DNA of 64,000 nt from Nitrospira sp. BO4. Its GTDB lineage: Bacteria > Nitrospirota > Nitrospiria > Nitrospirales > Nitrospiraceae. The first letter of the stretch is position 1. Each line of letters begins with the position of its first letter. Shown here in pieces: positions 1 through 64,000 of this stretch. The stretch spans positions 124,001 through 188,000 of the forward strand of contig JAMPUU010000026.1 in assembly GCA_030144965.1 (NCBI GenBank). Reading direction: 5' to 3'. Position numbers and translations under genes: made by a program. Under the pieces are notes generated by a model. The model saw only the letters and a list, made by a program, of their open reading frames with translations, ran no database searches and had not been told where the DNA came from.

Positions 1-50
1 AATCGGTCGTTCGATCAGCCAGGTATGTACTCGTGTGACGGAGCGGTAGG

Positions 51-92
51 AAGGGCCGCTTCTCTCTCATGGTTTCGAGAAAAGCGGCCCTA
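51..92 (-). terminator. Hairpin downstream of the hemerythrin gene
   Basis: Inverted arms AGGGCCGCTT (52-61) and AAGCGGCCCT (82-91) are separated by a 20-base loop, just past the stop codon of the minus-strand hemerythrin gene. No clear T-run follows on the minus strand, so it may be a weak or Rho-assisted terminator or an mRNA-stabilising hairpin. Confidence 0.5.
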
Positions 93-98
93 GAGTAA

Positions 99-584
99 CT
101 AGGCTTTGGCAAAGGGCTTCTTGCCCCTAGTAAACTTGTTCACCACGGTGTCCTTGCGCTTCATCACCGCCATCTCTAGTGCTTCCCAGTCGAGCTCGGC
201 TTCCTGTGCCTTTGGGAACATTTCCCCTTCTTCTTCCTCGACATGATGCTTCACTAGCTCACCCAAGACCTTAAATTTGGCTTGAAAGGCTTCATCCTTC
301 GGTTTGAGCTTCTTCAGCTCCTTGATGAGAACGTGAACGAGATGGTGCTCTTCGATCGCCTCGTTCATTTGTTCGTCATCGTCGATGGCCTCACGAATTG
401 CCGGGTAGATGAGCTTCTCCTCCAAATCGGCATGGACCTCGAGTTCCATAATCGTGGTGGCGGCAATGTCTGCTTGCTCCTTCCCTTCCACCGATTCGAA
501 CTCCTCGAACAGCCCTTTCACCTTCTCATGGTCCTCTTTCAACATCTCAATCACGCCGGGTACGACTGCTGTTTTGCCTGCCAT
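99..584 (-). CDS. Hemerythrin HHE-domain protein
   Basis: Cytoplasmic four-helix di-iron protein of 161 residues. The HHE pattern is visible in order: EDHEKVKGLFEEFE near the N-terminus, then ELEVHADLEEKLIYP, EEHHLVHVLI and KHHVEEEEGEMFPKA, which supply the His and Glu/Asp ligands of a diiron site. The family binds O2, NO or iron and is often tied to oxidative or nitrosative stress; the exact ligand here is unknown. The start was chosen at the ATG preceded by AAGGAGG with ideal spacing; an upstream in-frame start would add 11 residues without a better ribosome site. A TTCCTAGT motif lies about 60 bases upstream. The gene appears monocistronic. Confidence 0.9.
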   Translation of the reverse strand: MAGKTAVVPGVIEMLKEDHEKVKGLFEEFESVEGKEQADIAATTIMELEVHADLEEKLIYPAIREAIDDDEQMNEAIEEHHLVHVLIKELKKLKPKDEAFQAKFKVLGELVKHHVEEEEGEMFPKAQEAELDWEALEMAVMKRKDTVVNKFTRGKKPFAKA

Positions 585-643
585 AGGGACCTCCTTTTGT
601 GAATAATCCTTGTTCAACGTAATCGACTTCGGACCGGCGTCCT

Positions 644-651
644 ACTAGGAA
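644..651 (-). promoter_or_regulatory. TTCCTAGT motif upstream of hemerythrin gene
   Basis: Exact octamer on the minus strand, 60 bases before the hemerythrin start codon. The same octamer occurs before several other small stress-type genes in the window. Its function is unknown. Confidence 0.35.
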
Positions 652-792
652 AGAGCATAGGAAGGCCGATGGAGCAATGCCTCGACACCCAAATGCACGG
701 CAGGCGCGATTCATATCTGACCTCGTCCCTCGAGTTCTCTCCAAACAGTTCATCCGTACGCGGCTTCATTTGTTACTCAAATTCTTAAGGGG

Positions 793-954
793 TCACGGCG
801 AGGCGTCCATTTCGGTCTTTGGGATGATAGGAAACCAAGGTATGCGGCTTGTATCGAGGAACGGCTTGTTTCCTGACTTTACAGCAGGGCCTCTGGAGGC
901 CCTCCACGTGTGTCTCTTATTGGCGTCGCGCTTGGATGGCTTCTTAGCAGGCAT
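793..954 (-). CDS. Small basic hypothetical protein
   Basis: A 53-residue frame starting MPAKKPSKRDANKRHTWRAS, rich in Lys/Arg at its N-terminus. The start ATG has a good Shine-Dalgarno sequence (GGGAGGA) 8 bases upstream, which is the main support. The N-terminus resembles short basic tails seen on histone-like or ribosome-associated proteins, but no family is recognised. It sits alone between the hemerythrin and DUF4142 genes. It could be a chance frame. Confidence 0.35.
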   Translation of the reverse strand: MPAKKPSKRDANKRHTWRASRGPAVKSGNKPFLDTSRIPWFPIIPKTEMDASP

Positions 955-1134
955 GACTGCGTCCTCCCAGGAAAGCGGACTTGTTCATTGCAGAACTTGA
1001 GGGTGACGCCGATCCGTGGATTTAGCCACCTCTTGGGCGTCGGCATCTTGGTAACCGTATGCTTCAAAACGGTTAATCCTCCGGCTGATCCACCTTCATA
1101 ACCCAGCAAGAGAGGCAGGCGCTTGAGGCCCCAG

Positions 1135-1674
1135 CTATTTTGCGAGGTGTTCTTCGGGAACGCCCAGGGAAGAAGCGATGGTTTTCGCCTGGGCGAGGTG
1201 ATCTTTCACCACGGGTACGGCGTCAGCCACCCATTGGCGAACCTCTTGATTCTTCTCCTGGCCTGCACGTTTTTCGAGCTCCTTCATTTCCTTAGCATGT
1301 TCCCGCAACATCAGGGTGATATAGGCGCGATCAAACCCCTTGCCTGACGCCGCATCGAGCTCAGCTTTCATCCCTGTCAGCGAGTCGCTCGACTGGTTTA
1401 CGAGCTGCAGTCCTCCGTTCGAGGCCAGACGCTCAACGTCTTTCCGAGCCTTCTGATGATCAGCCACCATCCGGGCGCCGAACTGTTTAACCTGCTCACT
1501 CTCGGCTTTCTGTGTAGCGATCTGACCCAGGTCGATGTGCTGCTGCTGACCAGCAGCGGCTTTTTGCAGGAAGGCTTCGGTGGTTTGTGGGGGAACGTCC
1601 GGGGCGGCCATGGCCCAGGATGTTGAAACGACTACAGCAATTCCACATACGATCGATACGATGGGATGAGACAT
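1135..1674 (-). CDS. DUF4142 periplasmic protein
   Basis: Exported protein of 179 residues. It has a signal peptide (hydrophobic stretch SIVCGIAVVVSTSWAMA, probable cleavage after AMA) followed by a helical ferritin-like DUF4142 domain with typical motifs: FLQKAAAGQQQHIDLGQIA, QFGARMVADHQKA, FDRAYITLMLREHAKEMKEL and VADAVPVVKDHLAQA. The biochemical role of the family is not established; it is often stress-induced. The start is the ATG directly after GGAGGGCGCC rather than an ATG four codons earlier. A TTCCTAGT motif lies 112 bases upstream. Confidence 0.88.
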   Translation of the reverse strand: MSHPIVSIVCGIAVVVSTSWAMAAPDVPPQTTEAFLQKAAAGQQQHIDLGQIATQKAESEQVKQFGARMVADHQKARKDVERLASNGGLQLVNQSSDSLTGMKAELDAASGKGFDRAYITLMLREHAKEMKELEKRAGQEKNQEVRQWVADAVPVVKDHLAQAKTIASSLGVPEEHLAK

Positions 1675-1785
1675 GGCGCCCTCCATATGCTGAGATGCCT
1701 AAGGATTGACATGGTGACCAGTATGCATGGCGACCATGCATGACATGGCCTTGGTTCATCATGACGGACTGCGATTGGGTTTCGT

Positions 1786-1793
1786 ACTAGGAA
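1786..1793 (-). promoter_or_regulatory. TTCCTAGT motif upstream of DUF4142 gene
   Basis: Exact octamer on the minus strand, 112 bases before the DUF4142 start. Same motif as at the hemerythrin gene. Confidence 0.35.
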
Positions 1794-1926
1794 GGCCCTT
1801 AGGGGAACGAGATGCCCAGCTGGACGTCACGACCTGCAAGGCGCGGAACCATAGCTACGGGTTCATGACCAGGGCCAGGAATGTTCTCACATATGTGAGA
1901 CGCGGCGAGAGAGGATGAAGTCTGCT

Positions 1927-2346
1927 TTACCTAAAGAGCGCGGAATGGATGGCCTGGTAGAAGTCCTCCGGCGAGGCTTCCTTCGTCAGGTAGGCCGACG
2001 CGCCTGCGGCCTTCATGTCACGAGCGACTGCGCCACTTGGGTAGACTGAGAGCCCGATAATGATCACCTGGGGCTGCGTCGTTTTGATCCACCGCGTGGC
2101 ATCGAGGCCATTCATCCTGGGCATGTCACGATCCATGAGGATGACATCTGGCTGTAGTTGTTGCGCCAGCACGCAGGCCAATTCCCCGTTCTCTGCTTCG
2201 CCGACAACCCTGAACTCACCGGAGGAATTGACCATGTCCCGCAATTCCTGGCGGATGAGACGATGGTTCTCGACCACGAGCACGCGAACGGGCTGGAATG
2301 ATCGTCTCCTGGTGTTGACGGAATCTGGTTTGCGTTGCACAGCCAT
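1927..2346 (-). CDS. Stand-alone response regulator receiver (NarL-like)
   Basis: A 139-residue lone receiver domain with no DNA-binding output. Visible landmarks: VRVLVVENHRLIRQELRDM with the acidic pocket reduced to Glu-Asn, phosphoacceptor Asp in VILMDRDMPRMNG, Ser in IIGLSV, and Lys in AYLTKEA. It is closely similar in pattern to the receiver at the C-terminus of the hybrid kinase at 7.7-9.4 kb, so it may act in the same phosphorelay or as a phosphate sink; this is inference. A CCCTAGGG palindrome lies about 85 bases upstream. No strong ribosome site is seen, so the start is uncertain. Confidence 0.85.
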   Translation of the reverse strand: MAVQRKPDSVNTRRRSFQPVRVLVVENHRLIRQELRDMVNSSGEFRVVGEAENGELACVLAQQLQPDVILMDRDMPRMNGLDATRWIKTTQPQVIIIGLSVYPSGAVARDMKAAGASAYLTKEASPEDFYQAIHSALFR

Positions 2347-2524
2347 AGATATCTGGACCGAAGGTTACACATCCGTAGATTCCATGAGATTAGCGGACTC
2401 CGAGTGGGAATTGTGCTCGGACATACCCTAGGGAGGGAATATGACCAATAAGCGGTCAGGGGAAAAGGGAAGGCAGCCGATTGCGCCGACGATCAAGCAG
2501 GCGGAAGAAAACGCTAAGATCACG

Positions 2525-2707
2525 TCAAGACGAAGAGGTTGGAGATTCGTCTCCTAAGACAGCTGGAAACTTCGCGGCAAGCATAGCGAGGTAATGTTGA
2601 ATGGTCTCTCGCTCTCTTTTACTAAGATCGTCAGGGTTCGTGCCGATGATGATCAAGCGTTCCGAAGCGACAGCAAATTGCCGGATCTCGTCACGTATCG
2701 ATTCCAT
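2525..2707 (-). CDS. Small protein of the DEIRxF family, copy 1
   Basis: A 60-residue protein starting MESIRDEIRQFAVASERL, with GGAGGA 9 bases before the ATG. It shares the pattern (x)RDEIR(Q/H)F-V-SE-L ... (E)xLxxIExExxxYxLxxxxxKxP with proteins at 6158-6391 and 20269-20442 and a broken copy at 16714-16877. It is helical and soluble by eye. Function unknown; no family name is recognised. Confidence 0.65.
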   Translation of the reverse strand: MESIRDEIRQFAVASERLIIIGTNPDDLSKRERETIQHYLAMLAAKFPAVLGDESPTSSS

Positions 2708-2984
2708 GAACGAACATCCTCCTGCACAATGAGGGGCGATTAGGAGGAGCGATTAGGCCATCCAGGCTGTTAGACATTAGGCCTCAGAAGGGCATATCAA
2801 CAATCAGGAATTTCCTGAGTTTCCTACATTATTATACTGGGACGATAAGGCATCATCAGTTCAAGCCGGCGGACCCTGCCCATGTTGTGGGTTACGGTTC
2901 CATACCCCTTAGGCAGCACCAGAAGAAAAGGAAACGGTGAGGTGAGAAATACACACGCAGGGGTGGTGCTGCGGGTAAAGGACG

Positions 2985-3245
2985 CTAGGCACGTAAATGA
3001 AAACTGTCGTCAGGCACGGGTCCGAAGTGCTTCCAGTTGGAATCAATCCACGCCTTCCCAGCCTCGATGGCTCTCACATGGGCTTCATCCTCGGATCGCG
3101 CAGTGATGGCGAGGGTCGGTAACGTCTTGGGATGGTCAGACCCATCCTCCGGCGCCGGCCATACCCGCGTTTCAACGGTCCAGCTGCCGGGCCCCTCGAC
3201 AGCCGCCGTCGTCGTGATGGTTCTTCCTTTGTAGCCGGTCTCCAT
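2985..3245 (-). CDS. Small YKGR-family protein, copy 1
   Basis: An 86-residue protein beginning METGYKGRTITTTA with an excellent ribosome site (GGAGGGAGCC before ATG). It has the pattern YKGRxIxT ... W ... A(R)SEDEAHVRAIEAGKAWIDSN shared with 16081-16296, a degenerate copy at 4011-4175 and, more distantly, 23022-23246. It is probably a small beta-rich fold ending in an amphipathic helix. Function unknown. It is expressed from the conserved 165-base leader region just upstream, which it shares with the unrelated receiver gene at 22045-22689. Confidence 0.65.
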   Translation of the reverse strand: METGYKGRTITTTAAVEGPGSWTVETRVWPAPEDGSDHPKTLPTLAITARSEDEAHVRAIEAGKAWIDSNWKHFGPVPDDSFHLRA

Positions 3246-3255
3246 GGCTCCCTCC

Positions 3256-3420
3256 GTGCCCTAGGACCAAGTCACTCCCATCATCGGTTGCGGTCCGTGC
3301 TCTGTTCAGTGAGGAAAAGAACCCGGTTGTCCTTGAAGACTCCTCCGCCAGGCCAACAAATTTTAAGCGTACGTAATATTTCTAGACAATTAGAGAAAAA
3401 CCTCAAGGAGAAGTCCGGAG
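3256..3420 (-). repeat. Conserved promoter/leader block, copy 1
   Basis: This 165-base segment, ending 10 bases before the start codon of the YKGR gene, is a close duplicate of 22694-22860. Long identical runs include the CCCTAGGA end, the ACTCCCATCATCGGTTGCG stretch and the promoter-like region at the far end. Reading frames are not conserved between the copies because of indels, so it looks non-coding. Confidence 0.75.
3360..3389 (-). promoter_or_regulatory. Probable sigma70-type promoter in the leader block
   Basis: On the minus strand TTGTCT (3389-3384) and TAAAAT (3365-3360) are 18 bases apart. Both hexamers and the spacing are kept in the second copy of the block. The predicted transcript would have a 5' leader of about 108 bases before the YKGR gene. 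Confidence 0.5.
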
Positions 3421-3444
3421 GTTGGGCTGGATCTATGAGGCAAT

Positions 3445-3762
3445 TTAGGACAGTTTCTCGGCGATGGTGATTCCTCCATCGGAACCTATTCGAATTCGCA
3501 TTGCTGGGTTTGCTAGGACAGCGGGGATAACGGTGTTCTCCATATAGAGCTGAAGTTTCCTTATGGTGCGCAGATCGTCCAAGAACTCCCGATTGAACTG
3601 CAATTGCCAACTGTCCTTGCCGTTGTTGAAGACGAAGAGCGTGAGGAAGTCTCCCCCAATCTTGACATCATGGAACAGATTCTCAAGGGAATCTTGTATG
3701 ATTCGTCTCTTTTCCAGGTCTAATGCTATGCGATCGTCGCTCATATTGATCTCGACGTGCAT
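3445..3762 (-). CDS. Hypothetical protein MHVEINMSDD
   Basis: A 105-residue protein starting MHVEINMSDDRIALDLEKRR, with a mixed alpha/beta composition and no membrane segment or signal peptide. The start was placed at the ATG 8 bases after the stop of the upstream gene, which fits a two-gene unit with 3771-3959; a longer in-frame start would overlap that gene. Regular sequence such as GGDFLTLFVFNNGKDSWQLQ suggests a real folded protein. No family is recognised. Confidence 0.55.
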   Translation of the reverse strand: MHVEINMSDDRIALDLEKRRIIQDSLENLFHDVKIGGDFLTLFVFNNGKDSWQLQFNREFLDDLRTIRKLQLYMENTVIPAVLANPAMRIRIGSDGGITIAEKLS

Positions 3763-3770
3763 GGCACGTC

Positions 3771-3959
3771 CTATTTGGCTTTCGTTAAGAGGATTTTCAG
3801 TTTCTCGTACCCCGGTGCTTCGGGATGGCAATAATACTCCGTGAGGGACCCATTGCCGTTTCTGATAGAGATGCGAAAGCTCTTACCATGAGCCTCGATC
3901 TTCACTGCCTCAACAATGTTGAGATAGAGGTCCTGATTCACCTGGACGATGTTATCCAC
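3771..3959 (-). CDS. Small EAVKIEAHGKSF-family protein, copy 1
   Basis: A 62-residue protein. The start is taken at GTG (reading VDNIVQVNQDLY) because GGAGGA lies 7 bases upstream and the second copy at 16332 starts with ATG at exactly this place. The core EAVKIEAHGKSFRISIRNGN, with a GSLTEYY segment right after it, suggests a small beta protein. It lies just downstream of a YKGR-family pseudogene; the same gene pair, in the same order, recurs at 16.1-16.5 kb, so the pair was duplicated together. Function unknown. Confidence 0.6.
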   Translation of the reverse strand: MDNIVQVNQDLYLNIVEAVKIEAHGKSFRISIRNGNGSLTEYYCHPEAPGYEKLKILLTKAK

Positions 3960-4010
3960 CTGCGGTCCTCCATTAAAAAGCACTCAGCCCATTATGTAAA
4001 ATCAAGGCTT

Positions 4011-4175
4011 TTAAAGGTAGTGATCACCAACCAATTGTTGTACAACCTCGAGTGCGGTCGTATGGGCTTCATTTTCGGATTGGCCGGATGCTCCGATCGT
4101 TTGCAGCACAGTAGGAAATGGTAATTGGTATGGAATGAAGTCGCTATGCGGCGTAGTGAGTTGGATCTTCCTTGC
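4011..4175 (-). pseudogene. Degenerate YKGR-family copy
   Basis: Reading the minus strand in one frame gives ARKIQLTTPHSDFIPYQLPF, then TVLQTIGASGQSENEAHTTA and LEVVQQLVGDHYL before a stop. This aligns with the GRKIST ... IQTIGVPSQSEKEAH of the intact copy at 16081-16296. The usual METxYKG start is lost: a stop lies three codons before the homologous segment and no start codon is available. It is therefore a remnant. Confidence 0.6.
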
Positions 4176-4229
4176 ACAGCTTCAGGACTATCAAACGCCC
4201 GTGTTCTTGTCCGTCGGATAACGCTCGCC

Positions 4230-4469
4230 CTAGTGGAATAAACTGTAGGCCCCGAATTTCTTACCCGGTTCCTCTCGGCTGGCTATTAGGGATAGGATGT
4301 CTTGTAACGCTTTGAGATACCCGGCACGCCAATAGGCACAGTCTGTTGGGTCTGCATGTTGATGCAGCGGCTCGATTCCCTCAGAAGATCCATGCTTCTG
4401 GGTCCAGCGTTCGAGCGCGGCTGCGGACTCTTCAATCAGGACACAGACCACACAATCATCCTTAGACAT
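4230..4469 (-). CDS. Hypothetical small protein
   Basis: A 79-residue soluble protein starting MSKDDCVVCVLIEESAAALE, followed by an aromatic and acidic middle (CAYWRAGYLKALQDILSLI). The N-terminal CVVC could bind a metal or form a disulfide. A GAGGGG stretch lies about 11 bases before the ATG; an in-frame GTG four codons earlier is the alternative. No family is recognised and it has no obvious partner. Confidence 0.5.
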   Translation of the reverse strand: MSKDDCVVCVLIEESAAALERWTQKHGSSEGIEPLHQHADPTDCAYWRAGYLKALQDILSLIASREEPGKKFGAYSLFH

Positions 4470-4751
4470 GCGCGACGACACCCCTCACAGGACCATTAGT
4501 ATCAGGCTCTGAATACCTCTCAGTGCCGCCAGGACATACGAGAAGCAGTGCGGTTCTACCACAGAGCGTTGGAGATTCGGAATCTTTCTGAAGCAGAAAA
4601 ACAGACGTACGGGATGAGGCCATTCGCTGCGGGCACTAGGCCATAAAGGGAATTAGAGATCAAGGTGGTGCAAGAGGAGGTTTTCGTGGAAATGTAACCG
4701 AGCTACCTAGAGAGCCTCATTTTGGGAGAGTCCTAAATGGCCTCTCATCAT

Positions 4752-5576
4752 TTAGAGCCGAAGAAACAACCGGTGCTTATATAAGAACCACGCCGCCAGA
4801 TACATCATCGAAACGTGCATCATTGCATAGAGCAGCGACGCCAACTTCGGCGTGGCAATCACCTCAAAAAACGATCTGTACAGCAATGTACTAACGCCGA
4901 TCAACGAGAGCAGCTTGGCAAACAACACGGACATCACATAGATCGAAATCGGGTTCGCCCCATAAATCGCCAGCAACCCGCGCCAGTCTTTCCACCTCGA
5001 CACATCGATGAACCAGTAACAGCACGCAAATGTGAGAGCCGCATATCCCGAAGTCAGGAACGCGTAGGGCGGCGTCCAAAGCTTCTTGTTGACCGGCATG
5101 AAGAAATTGAGAAACACCGCGAGCGACACTAATGCGAGACCCCACACAAACATCCAAATCGTCTTCTCACGCGCGTCCAATCCTTCACGCTGCAACAACG
5201 TCCCACACAGCGTGCCGAACAGGAGATTCGAAATCGCCGGCAGCGTGCTGATAAGCCCCTCCGGGTCCCACACCTTTGCATACAGATGTCCCGACATGAG
5301 TAGATTGTCGATGTACTGCGCAAAATTCCCAATCGGATTCAATATGCCCGGACCATGGCCGACAATCCAAAGAAAAAACGGAAACACAAGATCGGCGAAG
5401 GTCCAGTCGTGCCACTTCGCGTGTCGCAGTGGTGCGAACGTCTCTTGTCCAAAGCTGCTGTTGTTTACCAAAATCATCGCCGCAATCGCCGCCCCGCGAA
5501 ATGCATCCAGTGAGATCAGGCGCCTGCTGTCACCGAATAGAATAAATTGTTGACGAGCGAGGGTGTTTTTGAACAC
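4752..5576 (-). pseudogene. Heparan-glucosaminide acyltransferase-like protein with internal deletion
   Basis: A 274-residue multi-spanning membrane protein of the NagX/HGSNAT-like (DUF5009/DUF1624) type. The start RRLISLDAFRGAAIAAMILV and the end region YIDNLLMSGHLY, WDPEGLISTLPAISNLLFGT and YGANPISIYVMS are classic. Full-length members have about 370 residues; here LVFPFFLWIVG joins directly to HGPGILNPIGN, so roughly 100 residues (several membrane helices and the RIPGVLQRIA segment) are missing without breaking the frame. It is probably inactive, though a shortened protein could still be made. The start codon appears to be GTG without a good ribosome site. Confidence 0.75.
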
Positions 5577-6046
5577 GTTGTACCTAAGCCGTTTGAATCA
5601 AATCCTAAAAGCGCTTGAGGGGCATAGTGATAGATGCGGGCAACACAAAACCGAAAAAGTTGGAGGCGTGAGACTCCCGGCAGATCAGCATGCACCGCTG
5701 TCACTACTCGGACAGATGATAATCATGCCCACTAAAGGTTGCCCACTGGTGATCGCCCTCATTCTGGAATCAGTGGTTCATACGCCCTCGGGGGGCGAGC
5801 GTCATCAACGAATGGAACGCTTCACGGTGCTACGCCTCTGAAAATGTCCTATGAAGCAGTCAAGAAACGAGCGGAGCCGCATAGGGAGATCGTGGGTGAA
5901 CTGCCGGACATGTGGAAGGACTCGGTGACACTCACGAGCTAAATGCGAAGGCAACAAGCCAACCGATATTCCCATGGGTGTTCCTTTCGCCAGAACTTCA
6001 ACGGCGAGACGAGAGAAATCTCCGTCGGGGATGGTGCCTCATAAAC
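5577..6046. other. Intergenic, no gene recognised
   Basis: About 470 bases between the deleted acyltransferase and the conserved block before the 6158 gene. Short open frames exist, but none has a ribosome site together with a recognisable sequence. Confidence 0.4.
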
Positions 6047-6157
6047 TAGGGAAGTTGCTAGTTCAGAGCATACCCTTGAGAATGCATAACTAAGGCGCTC
6101 TTCTAGAAATGCTTCCATAAGGATCGCCGTCAGCGGTGTAGAAAGAGCGGCTCCCTC
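6047..6157 (+). repeat. Conserved upstream block of the DEIRxF gene, copy 1
   Basis: This non-coding stretch matches 20157-20268 (shared runs GTTGCTAGTTCAGA, ATGCATAACTAAG and AGAGCGGCT). The similarity continues through the gene and past its end to the ATGAGTAATGTTCAC / ATGAGCAATGTTCAC stretch. It probably holds the promoter of the small gene. Confidence 0.6.
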
Positions 6158-6391
6158 ATGATTATACGCGACGAGATACGGCAATTTATGGTCGTCTCGG
6201 AAAGCTTGCTCGACGGTACCCTCAAAGTGGAGGAGCTGACACACATCGAACTAGAACTTCTAGAGTATTGTCTACTCAAGGTTGGTCAGAAGGTTCCGAT
6301 CAATCGAACACTGACGCATTATTCGATCCAGGACAATGCCGATCTCACATCGCAATCATTACCTAGTCGTTCAACTGCCAGGCGAGAGTAA
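6158..6391 (+). CDS. Small protein of the DEIRxF family, copy 2
   Basis: A 77-residue protein starting MIIRDEIRQFMVVSESLLDG, with ELTHIELELLEYCLLKVGQK in the middle. It is a paralogue of 2525-2707 and the nearest relative of 20269-20442, with which it also shares upstream and downstream DNA. The C-terminal 20 residues are rich in Ser/Arg and are absent from the second copy, which stops earlier. Function unknown; the helical pattern suggests a small regulator or oligomer. The ribosome site is weak. Confidence 0.6.
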   Translation: MIIRDEIRQFMVVSESLLDGTLKVEELTHIELELLEYCLLKVGQKVPINRTLTHYSIQDNADLTSQSLPSRSTARRE

Positions 6392-6464
6392 CTTGCATGA
6401 GTAATGTTCACTCAAGCATAAACACGATTTTTCTGCCTTGTCTTTAACCGCCGAACAGGACGTT

Positions 6465-6818
6465 ATGATGCACAACGGAAACCATTACTATGAGCGTACT
6501 GGGCACGTGATGGGATGGTCTTATTTTATAGCTGGGGCATTGATTGGAACTGGTGTTACGCTGCTGTTTGCGCCTCAATCGGGCACCGAGCTGCGTGGCA
6601 TGCTGTGCAACTATGCCAATCGCGTGAAGGATGATTTACTGGATTGGGCTGAAGAGACATATGACGTGGGAGAAGAGATCCTTGGGGATGCCGGACAGTC
6701 GACCAGTGAATTTGCAAAACAAGGACAGGAGACGGTGAAGGATGCCGGACGTACGGCTAAAGTAGTGACCAAACGATCACAAGACATGGTCCGCGAGCCG
6801 AGGCGTTCAGCGCTGTAA
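6465..6818 (+). CDS. YtxH-domain membrane-anchored protein
   Basis: A 117-residue protein. One membrane helix near the N-terminus (YFIAGALIGTGVTLLFAP) is followed directly by the YtxH signature APQSGTELRG. A long amphipathic C-terminal helix follows, with repeated AGQSTSEFAKQG / AGRTAKVVTK segments resembling LEA-type repeats. YtxH proteins are general-stress envelope proteins of unclear mechanism. The start is one of two adjacent ATG codons, 5 bases after AGGA; an upstream in-frame TTG is less likely. It is probably transcribed with the lipoprotein gene 24 bases downstream. Confidence 0.8.
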   Translation: MMHNGNHYYERTGHVMGWSYFIAGALIGTGVTLLFAPQSGTELRGMLCNYANRVKDDLLDWAEETYDVGEEILGDAGQSTSEFAKQGQETVKDAGRTAKVVTKRSQDMVREPRRSAL

Positions 6819-6842
6819 ATCAGCACATAAAGAGAGAGGATT

Positions 6843-7241
6843 ATGACGATTCGACACATGGGCGCCTCTATCGTCATGATGAGCGTGATTCTTTTTAACA
6901 CGGGCTGTTCCCTAATGATCGACCCACCTATAGGGGATACCCCCGCCGAGAGCACCTTGAAAAGTGAATCAAAAAGTCTGGCTGGTGTGTACGCAGACCT
7001 TGGGTCGGACGGCTCCATCCAGCCTCATTCTGAATCAGTGGGCCAGGGAGGGCGGATCAATGGTCTCATTATTCTCGGTGGACCGGCAGACATGCCCGAT
7101 ATGAAAACGGGTAAGACGACGATCAAGGGGTCGACGGACACCACACCCGCAGTGAAGATGGGAGAAACAACGTTTAGTTCCGGATCAGGCTCGAATAGCA
7201 CGGGGTCATCGGGTAGCGCCCCTAAAGCTGGCGGCAAATAG
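6843..7241 (+). CDS. Small lipoprotein with Ser/Gly-rich tail
   Basis: A 132-residue exported lipoprotein: hydrophobic signal (GASIVMMSVILFNTGC) with the lipobox NTGC, then a low-complexity Gly/Ser/Thr/Lys body (SSGSGSNSTGSSGSAP). GAGAGG before the ATG supports the start. It lies 24 bases after the YtxH gene and is probably co-transcribed, so it may be an outer-membrane or periplasmic partner in envelope stress. No family is recognised. Confidence 0.65.
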   Translation: MTIRHMGASIVMMSVILFNTGCSLMIDPPIGDTPAESTLKSESKSLAGVYADLGSDGSIQPHSESVGQGGRINGLIILGGPADMPDMKTGKTTIKGSTDTTPAVKMGETTFSSGSGSNSTGSSGSAPKAGGK

Positions 7242-7709
7242 GTGTGTGGTCAGGTCTGGAGATGATGGCTGCCTTTGTCGGTGCTCAAAAGCTCTAGCAA
7301 TAATTGGCTGTCGGAAGCAATTGGTCCCTCGCGGTCGTCGAGCGTTGAGTCTCACTGACCGGTTTCCCTTCCTTCCATAATTGAAAGCATAGTTTTTGGG
7401 AACTGTTGCTCTGCGGCATAGGACCTCCGCGGGGAGTTTTCTTCGATCTCCAACCTACTCAACAAAGCTACCCTTTGAATAAAGTGAGCAACTTATGTCA
7501 GGGTTCACTCGCCTCCTAATTTCTTCATACACCACAGCTTCGCATGATGGGCGCACCCTGCCCCCGTCATGCTCATGGGACTCTTTTGAGGAATGCGACA
7601 CTAGGAAAATGGAGGAAGAGGTATTCCTAGCTGAAGTAACAGCGAAATAAGGCTATTTCTATCCATGAAGAGCATAATTGCCCTATGTTTGCGAAGTCGT
7701 AATCAGACG
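7242..7709. other. Intergenic between convergent units
   Basis: No gene supported. It contains an exact TTCCTAGT on the minus strand (7607-7600) and ATTCCTAG on the plus strand (7621-7628), with no gene start near either. Confidence 0.4.
7600..7607 (-). promoter_or_regulatory. Orphan TTCCTAGT motif
   Basis: Exact octamer without an annotated gene behind it on the minus strand. It could drive a small RNA or be chance. Confidence 0.2.
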
Positions 7710-9428
7710 TTATGTGAACAGGCCTGGCGGAGTCGTTTTCCTCTTGCAGGATACGGCCTTGTCGATAGCGTGGCACAGCGCATCTCCCGCACTCTCTTTG
7801 GTCAGATAGGCAGCCGCGCCCGCCGCTTTCATTCTTGGGCCCGTATCCGGTGATGATAGGACCGATAAGCCGATAATCACAATATGTGGTTGATGTGCTT
7901 TGATGCGCTTTGTCGCTTCGATGCCGTCCATCTTCGGCATGTTAATATCCATCACGACCACATCGGGGTGGAGTTCCTGAGCGAGTTCTACAGCTGCGAG
8001 TCCATCGCCCGCTTCGCCCACCACTTCCAAATGCTTATAGGCAGACACAATGCTTCGCAGGCCTTCCCGCATGAGGGGCTGATCGTCCACGAGAAGAAGG
8101 CGAATCGGCGCGTGCGTTTCTGATGCTGAGGACTGACTCCCGAGGATGCGGCGATCAGAAAAAGAGTTGCTAGGTGGCGGCTGATGATCGATCGTCTTCT
8201 CTATCGTCTCGCTTTTCATACCCGCGACTTCAGTTCGCATTGTGACGGGCAAAGTGAGCGTCGCGGTGGTGCCCTCCCCCGGCTCTGATTGAAGATCGAA
8301 ACTGCCACCCATCGCCTTCATTCGTTCCCGGATGCTGAACAGCCCAAACTTCGAGGACAGCGGGGAGGGACTTTCGGAGAGAGCAGCTGCAGACAGATCA
8401 AACCCGTTGTCATCGTGCACGGCCAGGCGCAGCAATCCACCTTCGTACGTCATCTGAACAGTGGCCCGCTTCACCATGCCATGTTTTGCGACGTTGATCA
8501 GTAACTCCCGGACTGATTGGAACAAGAGTACGGCGCGATCTTGAGTCAGTGGCAGGTCGCCTCCATACTTCACGTCGAGGGTAACAGTCAACTCGTGTCG
8601 CTTCATATTGTCGATCAACCACGTGAGACCGGCGGGCAATCCTCGCTCCTGTAGTACCGGTGGACTTAACTCGGCCATCAAGGTTCGGCAGTACGTCAGG
8701 GCCATCCCCAAGGTTTCCTCTGTTTGGTTGACCAGGGCTTCGCTATTGGACGGGAGGCCGGTCCGTCTTGCTTGCGTGAGCGTCATCCGGCAGAGGACCA
8801 GCAGTTGCGCTAGATAATCATGTAACTCGGTCGCTAATCGCTTGCGTTCACGCTGTTCCGCGAGGTTCAGCTCCGTCGCCAGCAGGCGAAGGCGATTCTC
8901 CGATTGCCCCAGGGCTTTCGTGCGTTCGGACACACGTTGTTCCAGCTCATCGTTCAGCTTGACCGAGACCTCCGTGCGTTCATGCTGGCGTACGGATGAG
9001 AGCAATAACTCCTGATTCATCGCCGTGGCCTGCTGATGAAATAGCGTCGTCTCGGTGACTTGCATCATGACGCCCACCGGTCGTTCATGGGTATCCAGCA
9101 CGGGCCACATTGCATACGACCAATAGACCGGATGGGGTTCTGTCTGCTCTGACTCGGTGTGCGTTTCAGATGTTCCCGTGCGGTAGACGCGATCCAAGAC
9201 AGTAAGACAGTGGTCCCCTTCCTGAATACTTTCGCTGAAAGGCCTTCCCAAAAGAGCATCCCGGTCCTTTCCAACCAAAAGGCAGAAGGCAGCGTTGCCA
9301 TAGTGGACGATGTGTTGGGCGCCCTTGAGTTCGGCCATGGGCACCGGGGAACGCTCCATGAGGGAGTGGCGAAGTTCCGGTGGAAGAACGACCCGCGAAG
9401 AATCTTTCTGGGGCTCCGGCTCTGTCAT
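7710..9428 (-). CDS. Hybrid sensor histidine kinase: PAS, HisKA_3, HATPase, receiver
   Basis: A 572-residue cytoplasmic sensor with no membrane segment. Order: PAS domain (about 25-140), coiled linker, HisKA_3 dimerisation domain with the phospho-His in RLATELHDYLAQLLV, NarX/DegS-type ATPase (N box RELLINVAKHG, G motifs near FGLFSIRERMKAMGGSF), then a C-terminal receiver (IRLLLVDDQPLMREG; Asp in VVMDINMPKMDG; Lys in AYLTKES). There is no DNA-binding output, so phosphate probably passes to a lone receiver such as 1927-2346 (inference). Its ATG overlaps the stop of the KaiC-like gene (ATGA), giving translational coupling and pointing to a KaiC-linked signalling unit. Confidence 0.92.
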   Translation of the reverse strand: MTEPEPQKDSSRVVLPPELRHSLMERSPVPMAELKGAQHIVHYGNAAFCLLVGKDRDALLGRPFSESIQEGDHCLTVLDRVYRTGTSETHTESEQTEPHPVYWSYAMWPVLDTHERPVGVMMQVTETTLFHQQATAMNQELLLSSVRQHERTEVSVKLNDELEQRVSERTKALGQSENRLRLLATELNLAEQRERKRLATELHDYLAQLLVLCRMTLTQARRTGLPSNSEALVNQTEETLGMALTYCRTLMAELSPPVLQERGLPAGLTWLIDNMKRHELTVTLDVKYGGDLPLTQDRAVLLFQSVRELLINVAKHGMVKRATVQMTYEGGLLRLAVHDDNGFDLSAAALSESPSPLSSKFGLFSIRERMKAMGGSFDLQSEPGEGTTATLTLPVTMRTEVAGMKSETIEKTIDHQPPPSNSFSDRRILGSQSSASETHAPIRLLLVDDQPLMREGLRSIVSAYKHLEVVGEAGDGLAAVELAQELHPDVVVMDINMPKMDGIEATKRIKAHQPHIVIIGLSVLSSPDTGPRMKAAGAAAYLTKESAGDALCHAIDKAVSCKRKTTPPGLFT

Positions 9429-10963
9429 GGCTCTTTCGATTGGCTCCCGGCTCTCCAATACGCCGGAATGCCAGTGATCAGCGCACGATATTCGTTGAGG
9501 CGTGTATCGGTCAATCTGATCCCCTTCCCGGTAATCTCAAATTCACGGATATCTTTGCCGTGCTGGCTATCACGCATTTTGACGACAGCCAGGATGCGGC
9601 GGAGCACGCCGTCAATATCGACGTACCGCAGCCGGATAATGTCATCGGCCAGGAAGGATACCATGTAATGACTGAAGCGAAATTCGGTGAAGCTCTCGTC
9701 CAATTCGACCGTGTTGAAGACGGTCACCCCGGCCCCCGTCACGGTGGCCATCATCCGGTACAGTGATTCGCGGAAGTCGGTGCGGAACCCGGGCGCGAGC
9801 GCCATCTCGAAGCCGACCAGAGAATCGATGACCAGCCGTTTGGCATCGAGTTCTTTGACCGCATCGAGGATCGCTTGAAGACTTTCATCCACCGAAAGGT
9901 CCAACGGGCGCAGGTAGAGGATTTTGAGCGTCCCATCTCGCTCGGCCTTGGCCAAGTCGTGCCCCAGGTTCTTCGCCCGGCGCTTCACGTCCTCCGGGCG
10001 TTCCTCAAACACCGCCATAATGGCCGTCTCACCTTGCCGCAGCCCTTCAGCAATGAACTGGACCGCCATCACCGATTTGCCTGTCCCGGACGCTCCCGCT
10101 ACCAGGACACTGTCCCCGGTTGGGATGCCGCCGCCCATCATCTGGTCCAGCGCCGGAATGCCGGTGGATAGGCGGGGACGTTTTTCCGGTCGGGGTTTTC
10201 GTTCCGCCAACCCCAGCGTGCGCGAGAAGGTTTGCACCCCATCCTCGGTGATACGGAACGTGTGGAGCCCCGGCACGGACGCCTGGCCGCGCAGCTTGAT
10301 GACTTGCATCTTCCGCACGACCGAATTGCGTTCCGTCACTTGCGAGAGCCAGAGTAGGCCGTCGGCGACGGTGAAGATCGGATTCTCCTGGACTTCATTC
10401 TCAACATATTCGCCGAGCAGAAACGTCGTGGCCTGCCAACTGGTCAGGTGGAGGGCCAACTGCTGGACGAAAAACTGCACGTCCATCTCGGTCACGTCAG
10501 TTTGTTTCCGCAACGCGGTGCGAAACGAATCGACCACGACGAAGCTGGGATTGGCCGCCTCCACTTCGCGCACGATCGCCTGCAGCACCGTGGGCAAATT
10601 CTGTTCGAGGACGACGTGGCTCAAGTTGATAAAGCTGATCGCGCCGCTCAATTTGGTCTGATCGAAGAACGTGAATTGCTGCTGGTAGCGCAGCATCTTG
10701 ATAGCCGACTCGCCGAGGATCGTGAAATAGAGCGCAGGACGTTTCGGCGTGGCATTGGCGAACACGAACTGATGCGCAAAGGTGGTCTTGCCGCAGCCGG
10801 GCCCGCCGGCGACGATGTTGAACGAAAACTCCGGGAGGCCGCCCCCCAGGATCGCGTCGAGCCCGGGAATGCCGGTGGGTAACTTACGGATGATCACCTT
10901 CCCCCGTTTGTCGAGGGGTTTCCCCGGCCGTTCGTGTCCCGTCGGTTTGACTGGTTTTCTCAT
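9425..10963 (-). CDS. KaiC-like double RecA-fold ATPase
   Basis: A 512-residue protein with two KaiC/RadA-type domains (about 20-255 and 265-500). Each opens with a GLDxxLGGGxP-type motif (PGLDAILGGGLP; PALDQMMGGGIP) and a Walker A (GGPGCGKTTF; GASGTGKSVM). Catalytic Glu residues follow beta-strand 2 (ILGESA; VFEERPED). In cyanobacteria KaiC is the clock ATPase/autokinase; here no kaiA or kaiB is seen, and the downstream overlapping hybrid kinase suggests a signalling role instead. GAGAGG precedes the ATG and the spacing to the upstream gene is 15 bases, consistent with one operon. Confidence 0.93.
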   Translation of the reverse strand: MRKPVKPTGHERPGKPLDKRGKVIIRKLPTGIPGLDAILGGGLPEFSFNIVAGGPGCGKTTFAHQFVFANATPKRPALYFTILGESAIKMLRYQQQFTFFDQTKLSGAISFINLSHVVLEQNLPTVLQAIVREVEAANPSFVVVDSFRTALRKQTDVTEMDVQFFVQQLALHLTSWQATTFLLGEYVENEVQENPIFTVADGLLWLSQVTERNSVVRKMQVIKLRGQASVPGLHTFRITEDGVQTFSRTLGLAERKPRPEKRPRLSTGIPALDQMMGGGIPTGDSVLVAGASGTGKSVMAVQFIAEGLRQGETAIMAVFEERPEDVKRRAKNLGHDLAKAERDGTLKILYLRPLDLSVDESLQAILDAVKELDAKRLVIDSLVGFEMALAPGFRTDFRESLYRMMATVTGAGVTVFNTVELDESFTEFRFSHYMVSFLADDIIRLRYVDIDGVLRRILAVVKMRDSQHGKDIREFEITGKGIRLTDTRLNEYRALITGIPAYWRAGSQSKEP

Positions 10964-10978
10964 GGATTGTCCTCTCGT

Positions 10979-11407
10979 TTACCCCTGCCTGTCGTCGAAT
11001 GCCACATCCGGCCATGCGTCCAGGAGCAGGCGCATCGTCAGCCCTTCGCCGATGAACGTCACCAAAAGCCCGAGTAACTGAGTGACCAGCAGGACCTCTC
11101 CTTCGCGGATCTCGTGCGGCGACAATTGTGCCTGCGTGTCGTCCCAGCCCTTCAAGGATCCATCGGCTGCGATGTGGATGGCCTTCAACCAGCGCAGTTC
11201 GCCGCTGGCCAGCGCCAGCGCACGGGACAAGAGCGACCGAAAACCAGCCACTCCGGCCAGGCGTGAGAGAGGCTGGCGTAGCTTTTCGCAGACGCAAAAG
11301 GCCGGTGATGTGTGGTCGCCAACGCTGGCAGCTGTGGCCGTACCCGTCTCAAACTCAATGAGTCGATGGGCAAACTGTTTTACATTCGTAGAAATGTCGT
11401 CTCGCAT
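10979..11407 (-). CDS. Hypothetical first gene of the KaiC-like operon
   Basis: A 142-residue protein starting MRDDISTNVKQFAHRLIEFE. The middle is alpha-helical and a hydrophobic stretch near the C-terminus (GEVLLVTQLLGLLVTFIGEG) could be one membrane segment or a buried helix. No family is recognised by name, but its position directly before the KaiC-like ATPase and hybrid kinase suggests a regulator or partner of one of them. An inverted repeat lies a few bases upstream of the start. Confidence 0.7.
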   Translation of the reverse strand: MRDDISTNVKQFAHRLIEFETGTATAASVGDHTSPAFCVCEKLRQPLSRLAGVAGFRSLLSRALALASGELRWLKAIHIAADGSLKGWDDTQAQLSPHEIREGEVLLVTQLLGLLVTFIGEGLTMRLLLDAWPDVAFDDRQG

Positions 11408-11410
11408 GCG

Positions 11411-11443
11411 CTAACCCGCGATGATTCTTCGCGAGTGGGTTAG
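11411..11443. promoter_or_regulatory. Inverted repeat before the KaiC-like operon
   Basis: Arms CTAACCCGCGA (11411-11421) and TCGCGAGTGGGTTAG (11429-11443), with a 4-base bulge in one arm, lie 4 bases upstream of the first start codon. It may be an operator or a hairpin that hides the ribosome site. Confidence 0.35.
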
Positions 11444-11907
11444 TTGAGCGGACTGTTGCAACGTACTCCGCGTGTTCCACGCGGGTAATTTCTTGAAGAG
11501 AGAAAATCTTGTCATACGGGAATCTTTCGTCCTAGTTAGCAGCAGAGTGAGGAAGGGCAGTAGCATATAAAGAGGCGAGATTTGAAGCAACCTGGTAGAA
11601 GACCTAGGGTCTAACCACCGGGGGCACTATCACATCCAGCAATCGATCAACCTCGCAAAGCCAGCTTACGCCCTCGTGAACAACCGGTCAGAGGGAATGC
11701 CCCGATACCGTCCAGGGCCTTGTAGAAATGTTATAATCCTTGCTCACCTCCCTCGTTCATCATCGTCCTAAGCGTTTCCCTAGTATCAGGCCTATCGAGG
11801 TCATTAGGGTGGGCTCTTTTGAAAGAACGGTCCAACTTTTGGATTTAACCTGTACTACAAATACTCCCCCAAATGTCCGCCTTCTTTCAGTAGCCCTCTG
11901 TCATGTT
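11444..11907. other. Intergenic, no gene recognised
   Basis: Divergent region between the KaiC-like operon and the 11968 gene. It has several CCTAG-containing words (11532, 11604, 11779) but no supported gene. Confidence 0.4.
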
Positions 11908-11915
11908 TTCCTAGT
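11908..11915 (+). promoter_or_regulatory. TTCCTAGT motif upstream of 11968 gene
   Basis: Exact octamer on the coding strand, 52 bases before the start codon of the small exported protein. Confidence 0.35.
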
Positions 11916-11967
11916 GCCCGAGTCGATAGCCTCCTGAGAGAATGATTCAACACGAACGGAGGTACCT

Positions 11968-12246
11968 ATGAAAACCACATTACTATCGGTACTGGTGGTT
12001 GGACTGTTGGGCTCCGGCATAGGGATGGCCTACGCGGCCACTCCCATGGCTGAGAAAGAGGTCAGTCCCACAATTAAAGAGCGCCTGGCGAAAGACATGG
12101 TCAAGGGGACGTTGATGAAAATCGAAGGGGAGTATTATTCCATCAAAGATGACGACGGCAAAACGTACAGGGTCCATGTCGACAAGAACACCAAGTTGGA
12201 TAAAGTGGTGGTGGGAGACCTGGTCAGAGCCTATATCAGGAGATAG
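11968..12246 (+). CDS. Small exported protein with OB-like C-terminus
   Basis: A 92-residue protein: signal peptide (TLLSVLVVGLLGSGIGMAYA, cleavage after AYA), then a short domain MVKGTLMKIEGEYYSIKDDD followed by GKTYRVHVDKNTKL and VVVGDLVRAYI. This beta pattern resembles small periplasmic proteins with an OB-like barrel that bind ions or lipids; the name is uncertain. The ribosome site ACGGAGG before ATG is strong. It is preceded by the TTCCTAGT motif, so it may belong to the same stress group as the hemerythrin and DUF4142 genes. Confidence 0.75.
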   Translation: MKTTLLSVLVVGLLGSGIGMAYAATPMAEKEVSPTIKERLAKDMVKGTLMKIEGEYYSIKDDDGKTYRVHVDKNTKLDKVVVGDLVRAYIRR

Positions 12247-12360
12247 AACAGCACAAAATAGTACCGCTACTTTCTAGGAACAACGCTCTGTCTTGCACTA
12301 AATTCAGTGCAGCCTGCATGACCAAGAACTGGAGCGCCTCAAGTTCCGCGCTAAGATCTT

Positions 12361-12534
12361 TTAGCGCACGGCAACGGCCTGAGATCCTTGGGCAGACAGA
12401 CTCTTGTGGCGATTATTCGAAATGGTGCGATCAATAATGGCCCCGCAATTGAGGCATTTCCATGCATAAAACGCGAGAAAGAAATCTGAGAACCGTTCTA
12501 GCATCATCATCCCTTTGCACTTCGGACATTCCAT
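12361..12534 (-). CDS. Small zinc-ribbon protein MECPKC
   Basis: A 57-residue protein starting MECPKCKGMMMLERFSDFF, with a second metal pair in WKCLNCGAIID. The CPKC and CLNC pairs make a compact four-cysteine zinc ribbon. GGGAGGG sits 5 bases before the ATG. The aromatic FSDFFLAFYAWKC between the pairs is typical of a family of tiny zinc ribbons that I recognise only by pattern. A nucleic-acid or protein contact role is possible but unproven. Confidence 0.7.
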   Translation of the reverse strand: MECPKCKGMMMLERFSDFFLAFYAWKCLNCGAIIDRTISNNRHKSLSAQGSQAVAVR

Positions 12535-13256
12535 TGATCCCTCCCAGGTTGATTGCGTTCACAGCTGATGACAAACATAAGCAAGAGCTGCACCAAATCG
12601 TGCTATTCAATAGTGCACGTATTTACGCTATACGTAATATAACGTGGGTAGAAAGTGTCATACGCTTGACGGTGCGCAAGGGTTGAATCCGTCAATGTTT
12701 TGTCAGGGTGCGGGAGAGACACGCGGCGGAATCTTTGGTGGAAGGTGGTTTCCGGAACGATAGAGTGGTTAGTTCCGGCCCTTATCGACTTGCCCAGGAT
12801 TGGATCGGCACGGCGTGGATGGCGTTCTGTGGCGAACCCTCGATCACTTGATCGCTATAGGCGAGATTGATGTAGGTCTAGCGTTTCTTACCGAAATAGC
12901 GGACCACTTGCAGCCACGTCTGGTTGCGTGTCATCGCGGGCGGGGACGTCAGACACAAGAATGGAGAGTTGCCCTACGAACCAGACGGGCTACGTGCCGG
13001 GTAGCCATTCGCTTTTTGCACAAGGTGCGAGTATCATCTAAAAAGTTCTCACATTTGTCGCGTGGCCAAGCCAACAATTGCTTGAGCCGCTTTAGGGGCG
13101 AGATCGTGTGGGATCTTCCTGAATGTACTCGAAAGTTAAAAACGTATATTAAAGTGGCATCCTTAGTCATAGGAATTGGCGGGGCCTTGTTCGTGTCAAT
13201 CGCAATCGACAGCCATGTGCTTTGTAACAGTGATGACATGGAAAAGAGGTGACTGT
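12535..13256. other. Intergenic, nothing firm
   Basis: A long open plus-strand frame ends at 13252 with a hydrophobic stretch (VASLVIGIGGALFVSIAI), but its upstream part has no protein-like pattern and no start with a ribosome site was found. It may contain a very small membrane peptide. Confidence 0.3.
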
Positions 13257-13349
13257 ATGATGCCATGGATTATCGAGCCGTTCTTGGTGGGAGCCATTCT
13301 CGGACTAACGTACATAGTTATATCTAAATGGCGGAGTTGGAGGGAGTAA
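13257..13349 (+). CDS. Possible 30-residue membrane peptide
   Basis: Starts MMPWIIEPFLVGAILGLTYI and ends with a basic tail (SKWRSWRE), giving one membrane helix with positive-inside topology. AGAGGTG lies 5-8 bases before the first of two ATG codons. It is very short, so chance is possible. Confidence 0.35.
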   Translation: MMPWIIEPFLVGAILGLTYIVISKWRSWRE

Positions 13350-13982
13350 CTGGTAACAAAGGAATTCTCAGCAGAAGTGAATAGGTGCGAGAGTCTTATC
13401 GTAGCCTGGTAGCTCTCCCGATCCTTTCTGAAGAAATTGTCATTCCAGCAAATAGAGTGCGTCTCCTGCTAGGCCCGCGTTTCAACCCGAACTGTTCACC
13501 CCGTACCCATCTCATAATACCCGCTAATGCAAAGATCCATTGCCTTGTCTCCAGCCTGACACGCTCCAATATATTTCAGCGGGCGTCTTCCACTTTCCAC
13601 GGTTGTCTCAATCAACGTGTTGCGGTACTCGTGTATAAGGTCCTATACGTTTAGAAACTTGGGCCCAGCAAGCTCTGCCCCAAACAGAAGAAGATATAAT
13701 TGCAGACATGACAGCATCAGTGGCATTCATTCCAGTTGTCGGTGTAGGAGAAGCCGCGTAGAAGGGCCAAAACGGCTGACGGCCCGTGAACACAAATAGT
13801 CGTTTGGTAATGGGTACGTTAGCAAATGCTGGATTCGTTTCCGCAAGCAGCCCCCATTGTTCATTCGGAATAGAAAGTGTTGAAAAGTCCTACCTACACA
13901 CAAATATTGACGCCGAGCATGTAAGTATGTACATTTCCGTGCCCTATCCGTAGTATTTCGGCTAGAAACAGGAGAGATGACC
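13350..13982. other. Intergenic, no gene recognised
   Basis: No frame with both a ribosome site and a plausible sequence. A short plus-strand stretch ending LTAREHK near 13.79 kb recalls the start of a LuxR-type helix-turn-helix, but it is too short to call. Confidence 0.35.
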
Positions 13983-14198
13983 ATGAGTCACACAGGCAAA
14001 TGCCCTCACTGCAATCAGGTTCTACAAAAGGTCAGTTTTGAGCAGCTTCCTATCCACCAGGGCAATCAGAAGAAATGGATCGGCGCAAGCATGGTCTGTC
14101 CTTTCTGTGAGAAGATTTTGAACGTTTCGGTTGATGCAATTGCGTTAAGGAACGACATCGTGAATCAAGTTGTCGATCACTTGAAGAGAGAAAAGTAG
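13983..14198 (+). CDS. Small four-cysteine zinc-binding protein
   Basis: A 71-residue protein starting MSHTGKCPHCNQVLQKVSFE, with the second pair in MVCPFCEKILNVSVD. CPHC and CPFC flank a 30-residue loop, making a zinc ribbon; the C-terminal half is helical (IALRNDIVNQVVDHLKREK). The start is the second ATG, about 8 bases after AGGAGA; the ATG two codons earlier sits too close to that site. No partner gene is evident. Confidence 0.65.
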   Translation: MSHTGKCPHCNQVLQKVSFEQLPIHQGNQKKWIGASMVCPFCEKILNVSVDAIALRNDIVNQVVDHLKREK

Positions 14199-14218
14199 TA
14201 CTGCCCAAGACTGCGGTC

Positions 14219-14526
14219 TCAAACCGTTGCAACAGGGGGCCACAAGTTGCAACCTACTGTACTACTCATCCCCTCGCCAGCCACCCAACCAAACCGGCGC
14301 ACCCGTCCGCCCTCAGGGAAAGTGCTCCATATTGGGATTGCAACACCAGGATCAAAACCATACCGGATCATGCTGAGCATTTCCTCCATGCCAAAGGGCT
14401 TGCGAAGGGTGTGACGGGCTCCCAATAGCCTGGCAGTACTGAGCACACTCCGCTCACCGTCCATCCAGAAACGGCAATGACCTTGGCGTTCAGAAATTCA
14501 TGGGTGAGCTCGATGATCGTGACGAA
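14219..14526 (-). pseudogene. Response regulator receiver remnant
   Basis: The minus strand reads FVTIIELTHEFLNAKVIAVS in one frame, then after a one-base shift DGERSVLSTARLLGARHTLR and KPFGMEEMLSMIRYGF. This is the second half of a receiver (conserved S/T strand, Lys in the KPF motif). The first half with the phosphoacceptor Asp is missing. It is a frameshifted, truncated gene. Confidence 0.6.
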
Positions 14527-14542
14527 CTAGCCACTATGTGTT

Positions 14543-14550
14543 TTCCTAGT
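14543..14550 (+). promoter_or_regulatory. TTCCTAGT motif upstream of 14716 gene
   Basis: Exact octamer on the coding strand, about 165 bases before the next plausible start codon. Confidence 0.3.
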
Positions 14551-14715
14551 AGGATGCTCTCACCGCATAGAACTATTCTAAAGTAAGCAACCTGCGTTTA
14601 AGTCGTCGCAGGTCACGACGTGAGTTTGTGAAGGCTACTTGTTTCTGTCCAATCTGGGATGGATCAGATGGCTGTTCGGTGTCTAGACCAGTCTGACAAG
14701 AAAGGGGAGGATGTC

Positions 14716-15048
14716 ATGAGAGGAAAGAACCTAGTAACAGTTGGATTCTTGTCGATGCTGGCTGCAACCCTAATCTTGAGCCCTTTCGACAGCTTCGCTG
14801 CTGACCCACAGGGAAACAAGGGGAGCACAAAGGAGAATGCGGCGTCCAAGAGCAGGAAGGAAGCGGGAAGTCAGGAGAGAGTGGATGTCATGGAGCAAGT
14901 CCCGAAGAAAGGGGCGCAGCCCGACAGCATGACACCCGGAAAGGAGAAAAGAAAGGATGTCATCGAGGATGTCGGCTCCAACGGTGATGTCTATCCATCC
15001 ACCGGGGGGTCAACGAGAAAGGATGTCATCGATACGATCAGAAACTAG
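14716..15048 (+). CDS. Exported protein with three RxDVxxxx repeats
   Basis: A 110-residue protein: signal peptide (VTVGFLSMLAATLILSPFDS, likely cleavage after SFA), then a charged, Gly/Ser/Lys-rich disordered body. Three spaced copies of a short motif are visible: RVDVMEQV, RKDVIEDV and RKDVIDTI. They may be short interaction or metal-contact motifs. GGGGAGGATGTC before the ATG supports this start over one 19 codons upstream. No known family. Confidence 0.65.
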   Translation: MRGKNLVTVGFLSMLAATLILSPFDSFAADPQGNKGSTKENAASKSRKEAGSQERVDVMEQVPKKGAQPDSMTPGKEKRKDVIEDVGSNGDVYPSTGGSTRKDVIDTIRN

Positions 15049-15200
15049 CACCAGAGTCTAAGGTCTTGCTGCGACGCCTAAGTGCGTTCAGGTTCTGACA
15101 GGACCAGCTGGACAAAGTGTTGCTGCGGGTGACCTGGACAAGGCCTATGTGACCGGCTAAGGCCATACGACGACGTTGCAGCGTACGCATTGAGGCGACA

Positions 15201-15347
15201 ATCATAACCGAAAAGCAATGCGCCCATCCTCAGTGTAAATGTCCCGCTAAGGCGGGAAAAGAATTTTGCTCCGACGAATGCCGCACTGGCCGCACCGAGG
15301 GTAATGCGTGTGCCTGCAACCACCCGGGCTGTCGGACCGCCAAGTAA
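15201..15347 (+). CDS. Metallothionein-like protein (non-canonical start)
   Basis: A 48-residue frame reading EKQCAHPQCKCPAKAGKEFC, then SDECRTGRTEGNACACNHPG and CRTAK. Eight Cys and two His are placed as in bacterial SmtA/BmtA metallothioneins (CAHPxCxC ... FCSxxC ... CxCxHPGC), which bind Zn, Cd or Cu in the cytoplasm. No ATG, GTG or TTG lies between the upstream in-frame stop and the first Cys. The best-placed codon is ATC at 15201, six bases after TGAGG. Either an initiator ATG mutated to ATC, or a rare start is used. Without translation data the gene may be silent. Confidence 0.6.
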   Translation: MITEKQCAHPQCKCPAKAGKEFCSDECRTGRTEGNACACNHPGCRTAK

Positions 15348-15514
15348 AGCTGGTGGTTTGGTTCTCGGAACGAGGGCAGAGCAGCAGGTCAGGTTGTCCC
15401 AAAAGCACGGCTGGGTGATATTGAATTGCTTGGCGAAGCTGGGAATGGCGAGGAGGCGGTCTAGTATTAATCAGCTACGCAACAGAGACACCCTGAATTC
15501 TGCGAGGAGCAGCA

Positions 15515-15928
15515 ATGTTCGTCCTGTTGAAGTCCTACTTCAAAACACTCCCGGCCCTCCTCCTGCTCTTGACCCTCGGGTGCGTTACATCCATCCCCCC
15601 TGTCACTCCTGAACAGATCGCGAGAGCGGACTATGGCAAAGTCCCTGCTCGAACAATCTATCAGGAGGCCGTGAAGGATTATATGCAAGGTGTGCTGTTT
15701 GATCCGTACACCGCCTACTATCGATTCTTCGGAGAGCCACAGAAGGGGTACGTGCGCATCTCGGGGACGAAAAACCCTTCTCCGGTGTTTGGCTATCTTG
15801 TGCAGGTGGGCATCGATGCGAAGAATCTAAAGGGCAGCTACGTCGGCGAGCACCCGTATCGATTCCTTATCAAGAACGAAACCCTCTATCTGCTGAATTC
15901 GTCTGACAACGCCGAGGTCGTGCCGTAG
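15515..15928 (+). CDS. Hypothetical lipoprotein
   Basis: A 137-residue lipoprotein: signal with lipobox LTLGC (Cys 23), then a folded domain starting PPVTPEQIARADYGKVPA. Later segments TAYYRFFGEPQKGYVR and FGYLVQVGIDAKNLKGSYVG suggest a beta sheet of the kind seen in small envelope lipoproteins. GCGAGGAG before the ATG is a good ribosome site. Monocistronic. Function unknown. Confidence 0.75.
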   Translation: MFVLLKSYFKTLPALLLLLTLGCVTSIPPVTPEQIARADYGKVPARTIYQEAVKDYMQGVLFDPYTAYYRFFGEPQKGYVRISGTKNPSPVFGYLVQVGIDAKNLKGSYVGEHPYRFLIKNETLYLLNSSDNAEVVP

Positions 15929-16080
15929 AAACCGGCGAAGGCCTACCTCGCTTCCAGATTTACAATGGATCAATGAGTCTGAAGCTCAAGTCGTTCAATG
16001 CTGGGAAACCGCAGAAGAGGCTGTCGCGGCGAGATTAGCTAAACACAAAACAACATTGATTCACGCTGATGGAGTGAGAC

Positions 16081-16296
16081 ATGGAAACCTTATACAAAGG
16101 AAGAAAGATTTCCACTGCGGTGCGTCATATGGGAAGCAACTGGCTGCTCATCACGACTATCTGGCCAGCGGCATCGAACGAGACTGACGATCCGCAGGCG
16201 ATACAGACGATTGGCGTACCCAGCCAATCTGAAAAGGAAGCCCATGCCAAAGCGCTCGAAACTGGACAGCGATTGATTGATGCTAATTGTATTTAG
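16081..16296 (+). CDS. Small YKGR-family protein, copy 2
   Basis: A 71-residue protein starting METLYKGRKISTAVRHMG. The core W-LLITTIWPA and the tail QSEKEAHAKALETGQRLIDA match the 2985-3245 paralogue. GGAGTGAG precedes the ATG. It is followed by a broken copy of the EAVKIEAHGKSF gene, the same order as at 4.2-3.8 kb, so this two-gene unit was duplicated. Function unknown. Confidence 0.65.
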   Translation: METLYKGRKISTAVRHMGSNWLLITTIWPAASNETDDPQAIQTIGVPSQSEKEAHAKALETGQRLIDANCI

Positions 16297-16331
16297 CCGT
16301 TGCCCCTTCCATTTTGGTGGGGGGATACCTA

Positions 16332-16515
16332 ATGGACAACATCGTGAAGGAGGTCCCGACCTCTATCCCAATATCACAGAGGCGGTCAAAATGGAGGCGC
16401 ATGGGAAGAGCTTCGCATCCCATCAGGAATGGCAATGGTTCCCTAACCCAGTATTACCACTCTGAAGCACCGGGTATATCAAGATGAAAGAACTCCTAAT
16501 CAAGGTAAATGAACG
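16332..16515 (+). pseudogene. Frameshifted copy of the EAVKIEAHGKSF gene
   Basis: It starts ATG (MDNIVKEV), then needs a frame change to read PDLYPNITEAVKMEAHGKSF, another to read IRNGNGSLTQYYHSEAPG, and a third for the end (KELLIKVN). These pieces match the intact gene at 3771-3959 in order. At least three indels make it a clear pseudogene. Confidence 0.7.
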
Positions 16516-16713
16516 GTTCCTATTTCCCTCTGACCGATTGTTAACGATCACCTAGGCTCGCCCATCTCCGGCGCTGTCTTCTCTATTAACTGAATCATAT
16601 CGGGTCGCCTCTCCGGGACTTCACTCTCACTCAGCGGTCAGGCCTCCGGATTGACTCCATTACCGATTCTGGCAGAATGCTGCGTCGTTTATGCTCGGGA
16701 AAGGAGGCACCCA

Positions 16714-16877
16714 ATGCAACTGGCGAAAGAAGTGAAAACATTCTCCGTAGCTTGTGAACACATTCTCGCCGCCATTGCCCAGCACAGAGCGCTCACGAAG
16801 GATGAGCCCTCATGATCGAATACTATTGCGTGGAGATACTCTCCAAGATCGCGCCATTCATGACCAAACCAGGATGA
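16714..16877 (+). pseudogene. Split DEIRxF-family copy
   Basis: After AAGGAGG the ATG at 16714 reads MQLAKEVKTFSVACEHILAA and then IAQHRALTKDEPS before TGA at 16813. An ATG overlapping that stop (ATGA) opens the shifted frame MIEYYCVEILSKIAPFMTKP. Together the two parts match the family pattern F-VA-E ... L ... IEYY ... K. Either a one-base indel split the gene or the halves are translated by coupling. Confidence 0.55.
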
Positions 16878-16906
16878 TCATCCCGTCCGATTCGTTTAGA
16901 GCAATA

Positions 16907-17245
16907 CGACCGAACATCAAATCTTGATCAATAGGTGTTGATCAATAGGAGGTTTGGAGAACATACGCTACGTGAAATTAGGGCACCGCTTACCCGCCTC
17001 GGTCTTTCATTCAAGCCATCTGAAGAACCAGTTGCTCACACTACGGTGAGCCGGCTAACCCCCTGAAGCAATATTGGTATACCGTCCATCCGTCATGGGG
17101 TGAGGCAATGCTTCAGTAGCTGAGACCATAAGACTTACTGTGCAGGACCGTCTTTGCACAGAGTGAGGAGCCGGTCTAACGCTCGCTTGCTCGTGTGCTA
17201 TTCAAGTGAGGCCGCCACATCGAAGCATAAAGCTGCTTCCTCCAT
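16907..17245 (+). pseudogene. Duplicated 3' ends of the alpha-CTD-like and receiver genes
   Basis: This stretch matches 21826-22145 closely. It carries the last part of the plus-strand alpha-CTD-like gene (TTCGGAGAACATACG-type core, then the shared CCCCCTGAAGCAATATTGGT end) and, on the minus strand, the last codons of the receiver gene (KRALDRLLTLCKD). A 12-base word, TTGATCAATAGG, is tandemly duplicated at 16923-16950, breaking the frame. Neither gene is complete. Confidence 0.75.
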
Positions 17246-17378
17246 TATTGCGTTCAGGTGCATACCTGCATCGATACGGCCTAGGGGTATCCCTACTTCC
17301 TTGCGAATCTAGACTTATTCATAGATGGACTTGTCGCGGGTTGAATAGCTTTATTCCTTCATGACTTCATAAAGGCCC

Positions 17379-19409
17379 ATGGTTCGAATCACGCATCCAT
17401 TACTCGCCGGTGCTGGACAGTATCTAGCCGCCGCTTTTCTTGTTGCACTCGGGTTGAGCGCCTCTGGGTGTGGCGACTCGGCGTCCGTTAACCCAGCAGT
17501 GGAACTCAGCAGGCTGACCGTCAGCCCCGGCACACTTCAACCGGGGTTTAGCAGCGAAACAACCTCATACCGCGTCGATCTGACCAACGACATTACGACT
17601 GTGACCGTCACCGCCCAAGCGGCAGTCTCGGGCGATACCGTGACGATTAATGGTCACGCGACGACAAGTCGTACCATCACCCTCGATCCGGCCGGGCAAA
17701 CGACCGTCGTCAATATTGTAGTTTCAGAATCAACCAATAATTCGAGAACCTATACTATCCGTCTGATCAGAGCAGGACTAGTTGGAAACAACTCATTACA
17801 GAGCTTGGGGGTTTCCTCTGGAGCACTGGCTCCCGCATTCGATGCGAACGTGCAAACCTATACCGTTAGTGTTGCCAACAACGTCGGAAGCCTCAATGTC
17901 ACCTCCACACTGTCGGATCCTGCTGCAACGATGACCGTGAATGGACAGGCCGCGCTCTCTGGTCAAGCCCGTGCAATCACCCTGAATGGCCCGGGCCAAA
18001 GCACGAGCATCACGATTATCGTGACAGCCCAGAACGGCAATGACAAAGCCTACCTGGTGATGGTGAGCCGTGGAGTGTCAAACAATAACAATTTGCAGAG
18101 TCTGACCATCTCACCGGGAGCGTTAACCCCCCCTTTCAGCGCCGGTACCGTCGGCTACACGATCAATGTGGCAAGTACCGTGAACAGCGTGACGGTAACC
18201 CCCAGCGTGCAAGATAGCGCAGCAAGCATGACCGTGAATGGCCAAGCCACGAACTCAGGTCAGGCTCGAGCCATTACGTTGAACGGGCCGGGAGCAAATA
18301 CCTTTATCAATATCATCGTGAACTCTCAGAGCGGCCCCTCCAAAACCTATTCTGTGAACGTGCTGCGTGCCGCTCTCGTTGGGAACAACAACCTCTCAGC
18401 GTTGACAGTGTCGTCCGGTTCCTTATCTCCTGTCTTCAATTCCGGTACGGAAGACTACTCTGTGATTGTGACACCCGATGTCACTACCGTCACGGTGACG
18501 CCTGCACTTCAAAATTCTAGTTCCACTATGACGGTGAACGGGACACCCACCACCTCTGGCCAGGCTCGCCCCGTTACATTGCGTGCAGCGGGGTTGAGTA
18601 CCCTGATCAATATAGTGGTGACGGCGCAGAACGGAACTCAGAGGACCTATACGGTGGAAGTCGATCGTGCCGCATTGGGTGGGAACAACAACCTGTCGGC
18701 CTTGAGCGTATCTCCAGGCTCTTTGGCTCCTGCGTTTGTACCAAGCACTCTGACCTACACGGTGAACGTGGCAAACTCCTTCACCAGCGTGAATGTCGCT
18801 GCAACCAAAGCCGATGCCAATGCGGTGATATCTGAAGACGTGACAGCCGGAGCAGGAACAGCCACCGGCCAAGCAACCATACAACTCGGTGGGGAGGGGA
18901 CAGCGACTCTTGTGTTGATCGCGGTCACTGCCTCGAATGGCAGCTCCAAGACGTACCGAATCACCGTGGCCCGAGCCTCGTCATCGAGCAACAACAACTT
19001 GTCAGCCCTATCTGTCTCGCCAGGGTCCTTAACGCCTTCCTTTGCAGCGGGCAGAGAGGACTACACCACAGATGTAGCCAGCGATGTCACGAGCATGAAC
19101 CTTTCGGCTACGAAGGCCGACGCGAATGCCGTGCTGTCCGGCTCAGTGAGCGCCGGGACAGGGGTTTCCACAGGACAAGCCACCATTCCATTAAACGGAG
19201 CTGGAACCAGTACTTCTGTCTCCATCACGGTGACCGCTGCGAATGGCAGTTCGAAGACCTATTCCATCACCGTAAATCGTGCGGCCAATGGAGACGAGGA
19301 CAATAATGGCGGCAACCGGGGGAACGGGAGTAACAGAGGAAATGGAGGAAACAATGGGAATGGAGGAAATAACGGAAATGGAAACAACAAAAATAAGGAA
19401 GATGACTAA
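17379..19409 (+). CDS. Lipoprotein with six cadherin-like beta-sandwich repeats
   Basis: A 676-residue exported protein. The signal peptide ends in the lipobox-like LSASGC. Six repeats of about 95 residues follow, each opening with a motif like LSALSVSPGSLTPSF and containing Y(T/S)V-V, VT, MTVNG and KTY-(I/V)-V strands; this is the cadherin-like beta-sandwich domain common in surface proteins. After the last repeat comes a tail of about 45 residues almost wholly Asn/Gly (NGGNNGNGGNNGNGNN) ending acidic. It is likely a surface or matrix adhesin or scaffold; the tail may bind cations (inference). Repeats 2-6 are separated by linkers with (N)NNNL, typical of duplication. Confidence 0.85.
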   Translation: MVRITHPLLAGAGQYLAAAFLVALGLSASGCGDSASVNPAVELSRLTVSPGTLQPGFSSETTSYRVDLTNDITTVTVTAQAAVSGDTVTINGHATTSRTITLDPAGQTTVVNIVVSESTNNSRTYTIRLIRAGLVGNNSLQSLGVSSGALAPAFDANVQTYTVSVANNVGSLNVTSTLSDPAATMTVNGQAALSGQARAITLNGPGQSTSITIIVTAQNGNDKAYLVMVSRGVSNNNNLQSLTISPGALTPPFSAGTVGYTINVASTVNSVTVTPSVQDSAASMTVNGQATNSGQARAITLNGPGANTFINIIVNSQSGPSKTYSVNVLRAALVGNNNLSALTVSSGSLSPVFNSGTEDYSVIVTPDVTTVTVTPALQNSSSTMTVNGTPTTSGQARPVTLRAAGLSTLINIVVTAQNGTQRTYTVEVDRAALGGNNNLSALSVSPGSLAPAFVPSTLTYTVNVANSFTSVNVAATKADANAVISEDVTAGAGTATGQATIQLGGEGTATLVLIAVTASNGSSKTYRITVARASSSSNNNLSALSVSPGSLTPSFAAGREDYTTDVASDVTSMNLSATKADANAVLSGSVSAGTGVSTGQATIPLNGAGTSTSVSITVTAANGSSKTYSITVNRAANGDEDNNGGNRGNGSNRGNGGNNGNGGNNGNGNNKNKEDD

Positions 19410-19554
19410 TGCAACTTGCTACGCATATATCCGACCAGCTCGGGCCATACACTCATGAGACTCTTCTCCCATTAACACGTTTCTTTCCATTTTCTGTAAC
19501 AACGATCAGCAGGCATACGTACTGACATGGGTCGGTCTTCATCACCGTGACCAC

Positions 19555-19935
19555 CTACGAAGCCGCTTTGATATAGGATGCTCGTTTCCAACCTGACCGC
19601 AGCCTGCCCTTTACCAAGACTTTGAGGCGCTGGAGCTCTTCAACCACGCGCTCCAACTCCTCTAATTTGTTCAAATCATCTTGGCAACTGGTGTCTGCGA
19701 GCCAGACTTGGAACAGGGCAAGGTTTGCGATCTGCTCCTGGTTTGTCGGTTGTGCAAGGATAGAGGGATCGTTATTGATGAGTCCTCTGAGATGGGGGCA
19801 AAGACTTCCGAGTTCTGCGAGCTCACACGAACAGCTCACAATGAGCTCTTTCTCCGTCCATTCTGCGTTCACCTCAGAGGGAAAATGCGAGGAGAACTCA
19901 TCGACGCAATACAGGGACAGTTCCTGTTCATTCAC
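19555..19935 (-). CDS. Protein with SWIM-like zinc motif
   Basis: A 126-residue protein. The motif SCSCELAELGSLCPHL has the CxC-x(n)-CxH spacing of SWIM zinc fingers, flanked by beta strands (WTEKELIVS). The C-terminal half is a long helix (LNKLEELERVVEELQRLKVL), likely a coiled coil. SWIM motifs contact DNA or proteins; the helical tail suggests oligomerisation. There is no neighbour to suggest a pathway. The ribosome site is weak. Confidence 0.65.
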   Translation of the reverse strand: MNEQELSLYCVDEFSSHFPSEVNAEWTEKELIVSCSCELAELGSLCPHLRGLINNDPSILAQPTNQEQIANLALFQVWLADTSCQDDLNKLEELERVVEELQRLKVLVKGRLRSGWKRASYIKAAS

Positions 19936-20156
19936 AATTGCCGCTCGCTCTCTGCCAGGCGGTCATCTATTACAAGTGTTTATAAGGCAGTCTAAGATTG
20001 GACGGGTTGTACATCATGGGGTAGCCAGCGTGCAATAGAAAACGAGCAGGTATATTCTATAGCCTGAGACTTTACTTAGGAACACTTATTGGCGCTGGAT
20101 ATGTTCTCACGCATATACATGCATATAAATACGTATGAACACGACACGCAGCATCA

Positions 20157-20268
20157 ACTAGGAGAGTTGCTAGTTCAGAAGATACCCTTCCGAATGCATA
20201 ACTAAGACGGTCCTATAGCAATGCGTCCATATTGACCGCCATCACGATCGCAGAAGAGCGGCTCTCTC
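20157..20268 (+). repeat. Conserved upstream block of the DEIRxF gene, copy 2
   Basis: Matches 6047-6157; both copies keep the GTTGCTAGTTCAGA run and end at the start codon of a DEIRxF gene. Confidence 0.6.
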
Positions 20269-20442
20269 ATGACCTTACGTGATGAGATTCGGCATTTTAT
20301 GGTCATATCGGAAACCTTGCTCGACGGCTCCATCAAAGCAGAGGACCTGACATACATCGAACTCGAACTTCTCCAGTATTATCTATGCAGGGTTGGCCAG
20401 AAGTTCCCGACCCACCCTAAACTGACGCATTCGTCCTTGTGA
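20269..20442 (+). CDS. Small protein of the DEIRxF family, copy 3
   Basis: A 57-residue protein reading MTLRDEIRHFMVISETLLDG, then SIKAEDLTYIELELLQYYLC and RVGQKFPTHPKLTHSSL. It is the nearest paralogue of 6158-6391 and shares flanking DNA on both sides, so it arose by segmental duplication. It ends 20 residues earlier because of a TGA. Substitutions are mostly conservative, suggesting the protein was or is under selection. Confidence 0.55.
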   Translation: MTLRDEIRHFMVISETLLDGSIKAEDLTYIELELLQYYLCRVGQKFPTHPKLTHSSL

Positions 20443-20605
20443 GACAATGGCGATGTCCCATCGCAATCATTGCCGAGCGGGTCAATGGTCAGGGGAGAGT
20501 AACGTATATGAGCAATGTTCACCGCCAACGAGTTTGCGTCTGACGACACATCGAACATACTGTTCAGACTGAGCCACTACCAGCTTATGGCTGAGAGACG
20601 AAAAG

Positions 20606-20971
20606 ATGGCCAATACTATCAGAGGCTTCTTCGGCATGCTCGCACACGCGGAACAAACAAAGTTCGAACTCGCAACCCTTAGGAAGGTTCCCACGATCGA
20701 GATGCAGGTCTACGATCACGTCGGCTTTCAGCCCACCAGCCATACCGACATGTCTCCGAATGGTTTCTTCGCGAGCCTCAAGCACGTACTTGGAATCGAT
20801 CCATCGAGTCAGCCTCTGCCCCCAGAAGGCGTTCGGCGTGGCGGACCGGTCCTTGAGGTCCAAGCCGAGGAGCGTTACCTCAATGCGATTGCCGAGACGT
20901 TGGACCGATGCGGAGCGGAGGATATCTTCAGCTTCACGACAGCGGAGCGGATGGGTGGACAACAGGGGTAA
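20606..20971 (+). CDS. Hypothetical protein with stress-protein-like C-terminus
   Basis: A 121-residue soluble protein starting MANTIRGFFGMLAHAEQTKF. The C-terminal segment PVLEVQAEERYLNAIAETLD, followed by RCGAEDIF, resembles the beta-alpha unit ending in GAxDI seen in general-stress proteins. GAGAGACGAAAAG precedes the ATG. An overlapping minus-strand frame (20585-20986) is judged a shadow because it has no ribosome site. Identity is uncertain. Confidence 0.45.
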   Translation: MANTIRGFFGMLAHAEQTKFELATLRKVPTIEMQVYDHVGFQPTSHTDMSPNGFFASLKHVLGIDPSSQPLPPEGVRRGGPVLEVQAEERYLNAIAETLDRCGAEDIFSFTTAERMGGQQG

Positions 20972-21238
20972 TTTAGCCAGAATCATGGCTGGCAGAGAAC
21001 GGTGGGACCAAGTCGATAGTCAGGGGAAAGCTGCCATCCGTCATAGTACTGAGACTCTTTTAGGCTTCCAGCGCCAGGAGAAAGGGAGGTGGTGTCGGCC
21101 CTGCCAAGACTCCCTCCCTGTTCAGTGTTCTCCCTAGTCGCGCTCAATGAGTCTGGATAGGTAATCTTTAACAGAGAGTTCAGCCAAGGCTGCCCCCTGG
21201 CTTGGCTTCACTACTATCTCTCTAGGAATCTCTCGCCT

Positions 21239-21976
21239 ATGAATCGGCCCTGGTCCAAAATTCTTCATCTCCTCACGCACGGATTTTCGGTCTTGGCGCG
21301 CTACGTCCCTCCTGTCCCGTTGTACCATGTGCGCCCGAGTCGTGCCGTGAGTGTGGGGGACTGTGGTGTGCCAGAGCACTCGCATCGGACCAAGAAAGCG
21401 GCCGAGCGTTGTCAGCCAAAGCCTATCAATAGGACGGCTCGAATTGTTCCTACAAAGGAAGAGCAAGCCGCTGATGCCAGGCGTTTATTTGAAATGGTCT
21501 TATCCGGAGCGACATATTCACAGGCGGCGACGACGTTTGGTACGTCAATGACACTGTGTAGGAAGAGGTTCTTTAGATTGGCGCGCCTGACGGTTCGCAG
21601 GGGTTCACCGGCTCATCGATACGAACCACCGTTTGATGAGCAGCAGGTGGCGGTGATGAGGCGACACAAAGAAGCCTGGCTACAAGCCTATGACCAAGCA
21701 GTGGCACCCCTGTCGCTCTCTGAGTGTCAAAGGCCAGAAACTGTTTCGATCTGTCAACTCAAGTTGAGCTCCTATACTGAAACCTCCCTCAGAAATGCTG
21801 ACATCACCACACTTGCTGACCTCCTCAATACGACCGAACATCAGATCTTAATCAATAGGAGGTTTGGGGAACATACGTTGCGTGAAATTAGGGCACTGCT
21901 TACCCGCCTCGGTCTTTCATTTAAGCCATCTGAAGAATCAGTTGCTCACACCACGGTGAGACGGCTAACCCCCTGA
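21239..21976 (+). CDS. HTH protein with RNA polymerase alpha-CTD-like domain
   Basis: Up to 245 residues. The middle holds a helix-turn-helix-like stretch (MVLSGATYSQAATTFGTSMT) and the C-terminus resembles the alpha subunit C-terminal domain: ADITTLADLLNTTEHQILIN, RRFGEHTLREIRALLTRLGL. In RpoA this helix-hairpin-helix unit binds UP elements and activators, so a DNA- or regulator-binding role is likely. The N-terminal CG...HRTKKAAERC stretch may bind zinc. The exact start is uncertain, and a minus-strand frame overlaps the first 230 bases. The 3' end is duplicated at 16.9-17.2 kb. Confidence 0.6.
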   Translation: MNRPWSKILHLLTHGFSVLARYVPPVPLYHVRPSRAVSVGDCGVPEHSHRTKKAAERCQPKPINRTARIVPTKEEQAADARRLFEMVLSGATYSQAATTFGTSMTLCRKRFFRLARLTVRRGSPAHRYEPPFDEQQVAVMRRHKEAWLQAYDQAVAPLSLSECQRPETVSICQLKLSSYTETSLRNADITTLADLLNTTEHQILINRRFGEHTLREIRALLTRLGLSFKPSEESVAHTTVRRLTP

Positions 21977-22044
21977 AGCAATATTGGTATACCGTCCATG
22001 CGTCATGGGGTGGGACAATGCTTCAGTAGCTGAGACCATGAGGC

Positions 22045-22689
22045 TTACTGTGATGGACTGTCATTGCATAGAGTGAGGAGACGGTCTAAGGCTCGTTTCC
22101 TGGTGAGTTCTTGAATGGAGGCCGCCGTATCGAAGAGATTTCCTTCCTCCTCAGTCGACAGAAGCGGGCGCTTGCTCGTCTTGAACATCTGTAATGTTCT
22201 GTCGACCAATTCATTGGCAGCCGCAAGATGTGGTTCAGCGGTGAAATCCCGAGGATATGTCTCCATATGGTCTTGAAACGTCGCTATTGCCCGCACTCTC
22301 GACGCGAGCAATTTCATCAATTGATTATGCCATAGGGCCTGTTTGACCGCATGGACAGCCTCATGAGGAACGACGGGCTTCGCGATGAAATCCAGCGCAT
22401 CCCGTTGGAGGACCCGATAAGCCGATGTGCGGTCTCGCTCACCGGCAGTGACAAGAATGGGCGCGACGGAACCCTGGGCGGCTTTATATTTGAGGAATCG
22501 ATACGCTTGCAGCAGAATGAGACTCATTGCCATGGTGTCGTACGATGCCAGGCCACTCTTCCGACATAGTTCCTCGACTGAAGTACAGATATCGACCATC
22601 ACGTGCGGGAGGTGATCAGACAAGATGCGCGGGAAATGATCGAGGGTATGAGGATCGGTGTCAGCGAGGATAATCGTTTGGCGGAACAT
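22045..22689 (-). CDS. Degenerate response regulator receiver with helical C-terminus
   Basis: A 214-residue protein. The N-terminal 120 residues follow the receiver fold: ILADTDPHTLDHFPRIL at the acidic pocket, VAPILVTAG for the Thr strand, and DFIAKPVVPHEAVHAV with the conserved Lys. The position of the phosphoacceptor Asp reads TMAMSLILLQAY with no Asp, so it is likely phosphorylation-independent. The C-terminal 90 residues are helical and unassigned. Its promoter region is the conserved leader block shared with 2985-3245. The 3' end overlaps no gene but is duplicated at 17.2 kb. Confidence 0.75.
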   Translation of the reverse strand: MFRQTIILADTDPHTLDHFPRILSDHLPHVMVDICTSVEELCRKSGLASYDTMAMSLILLQAYRFLKYKAAQGSVAPILVTAGERDRTSAYRVLQRDALDFIAKPVVPHEAVHAVKQALWHNQLMKLLASRVRAIATFQDHMETYPRDFTAEPHLAAANELVDRTLQMFKTSKRPLLSTEEEGNLFDTAASIQELTRKRALDRLLTLCNDSPSQ

Positions 22690-22693
22690 CTGT

Positions 22694-22860
22694 GTGCCCT
22701 AGGAACAAGTGACTCCCATCATCGGTTGCGATCCCTGCGCTGTTCAGTAATGAAAAGAAGCCGGCTTCCTTGAAGACTCCTCTGTCAAGCCAACAAATTT
22801 TAAGCGTAGGTAATATTCCAAGACAATTAGAGAGAAACCTCAAGGAGAAGTCTGGAAGCT
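22694..22860 (-). repeat. Conserved promoter/leader block, copy 2
   Basis: Near-duplicate of 3256-3420, placed directly before the degenerate receiver gene. It keeps the same promoter-like hexamers and the same junction near the start codon. Confidence 0.75.
22797..22826 (-). promoter_or_regulatory. Probable promoter in leader block copy 2
   Basis: TTGTCT (22826-22821) and TAAAAT (22802-22797), 18 bases apart, are identical in both hexamers and spacing to the first copy. The predicted leader is about 100 bases. Confidence 0.5.
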
Positions 22861-23021
22861 GGCTGATGGGTGAACGAGAATTGCAGATAGCGCCGCTGAC
22901 AGATAATGGAAGTTAGAGATCTCACGTCGGCTAATTCGCAATAGTTCTCAAGGACTAGCGGCGATGGACGCAACGAGAATAGTCAGGAGCATGCAAGCCG
23001 TGGTCATCTCTCGCTCTTGTG

Positions 23022-23246
23022 TTATCTAACCGATGAGCCAGGAATCTTGCCATCTATGATGAGCTGGCCATAGGCGATGCACTGGGCCGTGGCTTCTTCG
23101 AATATCGTATATCGACCAGTCCTCACGAAATGACGGCTATCCTCCTCGTCCTTCGTTGACCAGGAAATGAAGACATTCAATTCCCACATTCCCGTATCCA
23201 CGAGTAGCCGAGGGGCGGGCTGAATAGTATAGCCTTTGTAAGTCAC
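23022..23246 (-). CDS. Small YKGY-family protein (distant YKGR relative)
   Basis: A 74-residue protein starting MTYKGYTIQPAPRLLVDTG, with WELNVFISWSTKDEEDSRHF and a C-terminal EEATAQCIAYGQLIIDGKIP. The layout (YKGxxI, central W and hydrophobic strand, EAxxxxxxxGxxxID end) matches the YKGR proteins, with more divergence. It is a small alpha/beta fold of unknown function. Confidence 0.6.
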   Translation of the reverse strand: MTYKGYTIQPAPRLLVDTGMWELNVFISWSTKDEEDSRHFVRTGRYTIFEEATAQCIAYGQLIIDGKIPGSSVR

Positions 23247-23273
23247 GGCTGGGTTTTCGGAATAGCAGGTGAG

Positions 23274-23501
23274 TCAGGACAATTTCTGGGCGGTCCGATC
23301 ATTGGTAGGAGACCGGTCCTCTGTATGAACCCGTGAGGGCTTCCAACACGCACTATCCAGATACCAGGTTCCTGTTTGTTTACAGCGGACACAGTACGTT
23401 TGGAACATGTTTGGAGGGAGAAACGTATTCTGGGTTTTCTCTTGGCAGACCGCGCACAGGAGGAAGCAGGTATTCGAGAAAAAGAGTGCGTCGATTTTCA
23501 T
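23274..23501 (-). CDS. Hypothetical Cys-pair protein
   Basis: A 75-residue frame with CAVC and CVRC pairs (LLCAVCQEKTQN; QTYCVRCKQTGTWYLD), consistent with one zinc site. AGAGG lies about 8 bases before the ATG. The N-terminal LFFSNTCFLLC is unusually hydrophobic. It may start later, at MFQTYCVRC. It lies in the same direction as, and 27 bases upstream of, the YKGY gene, so co-transcription is plausible. No family recognised. Confidence 0.45.
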   Translation of the reverse strand: MKIDALFFSNTCFLLCAVCQEKTQNTFLPPNMFQTYCVRCKQTGTWYLDSACWKPSRVHTEDRSPTNDRTAQKLS

Positions 23502-23855
23502 CGAAGCGACCTCTTGCGGCCTGCTCGTCAGTCACGCTTAGCGAAGACCGCGAACTGGGGAAAATTGTAGCAAATCGTAAAACTACTTACAAGGTCATCA
23601 ACCCCATGAATTCCATTGGCAGGCATTGAGGCCCCCCGTAAGTCATGGATGATGCTTCAAAATCCTGGACTGTGTTGTCGAGAAGGAAGGCGTGAAACCA
23701 ACATGGGCAAGCTCGCTCGGCCATCGAATAGCTCATTGTGCAGCCCAGAGGGTTAGACCTGCAATGCACTGGTTTTATCAGCCGATTAGGCTGGCTCCTC
23801 ATGTCCATCCAGCAATTCTCGCGCTCAAAGTGTCTCATTTCAGGATTGGAGCATT
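23502..23855. other. Intergenic, no gene recognised
   Basis: About 350 bases; the short frames on both strands lack ribosome sites and recognisable sequence. Confidence 0.35.
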
Positions 23856-24038
23856 TCAATCTGGTAACCGATAATAAGCAAGATTTTCTCTCTGCCCACA
23901 TTTATCACACGCGCCCGTTAGGCTGATCGGCCGAAGCTGGCGGATAGTCGCCCAGTAGAATAGCATCTCATTTTCCGTCTTGGGTCTTAACAATGATAAC
24001 AGGCCAGCGCATCTCGAACAGTATTTGATCGTCGTCAT
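23856..24038 (-). CDS. Small four-cysteine protein
   Basis: A 60-residue protein starting MTTIKYCSRCAGLLSLLRPK, with a second pair in GACDKCGQRENLAYYRLPD. CSRC and CDKC are about 36 residues apart and likely bind zinc. GGAGGGC precedes the ATG at good spacing. A TTCCTAGT motif is 67 bases upstream, linking it to the other motif-bearing genes. Function unknown. Confidence 0.6.
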   Translation of the reverse strand: MTTIKYCSRCAGLLSLLRPKTENEMLFYWATIRQLRPISLTGACDKCGQRENLAYYRLPD

Positions 24039-24105
24039 AATGCTGCCCTCCTGTCGCAGTGCAGTTCGCGGCAGTTATTTTCTGACAGAGAGGACAAGTT
24101 CTAAT

Positions 24106-24113
24106 ACTAGGAA
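24106..24113 (-). promoter_or_regulatory. TTCCTAGT motif upstream of 24038 gene
   Basis: Exact octamer on the minus strand, 67 bases before the start codon of the four-cysteine protein. Confidence 0.35.
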
Positions 24114-24213
24114 GAACACTAGGCTGGTGATCAAGGGCACATATGGGCGGACCCGGATCGAAGGGGTGACCCGCGGCTTATGAGGTAGCGGTACAAGAGC
24201 AAAGCACAAAGGG

Positions 24214-25134
24214 TTACGGCTGCATGTCCTGGGCAAGACGGAAGCCGACATTGAGGCCCCGATGACTGGCATAGAGCCAGATGCGGATTGAGGTACGCAA
24301 AAACCCTGGCGTGAGGTACCAGGATCCACCCCGAAGCACGCGCGCGCCGCAATGACCACCATGCGCCTCTAACCATGCCGTGCCATCTTCCGGCGCCCCA
24401 TCATAGGCTGAATGCGCACAATCCTCGACCCATTCCCACACGTTCCCACTCAGGTCATGGAGCCCGAAACTGTTCTGCAGCTTCGTGCCGATCTCCGCCG
24501 TGCGACTTCCTGAATTGTCCGTAAAAATGGCGTACGCCCCAACCTGCGATTCCTCAGAGGTGCCTGCCCATTGTTCCTCCTTATCGCCGCTGCGTGCCGC
24601 ATATTCCCATTCCGATTCCGTCGGCAGTCGATAGCGTGTGCCCGTTTGGGCGGACAGCCATGCCGCATAGGCTTTTGCATCCTCCCAAGAGACGTTCATG
24701 ACCGGGTGAGAGCCGCGTCCCCACCCCTGGTCTTCCGGCAAATGTCGTCCTGTGGCGATCGCAAACCGGTCGTATTCGTCAAAGGTCACTTCATATTTTC
24801 CGAGCTTAAAGGGCTTGATCGTCACTGGATGAACCGGGTTGCGCCATGATTCGCCTAACTTCTCCACATCACCCATCTGAAAAGAACCGGCTGCAATCTG
24901 CACCATCTGAGGCGGCACAAGGATACTGACAAAGAACGATTGAAGCTTGAGCGCGGCCTGATCGATGGTATAGCCCTTCTGCCAGAGCCACGACGTGCCC
25001 AACACGAGCAGCACCATGGCAGCAAGGGCAGCGTTGAGGACCTGGCGTACCCGTCGGTTCGTGGGCAAATACTTCTTCATCGCTTCGGTGAGACCGATCT
25101 CAGTTCGGCCATACTCGCGATCTTCCTGGGCCAA
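24214..25134 (-). CDS. Formylglycine-generating-enzyme-like (SUMF1/FGE-sulfatase) protein
   Basis: About 306 residues: a short helical N-terminus, one membrane segment (VLNAALAAMVLLVLGTSWLW), then an FGE-type domain with PVHPVTIKPFKLGKYEVTFD, HPVMNVSWEDAKAYAAWL, RYRLPTESEWEYAARSG, GLHDLSGNVWEWVEDC and RVLRGGSWY. True sulfatase-modifying enzymes need two Cys; here only scattered Cys (EDCAHSAYDG, GGHCGARVLRG) are seen, so it may be a binding or regulatory variant. The reading frame stays open upstream to about 25.27 kb but has no ATG or GTG; TTG is the nearest start. The N-terminus may have been lost. The next upstream unit is repeat-rich, decayed DNA. Confidence 0.8.
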   Translation of the reverse strand: MAQEDREYGRTEIGLTEAMKKYLPTNRRVRQVLNAALAAMVLLVLGTSWLWQKGYTIDQAALKLQSFFVSILVPPQMVQIAAGSFQMGDVEKLGESWRNPVHPVTIKPFKLGKYEVTFDEYDRFAIATGRHLPEDQGWGRGSHPVMNVSWEDAKAYAAWLSAQTGTRYRLPTESEWEYAARSGDKEEQWAGTSEESQVGAYAIFTDNSGSRTAEIGTKLQNSFGLHDLSGNVWEWVEDCAHSAYDGAPEDGTAWLEAHGGHCGARVLRGGSWYLTPGFLRTSIRIWLYASHRGLNVGFRLAQDMQP

Positions 25135-25295
25135 CGCAAGGCCATAGTGCCAGAACCGCCCCTCTCCACTCCTTTCTTCCCTGTGCGTACAATCGAGATG
25201 ATGAAGCTTGGAGAGAAGAAACAGAACTTTTCGATCACCTGAGGCGAGGATGCAGAAGCAGCTGAGTCCTAAGTCGCTGGTTTAGTTGGTGGCGG

Positions 25296-25480
25296 TGGAC
25301 CGCAGCAAAAATTACTTTGGCCCAGAAAAACAGGTGATTTTGCAACGTGAAGTGAATGCCGCCTGAATGTACTCCCTCGCAGCTTACCACACCGGTGAAT
25401 TTGGCGGCAAGGAAACCCGTCCAGCGAATGACACATTACTCTTTCCCTAAGGCCCAGCGGGGCAGTTGACCTGCGGCTTC
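25296..25480. repeat. 185-base dispersed repeat, copy 1
   Basis: Matches 34458-34643 along its full length, from TGGACCGCAGCAAAAATTAC to GACCTGCGGCTTC, with scattered substitutions. No long conserved frame on either strand. Confidence 0.7.
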
Positions 25481-25532
25481 ACCATCCTATTTCTGACAGA
25501 TTGGTTTTGATGCTATGCGCGCCGAGTTCTAT

Positions 25533-25852
25533 TTAGGCTTTCATCTGTGCTTTCTCAAATATTTGATGAAACGTACTCAGTTGGGGAAAAGGCGACGGAC
25601 ATGCAATCAGATCCCCTTTAAGGCAGGGTTCCACTCGATGAGCGCGTATAAATTTCACCACTTCATCAGGATATTCCTTCTCAAGTGACCTGTCACAATC
25701 ACGTCGGGAGGTGTTTCCAAAACGGCACGAACGGCTTCATTGACATTCTGGGCTTTACAAACCTGATAGCCTGCGCCTCAAAATTCATCATGGAGAAGAG
25801 TACGCATATCTCCATCGCCCTCGACAATCAGCACAATCGTCCTGTTAACCAT
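25533..25852 (-). pseudogene. Dead response regulator receiver
   Basis: From an ATG the minus strand reads MVNRTIVLIVEGDGDMRTLL, HDEF, an in-frame TGA, then GAGYQVCKAQNVNEAVRAVL and ETPPDVIVTGHL. A frame change then gives EKEYPDEVVKFIRAHRVEPC and continues to a stop at 25533. The first part is a clear receiver domain, but the acidic pocket is altered (VEGDGD) and the phosphoacceptor Asp is replaced (VTGH). One stop and one frameshift make it a pseudogene. Confidence 0.7.
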
Positions 25853-26391
25853 AATTGTCTCTCTGTGAGTGACGCCACGGCCGTAGCGAGCCTACGATAC
25901 GCTCGAAATCCATACGAGTAAGCTCCAGCAAGAGAAGTGCCACTAATGCGAATGTGTTCCTGAGGTAAAATGCAGGTAAAAACCTCCTCATCCCCTCATT
26001 GTGGGTGCCTTTTGCAACACTGGTCGAGAGTGGCCTGTCGCATTAGTCCCCCCAAATGAGTGTGCGGCGTATCAAACGGAGGCGACTAGAGAGACCCATA
26101 TTACATGGTGAGTCGTTCTCGCGGTTCCAAGTACGAACTGAGAACTATAGCTAACTGGCAGACGGTGCAGTTCCAGCCTCTGTGAGCGGCTCTAACTGAC
26201 ACTTCACTAAATTACAATTAGCGTACTCTATCAGTCCGGCCTCAAGATTTCCTCTTGAGGTTGTTATCGAATGGCCTTGAAATATTACCTACGCTTAAAA
26301 TGTCCTGGCGTGACAGAACAGCACTCACACCACCGAGAAGCAAGTGATCCGACGCGACGACAAAATGTCGAATCTCTGTTACCCTTCCCAT

Positions 26392-26547
26392 GCTCAGGTC
26401 CAAGTGATCGGTTTATCGGTGAATACGGGAGGGGAAGCCTTCAATGCCATCACGACTGCGGGAGCTCGGACGTTATTGACGAAAGAAGCTGCTGTGGAGC
26501 AGCTGCATGGCGTCATCCAGCAAGCGATGCAGGTATCCGTCGATTAA
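26392..26547 (+). pseudogene. C-terminal fragment of a NarL-type receiver
   Basis: Reads QVQVIGLSVNTGGEAFNAIT, TAGARTLLTKEAAVEQLHGV and IQQAMQ. This is the last third of a receiver like the one in the hybrid kinase (IIGLSV ... AYLTKE). The front two thirds, with the phosphoacceptor, are absent. Confidence 0.65.
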
Positions 26548-27118
26548 CGTACAGAATAAGGAGAAAGGTCTGTGGTGATTCCACTTGCTGGATCAAAGCG
26601 AGATAATGCACAGCTACAGCAAAAAATGGGACCCGCACAGCTATCGGATAGAGGGGGCATGGGGGGGCTTCAATACTCGTTTGCAGCGGGCTATCCAAAT
26701 TGTTGCTAAATTCATGGGCCGAATCAGGGTAACCATTTGTGTAACCTTCCCTTCCATGTATGACTGCGTGAGCTATCGTTGCTCGTTATAATATTTTAAA
26801 TGGATAGATGGCTTTTCGACTCTGACATCCTGGCGTGCTGCAGCATCCTAGACTGAAAGGAAGGCATCATTGTTCGCCCTTTGTGCAACACCAAAAAAAC
26901 TCGCATGACGCTCCTTGGGGCCAGAATTGCTCCATACACCCTTCAAGGAACAACATAAGCCAGGATTTCCAGGTTGGAAATCCTTGATATAAACCATACA
27001 CGGCTGAGACCGGTGCATGGTGAGCGCGTTGGGTATGCGACGCGATCCAGCTGTAACACGGAAATCCTGGTTGCCATGCAAATACCCACATCGAGATGGG
27101 CTTAAGGAGATGTATACG
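26548..27118. other. Intergenic before hflX
   Basis: No supported gene. It must contain the hflX promoter, but no unambiguous -35/-10 pair was picked out. Confidence 0.35.
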
Positions 27119-28507
27119 ATGTCGTACCCCTCACAATCTAGTGCCGTGCTTGTGGCGATCCACACCCCTCATGTAACCGGAGAGCAATTAGAAAGTTCTC
27201 TTCAAGAGCTCACACGTCTTGTGAAAACCCTCGGGTACCATGTCGTCGGCCAAGTCAGACAAAAACGCAGTTCTGATAAATTCGCGACGGTCCTGGGTCG
27301 TGGAAAACTCGCCGAATTGGCGCTGTGGACGGGTGGTTCGGGTAAAGTCGCGACTTCGTTTGCAAGACCCACGCACAAAGCGGCCTTGAAGCGCGAGGCG
27401 GCGGCATCTGAGGCAGACGAGGAGTTAGAGGAAGGCGAATTGGATGACACGATCGACACCTCATCCAGTCCTCGCCAACAGGCGCAGATCGTCATTGTGG
27501 ACGGTGATCTGTCACCGTCACAATTGAAAAGTCTTGAAAGTGCCGCCGGAGTGCCTGTGCTCGATCGTACCGGTGTCATTATTGAAATTTTTAGCCGACA
27601 TGCGCGTACACGAGCGGCCCGACTCCAGGTGGAACTCGCGAGGCTCACTTATCTCGCGCCACGTGTGCGTGAAACCGGTAGCGGCAGCGAACGGCAAAGC
27701 GGGGGGATCGGAAGCAAAGGGGCAGGAGAGACGAGTCTTGAGCTCGATAAGCGCAGAATACGGGATCGCATGAAAGAAGTACGAGCTGAATTGGCGTCGA
27801 TCGGGGACGAACATCGCACGCGCCGCGCAAGGCGGGTCCGCGAATTGACAGTTGCGCTCGTCGGTTACACGAATGCCGGCAAATCTTCGCTCATGCGAGC
27901 GATGACGGGAAGCGAGGTGCTCGTGGCTGACAAGCTGTTTGCCACACTCGATACCACTATCCGGCCTCTGTATCCCGAAACGTGTCCGAAGGTGCTCCTG
28001 ACCGATACGGTGGGCTTTATCAAAAAGCTCCCGCACGACCTGGTGGCGTCGTTTAAGTCGACGCTTGATGAAGCGGCCAGTGCCTCGCTGTTGCTGTTTG
28101 TCGTCGATGCCTCAGATCCGTCCTTTCGATCCCAGCTCGACGTCACGCGGAAGGTGTTAGCCGAAGTGGGAGCCTCGAGTGTTCCCAGTCTCTTGGTGAT
28201 GAATAAACAGGATCGTCTCGGACCGGGAGAAATCGCCTCGCTGAAGGCGGAATACCCCGACGCCGTTTTTCTCTCCACAAGAAGCAAGGACGATGTGAAG
28301 GAGTTACGTGAACGCATCATGACGTACTTTGAGAGCGACATGATCGACGAGGAGCTGTGTATTCCCTTTACGGCTCAAGCGGTCCTTGGAGAGATCAGAG
28401 TTCGGATGCGTATCTTGTCCGAAGAATATTCCGCTGAGGGACTCAAGATACGGGTGCGATCGACCCCTGCGAACCTTGCGTTGATCAAAAAGAAGCTCAC
28501 GCGGTGA
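27119..28507 (+). CDS. hflX: GTPase HflX
   Basis: A 462-residue ribosome-associated GTPase. HflX binds the large subunit and splits stalled ribosomes under heat or antibiotic stress. The N-terminal HflX domain ends in a Gly-rich linker (GSERQSGGIGSKGAGETSLE) before a helical segment and the G domain: GYTNAGKSSL (G1), FATLDTT (G2), DTVGFI (G3), NKQD (G4). The C-terminal domain is present. An acidic insert of about 25 residues (ASEADEELEEGELDDTIDTS) in the N-terminal domain is unusual. The start is the ATG after AAGGAG; a longer upstream frame has no better site. Confidence 0.95.
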   Translation: MSYPSQSSAVLVAIHTPHVTGEQLESSLQELTRLVKTLGYHVVGQVRQKRSSDKFATVLGRGKLAELALWTGGSGKVATSFARPTHKAALKREAAASEADEELEEGELDDTIDTSSSPRQQAQIVIVDGDLSPSQLKSLESAAGVPVLDRTGVIIEIFSRHARTRAARLQVELARLTYLAPRVRETGSGSERQSGGIGSKGAGETSLELDKRRIRDRMKEVRAELASIGDEHRTRRARRVRELTVALVGYTNAGKSSLMRAMTGSEVLVADKLFATLDTTIRPLYPETCPKVLLTDTVGFIKKLPHDLVASFKSTLDEAASASLLLFVVDASDPSFRSQLDVTRKVLAEVGASSVPSLLVMNKQDRLGPGEIASLKAEYPDAVFLSTRSKDDVKELRERIMTYFESDMIDEELCIPFTAQAVLGEIRVRMRILSEEYSAEGLKIRVRSTPANLALIKKKLTR

Positions 28508-29300
28508 GCCGCGGATGTCTGACGATTCCAGCTACGGTATTGGGGTGGTCAAATCCACCACGGAAGAAAGACACGCTACGTAGACCCCGCGTGTTCTCTT
28601 TACGGAGAAACTTGCCCAAAGTCCCTTAAATTTCCAGAGAAGAGCTGAGCCCGTCAAACAGGCGAACTCCGCTGCTAGAGCGATTTACAATACATCTAAC
28701 TAGAGCTGATGTGAAAGTATCTGCAAGGCGAGACAGGTCTAGTATGCGAAACGACTCGCAAGTCCATCACGTCTGCATGAACCACAATGCGTGAAAAGAT
28801 ATGACGCATGGAAAGATCGCGATACTCCTGAAAGATGCCTCCCAGACCGGCCGCGAACGTGACAGGGTTGAAGTTTGTGGTCCGATAGTTGAGTTTAATA
28901 AGAGTAACTATTCCCATTATGGCAGCTCTAGTCTTCGCGGCTGCCGCGGATTGTGACACCGTTTGATGGAACCAAAGATGTCCCCTCGCGGCTGATGAAT
29001 CGCGAGACTCACTTCTCGAACCAAAAACCACATCCTTAGGTCGCTGCTGAGTGGGGCCTGTAGACATGTCCTGTCGAGATGGCGGCTACTGCCTGCTTTA
29101 CTTTTGCATGGAAAGTTTTTAGAGTTTACTGGCCTAGGAGATGGCATGTGGCACACTCCGGCCTTTCGGCTCTCTTACTTTCTCGACACTCCGCCCTGAA
29201 CCTGTTCGGCTTCTTGACATAACGTCAATTGGTTTCGACCTTAAAAGTTTCCCTAATTTTTGTCACCACGCCCGTGAAACTTTAGTCCGAAAGGACCGTC
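28508..29300. other. Intergenic, about 790 bases
   Basis: No gene recognised. A minus-strand frame at 28696-29067 lacks a ribosome site and family features. The promoter of the GH13 gene should lie in the last 150 bases. Confidence 0.35.
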
Positions 29301-31283
29301 ATGGCAGCTTCGCAACTGAATATCACATCGAACACGCCGCTCGGCGCCACTCTAGTGCCGGGCGGCGCTACTTTCCGCACCTGGGCACCGACTGCGCTGG
29401 AGGTATACATCGCCCTGGGACACCTGACCGGCACCGCGCCTGGTGCTTTCCCCAAAAATCCAGGCGACTTACTCGTGAAAGACGCCCATGGCTATTGGGC
29501 TGGCTTTGTTCCCGGCATCAAGGACGGCGACCTGTACCGCTTCTATGTGGTCGGAACCGGGAGCGAGGGTTTCAAGCGCGATCCGTATGCGCGCGAGCTG
29601 GAGTGTAACGGATATCCCGACTGCAATTGCATTGTGCGCGACCCTGCCGACTACCCCTGGCATGACCGTGCGTTCCGTCCGCCCGGCTTCAACGATCTCA
29701 TCATCTACCAGTTTCACATCGGCGTGTTTTACGCGACGGATGCTGCCGGCAACGACCTCCGCCCCCACCGCATCTGCAAGATTCTTGACGTAGTGGATCG
29801 CATCGAATATTTTGCAGACCTTGGTGTGAACGCAGTCATGCCGCTGCCGTTTCAGGAATATCAGGGGGAGAACAGCCTGGGCTATAATGGCACCGATCTG
29901 TTTTCGCCCGAGATGGATTACGCCGTGCCGGCGGCGGATCTCGCGCCCTATCTCGGTCGCGTCAATCGCCTGCTCGCGGCAAAAGGATGCGATCCGCTGT
30001 CCTCCGCTCAACTGACCGGTCAGATCAATCAGTTCAAAGCATTTATAGACCTCTGCCATCTCTACGGCATCGCAGTACTCGCAGACGTCGTCTATAACCA
30101 TGCCGGCGGCGGGTTCGACGATCAAAGTATCAAATTCTTTGACCGGCAGCCTGAAACGACCGATAACAACAGCCTGTACTTCACCGATCAGGATCACGCC
30201 GGTGGACGTGTCTTCGCGTTCTGGAAACGGGAGGTCCGGCAATTCCTGATTGATAACGGCAAGTTCCTGCTCCAGGAGTATCACGTGGATGGCCTCCGTT
30301 ACGATCAGGTCACGGTGATTGCGGAAAGTGGCGGCTGGTACTTTGCCCAGGACCTCACGAACACCCTGCGCTTCATGAAGCCTACTGCCGCACAGATCGC
30401 TGAATACTGGGGTGGGGAACGCTGGAAAGGTGTCGCCGTCCCGCCGTATGGCATGGGCTTTGACATCGGCTACAGCGACATGCTTCGCGACAGCTTGCGC
30501 GCGGTCATCGACGAAAGCACAGGCGGCCGGGATGCCTACATCAATCTCAATCCCTTGCGCGATGCCCTGTACCTCACGCACAAAGACCCGGGCCGTTGGA
30601 CCGTGTTTCAATGCATCGAGAACCATGACCTGTTGTACTATGATCACCAAGGCCGCGACCGTCAACCGCGTATCGCGGCTCTCGCGGACCCAACCAACAC
30701 GCGATCCTGGTATGCGCGCAGTCGGTCCAAAGTCGCGACCGGTTTATTGCTGACCGCTCCAGGTGTGCCGATGATCTTCATGGGTCAGGAATTTCTCGAG
30801 GACAAATACTGGACGGACTGGCCCGGGCGGCCCGAGTTGTTGATCTGGTGGGCTGGTCTCGAAGGCCAAGACAAACACATGTCGGATCACCATCGCTTCA
30901 CGCGCGACCTTCTGTGGCTGCGGCGCAAGCATCCGGCGCTGCGCGGCGAGGGGATCAACGTGTTCCACATGCACAATGAGAACCGCGTGATCGCGATGCA
31001 CCGCTGGCTGCCCGGCATCGGGCGCGACGTGGTCGTCGTGGCGAGCCTGAACGAGCATACGTTTTACAATTATAGTTACCACATCGGGTTTCCCGGCGGG
31101 GGGCACTGGAACGAAGTCTTCAACAGTGACGTGTACGACCAGTGGTTCAATCCCAATGCCCAGGGCAACCCCGGTGGCGTCAGTGCCAATGGGCCGGCGT
31201 GGGACGGCATGCCAACCTCGGGAGGGATCACGTTGCCTGCGAACAGCCTCCTAGTGTTCGCACGCGATGGGGGGGATTTCTGA
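29301..31283 (+). CDS. GH13 alpha-glucan-acting enzyme (branching-enzyme-like)
   Basis: A 660-residue protein: N-terminal CBM48/isoamylase-type beta-sandwich (GATFRTWAPTALEVYIAL), then a (beta/alpha)8 amylase barrel. Barrel motifs: region I ADVVYNHAGGGFD, region II GLRYDQV (nucleophile Asp), an acid/base candidate Glu in IAEYWGGERW, and region IV IENHDLLYY. The C-terminal domain is beta. The family includes branching enzymes and trehalohydrolases; the exact reaction cannot be fixed from sequence. AAAGGACC precedes the ATG. It is a single-gene unit flanked by unrelated DNA, with higher GC in the third codon position than its surroundings, so transfer is possible. It likely acts on glycogen-type storage glucan in the cytoplasm. 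Confidence 0.85.
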   Translation: MAASQLNITSNTPLGATLVPGGATFRTWAPTALEVYIALGHLTGTAPGAFPKNPGDLLVKDAHGYWAGFVPGIKDGDLYRFYVVGTGSEGFKRDPYARELECNGYPDCNCIVRDPADYPWHDRAFRPPGFNDLIIYQFHIGVFYATDAAGNDLRPHRICKILDVVDRIEYFADLGVNAVMPLPFQEYQGENSLGYNGTDLFSPEMDYAVPAADLAPYLGRVNRLLAAKGCDPLSSAQLTGQINQFKAFIDLCHLYGIAVLADVVYNHAGGGFDDQSIKFFDRQPETTDNNSLYFTDQDHAGGRVFAFWKREVRQFLIDNGKFLLQEYHVDGLRYDQVTVIAESGGWYFAQDLTNTLRFMKPTAAQIAEYWGGERWKGVAVPPYGMGFDIGYSDMLRDSLRAVIDESTGGRDAYINLNPLRDALYLTHKDPGRWTVFQCIENHDLLYYDHQGRDRQPRIAALADPTNTRSWYARSRSKVATGLLLTAPGVPMIFMGQEFLEDKYWTDWPGRPELLIWWAGLEGQDKHMSDHHRFTRDLLWLRRKHPALRGEGINVFHMHNENRVIAMHRWLPGIGRDVVVVASLNEHTFYNYSYHIGFPGGGHWNEVFNSDVYDQWFNPNAQGNPGGVSANGPAWDGMPTSGGITLPANSLLVFARDGGDF

Positions 31284-31651
31284 AAGGGAAGCCTGTAGCA
31301 CCTAAGACTGGATGAGGTTCTAATCAACGGTGACACCGTCATTGTTTGCTACCACGCTGCTACCATGACGGGACAACCCAGGCCCATTAGGCCCCACCTC
31401 GGAAGCATCCTCTGTTGTGGTTTCTTGTCGGATTAGGTTGTCGGAGGTTGGATTATCGGAAACTCATAAACCGCAGACAAGCTGTAACCGAGACCTATCT
31501 TGGTGATAGGTGTCCTCCATTGGTAGTCAGCGGCTGGAAATTGCAATAAACAGGAGGCTATTCGAAATCGTTGAAGTTAGGACCCGCGGCTTCTCAGGAC
31601 TATCCACTGAGACTGATTATCCAGGACCAACGGAAAAAAGAATCCGTGGTT
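31284..31651. other. Intergenic with repeat fragment
   Basis: Contains at 31581-31606 a short stretch (CGCGGCTTCTCAGGACTAT) shared with the flank of the 185-base repeat at 34.6 kb. No gene. Confidence 0.4.
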
Positions 31652-32746
31652 TCATGCTTGGTCCTTCGCAAACCAATGTCGAGTTTGATTACACACTGCG
31701 CACACCGAGAGCATCACAGGAACTTCGACCAAGACCCCAACTACGGTGACTAAGGCGGCACCGGATTCAGCACCAAAGAGTGCGATTGCGGTTGCGACCG
31801 CGAGTTCAAAGAAATTGCTGGCCCCAATGAGTGCGCCGGGTGCGGCGACCGCATAGGGCACCTTCAGCCATTTCATGAGTCCGTAGGTCAGGGAGGCATT
31901 AAAATACACCTGCAAGAGTAACGGCAGGGCAATCAATGCCACATGCAACGCCTTGCCGCTGATATTGTCGGCCTGAAACGCAAAGATAAGCACCAGTGTA
32001 GCGAGTAGCGCGACAATGGTTACGGGGGCGAACCGAGGGAGTAGGGCATTCTCAAACCAGTCCTTGCTGTGGTTGCGGATAAACCACTGCCGGAGCAGGA
32101 CGCCGATCGTTAATGGAATCACGATAAAGGCCAACACTGAATAGAGCAGCACTTCATAGGGCAGGTGCAGCGAGGACGCCCCACTGACCAGAAACGCCAC
32201 CAGCGGCGCAAACAGCACCAGCATGATGAGGTCATTCACTGACACCTGCACCAGCGTATAAGCCGGGTCGCCGTCGGTGAGATAGCTCCACACAAACACC
32301 ATCGCCGTACAGGGAGCTGCCGCCAGAATAATCGCCCCGGCAATGTATTGGTCTGCGTCTGCTTGTGTTATCCACGCGGAAAACATGAAGCGGAAGAACA
32401 GCCACGCGAGGAAAGCCATCGAGAACGGTTTCACAACCCAGTTCACAAATAGCGTCACCAGTAAACCGCGTGGTCGTTTGCCAACGTTACGCACGGCGGC
32501 AAAATCGACTTTCATCATCATTGGGATAATCATCAGCCAAACCAGCACGGCGATAGGGAAATTGACATGGCTGCTTTGACCAAACTCCATGCTTCGCAGC
32601 AGTTGAACGGCAGTAGGAGCCGATTGGCCGAGGATAATCCCGGCCACCATGCACAGCCCCACCCAAACCGTCAGATAGCGCTCAAACAGGTTCAGCCGTT
32701 TTTCACGGGTCTGAGTCGGAAGAATAGGCGAAATAACGGTGTCCAT
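31652..32746 (-). CDS. acr3: Arsenite efflux permease Acr3
   Basis: A 364-residue integral membrane protein with about ten helices that exports As(III) using the proton gradient. Signature segments: LFERYLTVWVGLCMVAGIIL, FVNWVVKPFSMAFLAWLFF, AAAPCTAMVFVWSYLTDGDP (with the essential Cys) and ALIGASNFFELAVATAIALF. The start was put at the ATG 9 bases after CGGAG; an ATG six codons earlier is possible. It is the last gene of arsR-arsI-arsC-acr3, with a gap of about 95 bases after arsC. The C-terminus (AVCNQTRHWFAKDQA) is normal. Confidence 0.95.
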   Translation of the reverse strand: MDTVISPILPTQTREKRLNLFERYLTVWVGLCMVAGIILGQSAPTAVQLLRSMEFGQSSHVNFPIAVLVWLMIIPMMMKVDFAAVRNVGKRPRGLLVTLFVNWVVKPFSMAFLAWLFFRFMFSAWITQADADQYIAGAIILAAAPCTAMVFVWSYLTDGDPAYTLVQVSVNDLIMLVLFAPLVAFLVSGASSLHLPYEVLLYSVLAFIVIPLTIGVLLRQWFIRNHSKDWFENALLPRFAPVTIVALLATLVLIFAFQADNISGKALHVALIALPLLLQVYFNASLTYGLMKWLKVPYAVAAPGALIGASNFFELAVATAIALFGAESGAALVTVVGVLVEVPVMLSVCAVCNQTRHWFAKDQA

Positions 32747-32840
32747 AGGATAAATCTCCGTCATCAACCACAGCAGTCAGTGACCTGGGGGTGGAATACC
32801 GCTCAAAAAGATTGATTTATTTACTCGCGGTTGCCATCAT

Positions 32841-33266
32841 TTAAGTGGTTCTTCTAAGTAGTTCATCAACACGATTCTTGAGCATAAAAAACGCGGTGTT
32901 GAAGGCGGTATCGGCCTCGCTCCATGCAGCCTTAACCGGGTCCGGCGTGCTCCAGTGCAGTTTCTTCGCCTGGCCTGGAAATAGCGGGCAGCTTTCCCCG
33001 GCGGCTTGGTCGCAGACCGTCACAACCACATCAAAATGTTGGTTGGCGAACTCATCCCATGACTTGCTGCGCGGCTGGCCGGGGTTGATACCATGCTTTT
33101 GAAGCGTTTCTATCGACTTGGGATGAACGTACCCCGTCGGGGAACTGCCAGCACTCCACGCGTGATAATGGCCTTTCCCGAAGTGATTAATCAGGGATTC
33201 AGCCATAATGGAGCGGCAGGAATTTCCCGTACACAGCACCAGCACTTTGAGCGGGGTCATTTTCAT
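32841..33266 (-). CDS. arsC: Arsenate reductase ArsC (low-MW phosphatase type)
   Basis: A 141-residue cytoplasmic enzyme that reduces As(V) to As(III). The P-loop VLVLCTGNSCRSIMAE holds the catalytic CxxNSCR. Downstream Cys residues in VVTVCDQAAGESCPLFPG form the thioredoxin-recycled disulfide relay. The start ATG overlaps the arsI stop (ATGA), showing coupling. The thioredoxin at 54.5 kb could in principle serve it, but it is not linked. Confidence 0.95.
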   Translation of the reverse strand: MKMTPLKVLVLCTGNSCRSIMAESLINHFGKGHYHAWSAGSSPTGYVHPKSIETLQKHGINPGQPRSKSWDEFANQHFDVVVTVCDQAAGESCPLFPGQAKKLHWSTPDPVKAAWSEADTAFNTAFFMLKNRVDELLRRTT

Positions 33267-33739
33267 CAGCCGCAACATCCCGCCGTTTTTTCGGAAGGCT
33301 CACAGCAATTGGGCGTTCCCATTGTTTCCGGTGTGCAGCAGGCACTTTCGGCACTAACGGCCTTCTCAGCAAAAATCTGGGCGTCTTCCATCGTCCGGTA
33401 GGTTTCCCATGCCACCCCGGCAGGGTCTTGCACCCATGTTTTATCGGACTTGGCATAGCAGCAGACTGTTTCACCTTCATCAAACACGGGCAACGCTGCA
33501 CTCTTCATCCGGCCGCGTAATTCATCCAGCTCGCCACTGTTATCAACTTGAATGCCGAGATGGTCAACGCCCCTCTTACTGGCGCGGGTCGAAATCGCAA
33601 AATTGATGCGCGGGTCATCAAGCAGCCACTTCGCATAGTCGGCTTTGGTCTTTACCGGAGCAGCACCAAAGAGGGCACTGTAGAAGGGGATGGCTTGCTT
33701 GATATTTTCTACACCGATATGGATGTGCAGACGTTTCAT
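33266..33739 (-). CDS. arsI: ArsI/CadI-type vicinal-oxygen-chelate protein
   Basis: A 157-residue glyoxalase/VOC fold protein. It opens MKRLHIHIGVENIKQAIPFY and keeps DHLGIQVDN and the Glu ligand near AWETYRTME. The vicinal Cys pair in ETVCCYAKS is the trait of ArsI, which cleaves the C-As bond of trivalent organoarsenicals; members are also annotated as cadmium-induced CadI. The Cys-rich tail (ACCTPETMGTPNCCEPS ... GCCG) suggests extra metalloid binding. Start and stop overlap both neighbours by 4 bases. Confidence 0.88.
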   Translation of the reverse strand: MKRLHIHIGVENIKQAIPFYSALFGAAPVKTKADYAKWLLDDPRINFAISTRASKRGVDHLGIQVDNSGELDELRGRMKSAALPVFDEGETVCCYAKSDKTWVQDPAGVAWETYRTMEDAQIFAEKAVSAESACCTPETMGTPNCCEPSEKTAGCCG

Positions 33740-34113
33740 GATTTTTTCCCCTTGGTCACACGTGGACAACAGCTTGGCATCTCAATAACGGAACAGCCGC
33801 GTTTTTTATCCTCACGGATGCTGGCAAACTCCATACGGCAGCAATCCTTCACCATGTAGCGGATGAGGTCAGTGAAAAACTCAAAATTCGCCCTGTAAAT
33901 AATGGAGCGGCCTTCCCGCTGCGAGAGGACAAGCCCGGCATGGCTCATGTGCGCTAAATGAAAGGAGAGGGTGTTATGGGGAATGCCGAGCGTCTCGCTC
34001 AGCATTCCGGCTGGTGTCCCGTCCTGTCCGTATTCAACCAGCAGGCGGAACACGCGCAAGCGGGTTTCCTGTGAAAGAGCATCGAAGGCTTTGACAGCTT
34101 GTTTAATATCCAC
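33736..34113 (-). CDS. arsR: Arsenic-responsive repressor ArsR
   Basis: A 125-residue winged-helix SmtB/ArsR regulator. It starts at GTG (VDIKQAVKAFDALSQETRLR) and has the recognition helix region GIPHNTLSFHLAHMSHAGLV and wing REGRSIIYR. It lacks the classic ELCVCDL site; instead the C-terminus has Cys clusters (KDCCRMEF, RGCSVIEMPSCC), a known alternative As(III) site layout. It likely represses its own operon at the dyad directly upstream. The predicted transcription start coincides with the GTG, so the mRNA may be leaderless. Confidence 0.93.
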   Translation of the reverse strand: MDIKQAVKAFDALSQETRLRVFRLLVEYGQDGTPAGMLSETLGIPHNTLSFHLAHMSHAGLVLSQREGRSIIYRANFEFFTDLIRYMVKDCCRMEFASIREDKKRGCSVIEMPSCCPRVTKGKKS

Positions 34114-34115
34114 AT

Positions 34116-34148
34116 GTCCAGAATAATGGACTAATAGAGGTTTGTCAA
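34116..34148 (-). promoter_or_regulatory. ars promoter and operator
   Basis: On the minus strand a consensus -35 TTGACA (34148-34143) and -10 TATTCT (34125-34120) are exactly 17 bases apart. A perfect dyad GTCCA-N6-TGGAC (34116-34131) spans the -10 box. This is a typical arrangement for repression by ArsR bound over the promoter. Confidence 0.85.
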
Positions 34149-34457
34149 GGGGGACGGAGTCAAATAATCAGGGTGGTATTTTCAGCCGGGGTGGCGAATG
34201 CCGTCGCAGTTTTGTACTTTGTGCGCTGAACCGTACCAAAATTTGGAACTGGTTAAGTGATAGCCTGTTTGGCACTTCAGAAGTGAAGAGAATGGAAAGA
34301 TAATTTCAATCAACTGGAATGGTAACCTGCGGCTTACGTCAAAGCGGGTCTCGACCTGTAATTACTTTAGGCTTCCAGCGTTTCGTCCGACCGGCAGATT
34401 GCATTGTTTGCTTTTGAATCATCTTGTCGTTTCGTTTGGAGGCTCCGTTACATCTCC
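34149..34457. other. Intergenic between ars operon and repeat
   Basis: About 310 bases with no supported gene. Confidence 0.35.
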
Positions 34458-34643
34458 TGGACCGCAGCAAAAATTACTTTGGCCCGGAAACACAGGTGAT
34501 TTTACAACGTGACCTGAATGCCGCCTGAATGTACTCGCTCGCAGGTTACCACACCGGTGAATTTGTCAGCAAGGAAACCCATACAGAGGATGACACATTA
34601 CATCCTTCCCTAGGGTCCAGCAGGGCAGTTGACCTGCGGCTTC
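34458..34643. repeat. 185-base dispersed repeat, copy 2
   Basis: Same element as 25296-25480. The right flank (TTCTCAGGACTAT) is also seen at 31.6 kb. Confidence 0.7.
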
Positions 34644-34833
34644 TCAGGACTATTCAGGTTTACAGACGGCACGGCCTGGCCCGTAAGGCTCGGAACACGT
34701 GTTTGAATATGCAATGCGCTCCTCAGATTTCAGAACCATGGAGTGCCTGCCATACCGATCGACCCGCAGTTTAGAAAAGCAACTTTAGCATCCAACTCAA
34801 GCTCACTCAAACCAATCAATCACCTGCTGTACA

Positions 34834-37398
34834 CTAGACAGATGAATTACTCCGATAGGCCAGTGTCCATTCGTTGAAATGAAGACAGGCCAGCTCAGGG
34901 GGAGGTGGAACCTTGGCTGGAGACTCCAAAGGGACAGGAGCTATAAAATCCATTCCTTTCATCGCTAGGGCAGTTCTCCATTCCCTTTCTACCCATGTTG
35001 ACTGACTTGCAGCAAGCGACCAGAAAAGATACAGGACGTCTCGGGCCACAATCTCTTCTTGTAACCTGCTCTCCCATTTTTCACCTGATCGCAACGAGGC
35101 CACGTCCAAGAACACATCTAGATCTGGTAGTATTTTGAGCATCCCCTGAATTCGTCCAAGTACCTCATTCCGATTCTCGCTGGCGTAAGATGCAAAGGCA
35201 CTCTTGATCTTATGGATACGAGTGACAATGTCATCCATCCCATGCCTTGTTGCACTTACTTCCAGCTCAAAATGTACGGTCGTAATGTGCAGGTCTTCGA
35301 CGAAGACCCTCAGCAAACCGAAATAAGTTCCGGGTTTCGTCTCCCTTGGAACCGTTACTGGCAGAGGGCAATTACCCATAGCACCGCCCCAATGAATAAT
35401 GTCCTCTAGATTGCTTAGACCGAACCCAGGAATTTGAAGTCGCACACGCATCGTGGTTCCGCGCTCCACCTGAATAGGCCCTCTAGATCGAATACGATAA
35501 TATCCAGAGCCGTACGATTCTCTGGCGTATTTCATCAGAGTTTCGCGACTGCACTCCAGGTGAGCCCATATCTCAAGGATAAACGCTTCACCAGGGGTTA
35601 ATGTGCGTGGTGCCATGACTGAGAATTGAACATCGTCTGTAATACGGCCTGGAATCGAGGTTGGAGAGGTTCGAGAGGTTCGAGAGAAAGAAGATCTTGA
35701 TGCTAGAGTGAACGATGATCGTGGCCGGATCTCGGAAATAATCTCCTCGAGTAGAGGCCTGGCGCTCTTATTAGCCGTTTCACGAGCTCTCTGAAGCGGT
35801 TCTAAAGTCATTTTTCCAATATGGGTAAGTGCAGAAATGGCCGCTTGTTTCAATTCATTCTCTTCTGACCGCAGAACTTGAACCAAAGCTTCTACAATGT
35901 TGCGCCTGAGCTCCAAATCCTCGAGATGAACGCCGAGAGCACATAATGACGTGACTGCCTGCCTCCGCACAGCACTCTTGCTATCCTTCAGCGAAGCGGC
36001 AAGAAGCGAAACGATCCATATGCCATTCGCTACTTGACCCATCAATCGGAAATTCCCGAGAGATTTGACAACATGTGTACGTGTCTCCCAACCTGAAGCG
36101 CTTAATTCGTTGCTAAGCAATGCTAAAGAGCGATCGTTTGCCGGAAATGCGCTTACACCCCAGATCCCCACCCATCGGTCATGGGCGTTGCCTTCGGAAG
36201 CCATCCTGAGAATCGAGTTCAAGGCACGAGGTTCCTGAAGTTTTCCAAGCACGCAGATGGCGTGATGGCGAATGGTCGGGTTATCTGATGCAAGGCGATC
36301 AAGCAACGGGTCTATTGCACATTCGCCTATGCTCTCGAGTCCCTTCTCCGCATTCTCGCGCACAGCGAGATTGCGATCCTCAAGGGCTTCTAGCAGCACG
36401 GTTAGAGCGGCAGGCCCAGCTACTCTCGAAACGAGCTCGGCCTCATGTCTGCGAATGTATGGATCGTTGCAGTAGGCCGCAAGAAGTGATGGAGTGGCCG
36501 CATCACCGAGCCGCATCAGAGCAGCCCTAGCCTCCTCAGACTTCGAGGTTCTCCTAAGAGTCAGGACCAACTGTTCGATCGAAGACGCATCACCTATTCG
36601 GGCAAGCGCATCAATCGCGGCACGATCGAGTGCAGAAACCCTCCCTAAGGATGGTGCAATATAGGCAACGAGGCGGGTGTCACCAAGTTCTCCAAGGAAC
36701 TGGAGGAGCTCTTGAGTGACTGAGATCTTGGTGCTGGCCATAGCGGCAACCACGGCATCTCTATCGGATGATCTGGCCCAATCGAGTTCTCCCACCATCT
36801 CCCTGATTTCTGAGACTGGGTGACAGAGAAGTTCAAGTGCGGTGGTTGGATCAATCGAGTTGGGGATGCGCCCGGCAACTAGGTCCAGAATGCCCCGCTC
36901 TCTAGTACTCAAGGGAAACAATGTTGGGGATGCAGTCGCTTCTTTCTTATCGATGTCCAGCGCGCCGTGTTGGATTCTATGGAGTTTCTCCAGGACTCTC
37001 TTGGCAACCGCTCGGACATTCTCTGCAGAATCGGAGAGAGCCCTCGAGATCACATCCACGGCGCTTGTTTCGTCCAGCCTCCCGAGTGCTTCGATCACGG
37101 CCCACCGAATACCCTCAGCCTGATGTCGCAACATGGAGCGGAGGAGGCCGACCCTGCCATGGCGACCAATGTATTCAAAAAATTTTGCTACTTTAATGGC
37201 TTTCCATAACGGCTTTCCCTGTGCCCCAATTAGCTCCTCGGGTCTGTAAATCCTCAGGACACGACAGAGAAGCACTCTGGCTGATCTATCTTCGTGAGGT
37301 AACATCTCCAACCCGACCCTCGCAATTTCTGGATCGGAATGGGAGAAAGCAAAAGAAAGGATGGCTACCAATTGATCCTGTGTGAAGTTGTCTCTCAT
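34834..37398 (-). CDS. HEAT-repeat protein with beta domain and C-terminal TIR domain
   Basis: An 854-residue protein. Residues 1-560 are HEAT repeats (for example GLESIGECAIDPLLDRLASD and VRRQAVTSLCALGVHLEDLE). After a Ser/Thr-rich linker comes a beta-sandwich-like domain (about 590-724, DDVQFSVMAPRTLTPGEAF). The C-terminal TIR domain (about 726-854) reads IKSAFASYASENRNEV, LDVFLDVASLRSGEKWESRL, VLYLFWSLAASQSTWVEREW; the Glu in WVEREW is the likely catalytic NADase residue. Many bacterial TIR proteins act in anti-phage defence by NAD depletion or signalling; this role is inference. The HEAT array may be the sensor. It is a single gene with a palindrome 35 bases upstream. Confidence 0.85.
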   Translation of the reverse strand: MRDNFTQDQLVAILSFAFSHSDPEIARVGLEMLPHEDRSARVLLCRVLRIYRPEELIGAQGKPLWKAIKVAKFFEYIGRHGRVGLLRSMLRHQAEGIRWAVIEALGRLDETSAVDVISRALSDSAENVRAVAKRVLEKLHRIQHGALDIDKKEATASPTLFPLSTRERGILDLVAGRIPNSIDPTTALELLCHPVSEIREMVGELDWARSSDRDAVVAAMASTKISVTQELLQFLGELGDTRLVAYIAPSLGRVSALDRAAIDALARIGDASSIEQLVLTLRRTSKSEEARAALMRLGDAATPSLLAAYCNDPYIRRHEAELVSRVAGPAALTVLLEALEDRNLAVRENAEKGLESIGECAIDPLLDRLASDNPTIRHHAICVLGKLQEPRALNSILRMASEGNAHDRWVGIWGVSAFPANDRSLALLSNELSASGWETRTHVVKSLGNFRLMGQVANGIWIVSLLAASLKDSKSAVRRQAVTSLCALGVHLEDLELRRNIVEALVQVLRSEENELKQAAISALTHIGKMTLEPLQRARETANKSARPLLEEIISEIRPRSSFTLASRSSFSRTSRTSPTSIPGRITDDVQFSVMAPRTLTPGEAFILEIWAHLECSRETLMKYARESYGSGYYRIRSRGPIQVERGTTMRVRLQIPGFGLSNLEDIIHWGGAMGNCPLPVTVPRETKPGTYFGLLRVFVEDLHITTVHFELEVSATRHGMDDIVTRIHKIKSAFASYASENRNEVLGRIQGMLKILPDLDVFLDVASLRSGEKWESRLQEEIVARDVLYLFWSLAASQSTWVEREWRTALAMKGMDFIAPVPLESPAKVPPPPELACLHFNEWTLAYRSNSSV

Positions 37399-37432
37399 AG
37401 TCGGCTTAAAGATTTATTTTGAACCGCTAAAA

Positions 37433-37446
37433 GGATACGCGTATCC
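37433..37446. promoter_or_regulatory. Perfect palindrome before the TIR gene
   Basis: GGATACGCGTATCC is a perfect 14-base palindrome 34 bases upstream of the TIR-protein start. A second, looser dyad (AAATCGA ... TCGATTT) follows at about 37.45-37.48 kb. Candidate operator. Confidence 0.4.
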
Positions 37447-37737
37447 CTGTAAAAAATCGAGATTGCGTTTTTCGATTTATGTCTAGGCTTTTGAACCCTC
37501 CTCAGGCGTCAACGAATGGAGCGAAACGGGGGCGTTTGAGAACGAATCGATGAGGAACGATCGTCACAGCTAACCGTAAGAAACTTGGAAAGCACTAAGA
37601 GAATGCTCCTTTCGAACCAACTGAAGTGACAGAAATAAGAAACCTATTTTACTCCCATCAAATTGGAGACCTGCGGTTTACATAGACTCTTCGTATCGAA
37701 GTGGCTGGGAGGAGGAGAACCGCGCTTCCGGGTTACC

Positions 37738-37998
37738 TCACGGACGACGCCGGGGTTTCTTGAACACGAAGGTGTGGGTGAACTGGGGTGCAGTCTCAAC
37801 GAGAATATAGTCGAGCGTCCATTCGTTGGCATCTCCCGGCAATTTTTTACGTGCCTGGGCCAAGGCGAATTCATCGCCTCTTCGTAGTTCCTCATTCGGT
37901 GTATCCTTATCAGGGGTGAATGAGACGCCGTAATACTCGAAGCGGGATTCGTCATGAGGTTTCGAGGCATAGGTGTATAGGCTTTCATCAAGAGACAT
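37738..37998 (-). CDS. Hypothetical small protein
   Basis: An 86-residue soluble protein starting MSLDESLYTYASKPHDESRF, with a basic tail KKPRRRP. GAAAGGAT lies about 9 bases before the ATG. It is 25 bases downstream of the TGA-interrupted gene and probably in the same unit. The composition (NEWTLDYILVETAP, THTFVFKKPR) suggests a beta sheet. No family recognised. Confidence 0.55.
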   Translation of the reverse strand: MSLDESLYTYASKPHDESRFEYYGVSFTPDKDTPNEELRRGDEFALAQARKKLPGDANEWTLDYILVETAPQFTHTFVFKKPRRRP

Positions 37999-38023
37999 TA
38001 TCGGATCCTTTCTTTAATGGCGA

Positions 38024-38800
38024 CTATCTCTGCTCTGTAGAAGGAAAAAAGTTCGTCATTCGCTTAATGACTTCATCGACTGATTTGAGCATCAATTCGA
38101 GGTTGGGCAGAACATAGTGGACGCTATTAAAACCTTCGATCTGATCGAACATTACTTGAGGGGTGAATTTGAACCGCACCTCCATCGTAGGAACTGGGGG
38201 GAAGATGGTATAGGTTGCGACTCTTGCGTCGTGTACGAACTCACGAGGGAAAATGGTTACGTTCTGGGTGCTTCCTTCTTTCGCTACTGGGAAGAGTTTA
38301 ATGTCGATTTGTTCGGGCATGACCACAGCAACGGGCAAGAGTTTATGTTTGTCAGCATTGTCGATTTTCTGAATGACGAGGAGTGCCAATTTGTCACCCC
38401 CGCCCTGAGTATTGTACGGCTGCAACTGCTCAATCTCTGCTTGTGCTTCCGGAGACAACCGTTTGATTCGGTCCTTTGCTTTATTGAACCCCTCAGATGT
38501 GTCGCAGAGGGGAAACTGGGTCTCTCTATCTCGGAGGTCGGCACCGGCCAATTCTCACGCAATATAATCGAGGACGGACCGCATGTTATGGACGCAGTCC
38601 CCAATCATGACAGCCAATTCACGAGCTGGAAGTTTCGGGGGGCCAACGAGGTGCGCATGATAGATTCCGCGTTCAGGCTCACCCTTGGTCTCAACTAGAA
38701 AAGTGTTGCCATTCAGAAACTCTGTAATCGTGCGTTCGATAGTTTTCAGGTGGTATGCGGCCCTATTCCGCTTCTCGATGACACCGTAGAGGCTGGGCAT
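38024..38800 (-). pseudogene. Unknown protein split by an in-frame TGA
   Basis: The frame starts MPSLYGVIEKRNRAAYHLKT and runs to VHNMRSVLDYIA, then TGA, then continues in the same frame ELAGADLRDRETQFPLCDTS to 38024 (about 258 residues in all). In proteins of this type a Trp (TGG) follows LDxxA, so TGA is a one-base nonsense change of a Trp codon. The second half has the regular sequence of a real protein. No Sec insertion element is evident, and the position is not a known Sec site. The protein is probably truncated at 81 residues. The family is known to me only by pattern and has no assigned role. Confidence 0.7.
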
Positions 38801-38889
38801 GGAAGGCTAGACCACTCAGATCATGATGTGAGCCGTCGGGCTTCGCGTCCTACTTGCGCTAAACGAAGGCGCTCGGGTTCCATTTATAG

Positions 38890-40590
38890 CTAATTTGTAC
38901 CTTCATGAAATTTGCGGAAATAACAATTTGGCAAAGCAAGGTTATGGTCTGCCAACTTTTGCACGATGGGGTAATCCCACCAAACCCAACTGGACATATG
39001 TGCTGTATAAATCAGCAAGGTTGAGGCATTGAGTGCTTCCTCGGCATCCTTACATCGGCCTTGATGGGAGAGCACAACACCAAGGAGTACTTTGAGAGAA
39101 AATCGACCCAATGGGTACCATTCATAGAATACCTGCGAAGATCTAAACAAATTGCCTTCGTGTACAAGCCCAAGCCCGAAATGCACAAACCATGCAGGAT
39201 ATGGGTTGCCTGAGATTTCTAGCAGTCTAATACTTGTCTCTGCCGACACCCAATCGCCTCTACTCAGTTGATCATCAAGTCGATGTGCTATTGCAACAGA
39301 CTCATTACCCAAATTCCTTACGGTAAGCCTAGTCTGCCGTAATCGATTCATCTCCTGCATGTCATATAAATTCTGTTGTCCCTGCCATTTGTAGTAACTG
39401 TGGAGCCCGATACCAAGCCCTCCAGGTAAATAGACTTTCCTAATTTCTGGATCTAGTGCCGCTGGTAGAGCGATGAGCTCCCATAACAGATTGGCCACGC
39501 GACCCTTGTAGATGTCCGTGTGAGATGAAATGATGTCACTGGCATCAACATTCCATAGATTCGATTCTGAAAGATCTACTGTTGTCTTAAGGCTGCCTGA
39601 ATATGTTGCCGAAACAGTTTTGGGCCATTGAGTAACTCCACAGGCTCCGATGCCGCAGGTACGTCCACCGTCCTCAAACAATGACCCAATGGGATAGAAA
39701 ATTTTGTTCGCTTGATCATTGGAGGAGAAAATATTGTATATGCGTAAATCAACTATACTACTCAGTTGAACTAGGGAGGGGTGCCAGGCAACACGTAACG
39801 CCGCAGGATCAACAAGAATATCATGGGCTGAGAAAGATCGTTGGACTTGCGTTCTGAGTTGGTCGTAGAAAGCATCCGAACGCCACCGTGCTCGTAGTGA
39901 GTCATAGTATGGGCCTACTCCCCACATCGAACTCTTTAACAGGTTGTATTCACTCATGGCTGCGGTAATCAGGACAATCTGAAACTGATTGAGGCCTGAG
40001 AAGAAGTTCCGAATGTCGGGAGTAATCTCTGCCGTAAACTGTGAAATGCCATTTAAGACGATGCGTCCGCCGAAGCTGTGGCCTATTATCGCCAAGTCAT
40101 AGTGGCGTCCGGGGTTGGCCTTTGCCCCGCTGGCGAGAATCCTCATCAGATCCTGAAAGCCAGTAATCGCGAGTGTATCGGCTCTTCCCTTCATGGACCA
40201 GAAATTGAAAAGGGGTGGGAACTCTGTCGATGGCCAGAATAGACCTATAACGATGGATTTCTTCTTATTTGCCTTACTGTGAGTGTAAAAACGACAAATT
40301 AAGTCCTGATAGTCAGTTTCCGCCAGTTTGGGGACCTTGTTCCAGCCGTGAACGAATACATAAATGCTTTCAGCTTCAGGCATGGCTTCCGCAATGTGAT
40401 GAGGCTGATCTTCATATACGAGGCTGCCCTGAGCATCGAACTCAAGAGGAAAGAAAAACTCATGGGCCCTTTGTTCACAGGGAAGGATGGTGAGATCTTT
40501 ACTCGTGTACTGTGGTGCGTGAGAGCAGCCGATTAACATGCACACCACAAGAAAACCCAGTAACAATAATGGAGCAGGCCAATTTACCAT
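38890..40590 (-). CDS. Alpha/beta-hydrolase lipoprotein with TPR-like C-terminus
   Basis: A 566-residue exported protein. The lipobox CMLIGC ends the signal. The hydrolase domain has an oxyanion region VFVHGWNKVP and the nucleophile elbow AIIGHSFGGRIV (Ser), like DUF900-type hydrolases that resemble esterases or lipases. The acid and His of the triad are not obvious by eye. The C-terminal 120 residues read like TPR units (NLFRSSQVFYEWYPLGRFSL; CKDAEEALNASTL). Substrate unknown. It lies 90 bases upstream of the TGA-split gene in the same direction, so it may be the first gene of the unit. Confidence 0.75.
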   Translation of the reverse strand: MVNWPAPLLLLGFLVVCMLIGCSHAPQYTSKDLTILPCEQRAHEFFFPLEFDAQGSLVYEDQPHHIAEAMPEAESIYVFVHGWNKVPKLAETDYQDLICRFYTHSKANKKKSIVIGLFWPSTEFPPLFNFWSMKGRADTLAITGFQDLMRILASGAKANPGRHYDLAIIGHSFGGRIVLNGISQFTAEITPDIRNFFSGLNQFQIVLITAAMSEYNLLKSSMWGVGPYYDSLRARWRSDAFYDQLRTQVQRSFSAHDILVDPAALRVAWHPSLVQLSSIVDLRIYNIFSSNDQANKIFYPIGSLFEDGGRTCGIGACGVTQWPKTVSATYSGSLKTTVDLSESNLWNVDASDIISSHTDIYKGRVANLLWELIALPAALDPEIRKVYLPGGLGIGLHSYYKWQGQQNLYDMQEMNRLRQTRLTVRNLGNESVAIAHRLDDQLSRGDWVSAETSIRLLEISGNPYPAWFVHFGLGLVHEGNLFRSSQVFYEWYPLGRFSLKVLLGVVLSHQGRCKDAEEALNASTLLIYTAHMSSWVWWDYPIVQKLADHNLALPNCYFRKFHEGTN

Positions 40591-40967
40591 GACCCCACAA
40601 CAGGCTGGCTCAATCTTTAGGTGAGTAGCTCTCAGGGCTTAATAGGCCTTCTGTACTTTCGTAGCAACTCCTTCAGCCCTTCCTCCACTAACTCATTCAT
40701 CGCTTTTCTTTCATCGACCACGAGGTTTCAAGGTTTTGCATGCGGGCGAAGATACCAGGTAAACAAATTCCTATCAATGCATCTAGGTCGATATACGAAA
40801 TCGCATAAGGAACCGCGATTACTCGTTCAGCTCCCTATGGCGTCTAAGCAATTACCTGATGCCCTGAATAGACAGGGACACATGAACTCCAACCGATGCT
40901 ATACCCTTCCTGAGGATAGGTCCTGCCGCTCACGGCGAATCATTGCTGTGGAGGAAACAAAAAGAAA
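40591..40967. other. Intergenic, about 380 bases
   Basis: No supported gene; this is the boundary between the hydrolase unit and the element remnant. Confidence 0.35.
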
Positions 40968-40996
40968 AGCGGACGTCAAAAACCTTGACGTCCGCT
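40968..40996 (-). terminator. Strong Rho-independent terminator
   Basis: Perfect 12-base arms AGCGGACGTCAA (40968-40979) and TTGACGTCCGCT (40985-40996) with a 5-base loop. On the minus strand the hairpin is followed by TTTTCTTTTTG. The gene it ends is not clear: a minus-strand frame upstream (41.1 kb) has no good start codon. Confidence 0.75.
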
Positions 40997-41249
40997 CCAC
41001 CGGTCCTTGCCATGCCTTGCCTCGCCCCTCTTCAGGGCGACGTGGGTTGCCCGACGGCAAGTAAGGCAACTCCCCGTAGGGAGTCATCAACGTCGGGTCA
41101 CCAAACGGGAAATCCTTGGCCTGTTCCTCCGTCGGCAAGAAATCGTGCTCGACCTGACCGGTAACAGGGCTCGAGCTATGCTAGCCCTATTTTACGGAAC
41201 CTCAAATCTTAGGTGCAATGGTCTTACCGATGCGATCCGTTGCGTCCAA

Positions 41250-41290
41250 CCTAAAATTGGACAAACTCGCGTAAGCGAGGAACAGCGAGC
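41250..41290. mobile_element. Insertion-sequence end remnant 1
   Basis: CCTAAAATTGGACA followed by TCGCGTAAGCGAGGA. The same two words in the same order occur at 50.8 kb. On the minus strand it reads LFLAYASLSNF, matching the end of an IS open frame. No full transposase is present here. Confidence 0.45.
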
Positions 41291-41493
41291 TGGTGTTCAT
41301 GCGGATGTTTTTTTGTCTTCCGGTAGCATAAGCATACCTATATTGGATTGTATGGGTATCCCGTTTGACAGTGCTGCTATAGTTTCTTTAGAATAACGAT
41401 ATGAGACGTTGATCGGCCAATCGCGTCTCTCGTGTTCGCGAATAGCCGCACGTAACCGCTGGGACAGCGGAAACCTCACGAAGGGGGTTTCGG

Positions 41494-41742
41494 TTGTCCC
41501 ATTTTTCTTCTAAGCGGTCCTCGTCCCGTCCTGAATCCTTCAGCACTAATTATTTCAATTTAGAACTGCCGCAACCAGTGCGTGTCGTCGCACGGCTCTG
41601 TTCGATCAGCGAAAGTGGGTTGCGAAAAATGATCGCGGGGGGCGTCGTGCCGTGTCTTCGTGTCGAAGTGCGCGGCGGTGGGATACGCGTCATTCCGAAT
41701 GAGGTCATCGCATCCTTGCGACGACGGAAGGCCAGCACGTGA
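41494..41742 (+). CDS. Excisionase-like helix-turn-helix protein
   Basis: An 82-residue protein; the core VVARLCSISESGLRKMIAGG, with VPCLRVEVRGGGIRVIPNEV after it, has the winged-helix layout of MerR/excisionase-type (HTH_17) DNA-binding proteins. The start is TTG, 6 bases after AAGGGGG. It leads a tightly overlapping three-gene unit (GTGA and ATGA overlaps), so the three are co-translated. It is likely the regulator or excision factor of the element. Confidence 0.6.
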   Translation: MSHFSSKRSSSRPESFSTNYFNLELPQPVRVVARLCSISESGLRKMIAGGVVPCLRVEVRGGGIRVIPNEVIASLRRRKAST

Positions 41743-41918
41743 CACTGCGGCCATCCAAGGATCATCACCCCCTGACGGCCTCGCAGCGCGCGCTGATCGA
41801 ACTGCTCGCTGAAAACGCGGCAGTTCGATTCATGCAGGAGCAGTCTGAACCATGTTCCGGAGGGGACCAACATCACCCGCGCGTCAACGATTCAAAAGAC
41901 AGAGAGGATTTGACATGA
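41739..41918 (+). CDS. Small hypothetical in element operon
   Basis: A 59-residue protein starting at GTG that overlaps the previous stop (GTGA) and ending in TGA that overlaps the next ATG (ATGA). It reads VTLRPSKDHHPLTASQRALI, then ELLAENAAVRFMQEQ; the tail is charged. The double coupling is strong evidence that it is real. Function unknown. Confidence 0.65.
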   Translation: MTLRPSKDHHPLTASQRALIELLAENAAVRFMQEQSEPCSGGDQHHPRVNDSKDREDLT

Positions 41919-42568
41919 CAGCGGAAGAAGTCGCACGACGCTTAGAGGCTGAACTCACCATCGGGACTATCGAACTCGCCGAGACAATACCGCAGCGCGT
42001 CACCCCAGGGATACACACTGCCGTCGTTCTTAATGTCCGTGTCGTGGAATACAAGCAATACAAGCGTTGTGGTCTGAAATATCAATTCCGCCTAGCCGAA
42101 ATCGGTCAGGATAACGGTGTGATTTTGCCCGGGTACGTGAATTTGGGGAGCCTGGGGGGCGACGGACGTTCGAGGCGTTTTAAACCAAGTGCGGGAAGCA
42201 AACTCGCTCGTTGGTGGAGGGTGATCGCCGACCACACGGGCGGCCACCGCAAGCGCGTGATGTTGTCGGAGTTCCAGAATTTTCTCTTCGAGGTGGTCGT
42301 CATCAACGTGGCCACCGATAGCCGCCAGCGTGACATCCCAGAGGCTGCGCGAGGGCAAGCGGTTTCTGAAATCGCATCCATAGTACAGAGACTTGGAGAA
42401 CCTTCGCCGCTCCCTAAGGGTTATCCGCGATTCATTGACGGATTCGGCCCACTGAGAGCTGATGGGACCGATCGTTGTGAGCATTGCCAGGAGCTCACTC
42501 CGTTCTCGTATGGTGGCCGCCGGCTCTGCCTCACGCACGCCCATCAACAGAGTGGAGGCGAAAGATGA
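41915..42568 (+). CDS. Hypothetical element protein with C-terminal zinc ribbon
   Basis: A 217-residue protein starting MTAEEVARRLEAELTIGTIE. A central basic segment (GGDGRSRRFKPSAGSKLARW) could contact nucleic acid. The end, CEHCQELTPFSYGGRRLCLTH, supplies three Cys and His residues for a zinc ribbon. It overlaps the previous gene by 4 bases. Its place between a small DNA-binding protein and terminase genes fits phage DNA metabolism, such as single-strand binding, but this is inference. Confidence 0.6.
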   Translation: MTAEEVARRLEAELTIGTIELAETIPQRVTPGIHTAVVLNVRVVEYKQYKRCGLKYQFRLAEIGQDNGVILPGYVNLGSLGGDGRSRRFKPSAGSKLARWWRVIADHTGGHRKRVMLSEFQNFLFEVVVINVATDSRQRDIPEAARGQAVSEIASIVQRLGEPSPLPKGYPRFIDGFGPLRADGTDRCEHCQELTPFSYGGRRLCLTHAHQQSGGER

Positions 42569-42878
42569 AGTGGGAATTCCCTCTCCGGAATAAGACCATA
42601 CCAGTCCAATGCCAGACCAGTACCACACCAACTCCCCATATCCTAAGTCCTTGGAAGGATTGCAGGCATTCAGATTATTTGGTCACAGAAAGTGGCGGTT
42701 GGTCAAAAAAGGGAGCGCTCTTCCTGGTCATAAATCGCTCTTTTTTCATTCCCGGCGATGGGTGTCGCCGGTCATCAGCAATCAGCTGCACCACCCAGGG
42801 CGAGTTCTCCACAAGGGCTCGCCCTGCAGCATATATAAGTACGTAGGTATTGCCAAAACGGAGAGGGGAGGAGATCTC

Positions 42879-43289
42879 ATGCTCAACTATTTGAAGGGGG
42901 GCGTGGTTGCAAGACGGCGGAGACAGTGTCGAGCGAATCCAATGACCATTAGTGACCTAACTAACGACTGGGAAGCGTTGGAACGTGAGCGAAGGATTCC
43001 GAGATTCTGTTCTTGCTGCCATGAGGAAGAATTCTGGTGTCCCATATGCGCAAACAGTGACGGAAAGTGGGTGTGCAGTTGCACGCATCCGCGGCAGGCT
43101 CGTGACATGGTCGAAGCACCTTTCGTCAATCCAAACCTAATCATGGGTCAACCTGTGAAATGGAGGAGTTCATCCTTTGGAGAGCTATCGGGAATATATC
43201 TAGGATTGGCCGGACCTCGACAACTCCGAGTGCGGCATCCGTTTACTAAACAAGAGGCGGTGATTTCGAGCGCGTTTTTAGTGGGGTGA
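42879..43289 (+). CDS. Cys-rich hypothetical element protein
   Basis: A 136-residue protein starting MLNYLKGGVVARRRRQCRAN after a strong GGGGAGGAGATCTC ribosome site. It has a Cys cluster FCSCCHEEEFWCPICANSD, then WVCSCTHPRQ, which can bind one or two zinc ions. The C-terminal part (GIYLGLAGPRQLRVRHPFTK) is beta-like. A longer upstream frame lacks a better site. Function unknown. Confidence 0.55.
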   Translation: MLNYLKGGVVARRRRQCRANPMTISDLTNDWEALERERRIPRFCSCCHEEEFWCPICANSDGKWVCSCTHPRQARDMVEAPFVNPNLIMGQPVKWRSSSFGELSGIYLGLAGPRQLRVRHPFTKQEAVISSAFLVG

Positions 43290-43468
43290 TCAAGGCAGGA
43301 CTCCGAAATGCGCCGGTCATGATCGAAACCAGGTTTGGTGATGGATACGGGAACAATAAAGGCTGGATTCGCAAAAAGGTTCAGCATGTTAGAGAGAAGA
43401 CTTTATGGCGGTACACCGGACTTTTAAATCCCATTCGTTCCGACGAAATAGGGGATTCGATCTGGTGA
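43286..43468 (+). CDS. Possible small element protein
   Basis: A 60-residue frame starting at GTG overlapping the previous stop (GTGA): MIKAGLRNAPVMIETRFGDG (with GTG read as Met). The basic middle KGWIRKKVQHVREKTLW is plausible. The overlap supports coupling, but there is no other evidence. Confidence 0.35.
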   Translation: MIKAGLRNAPVMIETRFGDGYGNNKGWIRKKVQHVREKTLWRYTGLLNPIRSDEIGDSIW

Positions 43469-43483
43469 ATCGGGATGTGACAA

Positions 43484-43675
43484 ATGCTCGAAATGGATTA
43501 TCACATCTGCGTTGGCCGCGGTAGGTCAATCGAGGAAGGTGAGCAAGCGATGGGAAATCTAATGGCAGAACATGACTCGGTCGTGGATGAGGTGGACTCG
43601 CTGATTCGGAAGGGGAAGGAGCGAGCCATAATGCGGCGCTCGGTGGAGGGGCTCATCTCGCCCGCGACGCGATGA
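43484..43675 (+). CDS. Possible small element protein
   Basis: A 63-residue frame: MLEMDYHICVGRGRSIEEGE, then an acidic helix and KGKERAIMRRSVEGL. It lies between the Cys-rich gene and the small terminase subunit, and an internal start at MGNLMAEHDSVVDEV is also possible. Low support. Confidence 0.35.
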   Translation: MLEMDYHICVGRGRSIEEGEQAMGNLMAEHDSVVDEVDSLIRKGKERAIMRRSVEGLISPATR

Positions 43676-43728
43676 AGAAAGCAAAGGACGCATGATCGCC
43701 AGTGCTAAGGCAAACGGGATGACGAGCC

Positions 43729-44217
43729 ATGAGCGGGCGTAAGGGGAGATCAGGACCTCCGAAGAACTTGAATGCCATCAAACACTCGTGGCGGGCGCTC
43801 TGGCGCCGGGGCTTGGTGCGGCCTCAGGACAGCTGGGTGCAGCGACCCATTGCTGAGGTCATGCAAGCCTTCGCCTCGGATCTCCCTGATCTCACAGCCA
43901 GAGAGCGCGAGGTGATTGAAACGGTCGCCTGCGCCAAGGGCTGCGAGTTGCTGATCAGGCACGCCCTCCAACAAACCGGAGTGGCGGAGGTGATCGACGG
44001 ACGCGTCCACGTCGCCGAGGCACATGAAGCGTTGTGTCGATTCATGAAACTCAAGCTGGACGCCCTGCGGTTGTTGCCGGCGGGACGACGCGCCAAGATC
44101 ACCAAGAGCCTTCACGAGTATCTCCGTGAACAGGGCCGCCACGAGCCGGCGATGCACGAACCAGACATAAGTCGAGGTCCCCAGGCTAAGACGACCAGGC
44201 AAGAAGGAGGTTCCTAG
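43729..44217 (+). CDS. Small terminase subunit-like protein
   Basis: A 162-residue basic helical protein. The N-terminal MSGRKGRSGPPKNLNAIKHS resembles the start of many phage small terminase (P27-like and related) proteins. The middle has a DLTAREREVIETVACAKGCE helix pair that may form a DNA-binding unit. It ends 6 bases before the large terminase gene, the normal order. It would recognise the DNA packaging site. The identity rests mostly on context. Confidence 0.65.
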   Translation: MSGRKGRSGPPKNLNAIKHSWRALWRRGLVRPQDSWVQRPIAEVMQAFASDLPDLTAREREVIETVACAKGCELLIRHALQQTGVAEVIDGRVHVAEAHEALCRFMKLKLDALRLLPAGRRAKITKSLHEYLREQGRHEPAMHEPDISRGPQAKTTRQEGGS

Positions 44218-44223
44218 CACGCC

Positions 44224-45855
44224 ATGGCACGGGACCTTTCCATCATCGATACCCTTGAAGATCCGCAGCTCTTCGGCGGGTTGCCGGTTTTCCATGATCC
44301 TTCGACCTGGCACGCTTGGCGCGTGCTCCTGAAGGCGGTCTATGGCCTGCCATTGACAGCCGAGGAGACCGTGACGTTTCAAAAGCACACCGGACGGTCA
44401 ACGCCCCCGACGCAGCGTGCGCGTGAAGCGTGGTGGGTCGTGGGGCGCCGCGGCGGCAAATCCCTCACGGTCGCCCTCATCGCCGTCGACTTGGCCTGTT
44501 TTAAGGACTATGTAGCCATGCTCGCGCCCGGCGAACGGATCACGATCATGGTCTTGGCGGCGGATCGGCGGCAAGCACGCGTAGTATTCAACTACATCAA
44601 AGGTCTACTTGAAGGTGTCCCAATGTTGGCCGCGCTCATCGAGAACGCCACTCAGGAGACCATCAGCCTCACGAACCGCGTGAACATCGAGGTGCACACT
44701 GCCAGCTTCCGCGCCGTCAGGGGCTATACGATTGCGGCAGCCATCTGCGATGAGATCGCTTTCTGGCCGAACGACGACGCGGCGGAGCCCGACAGTGAAG
44801 TTTTGAACGCATTGCGGCCAGCGATGGCCACCGTCCCGAATGCATTGCTGCTTTGCCTCAGCTCGCCGTACGCGAGAAAAGGCGAGCTATGGAAGGCGTA
44901 CCAACGCCACTTCGGGAAGGACCATGATCCGGTGTTGGTGTGGCAAGCCGACACGAGGTCGATGAATCCGCTGGTACCACAGGAAGTGATCGACCGCGCG
45001 TACGCGGACGATGAAGCATCGGCCAGTGCAGAGTATGGGGCTCAATTCCGGCGCGACATCGAGGCGTTGCTCCCACGCGAGGCCATCGAGGCGTGCGTGG
45101 CATCTGGGCGACGAGAATTGCCGCCGGTGCCCGGGGTCCGGTATGTGGCATTCGTTGATCCCGCCGGTGGTTCGGGCCAAGACAGCATGACCATGGCGGT
45201 CGCACACGCCGATGGGCGCGACGTGCTGCTCGATGCCATCCGGGAGGTCAAACCCCCGTTTTCACCTGAAGCGACCGTCGAGGAGTTTGGTGTCTTTCTG
45301 CGGACCTACAGGGTGACCCGTGTGCATGGTGACCGGTATGCCGGGGAATGGCCGCGCGAGCAATTCAGCAAAGCGGGGATTCGCTATGAGGTGTGCGACA
45401 AGAGCAAAAGCGACCTCTACCGTGAATGTGTGCCCGCGATCAACTCCCGCACCGTGCAGCTCCTGGATCTTCCCCGGCTGGTGACGCAGTTCTGCGGTCT
45501 GGAACGTCGGGTGGCTCGAGGTGGACGGGACTCTATTGACCACGCGCCCAACGGACATGACGACCTGGCCAACAGTGCCACGGGTGCGCTCCTCTTGGCG
45601 CTCGACTCCTTTCGGCGCAAAGCCGAAATCTGGATGCCGAACCTTGGACCTGATCAGCATGAGCAGCTGCCCGGCCCCGAGCAACAGCAACTCCTCAACC
45701 GGTATGGCTCACGCATGTTCGAGAAGCCCTCCGGCGAGTTCACCTGTGGGACCTGTCGGGCATTCGACGCGGTAGCGGCCGATTGCATGTTCAGGAAATT
45801 CAGCACGCACGCCCACCTCCCTGCTTGCGAGACATATTCGCCGAAACTCAGTTAG
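44224..45855 (+). CDS. Phage large terminase subunit
   Basis: A 543-residue packaging motor. The ATPase has a Walker A-like VVGRRGGKSLTVAL, Walker B with DE in AAICDEIAFWPND, and coupling motif LLLCLSSPYARKGE. The nuclease domain has Asp in AFVDPAGGSGQDS and HGDRYAGEWPREQ, and NGHDDLANSATGALL near its end. GAAGGAGG precedes the start. Unusually, the C-terminus carries a Cys-rich appendix (CGTCRAFDAVAADCMFRK ... CETYSP) of about 40 residues that looks like a zinc site. No portal, capsid or tail gene follows. Confidence 0.9.
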   Translation: MARDLSIIDTLEDPQLFGGLPVFHDPSTWHAWRVLLKAVYGLPLTAEETVTFQKHTGRSTPPTQRAREAWWVVGRRGGKSLTVALIAVDLACFKDYVAMLAPGERITIMVLAADRRQARVVFNYIKGLLEGVPMLAALIENATQETISLTNRVNIEVHTASFRAVRGYTIAAAICDEIAFWPNDDAAEPDSEVLNALRPAMATVPNALLLCLSSPYARKGELWKAYQRHFGKDHDPVLVWQADTRSMNPLVPQEVIDRAYADDEASASAEYGAQFRRDIEALLPREAIEACVASGRRELPPVPGVRYVAFVDPAGGSGQDSMTMAVAHADGRDVLLDAIREVKPPFSPEATVEEFGVFLRTYRVTRVHGDRYAGEWPREQFSKAGIRYEVCDKSKSDLYRECVPAINSRTVQLLDLPRLVTQFCGLERRVARGGRDSIDHAPNGHDDLANSATGALLLALDSFRRKAEIWMPNLGPDQHEQLPGPEQQQLLNRYGSRMFEKPSGEFTCGTCRAFDAVAADCMFRKFSTHAHLPACETYSPKLS

Positions 45856-46035
45856 GTCACAGAGGAGCCTGCAACATTCGTTCGGCATGTGATTCGAGAT
45901 CGTTTGCTCATGAAGAGCCATCTAATACCTCCTTCACTACTCGAGATGCTGGTAAACAAATTGGCAAGCGTTTAAAGACATGTGGTCCGAACTCTATACT
46001 TAGAAGTTACGTCGGTATTTTGATTTTGTACTACC

Positions 46036-46270
46036 GCATCTAATTTGGACAAGTAGGTTCTTGGTTTGACGACCCACTCGGTATAGCACTCGGGGACCGC
46101 ATCTTCAGCGCGCCGTGCGGGGCCTCGTGATTGTAGTGCTCGATCCCACTCCGGTAGCTGCTGCGCCATATCTGCTAACCTCGCCAAGCAGGCTTGATAC
46201 ACATAATCCCATTTGAAGCTGCCAAAGAAGGCCTCGATGAGGTCGTTTGACTCCGGACTCCGCCGAGGCG
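46036..46270 (-). pseudogene. IS3-family transposase (OrfB) C-terminal remnant
   Basis: The minus strand reads SPESNDLIEAFFGSFKWDYV, YQACLARLADMAQQLPEW, then after a frameshift IEHYNHEAPHGALKMRSPSA and a stop. This is the end of an rve-type transposase with the catalytic Glu region. The 5' part, including the first Asp residues, is missing. The sequence TAATTTGGACAAGTAGG just past the stop resembles the ends at 41.25 and 50.8 kb. Confidence 0.7.
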
Positions 46271-46571
46271 TGAGAATCGATGTTCTTGGCCCGAGCGCGG
46301 GCTCTCCAAACCGACGGCAGATTGGCCTCGCGCAGCATCTCGGCGAGTTTGGTGGCGGTGAGCGTCAGGCGAAGCACCAGGCCAACACCATACGGTCGGC
46401 GCAACAACTATGATCGCCGAGCGGCCCTGCCGGCCATCCCATGCTCGAATATTGATGATGTCGGAGGCCACCGTCGATTGGTTCCGACATGTGACCCGTC
46501 CTTAGTATTGTCGCCCAGACTGGACGCTTTGATCTATACTGGGCTCCGCATCAACGCAGAGATATCACTTG

Positions 46572-46847
46572 CTATCCCGTTCCCTGGAATCTAGTGACCT
46601 TCGGCCCTGGCTCTCCTTTTCGGCGACATTCTTCCATAAAGGCTTCTCGGCTAAGCGCCTCAGCGAGAGCCTCCGCAAATTCCTTCTGCAATGCCTTGGC
46701 GAGCGGACTCTCCAAATCCTGATCAGGTATTGCATCCAGTTCCTGTTTTAGATATTCGGCGCGGCGATAAGCATCTTGAATTGTCTTGAGGAACTCATCC
46801 CACTCGTTCAATTGAGTGTCGCCTCCGCTGTCTCGATTCTCCACCAT
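46572..46847 (-). CDS. Hypothetical helical protein
   Basis: A 91-residue protein starting MVENRDSGGDTQLNEWDEFL after GGAGGATTCAG. It is acidic and strongly helical (AYRRAEYLKQELDAIPDQDL; EFAEALAEALSREAFMEECR). It may be an orphan antitoxin or phage accessory protein, but nothing specific is recognised. Confidence 0.5.
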   Translation of the reverse strand: MVENRDSGGDTQLNEWDEFLKTIQDAYRRAEYLKQELDAIPDQDLESPLAKALQKEFAEALAEALSREAFMEECRRKGEPGPKVTRFQGTG

Positions 46848-46949
46848 CTGAATCCTCCATCTGTTTTCAACCACTCGTTATATCAGACAAGAAAAATTAA
46901 CCCGTTTTGCTGCCGAATTTGCCATACCGAATTAGAGTGGTTCAGCCTT

Positions 46950-47130
46950 CACATGGATCGTGCACCCCATTATCGGGATGCACTCGACGCATCGTACGTG
47001 CAAGAACGGCTCGGTCATCCGACGATTGAACTGACCATTACGACCTATGGGCTCGACAGGCCTCACATCATTCGACGGGCACGACTATCGAAAACCACAA
47101 AAACACGCGCGTCTCCCCACAAGATGTCCC
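46950..47130 (+). pseudogene. Tyrosine recombinase (integrase) C-terminal remnant
   Basis: Reads SYVQERLGHPTIELTITTYG, then LDRPHIIRRARL. This holds the LGH motif and the catalytic Tyr (TYG) of phage-type integrases. The upstream His/Arg box region is altered (HYRDALDA in place of a LRHTxA-like motif), and the rest of the protein is absent. It marks a former integration site. Confidence 0.6.
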
Positions 47131-47373
47131 TTTTCAGCTCGCAGAAATCCGACAATATAGTTTTCCGCCATTCAACACCCAAGCAAGGGGCTCGAAGGCT
47201 GCGCCCAATTTAATATTACCGTCAGTCTGAATAATCTCATTCATCTCTTCAGAGCGCCTTTCCGACATCGGCGCACTTCCATATAATGGTCGCTGATGGT
47301 AAATGAAGTATTGGTCTAAAAAAATAGCGTAATTATTTTATGAAAAAATATAGTGCGGAATGTGGGCGAGTTC

Positions 47374-48456
47374 TCAGCGTAAACGGGGGTTTGCCACGAG
47401 ATCAAGCTCGAGTGGTATCAAGCCCCAGGCTCTCAGCAAAGACAGACGATCAGTTGGCGATAGCTCAAGGGCTCGTAGTGACTCTTCCGCGGGGTTAACC
47501 CACGCTTTTCTGCTTGGTTTTCCGGCGTGAGTTCTCCGGTATCGACCTTCTTGTGCGCGAAATGAGATCAGCGAGTTCTGAAGGTACTCCTCTACTGTGC
47601 TGCGGTATTTTAGGAGCTTCTGAAATGAATCGACGAATCGTTGTACCCCTTTTTGGGATCGAGCTGCCAGCGGAGTCAAATTTTGATCTGGCGCTGGCTC
47701 TTCCGCCAAGCTCTCAAGAAACTCTTTCACAAACCCGCTATGATTTGTCGTCCCGTGCAGCCATTTCAGAAAGGATGCAGCGTTCTCCTTGGTCTTGCGT
47801 AGGCTGTCCAGGTAATGCGTGGTTTGAAGATGTAAATAGGCTTGATCACGCGCCCCTTCCCCAATACGACAAACCATGAGCTGTTCCTCGGGACTCAGCG
47901 CCCTTGTCACTCTTGACTGCTCGTTTTGTCGATGCTCCCATTCACCAGCTCCCCAGAGATCTTCGATCAAACTTGCTATAAATCCACACCTGTCTGTTCC
48001 AGGAGTCCAAGCTCGGTCGTCGACATACAGCATCTCAGTACAGATCCATTGACATCTATCCACGATTTCGGGCCAAGCTATTTGATATGGAGGCCGAACC
48101 GGATACCAGTTCTCCGCAAGCCATCTAATGGTGTCATACACCGCGTTTCTTCTGGCAATTACTCGCTCTTCATCAAGCAAGGTACGCCCATACCTTTGAT
48201 CTCTGCCAATAAAGTGCCCTGGGTTCTTCTCCTCCCATAGCTGGCGCACTGTCGCTTTATACTTTGCATGCCGAATTGGCCAGCTCCATAGCAGTGTCGC
48301 AAGACGGTCGGCAATGGGTAGAGTCTCACGAAATGCTGCGGTATCGTCAAACCAAGCCTCCTGCCTACTTGCGAATTCCCGTACAGGAGCCGGAAAGGAA
48401 TCGAATGCGAGCTTTTGAATCTTATTTTGTGATCGACACTTTTTCTTCGAGGCCAT
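47374..48456 (-). CDS. Hypothetical 360-residue protein
   Basis: A 360-residue soluble, Trp-rich, mainly helical protein starting MASKKKCRSQNKIQKLAFDS after an AGGGGG ribosome site. Segments include RLATLLWSWPIRHAKYKATV and RWLAENWYPVRPPYQIAWPE. There is no membrane helix, no clear catalytic motif and no recognised family. It sits at the edge of the element remnant and may be cargo. Confidence 0.6.
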   Translation of the reverse strand: MASKKKCRSQNKIQKLAFDSFPAPVREFASRQEAWFDDTAAFRETLPIADRLATLLWSWPIRHAKYKATVRQLWEEKNPGHFIGRDQRYGRTLLDEERVIARRNAVYDTIRWLAENWYPVRPPYQIAWPEIVDRCQWICTEMLYVDDRAWTPGTDRCGFIASLIEDLWGAGEWEHRQNEQSRVTRALSPEEQLMVCRIGEGARDQAYLHLQTTHYLDSLRKTKENAASFLKWLHGTTNHSGFVKEFLESLAEEPAPDQNLTPLAARSQKGVQRFVDSFQKLLKYRSTVEEYLQNSLISFRAQEGRYRRTHAGKPSRKAWVNPAEESLRALELSPTDRLSLLRAWGLIPLELDLVANPRLR

Positions 48457-50033
48457 GATCACCCCCTATCCAAAGGCCCTAAATCAGTACAACTCATGAG
48501 CCAACCCTCATACTTATGCTCTGGGCGCCGGACGAACTTTGCCTACAACAGTGTGGTAGTCAGATGTCTGGTTCTCACGCAAGAGGAGGGGATTATCGCG
48601 CAAACGTGAGGAATGCGACAATGCAAACATTACGGGGTTCGATGATTGTGCCGGCTTGGGTGGCAAACCGGCCATGAAATAGCTGCGGCAAATAGAGGAG
48701 CAGACAGCCGAGCATTGTGGAGTTTACGATTCTGTAATTGCTAACGAAGAAGATGCCGATGGTTCAGATGTTTGAACAGTTCACCCACGTGGTAGCGAGA
48801 GATCAAAAGTCTTGCGAAAGTGCCTCTTGAGTTAAAGGCAACATATAGGCTTACGATGGCTCGGGACCCGGAACCTCGTCGTTTAAATGATTCTAGAGCC
48901 GTAACAGATGGAAAGACGGGCCGGAGGTCGCCCTATACGAGATCGTCGGACTACCGTCGTACCGGCGATTCTATGGGCAGCAAATCTGATGGAGAATTAG
49001 GATGAATTTCGAGAGTCACCTTGGGCCTGATCTGCAGTGCAGGGTTTACCCATAAAAGATTATGGTCACTTGAAAAGAACGGCTGATCTAGGTCCATGTC
49101 AGGGAATAGAGCGACCTGTATCACACAGCTGGAAGGCCAGATGACCCATGGGAGATATCATTTTTAGGAAGCCCCTGTGAGATTCGTGCTCATCTCTTGA
49201 TTAGAACCGGAGTTTCTTCAAGAGACGAATCATTCTTTTTACGATTTCAGACAGTCCCTACTTGGACCTGTTTCCACGAGAAACTTCTTCCGCAGGAGCT
49301 TGCGGTGCCTAAGTGTGAAGCGTCGTCAGGCTTGGCGTCAGCACCTGCCTCATCCCTAGCCCAAGAAAAACTGTAATATGACAGCAACTATTGCGAGCAA
49401 ATGGCTCGAGAGCCGTGGAAAGGGAAAAGATTGGCCCCGGGCCGTCCTATCGGAGATTGTCTTTCTAAACACGCACCGGCGATTTTGATGGGCAGTAAAC
49501 AAGGAGAGGGGCAGAGACTTCCTAGGATGGAGCAGAAAGGTGGCCTGTACAGGCCAATTGGCCTCTGGGATGACGTTTAGCATGCAGCAGATATCAAAAA
49601 GAAGTCGAAATTCTTCCATGGCCCATCAACAGTCCGAACCTCCCATGGCCTATCAATTTTCTGTACCTGCCATGGGGCCGGAAGTCCCACAGCCATATAG
49701 GAACGGTAACTTAGCAGCAACACAGACCGAGGTGTTTTCCAATGTCGCGGCCAGAATATTCTTTGACTGCACTGCCGCATTAACATGTGGACAGTTTGTC
49801 GAACCCTTTCACTGCTTTAATTCTGTAGAGTGTCTGCCCTGCCCATGTGTCCTCATCTTATTGAAAGGAATGCCGGATGCATGCCCTTCTTTCTTATGGT
49901 CTGATCTTGGGTTTAGCCTACGCGAGGGTTACAGAAATTCTGTGGGGATACCTGTACTCGACTGACTGATCTGCCTGTCCAGCAGTTTAAGCGAGACAGT
50001 GCACCGGATCAGTATCCTTCACCGTTTACGCAG
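48457..50033. other. Long stretch without recognised genes
   Basis: About 1.6 kb. Frames on both strands are short or repetitive by chance (for example CCATGG words near 49.62-49.68 kb) and lack ribosome sites. It may be decayed element DNA. Confidence 0.4.
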
Positions 50034-50609
50034 TTATGCTTCCTTGACATATGTGTGGGGATGGTTCGATTCAGGATGCCATCCACGTTCTCTTAATTGT
50101 GCTACCAGGGTTGTCCTAAATCTCTTACGTCTAGAGTGTACGGTTTGTTGCGGCCCGTCGGCAGAAATAACTTTTCCTACCAACACTTTGACGCGAGAAT
50201 TGGAAAGCCATTTCAATCGGGAATCGTCCCGTCCCTGCTCGATGAGCATAGCGATTTCTTTTGCCACGGACTGTACGTCCAATTTTAGCTGCCGCTTCCC
50301 GATGAAACGTTTACCATCTGGAACACAAGAGGCTGTTCTTCGATCCACATCGATTGTCCAGGTCTGTACCTCGGCATATGCAGAGCCTTTCACTGTTCCC
50401 CCATGTCGCTCAATGACGAAGGATAATTTCGGTGGGTCCCACAGCACATTTTCCATCCTATCGAGTTTCTGGGACTGCATCCCGTAGTCCTTTTCCTTGC
50501 AGAGGTCATCCCAACACTCAGAAAGGATGGGTGAAAGTTCTTCAGTATCAATGCTTCCTTTAGGGATCTTCTCTAGAAATTGGCATAAGTTGTCCAACGT
50601 CTGTTTCAT
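50034..50609 (-). CDS. Hypothetical 191-residue protein
   Basis: Starts MKQTLDNLCQFLEKIPKGSI after GGAGG-type spacing. The middle is beta (KLSFVIERHGGTVKGSAYAE, QTWTIDVDRR), and the basic C-terminal part (RVKVLVGKVI, HSRRKRFRTTLVAQLRERGW) may be a winged or nucleic-acid-binding unit. No family recognised. It stands alone. Confidence 0.6.
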   Translation of the reverse strand: MKQTLDNLCQFLEKIPKGSIDTEELSPILSECWDDLCKEKDYGMQSQKLDRMENVLWDPPKLSFVIERHGGTVKGSAYAEVQTWTIDVDRRTASCVPDGKRFIGKRQLKLDVQSVAKEIAMLIEQGRDDSRLKWLSNSRVKVLVGKVISADGPQQTVHSRRKRFRTTLVAQLRERGWHPESNHPHTYVKEA

Positions 50610-50794
50610 CCTCCATACCCCCTTCAACGATGAATGCACAGGCCTTTTGTGCTTTCTCGTCCTCGATGCTCGACCTAGTCCAACTGTGTGGTCTTCACGA
50701 GTTTAACTTGAACGGACAGCGTACCGGTTGCTTGCTTGTTGATTGCAGATTCTTGATTAGACCCTATCTCAAAATCGATTTGCCAATGTCGGCC

Positions 50795-50900
50795 CCACTT
50801 AAAATTTGGACAGGTCGCGTAAGCGAGGAGGGAGTTGCCGAACCATGCCGGGCCGATCCTGGCCCACACGTTCATGGTATGGTCTCGCAACACCGGGGCA
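50795..50900. mobile_element. Insertion-sequence end remnant 2
   Basis: TTAAAATTTGGACA followed by TCGCGTAAGCGAGGA. On the minus strand the end of an open frame reads SLLAYATCPNFK. The pattern matches the remnant at 41.25 kb; the rest of the element is missing. Confidence 0.45.
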
Positions 50901-51259
50901 AAGCCATCTATACCTTCCCTGAGGTGATAACGTCGTTCTGAGGTCGTACTGGCCATTTTAATGGTGAAAGCGTTATATGGAAAGCAGAATGAGTTCAAAA
51001 TTTGGATGCAAAGGAGGACTACCTGACCAATCAGGCATCTGAACTCTAGTCAGGCATGTAGAAAGGTCTAGGCACAGGTATAGATTGTCTGCGACTGGGG
51101 CGGCCATTAGGACCGACAACACACCCGGACACGAAGCCTATCTAGGCTTGTTCCGTGTGGCTTAAATGAAAAGGCTGGACAGTCGACACGTGCGCGCTTT
51201 CACTCATCGACTCCGACGGAACGACGGCTGAGCACTCTTTATAAGAGGGCGGGCAGACA
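50901..51259. other. Intergenic before the redox island
   Basis: About 360 bases, no supported gene. Confidence 0.35.
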
Positions 51260-51490
51260 ATGGTCACGAACTAGGATGTATTGGGCGCACTGCGAACAGT
51301 TCAGGATCCTGAGCTGGGTGAGGACTTGTTCAGACTCAACATGATTCGGGACATTCGGATCGACGGGGAACAGGTCTCATTCACCGTAGTCCTCACGACC
51401 CCGTCCTGCCCGCTGGGGATGGAATTCCAGGAATGGTGCGAGGAAGCGGTCCGGCGAGGTGAAAAATGGGCGAGGTCGTCTGCGGCGTAT
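51260..51490 (+). pseudogene. DUF59 (MIP18/PaaD-like) gene with early stop
   Basis: ATG GTC ACG AAC is followed by TAG, then the frame reads DVLGALRTVQDPELGEDLFR, LNMIRDIRIDGEQVSFTVVL and TTPSCPLGMEFQEWCEEAVR. It is a paralogue of 54972-55187 (MVTHDQVLDALRTVQEPELG). Besides the TAG at codon 5, the end departs from the family after AVRR. Family members help assemble Fe-S clusters. Confidence 0.7.
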
Positions 51491-51512
51491 CCTATAGGTC
51501 CGGGAAGAAATC

Positions 51513-53183
51513 ATGAGCAACACACGTCTGATCATCGTGGGCGGAGTCGCAGGCGGGGCCAGCGCGGCAGCGAGAGCGCGACGGTTGTGCGAGGACTGCG
51601 ACATTATCATGTTCGAGCGCGGCCCCTATGTGTCGTTTGCCAACTGCGGACTGCCGTATTTTGTAGGCGGCGAGATCGCCGAACAAGACAGCCTACTGGT
51701 GCAAACGCCCGAGAGTCTCAGGGCGCGCTTCAATCTGGATGTCCGGATCAAGACCGAGGTCATTCGCCTCCACCGCGCGGCTCGGCGCATCCGGGTGCGC
51801 GAGGTGGACACCGGCCGCGAATATGAGGAGACCTACGACGCGCTGATCCTTTCCACGGGCGCATCGCCACTGAAACCGCCTATTCCCGGAATCGAGCGTC
51901 CGCACCACTTCGTGGTGCGAGACATCCCCGATGTAGAAAAGATCATAGCGTGGTCGAACGATTGCCAGGGTTGCCGCGCCGTCGTAGTGGGCGGCGGTTA
52001 CATCGGACTCGAAATGGCCGAGCAATTGCGGCACCGCGGGTTCGGTGTGACGGTAGTGGAAGCGCTGCCCCAGGTGATGACACCCCTCGACCCGGAAATG
52101 GCTGCTTGGCTGCACGCGGACTTGCGCGCCAATGGGGTGGCCCTGCATCTGAACGATCCCGTTGTGTCGTTCGAGCCGCCCTCAGAGCAGGAACCAGCCC
52201 GCGCGTCCATCGTGGTGCTGAAAAGCGGTCAACGATTGCGCGCCGATTCGGTCATACTCGGATTGGGTGTCAAACCAGAAGTGGGTCTGGCCGAGGATGC
52301 CGGTTTGGAGATCGGCAAGCAGGGCGGGATTCGGGTCAATGAACACCTCCGGACCAGCGACCCATACATCTGGGCCGTGGGCGATGCCATTGAGGTGCGT
52401 GATGGGGTCACGGGGCAATGGGCACTGATTCCTCTGGCTGGTCCGGCGAATCGCCAGGGGCGCATTGCCGCCGACAATATCCTCGGCCGTCCTTCTCGCT
52501 ACGAACACACCTGGGGGACAGCCATCCTGCGATTGTTCACTCTCACCGCGGCGTGCACCGGTGCAAATGAGAAAAGTCTTCGTCGCGCGGCCATTCCATT
52601 CCAAGCGATTCATCTTCATCCCGGTTCTCACGCGGGCTACTACCCCGGCGCCGAACCCATCGCGCTGAAAGTCCTGTTCGCGCCTGACACAGGAAAACTG
52701 CTCGGCGCTCAAGCCATCGGCCATGAAAGCGTGGACAAACGCATTGACGTCCTGGCTACCGCGCTCAAGGCCGGGATGACCGTTCACGACCTGGCCGAGC
52801 TGGAACTGGCGTACGCGCCGCCGTACGGATCGGCGAAAGACCCCGTCAACCTGGCCGGCATGGCCGCGCAAAACGTACTCGCCGGCGATGTGGCGCTCGC
52901 CCAGTGGAACGAGGTGGCGTCGCTCAACCGCAGCACCACGCTGCTGTTGGATGTGCGTCACTCCGACGAACGCGCGCGAGGATTCATTCCCGGTTCGTCC
53001 CATATTCCACTGGATGAGTTGCGCCAGCGCCTGAGCGAGCTGCCGCGCGACCGCGAGATCATCGTCTATTGCCAAAGCGGCCAGCGCTCCTATATCGCCG
53101 CGCGCATCCTGAGCCACCACGGCTTTCACGTGCGCAACCTGACGGGATCGTATCGCACCTGGCAAGCCATCCAATGCCAATGA
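51513..53183 (+). CDS. CoA-disulfide reductase fused to rhodanese
   Basis: A 556-residue flavoprotein. FAD-binding RLIIVGGVAGGASAAARARR, the active Cys in YVSFANCGLPYFVGG (single-Cys CoADR type), NAD(P)H-binding VVVGGGYIGLEMAEQLRHRG, and a dimerisation domain. The last 100 residues are a rhodanese with the active loop VYCQSGQRSYIA. Such CoADR-RHD enzymes reduce CoA polysulfides or disulfides using NAD(P)H and handle persulfide. This fits a sulfur-linked island, with a sulfite-oxidase-like enzyme downstream. GGGAAG lies before the ATG. Confidence 0.93.
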   Translation: MSNTRLIIVGGVAGGASAAARARRLCEDCDIIMFERGPYVSFANCGLPYFVGGEIAEQDSLLVQTPESLRARFNLDVRIKTEVIRLHRAARRIRVREVDTGREYEETYDALILSTGASPLKPPIPGIERPHHFVVRDIPDVEKIIAWSNDCQGCRAVVVGGGYIGLEMAEQLRHRGFGVTVVEALPQVMTPLDPEMAAWLHADLRANGVALHLNDPVVSFEPPSEQEPARASIVVLKSGQRLRADSVILGLGVKPEVGLAEDAGLEIGKQGGIRVNEHLRTSDPYIWAVGDAIEVRDGVTGQWALIPLAGPANRQGRIAADNILGRPSRYEHTWGTAILRLFTLTAACTGANEKSLRRAAIPFQAIHLHPGSHAGYYPGAEPIALKVLFAPDTGKLLGAQAIGHESVDKRIDVLATALKAGMTVHDLAELELAYAPPYGSAKDPVNLAGMAAQNVLAGDVALAQWNEVASLNRSTTLLLDVRHSDERARGFIPGSSHIPLDELRQRLSELPRDREIIVYCQSGQRSYIAARILSHHGFHVRNLTGSYRTWQAIQCQ

Positions 53184-53236
53184 GGTGACAAGGGACCATT
53201 CTTCTGAATCAATCAAACTGTCGAACATCATAGGTT

Positions 53237-54169
53237 ATGGAATACAAGGACTACTACAAGACCCTCGGCGTGGAGCGCACGGCCACCGCCGATGAGATCA
53301 AGAAAGCCTATCGCAAGCTAGCGCGCACATATCATCCGGACGTGAGTAAAGAGGCGAACGCAGAGGCGCGCTTCAAGGAAATCGGCGAAGCCTACGAAGT
53401 GCTCCAGGACACGGAGAAACGCGCCGCTTATGACCAACTCGGCAATCGCTGGCAGGCGGGACAGGAGTTCACGCCGCCGCCCGACTGGGGGGCCGGGTTC
53501 GAGTTTACCCCCGGCAGATCTTCCACGGCGGACGCCGCCGACTTCAGCGATTTTTTTTCCAGTCTCTTCGGCAATTTTTCACGCCAGGCCACGGCGGGGC
53601 AGTTTCGCGGCGAGGATCATCATGCGAAGATCGTCATCCCGCTCGAAGACGCCTTTCAGGGGGCGACCCGTACCATCACGCTGCGCGCACCGCAACTGGA
53701 TGCACAGGGCCGCGTGGCGTTGCGCGAACACACGCTCAACGTGCGGATTCCCAAAGGCATTCGCGACGGCCAACTGATCCGTCTGGCCGGCCAGGGTGCG
53801 CCAGGAGCGGGTGGAGCGCCCGGGGGCGATCTGTATCTGGAAGTTCATTTCGACCCCCATGCGTTGTACCGCGTGGAGAGCCACGATCTGTCTCTGATCC
53901 TGCCGCTTGCTCCGTGGGAGGCGGCGCTGGGCGCGACGGTTAAAGCGCCGACCCCGACCGGCGTGGTCGAGGTCAAGATTCCGGCAGGCTCGCAGAGCGG
54001 GCAGAAACTTCGGCTCAAAGGCCGTGGAATTCCCGGCGAGCCGGCAGGCGATCTCTATCTCGTCCTGGACCTGGTCCTGCCGGTGGCGGACACGGAGCGG
54101 GCTCGGCAGCTCTATCGGACGATGGCGCAGGAACTGGCATTCAATCCCCGACGGGCTCTCGGCGTGTGA
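53237..54169 (+). CDS. cbpA: DnaJ-like co-chaperone CbpA
   Basis: A 310-residue protein. The J domain (about 5-70) has HPD in ARTYHPDVSKEANAEA. A Gly/Phe-like linker follows, then two C-terminal substrate-binding domains (GVVEVKIPAGSQSGQKLRLK). It lacks the zinc fingers of DnaJ, as CbpA does. It stimulates DnaK and binds unfolded protein or curved DNA. It is followed 13 bases later by CbpM, the usual pair, so the two are co-expressed. Confidence 0.93.
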   Translation: MEYKDYYKTLGVERTATADEIKKAYRKLARTYHPDVSKEANAEARFKEIGEAYEVLQDTEKRAAYDQLGNRWQAGQEFTPPPDWGAGFEFTPGRSSTADAADFSDFFSSLFGNFSRQATAGQFRGEDHHAKIVIPLEDAFQGATRTITLRAPQLDAQGRVALREHTLNVRIPKGIRDGQLIRLAGQGAPGAGGAPGGDLYLEVHFDPHALYRVESHDLSLILPLAPWEAALGATVKAPTPTGVVEVKIPAGSQSGQKLRLKGRGIPGEPAGDLYLVLDLVLPVADTERARQLYRTMAQELAFNPRRALGV

Positions 54170-54181
54170 GGAGGTGTGGTC

Positions 54182-54499
54182 ATGGAGCATGAGATTCTGA
54201 CAGGGAACATCATCGGCAATGAGTCCGTGCTGACGGCCGAGGAGTTGGCGAGAGCCTGCCGCGCCGAGGTGTCATGGATCGCCGAATTAATCGACGTGGG
54301 GATACTGGCGCAACAGGGGAAGGACCGGTCGGACTGGCGATTCTGCGCGATGGACTTCACGTGTGCTTGCCGGGCCGCCCGCCTCCAACGGGCTTTTGAG
54401 GTGAGCACGGAAGCGGTGGCGGTTATGCTTGATCTGCTAACCGAGATCGAGCGGCTGCGTGATCGTCTGAAGCGGGAGGGGCTGGATGCGGATGAGTGA
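54182..54499 (+). CDS. cbpM: CbpA modulator CbpM
   Basis: A 105-residue MerR-like helical protein starting MEHEILTGNIIGNESVLTAE. The helix pattern ELARACRAEVSWIAELIDVG and the tail LDLLTEIERLRDRLKREG match CbpM/YccV-type modulators that bind the CbpA J domain. The ATG follows GAGGAGGT. It overlaps the thioredoxin start. Confidence 0.88.
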   Translation: MEHEILTGNIIGNESVLTAEELARACRAEVSWIAELIDVGILAQQGKDRSDWRFCAMDFTCACRAARLQRAFEVSTEAVAVMLDLLTEIERLRDRLKREGLDADE

Positions 54500-54926
54500 G
54501 CCGTTGCACATCGTCTGCCCCCATTGCCGGAGCGTCAATCGCGTGCCCGGAACCCGTCTGAGCGAAGGTCCCAAGTGCGGCCAGTGCCATGCGCCGCTGT
54601 TCACCGGACGTCCGATCGCACTGACCGAGGCGGATTTCGAGGTGCACGCCACCCGAAACGACATCCCGTTGGTCGTGGATTTCTGGGCGCCATGGTGCGG
54701 GCCCTGTCGCATGATGGCGCCCGCGTATGAGCAGGCTGCCAAGATGTTGGAGCCACACGTTCGCCTGGCTAAGGTGAATACGGAGGAGGAGCAGAGGCTC
54801 GGGGCCCGCTTCGGCATTCAGAGTATCCCGACCATGATCGTGCTTCGCGGAGGGCGTGAGGTGGCGCGGCAATCCGGAGCCCTCGGCCTGCAGGACCTTG
54901 TCCGCTGGGTCCACACCCATGGGTGA
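54486..54926 (+). CDS. trxC: Thioredoxin 2 (TrxC type)
   Basis: A 146-residue protein: an N-terminal zinc ribbon (IVCPHCRSVNRVPG ... CGQCHAPLFTG), then a thioredoxin fold with the active site VVDFWAPWCGPCRMMAPAYE and cis-Pro SIPTMIVLRGG. The zinc ribbon is the mark of TrxC, which is oxidative-stress-induced in other bacteria. The start overlaps cbpM by 14 bases; the ATG is 6 bases after GGAGG. It reduces disulfides in the cytoplasm. Confidence 0.93.
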   Translation: MRMSEPLHIVCPHCRSVNRVPGTRLSEGPKCGQCHAPLFTGRPIALTEADFEVHATRNDIPLVVDFWAPWCGPCRMMAPAYEQAAKMLEPHVRLAKVNTEEEQRLGARFGIQSIPTMIVLRGGREVARQSGALGLQDLVRWVHTHG

Positions 54927-54971
54927 GTCTAACCGGCTCGGCTACCGGGGAAGGGACAGGGCCTCGGCGGC

Positions 54972-55187
54972 ATGGTAACGCACGATCAGGTGCTGGATGC
55001 CTTGCGAACGGTGCAAGAGCCGGAACTGGGAGATGACCTGGTCAGTCTTGACACGATTCGAGACGTTGAGATCGACGGGGACAAGGTCCGGTTCACCTTG
55101 GACCTCACCACGTCGTTCTGTCCGCTGGTTATGGAGATTCAGGAACGTTGTGAAGAAGCGGTCCGGCGACTGCCCGAGGTGCGATAG
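54972..55187 (+). CDS. Short DUF59 (MIP18/PaaD-like) protein
   Basis: A 71-residue protein: MVTHDQVLDALRTVQEPELG, with FCPLVMEIQERCEEAVRRLP near the end. The family usually continues some 30 residues past this point, so the C-terminus looks shortened. DUF59 proteins aid Fe-S cluster assembly or insertion; the Cys in SFCPLVME is the conserved one. A dead paralogue lies at 51.3 kb. The frame is intact, but function is uncertain because of the short end. Confidence 0.75.
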   Translation: MVTHDQVLDALRTVQEPELGDDLVSLDTIRDVEIDGDKVRFTLDLTTSFCPLVMEIQERCEEAVRRLPEVR

Positions 55188-55389
55188 GTGACCATCACGG
55201 CCCGCGACGGGGAAACGTTGGAAGGGATTTCGTAACCGGAAACCTGTATACAGACCAGCATAGATGGACGGGAGGATTCGGACCTGTGACAATTGATGGA
55301 GCATTCGGAATCAATGGACTGCTAGTCGCCTTGCCGCTCGGTGTGCTGTGCCTGTATGGCGCGGAGAAACTTCCAGAGTCTGGAGCGAC

Positions 55390-55816
55390 ATGAAACTCAC
55401 GGCGACCTTTCACGGCGGGACCCGGTACGACATCACAAGTGGAATGTATCGAGTCGTCGCTGATCAGCCGGCGGAAGTCGGAGGTCAGGACGCCGGTATG
55501 AGCCCGGTCGAACTGTTCGTCGGCTCGCTACCCGGTTGTAGGGTACTTCGTCGGACAATTCTGCGGGCGGCACGGCATTTCTCGCGAGGGGTTGAGCGTA
55601 GACGCGGAATGGACCATGGACGAGGGGCCTCATCGCGTCGGTCGCATCGACATCGGCATCCATCTTCCCCATCGAATCACCTCAGAACAAAAAGAGCGGC
55701 TGCTAAAAGTAGCCCATGGTTGTACGGTGCACCAGTCACTCACGGTTGCACCGAACGTGACGATTGCGCTGAACCGCACAGTCACGGAAGAAACCGACCG
55801 GCAGGGGAAAAAGTAA
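55390..55816 (+). pseudogene. OsmC-family protein with frameshift
   Basis: Reads MKLTATFHGGTRYDITSGMY ... MSPVELFVGSLPGC, then must change frame to continue VGYFVGQFCGRHGISREGLS ... AHGCTVHQSLTVAPNV to a stop at 55816. The two redox Cys of OsmC (in SLPGC and AHGCTVHQ) lie in different frames. A 2-base loss in a GTGT run near 55540 would explain it; a sequencing error is also possible. OsmC proteins reduce organic peroxides. Confidence 0.75.
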
Positions 55817-55820
55817 CTGT

Positions 55821-56999
55821 ATGAGCATCTCACGACGTGTCCTACTGAGGAGTCTGTTCCAAAGCATCGGTGTCGGTCTCGTGATGAATCAGCGCTTTCC
55901 CGTTGCGTGGGGAGCTGAGGAAGAGCCTTCCCGACTTGAAGCAGGACCATTGATCACCCGGGTAACAAGGCCGTTTGACGCCGAGACCCCGGTGCGGGAG
56001 TTTACGTCCTTTTTGACACCCAATCACCGATTCTTCGTGCGCAGTCATTTCGGGCCGCCGGCACCCGAATTGATCGCAGAGGGGAACTGGAAATTGCGCG
56101 TCGGAGGATTAGTGGAGCGGCCGCAGACGTTTACCCTCCGGGATCTCAAAGAGCTTGAAGCCGTGACGATCACGGCTGTGGTCCAGTGCAGTGGGAATGG
56201 GCGTGCATTCCACCAGCCCAAGGTTCCCGGTGTGCAATGGGATCGTGGTGCCGTCGGGAATGCGCAGTGGACGGGGGCGCGGCTGCGAGATGTGCTGGCC
56301 GAGGTGGGAGTAAAGGAAGGGGCGCAACACGTGCAATTGCAAGGCGCTGATCGACCGGTCGTAGACTCCGTACCTCTCTTCGTCAGGAGCATTCCGCTGG
56401 CAAAGGGGTTTCATCCGGACACGCTCCTGGCCTATGAGATGAATGGGCGCCCGTTGCCCATCCTCCATGGAGCTCCCCTCAGAGTGATCACGCCGGGCTG
56501 GATGGCAGATTCCTGCACGAAATGGCTGACGGATATCACCGTACAGGCCGAGGAGGCCAAAGGGTATTACATGCAAACCGCTTATCGGATGCCTATGCAA
56601 TCGGTGGAGCCTGGCGGAACCGTCAGCGGACCGTCAGTTCCAGTCGAAGCGATGGTGGTAAAGTCACTTATCTCAGCTCCGCAAGAGGGCGGAACCGTCG
56701 GGCTCGGCCCTCTCACCGTTCAAGGCGTGGCCTGGAGCGGGGAGGTGAAGATCGCGAGAGTCGAGCTTTCCCTGGACGGCGGGAGAACATGGAAGTCGGC
56801 TCGATTGGTAGGAGCGGATTTTCCCTATGCATGGAGACAATGGCAATTTCTCTGGAAGCCAAGCACGCCTGGTCCAGTTACCATTCTCTGCCGCGCCACG
56901 GATGCGCGTGGAGAGACACAACCGGAGATGAGTCCTTGGAATCCGAGCGGATTTCTTTGGAACGGATGGGACCGTGTCACTGTGACGGTGACGGGATGA
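55821..56999 (+). CDS. Sulfite-oxidase-like molybdopterin enzyme
   Basis: A 392-residue exported protein. A twin-arginine start (SRRVLLRSLF) suggests Tat export after cofactor loading. The molybdopterin domain has FTLRDLKELEAVTITAVVQC with the Mo-ligand Cys in VVQCSGNGR, and PLPILHGAPLRVITPGWMAD. The C-terminal dimerisation domain begins near GTVGLGPLTVQGVAWSG. It oxidises sulfite or a similar substrate and passes electrons to cytochrome c; the substrate is not proven. It overlaps the next cytochrome gene by 4 bases. Confidence 0.93.
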   Translation: MSISRRVLLRSLFQSIGVGLVMNQRFPVAWGAEEEPSRLEAGPLITRVTRPFDAETPVREFTSFLTPNHRFFVRSHFGPPAPELIAEGNWKLRVGGLVERPQTFTLRDLKELEAVTITAVVQCSGNGRAFHQPKVPGVQWDRGAVGNAQWTGARLRDVLAEVGVKEGAQHVQLQGADRPVVDSVPLFVRSIPLAKGFHPDTLLAYEMNGRPLPILHGAPLRVITPGWMADSCTKWLTDITVQAEEAKGYYMQTAYRMPMQSVEPGGTVSGPSVPVEAMVVKSLISAPQEGGTVGLGPLTVQGVAWSGEVKIARVELSLDGGRTWKSARLVGADFPYAWRQWQFLWKPSTPGPVTILCRATDARGETQPEMSPWNPSGFLWNGWDRVTVTVTG

Positions 57000-57670
57000 A
57001 GACGTCAATACAGAACCGCATGCAATATGAGGTGTGGACTTCGAAGCGAGGAAATCCAATTCAGGTTGGAACTGTCCGCCTCTGTCTGATCCTAGGGCTT
57101 CTGGGGCTGCCAGTCATTTCGGCAGGACAGGAGGGCGATCCGACCTCTATGAGCGCCGCGCTGGCTTCTCGTGCCGAGGGGCTGATCATCGCGCGTTGTG
57201 CTGTCTGTCATAGCCAGGACCTGATCATCCAACAAAGACTGCCCAAGAATCGGTGGGACGCAACGGTCGAGAAGATGAAACACTGGGGCGCAGATATTTC
57301 GCCAGAAGAGGCCGATCTTCTCGTCCGCTATCTGTCAGCACGCTACCATCCTGGCGTGCCCGATCACTTGCCGCCCATCGACAGAGAATTGCCCCAAGCG
57401 GAGCCGTTGAAACAGGAACCGGATTTGGCTGGTTCGCTTATCGGCAACACGGTCAGGGGTGCCGGGATCTTCGCGCACAACTGCCAGGCTTGTCATGGGG
57501 TCCGAGGGAGCGGCGGAATGGGTCCCAAACTGGAGAACAATCCTATTCTCAAACATAAAGATCTGTTCTGGGAGACAGTGTCGCACGGGAGGGGGCCGAT
57601 GCCGGCTTGGGGTTCTTTCCTGAGTCAACAGGACATTGCAGACATCCATGCTTGGCTGATGGATCAGTAA
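56996..57670 (+). CDS. Diheme c-type cytochrome, partner of the Mo enzyme
   Basis: A 224-residue protein with a signal peptide (VRLCLILGLLGLPVISAGQ). Two CxxCH heme sites: ARCAVCHSQDL and HNCQACHGVRGS, each followed by likely Met ligands. Its start overlaps the stop of the sulfite-oxidase-like gene (ATGA), so it is very probably the electron acceptor (SorB-like). It is probably periplasmic. Confidence 0.9.
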   Translation: MKTSIQNRMQYEVWTSKRGNPIQVGTVRLCLILGLLGLPVISAGQEGDPTSMSAALASRAEGLIIARCAVCHSQDLIIQQRLPKNRWDATVEKMKHWGADISPEEADLLVRYLSARYHPGVPDHLPPIDRELPQAEPLKQEPDLAGSLIGNTVRGAGIFAHNCQACHGVRGSGGMGPKLENNPILKHKDLFWETVSHGRGPMPAWGSFLSQQDIADIHAWLMDQ

Positions 57671-57794
57671 GAGCCTTCAGGAGACAGACCTATGGACAGT
57701 TCATCACAGTAAAGGAGCTGCATGATGACACGCTTTGTACCCATCTTGACGGAGGAAGGCCTGGCAGGTGCTGCGATATGTACGATCGTTCGCA

Positions 57795-57823
57795 GCGGGA
57801 GAGGAAGTCGTCTCCTCTCCCGC
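57795..57823. terminator. Strong hairpin between cytochrome genes
   Basis: Arms GCGGGAGAGGA (57795-57805) and TCCTCTCCCGC (57813-57823) with a 7-base loop. No T-run follows, so it may end the upstream unit inefficiently or stabilise the mRNA. Confidence 0.45.
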
Positions 57824-57929
57824 CCGATAACTGACTGTTCGGACAGGAGAGCCGACCCTGCTCGCTCGGGCTCAGCCGCGCATGTTCTTGGTGTGACACT
57901 CTGCGACAACCGACGAAGGGAGCCACAAG

Positions 57930-58460
57930 ATGCAGAGTAAGATGCTCACAATGCTGGTTGCGGTCGTGTCGCTCGCCGTTCCCGTCTTGGCCGCAGAACG
58001 GCACATGATGCAACCGAGAGTGCCTGTCGATAAGCTGGCCGAAGCTCGTGCCCTCAAGAGTCCTTTCTCGAATTCTCCGGAGGTGGTTGAGCAGGGCAAA
58101 GCGGTGTACAACGGCAAGGGCACCTGCTTTACCTGTCATGGAGTGGATGGAGACGGTAAAGGGCCGGCTGCTGCCAAGCTGAATCCCTTGCCCCGCAATT
58201 TCCAACACCATGGATTCTGGCGGCATCGCACCGAGGGCGAACTGTTCTGGGTCATTAAACACGGCTCTCCCGGTACGGCTATGATCGGATTCGGTCAGGT
58301 CTTGTCCGATGACGAGATTTGGGCTCTCATCCACTATGAGCGCACGTTCGCCGGAAGACATGGACCAGGCATGAGGGGACGAAGAGAGGATATGGAAGCC
58401 GGCGGCATGGAAGGGATGGGGCATCGAGGACGGAGAGGCGAGATGGGCGAGGTGGAATGA
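57930..58460 (+). CDS. Monoheme c-type cytochrome
   Basis: A 176-residue exported cytochrome. The signal peptide is MQSKMLTMLVAVVSLAVPVL (cleavage near AAE). One heme site is GTCFTCHGVDGDG, with a Met ligand candidate in GTAMIGFGQV. The C-terminal 40 residues are rich in Gly, Arg and Met (GMRGRREDMEAGGMEG), perhaps for metal or partner binding. It lies 260 bases after the diheme gene, separated by a hairpin. It may carry electrons on from the Mo enzyme. Confidence 0.88.
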   Translation: MQSKMLTMLVAVVSLAVPVLAAERHMMQPRVPVDKLAEARALKSPFSNSPEVVEQGKAVYNGKGTCFTCHGVDGDGKGPAAAKLNPLPRNFQHHGFWRHRTEGELFWVIKHGSPGTAMIGFGQVLSDDEIWALIHYERTFAGRHGPGMRGRREDMEAGGMEGMGHRGRRGEMGEVE

Positions 58461-59189
58461 ACGACTGTGAAGGTGAAGGGTGCAGATGGTAACTATCCCG
58501 CTTTCTCAGAGAGTAAGGATTGAACCAGTTGTACTTTCGATATCAACATTCTCATTGGGCTAGTAAGGGAAAGAGGACTATCCGAACCCGTCAGGGCCCC
58601 TCTGTGAATCCCTTGATCTGGGCACTCGTACCATGGGCCTGCGGATCATCATCGCCACTCTCCCGGTGACTTTCAGCCGACGATCAGCAAGTTTCTTAAC
58701 TTTCTGCGACCCAGCAGTACCGCCGCAATTGTCACCAGTTCAAGAATAGCGACACGAATGGCAGGTCCAGTATCAAGTCCCAACCGCGGTGGGCTTCAGA
58801 CATTACCCTTATCCAAGCAAGAGACGGCCAGAACAGCCCTTAGAGGTATAACCGCCTATGCAGATCGCATGGCATAGGTGGGGCGATCCTCGGCTCATCA
58901 CGGCTAACGATCTCACCTGATGTCGGAGCATAACTCGCTCCGGTTCCGGCCGTTCGTGCGCTTCATTGGGACTTAACCCCTGACACACACAGCGACTGAG
59001 TTCGAAAATCAGACGGTTCAGCGGAGGCGTACCTTGGGGTCAAGCAACGCACGCGTGATGGTTCCCTTCAATGGCAGTGACAGGCGGACATACATACGAT
59101 CGCTGCGATTAATAGCCTGCCGAGTCTTCTAGGAATACCCACGAATATGTTTTACTAATCGGTATACGAGTATTGTGACAATCTCAATC
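58461..59189. other. Intergenic between convergent units
   Basis: About 730 bases with no supported gene on either strand. Confidence 0.4.
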
Positions 59190-62100
59190 CTAAACTGGAA
59201 TCGCTCGCGAGGGATTATCGCGCGAAGCCCCCATGCTGTCTTTGAGCATGGCGTCAGTATCGATAAGAGAAGGCTCATTCGGCCGCCTCCTCACATGGTA
59301 GTACAGCACCGGGATGACGACCAGGGTCAACAGGGTCGAAACACCGGCGCCAAAGAGCAGGGATACGGCCAGACCCTGAAAGATTGGATCGAGAATGATG
59401 ACGAACGCTCCCACCATGAGTGCGGCTGCGGTCAAGAGAATGGGGCGTGTGCGAATCGCACCGGCTTTGATCACGGCTTCCAACGAAGAAACGCCCGCAC
59501 GTTCTTGAAGCTGAATGAAATCGACAAGGAGGATGGAGTTCCGCACCATAATGCCCGCAAGCGCGATGAATCCGATCATTGATGTCGCAGTGAAGTACGC
59601 CCCGGTCAACCAATGTCCAGGCAGAATGCCGATCAGCGTAAGCGGAATGGGAGCCATGATGATCAACGGGGTGATGAACGATTGGAACTGCCCGACGATC
59701 AACAGATAAATCAACACCATGGCCACAGCAAACGCGATTCCCATGTCGCGAAACGTTTCGTAGGTGATGTGCCATTCGCCGTCCCATTTCATGGCGATCT
59801 TCCCTTCGGACCAGGGCTGAGACGCATAGTATTGCTCGATCTGATACCCTTCTGCTGGGCGAAACTCTTCCAGCTTTTTCCCGACTCCCAGGACACCATA
59901 CACAGGACTCTCCGCTTTCTCCGATCCAGGTCCGCCGACATCTGCGACCACATAGACCACGGGCTTTTGGTTCTTGTGATAGATCGCTTTGTCCTGGACT
60001 GTTCGCTCGATGTTGAGTAGTTCGGATAATTGAACGATGCCACCGGTACTCGTGCGCAGCCCGATTTCGCCTAGGTGCTCCAAACCAGTGCGCTCGGCAA
60101 GCGGCAGGCGGAGCACGATTTGTACCGGGCTCTTCTCGTGAGGAATATGGACGAGCCCGACCCTTGTTCCCTGAAGCGCCATGCGCAGCGTGTTCACAAT
60201 TTCCTCGGAAGGAATGTTGGCGAGGGCCGCCTTCGCCTGATCGACCGTAACAACGTACTTCACGTGGTTCGCCTCGATATAATCATCCACGTCGACCACT
60301 CCGGAGGTGGATTCAAACAGTGTTCGGATCTGGCGAGCCACAGCGAGCTGCCGGTTGTAGTCGGGGCCGTAGACTTCCGCGACCAGCACTGATTGCACCG
60401 GTGGTCCGGGCGGTACTTCCACGATCTTTACATTGGCTCCATGCTCGTGAGCGATCCGTTGAATCGCTGACCGAATCCGCCGGGCGATTTCATGACTCTG
60501 GGCGGCTCGGTCCTCCTTGGCCACAAGATTGATCTGAATGTCTGCCTCGTGAGGTTGATCACGCAAATAGTAGTGACGGACCAGTCCACTGAAGTTAAAG
60601 GGTGCGGCTGTTCCGACATAGGCCTGATAATCCCGCACTTCCGGCACCGTCTTCACATAGCGTCCCAACGCCTGCGTGACCCGCGCGGTCTCTTCAAGCG
60701 TCGTCCCTTCCGGCATATCAATCACAAGTTGAATTTCACTCTTATTGTCGAACGGGAGCATTTTCACCACAACATGGCGGCTATAGAATAAGAAGGTCGA
60801 TCCCACGAGGAGGAGCCCAACTCCGGCCAGAAACGCATACGCGAGGAGCGGACGGGACAGCAACGGGGAAAGACCCTGTCGGTAAATCCGAGCCGTGAAT
60901 CCGTGCTCATCGCCTTCATGATCGACACCCGCAACGGACGCTCCAGGACGGTAGCAAGCCTGACAAAACCAGGGAACCACGATGAAGGCGACCAGCAACG
61001 AAAAAAACATCGCGATGGAGGCGTTCACAGGAATCGGCCTCATATACGGGCCCATCAATCCGGAGACGAAGGCCATCGGCAGGAGGGCGGCGATGACGGT
61101 GAACGTTGCGAGGATCGTGGGGTTCCCGACTTCATCGACCGCTTGGATGGAGGCTTCGCGATGCGACCTGAGGCGCATCCTCAGATGTCGGTAAATATTC
61201 TCAACCACCACGATGGCATCGTCCACGAGGATGCCGATCGAAAAGATGAGCGCAAACAGCGTGACCCGGTTGATCGTGTACCCAATCATCATCGACGTGA
61301 AAAGCGTTAAGGCAAGGGTCAGAGGGATCGCGATCGACACGACGAGAGCCGGCCTCGGTCCCAGCGCCACACCGAGAAATACCACCACCGAGACCACGGC
61401 GATCAGAAGATGCCATAGGAGTTCGTTCGCCTTGTCCTGAGCCGTTTCTCCGTAATCCCGCGTCACCGTCACGCGCACGTCCGACGGAATCGTCACGCCT
61501 TTCATCTCGTCGACTTTTCTGATCACGTCGGCCGCGATAGTTACGGCATTTGTGCCGGCCTGTTTTGCGATGGCTACTGTCACGGCGGGGAACTCCTGTG
61601 TTATTCGTTGCTCGTGAAGCGTATCTCCTGAATCTTCCTGCGCTTCACGCTTCACAAGCGACGAGCGACTGGCCGATAGGCCTTCACCAAACCAGACGTA
61701 ACTCGTCGCTTCTGCCGGCCCATCCGTGACGTCAGCCACTTGGCGCAAGTACACGGGCCGCTGCTCGCTGACACCGACCACCAAAGCCTCGAGGTCTTCA
61801 CGCGAACGTATGAACCGGCCTGTTTCTACGAGAAGACTTTCATTGCGGCTGTCGAAGCGCCCCGTCGACAGGGCTCGATTCTCGCTACGCACCACATTCG
61901 CGATCTGCAAGGGCGTCAATGCATAGGCCTTCAATCTCGTCGGGTCGATCTGTATGCGTAGCTCACGCGGCCGCCCGCCGACGATGAAGCCGGCCGACGT
62001 ACCTGATACCTTCTTAATCTCCTCCAATACCTGTTCGGCGAGACGATGGAGCTCAAATTCCCCGTACCGCTCGCTGGAAAGCGTCAGGGTGACGATCGGA

Positions 62101-62528
62101 ACGTCGTTCACATCCTTTGGCTTGACCAGAAAAGGTTCCGCGCCTGGCGGCAACAGATCTTGGTTCGACATCAGTTTGTCGTAGAGGTCGACGAGGCTCT
62201 GTTCCATCGGCTGGCCGACGTAGAATCGGACGATGATCAGCGCACCGCCGGGCCGGGAGATCGAGTACATATACTCGATGCCCTTGATTTCAGAGAGCTT
62301 ACGTTCAAACGGCTTGGTGAGCTGTTCTTCGACGACCTTGGCGGATGCACCGGGGAACGGCAGCCAGACGTCGGCCATCGGCACGATAATCTGCGGCTCC
62401 TCTTCGCGCGGCGTGCCGATCACTGCCGCAAGGCCCAGCAGCAGCACGCCCAACATCATTAGAGGCGTGAGTTTACTGTCGATGAAGAGAGCCGCGATGC
62501 GACCGCTGAGTCCAGGGCGATAGTTCAT
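59190..62528 (-). CDS. RND efflux pump inner-membrane protein (AcrB/MdtB-like)
   Basis: An 1112-residue proton-driven pump with 12 predicted helices and two large periplasmic loops. N-terminal region: PREEEPQIIVPMADVWLPFP. The TM4 proton relay motif is GILVDDAIVVVENIY. The porter region keeps VPPGPPVQSVLVAEVYGPDY. The last helices are standard (IGFIALAGIMVRNSILLVDF). The sequence resembles multidrug/solvent RND pumps more than metal CzcA. The stop at 59190 is followed by a gene-poor region. Upstream lies the fusion protein, so the two form an operon. Confidence 0.93.
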   Translation of the reverse strand: MNYRPGLSGRIAALFIDSKLTPLMMLGVLLLGLAAVIGTPREEEPQIIVPMADVWLPFPGASAKVVEEQLTKPFERKLSEIKGIEYMYSISRPGGALIIVRFYVGQPMEQSLVDLYDKLMSNQDLLPPGAEPFLVKPKDVNDVPIVTLTLSSERYGEFELHRLAEQVLEEIKKVSGTSAGFIVGGRPRELRIQIDPTRLKAYALTPLQIANVVRSENRALSTGRFDSRNESLLVETGRFIRSREDLEALVVGVSEQRPVYLRQVADVTDGPAEATSYVWFGEGLSASRSSLVKREAQEDSGDTLHEQRITQEFPAVTVAIAKQAGTNAVTIAADVIRKVDEMKGVTIPSDVRVTVTRDYGETAQDKANELLWHLLIAVVSVVVFLGVALGPRPALVVSIAIPLTLALTLFTSMMIGYTINRVTLFALIFSIGILVDDAIVVVENIYRHLRMRLRSHREASIQAVDEVGNPTILATFTVIAALLPMAFVSGLMGPYMRPIPVNASIAMFFSLLVAFIVVPWFCQACYRPGASVAGVDHEGDEHGFTARIYRQGLSPLLSRPLLAYAFLAGVGLLLVGSTFLFYSRHVVVKMLPFDNKSEIQLVIDMPEGTTLEETARVTQALGRYVKTVPEVRDYQAYVGTAAPFNFSGLVRHYYLRDQPHEADIQINLVAKEDRAAQSHEIARRIRSAIQRIAHEHGANVKIVEVPPGPPVQSVLVAEVYGPDYNRQLAVARQIRTLFESTSGVVDVDDYIEANHVKYVVTVDQAKAALANIPSEEIVNTLRMALQGTRVGLVHIPHEKSPVQIVLRLPLAERTGLEHLGEIGLRTSTGGIVQLSELLNIERTVQDKAIYHKNQKPVVYVVADVGGPGSEKAESPVYGVLGVGKKLEEFRPAEGYQIEQYYASQPWSEGKIAMKWDGEWHITYETFRDMGIAFAVAMVLIYLLIVGQFQSFITPLIIMAPIPLTLIGILPGHWLTGAYFTATSMIGFIALAGIMVRNSILLVDFIQLQERAGVSSLEAVIKAGAIRTRPILLTAAALMVGAFVIILDPIFQGLAVSLLFGAGVSTLLTLVVIPVLYYHVRRRPNEPSLIDTDAMLKDSMGASRDNPSRAIPV

Positions 62529-62607
62529 CCTATGTCATCCGTCGAACGCCAAGATGGTTCTTTACTCGACACATTGATGATTCGCCTGACGCATGACAAT
62601 CGAAGCA

Positions 62608-63648
62608 TTACTTCGGGGATGCCACGGACTCAATGACCTGGACGACAGCCCCGTCCACGCCCACACTTCCATCAGTCAGAACTCGCTCACCCTCGTTGAT
62701 GCCCGAAAGAATCTCTACCTGCTCTCCAAAGCGCCGCCCAGGCTTGACCCATCGAAGGCGAGCGACCTGATCTGTTCCAAGGACGTAAAGGCTGCTGAGC
62801 TCTCCGCGATCGACGACGGCGGTCGAAGGGACAAGGATGGTTTGCGTGGCGCCCTTCTCCAGAGGAAATCGACCAAACATGCCTGTCTTGAGACCGGCCG
62901 TCTTTGGCAAATCCACCTTGACCGTGAACGTATGTGTTTGGGGGTCGCCGGCAGGGAGAATCTGGCTGACCGTGCCAAGCAGGGCTTGCGATTCGAGGGC
63001 ATCAATGACCACGGCGATCTTATCCCCTCGAGAAACGGATTTGAGATCACCTTCCGCGACCGTGGCCTCCAGACGAAGACGCTGAGGGTCTTCCATCCTG
63101 AGCAGTGGTTGGCCCGGCGAGGCCAATTCCCCCGCTTCAACTTTCTTCTCGGTGATCACGCCATCAAATGGCGCTCTTACCGTCGTATAGCTGAGCTGAG
63201 CTTCTACCGCATTTCGATTGGCCTCCGCCACGCGATACGCCCGCGTGGCATTCTCCAATTCCTGTTTCGAGACCGCATTGTGCGCCAGTAGGTGCGTCAT
63301 ACGGTCGAGCTGCGCCGTGGAATTTTCGACTTCGGCATTCGCACGGGCTAAGTCCGCTTGGAGATCACGGCTGTCCAGCTGGATCAGGAGCTGACCCTTG
63401 GAGACTTTCGTCCCTTCTCGAACCAACAACTTGTCGATCGTTCCCTGGATGCGACTGGAGAGTGTAGCCTGAAAGATTGGAGCGACCTGCCCGGTCACCT
63501 CAACGCGGATCGGCACCGAAACATGCGTGACCTCGACAACCGCTGTCTGAATCGTCTTCTGTGGAGCGGCGGATACCACCGCTGTGGTCGGCTCTTCCTT
63601 AGACCCACAGCCAGCCACGAGCAGGACTGCGATGACTATGCGTTTCAC
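62608..63648 (-). CDS. RND periplasmic membrane fusion protein (lipoprotein)
   Basis: A 346-residue protein with a lipobox (VLLVAGC) after a short signal. Order: lipoyl half (GQVAPIFQATLSSRIQGTID), helical hairpin (ADLARANAEVENSTAQLDRM), lipoyl second half (YTTVRAPFDGVITEKKVEAG), then the beta-barrel region. It joins the pump to an outer-membrane channel. The start is set at GTG, 8-10 bases after AGG, in front of the signal; an ATG 11 codons upstream is possible. No outer-membrane factor is in the window. Confidence 0.92.
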   Translation of the reverse strand: MKRIVIAVLLVAGCGSKEEPTTAVVSAAPQKTIQTAVVEVTHVSVPIRVEVTGQVAPIFQATLSSRIQGTIDKLLVREGTKVSKGQLLIQLDSRDLQADLARANAEVENSTAQLDRMTHLLAHNAVSKQELENATRAYRVAEANRNAVEAQLSYTTVRAPFDGVITEKKVEAGELASPGQPLLRMEDPQRLRLEATVAEGDLKSVSRGDKIAVVIDALESQALLGTVSQILPAGDPQTHTFTVKVDLPKTAGLKTGMFGRFPLEKGATQTILVPSTAVVDRGELSSLYVLGTDQVARLRWVKPGRRFGEQVEILSGINEGERVLTDGSVGVDGAVVQVIESVASPK

Positions 63649-63686
63649 GGATCTGAACCTTACCTGTGCGATGCATTCCACTCGAC

Positions 63687-63989
63687 TCAGGCTCCGCCTG
63701 CGGCGGCTCGAGCATGGTCCTCACACCGGTCTTCCGATCGAGCATTGCCGCCCTTGGGATCATCCCATGCCTCACGCCTAGCCCCCAACTGTCGTAACAA
63801 ACATTCTGCCGTCGCCAGCAGCTCCTCAAGACTCCGGTCCGGTGTCACCCCGTAGTGGGCACGATCGAAGATGGGAACTTGAAGGCAAACTTCAGCGCGA
63901 TACCGACGCTCCGGAGAATAGATGATCCGATGCATCGGAGTTTCGGGATATTGGCAGGACTTCAGAAGGTCCAACGATTGAAAGAACAC
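63687..63989 (-). CDS. Hypothetical protein, partial at the window edge
   Basis: The minus-strand frame reads VPIFDRAHYGVTPDRSLEEL and ATAECLLRQLGARREAWDDP, ending 6 bases before the longer form of the fusion-protein gene. The frame is open to the end of the window, so the true start may lie outside. It may be the first gene of the efflux operon. Confidence 0.45.
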   Translation of the reverse strand: MFFQSLDLLKSCQYPETPMHRIIYSPERRYRAEVCLQVPIFDRAHYGVTPDRSLEELLATAECLLRQLGARREAWDDPKGGNARSEDRCEDHARAAAGGA

Positions 63990-64000
63990 ACGGCAAAGAC

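Follow-up and report, generated by a model that had tools for sequence, protein, structure and literature searches.

Intergenic region (IGR) switching, or horizontal regulatory transfer, has been described as the exchange of the intergenic region upstream of a gene for one that is not homologous to it (Piggy paper, PMC5890482, with references to earlier work). There, switching is detected as allelic variants that isolates of the same species carry at a given locus (PMC5890482). The locus analyzed here resembles these cases in that a non-homologous upstream region now stands before a receiver-like gene, but it differs from them in that the switched state is found in both genomes examined, and the case for a switch is drawn from within-genome paralogs and from homologs in other species. 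We consider it likely, with a probability of roughly 75%, that a repeated noncoding block belongs upstream of a small gene (the YKGR gene), was duplicated in one species and was switched once to a pseudo-receiver gene, in a case of ordinary promoter switching.

Nitrospira is a genus known for nitrification, and to our knowledge its regulation has been little studied. The window, by which we mean the whole stretch of 64,000 nucleotides that was analyzed, corresponds to positions 124001-188000 of contig C26 in a 4.7-Mb Nitrospira genome. A sequence-only reading had described 3256-3420 and 22694-22860 as near-copies that stand before the minus-strand start codons of unrelated genes, and both parts of this description held. 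Minus-strand positions 3256-3425 and 22694-22862 aligned by blastn with 88.2% identity over 170 nt (E = 1.5e-55), and the local alignment score of 239 compares with a maximum of 33 among 300 shuffles, so that the likeness is far above chance. We refer to these copies as b1 (3256-3429) and b2 (22694-22866). Behind b1 lies a gene for a CV_2116-like protein and behind b2 one with a sub-threshold Response_reg match; the respective ATGs, at 3245 and 22689, are separated from the shared sequence by 10 nt in b1 and 4 nt in b2. Searching the same genome with the block revealed two extra copies, bringing the number to four: a partial, core-only copy on the plus strand, b3 (26232-26317; matched at 26240-26312 with 78% identity, and 76 to 80% identical to b1 and b2 over 81 to 88 nt), and b4 on contig C12 (195463-195614, 75%). 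Both had been missed by the first reading, as had the YKGR-family neighbor of the C12 copy.

Stops break every sense frame in b1 and b2, and the block is therefore noncoding. Two candidates for a coding block were rejected. A 144-aa open frame across b4 is absent from the other copies, and a partly shared antisense frame (QQILSVGNI...NLKEKSG) has no common start and, as judged by eye, shows no third-position bias in its changes. A Shine-Dalgarno-like GGAGGG present in b1 and b4 lies outside the shared block, and b2 is without it.

The block resembles sigma-70-type promoters in having two hexamers with 18-nt spacing, the second of which carries A at position 2 and T at position 6. It differs from them in matching the consensus at 9 of 12 positions, in having no TG before the second hexamer, and in that the pair is not intact in two of the four copies. 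As previously reported, TTGTCT and TAAAAT with their 18-base spacing are identical in b1 (3389-3360, minus strand) and b2 (22826-22797, minus strand), with the downstream ATGs 107 to 115 nt beyond the second hexamer. This is the only promoter-like pair in either region, against a chance expectation of 0.2 to 0.3 per region (0.2 in shuffles of the b1 region). Since overall identity is already 88%, the identity of the hexamers between b1 and b2 is in itself not notable (0.88^12 is ∼0.2). In b3 the pair reads TGGCCT-18-TAAAAT, with the first hexamer not intact. The b4 copy has a spacer shortened by a deletion of about seven bases and TCAAAT as its second hexamer, and it shows a different pair. 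A weak sigma-70-like promoter common to b1 and b2 is nevertheless plausible, as the block is noncoding, abuts a start codon, carries the hexamer pair in its two main copies and stays with the YKGR gene. If the block acts as a promoter, as is likely, the YKGR and pseudo-receiver genes would be transcribed from equivalent promoters.

The first reading had gone further and suggested a shared regulatory leader or RNA element. A shared putative promoter or upstream region is the part of that suggestion that stands as plausible; the RNA element is not supported, because the leader folds no better than shuffles. According to such a proposal, a riboswitch-like or small RNA-responsive leader would have been kept by selection before two genes. 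A leader of ∼100 nt that is 88% conserved between b1 and b2 would fit it, and so would the one inverted repeat of the consensus, an imperfect repeat of 16 bp (columns 21-36 and 84-100) in which 90.5% of cells are paired, more than in slid versions, with two double changes. However, the leader folds are less stable than those of shuffles (z = +1.59, +1.21, and +1.69), and folding with covariance counts brought no support either, as the number of double changes was reached by 82 of 500 shuffles. Single folds of the repeat gave z values of only about −1 in b1, b2, and b4 and 0.1 in b3. The repeat straddles the putative promoter: the first hexamer occupies columns 41-46, so that the left arm precedes it and would fall outside a transcript started there. 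A search of Rfam with the block returned no match, and the block occurs in one species only. As neither Rfam nor the single folds, the consensus fold or the pair counts spoke for it, we rejected a structured RNA element as a candidate and regard a regulatory RNA leader as very unlikely.

The YKGR gene (2985-3245, minus strand; 86 aa) matches the CV_2116 protein family (NF046097) only weakly, with 22.9 bits against a curated cutoff of 58, and the named relatives found for its protein are from Nitrospira sp. MAGs. It has a close paralog on C12, and homology between the two loci runs unbroken over leader and gene (L003:1234-1652 versus window positions 2983-3409; 428 nt, 81%). Because the C12 copy of the block precedes this paralog, we take the block to be the YKGR gene's own upstream region. 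Between the paralogs, dN is 0.055 and dS is 0.72 (dN/dS of ∼0.08), which indicates that the gene is under purifying selection and maintained by it, with the block travelling along and staying attached across a dS of ∼0.7. Identity between b1 and b4 is 76% in the leader (55/72 over the last 72 columns) versus 85% in the coding part, and is thus not higher in the leader. The earlier argument that conservation outside coding DNA points to a regulatory element is accordingly weaker than claimed, because the copies are paralogous duplicates within a single species and lie in a region rich in coding and noncoding duplications, although a role as an upstream region remains plausible.

Directly upstream of the C12 copy lies a gene for a small CxxC protein. 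Its paralog in the window (23274-23501, minus strand; 79% nucleotide identity to L003:1697-1991 and 77% amino acid identity) is found ∼0.4 kb upstream of b2, in the same strand and order as at C12. Between the CxxC gene and b2 stands a CV_2116 family gene (23022-23246, minus strand), which, with 93.8 bits to NF046097, is above the cutoff of 58.

The gene behind b2 (22045-22689, minus strand) encodes 214 aa and matches PF00072 below threshold (E = 4e-4); alignment of its homologs showed that it is without the canonical phospho-acceptor Asp. These homologs, at 34 to 50% identity, come from four other species and, as paralogs, from the same genome, and since the Asp is substituted in every member of the alignment, we refer to them as a pseudo-receiver family. 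Members of ∼210 aa (22045-22689, L018, L019, L021, L022, L025, and L028) share a conserved C-terminal region with the motifs ALW...LL..R.R and AL.RL. No similarity to the block was detected in the 350 nt upstream of eight receiver homologs, and some of these do share upstream sequence with each other (G004 with own_C19, and G034 with own_C12). Receiver homologs, whether in this genome or in those of other Nitrospira, stand behind other upstream regions, and the block is therefore new to the receiver gene at 22.7 kb. The homologs can be aligned from about residues 2 to 5 onward, which places the switch point at the start codon.

As in described IGR switching, the receiver gene thus stands behind an upstream region with no homology to those of related receivers. 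The two upstream variants were not found at one locus among strains: G065, the only other genome of the species that was compared, also carries the block, and no orthologous unswitched locus was found. We regard the evidence for a switch, which comes from sequence comparison, as a paralog-based equivalent of the allelic test.

The partial copy b3 is chimeric. Its core (columns 41-70) matches b1 at 26 of 30 and b2 at 27 of 30 positions, versus 29/40 and 26/40 in the part upstream, and the copy then runs into the leader of another family (26327-26376 versus L043:10592-10641 on C12, 88%), with a receiver-like C-terminal fragment behind it at 26344-26547. That the core is the best-kept part of b3 would also be consistent with an operator: a transcription factor would recognize the block (the CCTTGA...TCAAGG dyad around the promoter, for instance), and selection would have kept it for coregulation of the YKGR and pseudo-receiver genes. 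Both arms of this dyad are present in b1 and b2, but b3 has lost the right arm and b4 has a changed one, and no more copies of the block were found before other genes in the genome. We therefore consider an operator defining such a regulon unlikely.

When sequence and profile searches were extended to related genomes, the block proved to be confined to one species: no convincing copy was found in 77 other Nitrospira species, none was found in plasmids or phages, and a profile of all copies detected no further ones in its own genome. Two marginal profile matches in other species (E = 0.01 to 0.02) were treated as chance. The core pattern had no match in genome contigs and one in viral contigs, which otherwise did not resemble the block profile. 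In G065, the three C26 copies are found at syntenic places and the C12 copy is missing. Insertion of a mobile or repetitive element of the MITE or REP type, landing upstream of genes by chance, would explain several dispersed copies, the similar 5′ edges of b1, b2, and b3 and the inverted repeat that surrounds the core. A mobile repeat was nevertheless rejected, as there are four copies rather than many and the repeat arms are internal instead of at the copy ends; moreover, the homology between b1 and b4 enters the YKGR gene without an edge, and phages and plasmids are free of the block. We regard such an element as highly improbable.

The surroundings of the block are themselves a mosaic of duplicated modules. 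A 3.8-kb stretch around the C12 copy has 39 paralogous places in G065, and the best of these together cover almost all of it in discrete modules of ∼110 to 820 nt. Islands of shuffled paralogous modules were observed at L043:10446-16945 (C12), in positions 1-31500 of the window and at a further place in G065 (L075; G065:C1:4465001-4485000), and many of the modules consist of a small gene plus 100 to 170 nt of upstream sequence. The G065 island carries modules of the 18- to 26-kb part of the window in a different order, together with a 95% copy of the end of the gene for a 676-aa protein (17379-19409, plus strand) that has six Cadherin-like beta-sandwich repeats (PF12733). A repeat family comprises 6040-6411, 20152-20522 and copies on C25, C17, and C28, several of which encode a conserved small protein (GSLMTLRDEIRQFMVVSESLLDG...). 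A noncoding duplicate (25296-25491 and 34458-34654, ∼90%; also delimited as 25296-25480 and 34458-34643) occurs nowhere else in the genome, and an FGE-sulfatase gene (24214-25134, minus strand) lies ∼160 nt downstream of one copy. Relative to the window, G065 has ∼290 extra bases at 5361, and beyond 31517 the two cease to be collinear for 20 kb or more of G065. In a region composed of paralogous modules shuffled in this way, duplicated upstream blocks before different genes are to be expected.

Such a setting raises the question of whether the block before the receiver gene is a neutral remnant, functionless debris of segmental duplication. The region is indeed full of duplicated fragments and gene remnants, including a receiver tail at 16902-17225 (duplicate of 21826-22135) and a CV_2116-like copy with an internal TAG stop (16081-16305, plus strand) that is present in both genomes of the species; b2 is also slightly further from b4 than b1 is (50/72 versus 55/72). 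The receiver frame, however, is intact, requires some promoter and begins 4 nt past the block, and b2 has retained both hexamers and their spacing. A neutral remnant is thus a minor possibility, and we think it improbable. It is likewise doubtful that the islands of this species are built by an active process that copies and reshuffles promoter-plus-small-gene modules in a cassette-like manner, giving rise to new pairings such as the fusion of block and receiver gene. No integron-cassette-like motif common to nine module boundaries was seen by eye, and our search of the literature on Nitrospira duplications found nothing relevant.

We thus favor a duplicated YKGR upstream region that was switched once to the pseudo-receiver gene, which makes the block an instance of a known phenomenon, IGR switching, and defines no new element. 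In the ancestral state, the block would have consisted of a putative promoter and an unstructured 5′ leader of ∼100 nt belonging to a small CV_2116-like gene. In the simplest scenario, an ancestral unit of CxxC gene, block and YKGR gene would have been duplicated and shuffled within the genome. The locus at 3.2 kb (b1) would have retained block and YKGR gene, and at C12 (b4) the block still precedes YKGR. At 22.7 kb, the CxxC gene and the block would have been retained, with a CV_2116 family gene gained between them and the receiver gene taking the place of YKGR, and b3 is a fourth, partial copy before a receiver fragment. The proposed direction, with YKGR first and the receiver gene second, is suggested by three loci in one species. 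The block would be a clear example, within one genome, of an upstream region that moved between gene families, and the wider mosaic, in which genes are shuffled together with their upstream sequence, could show the way in which orphan regulators acquire new control.
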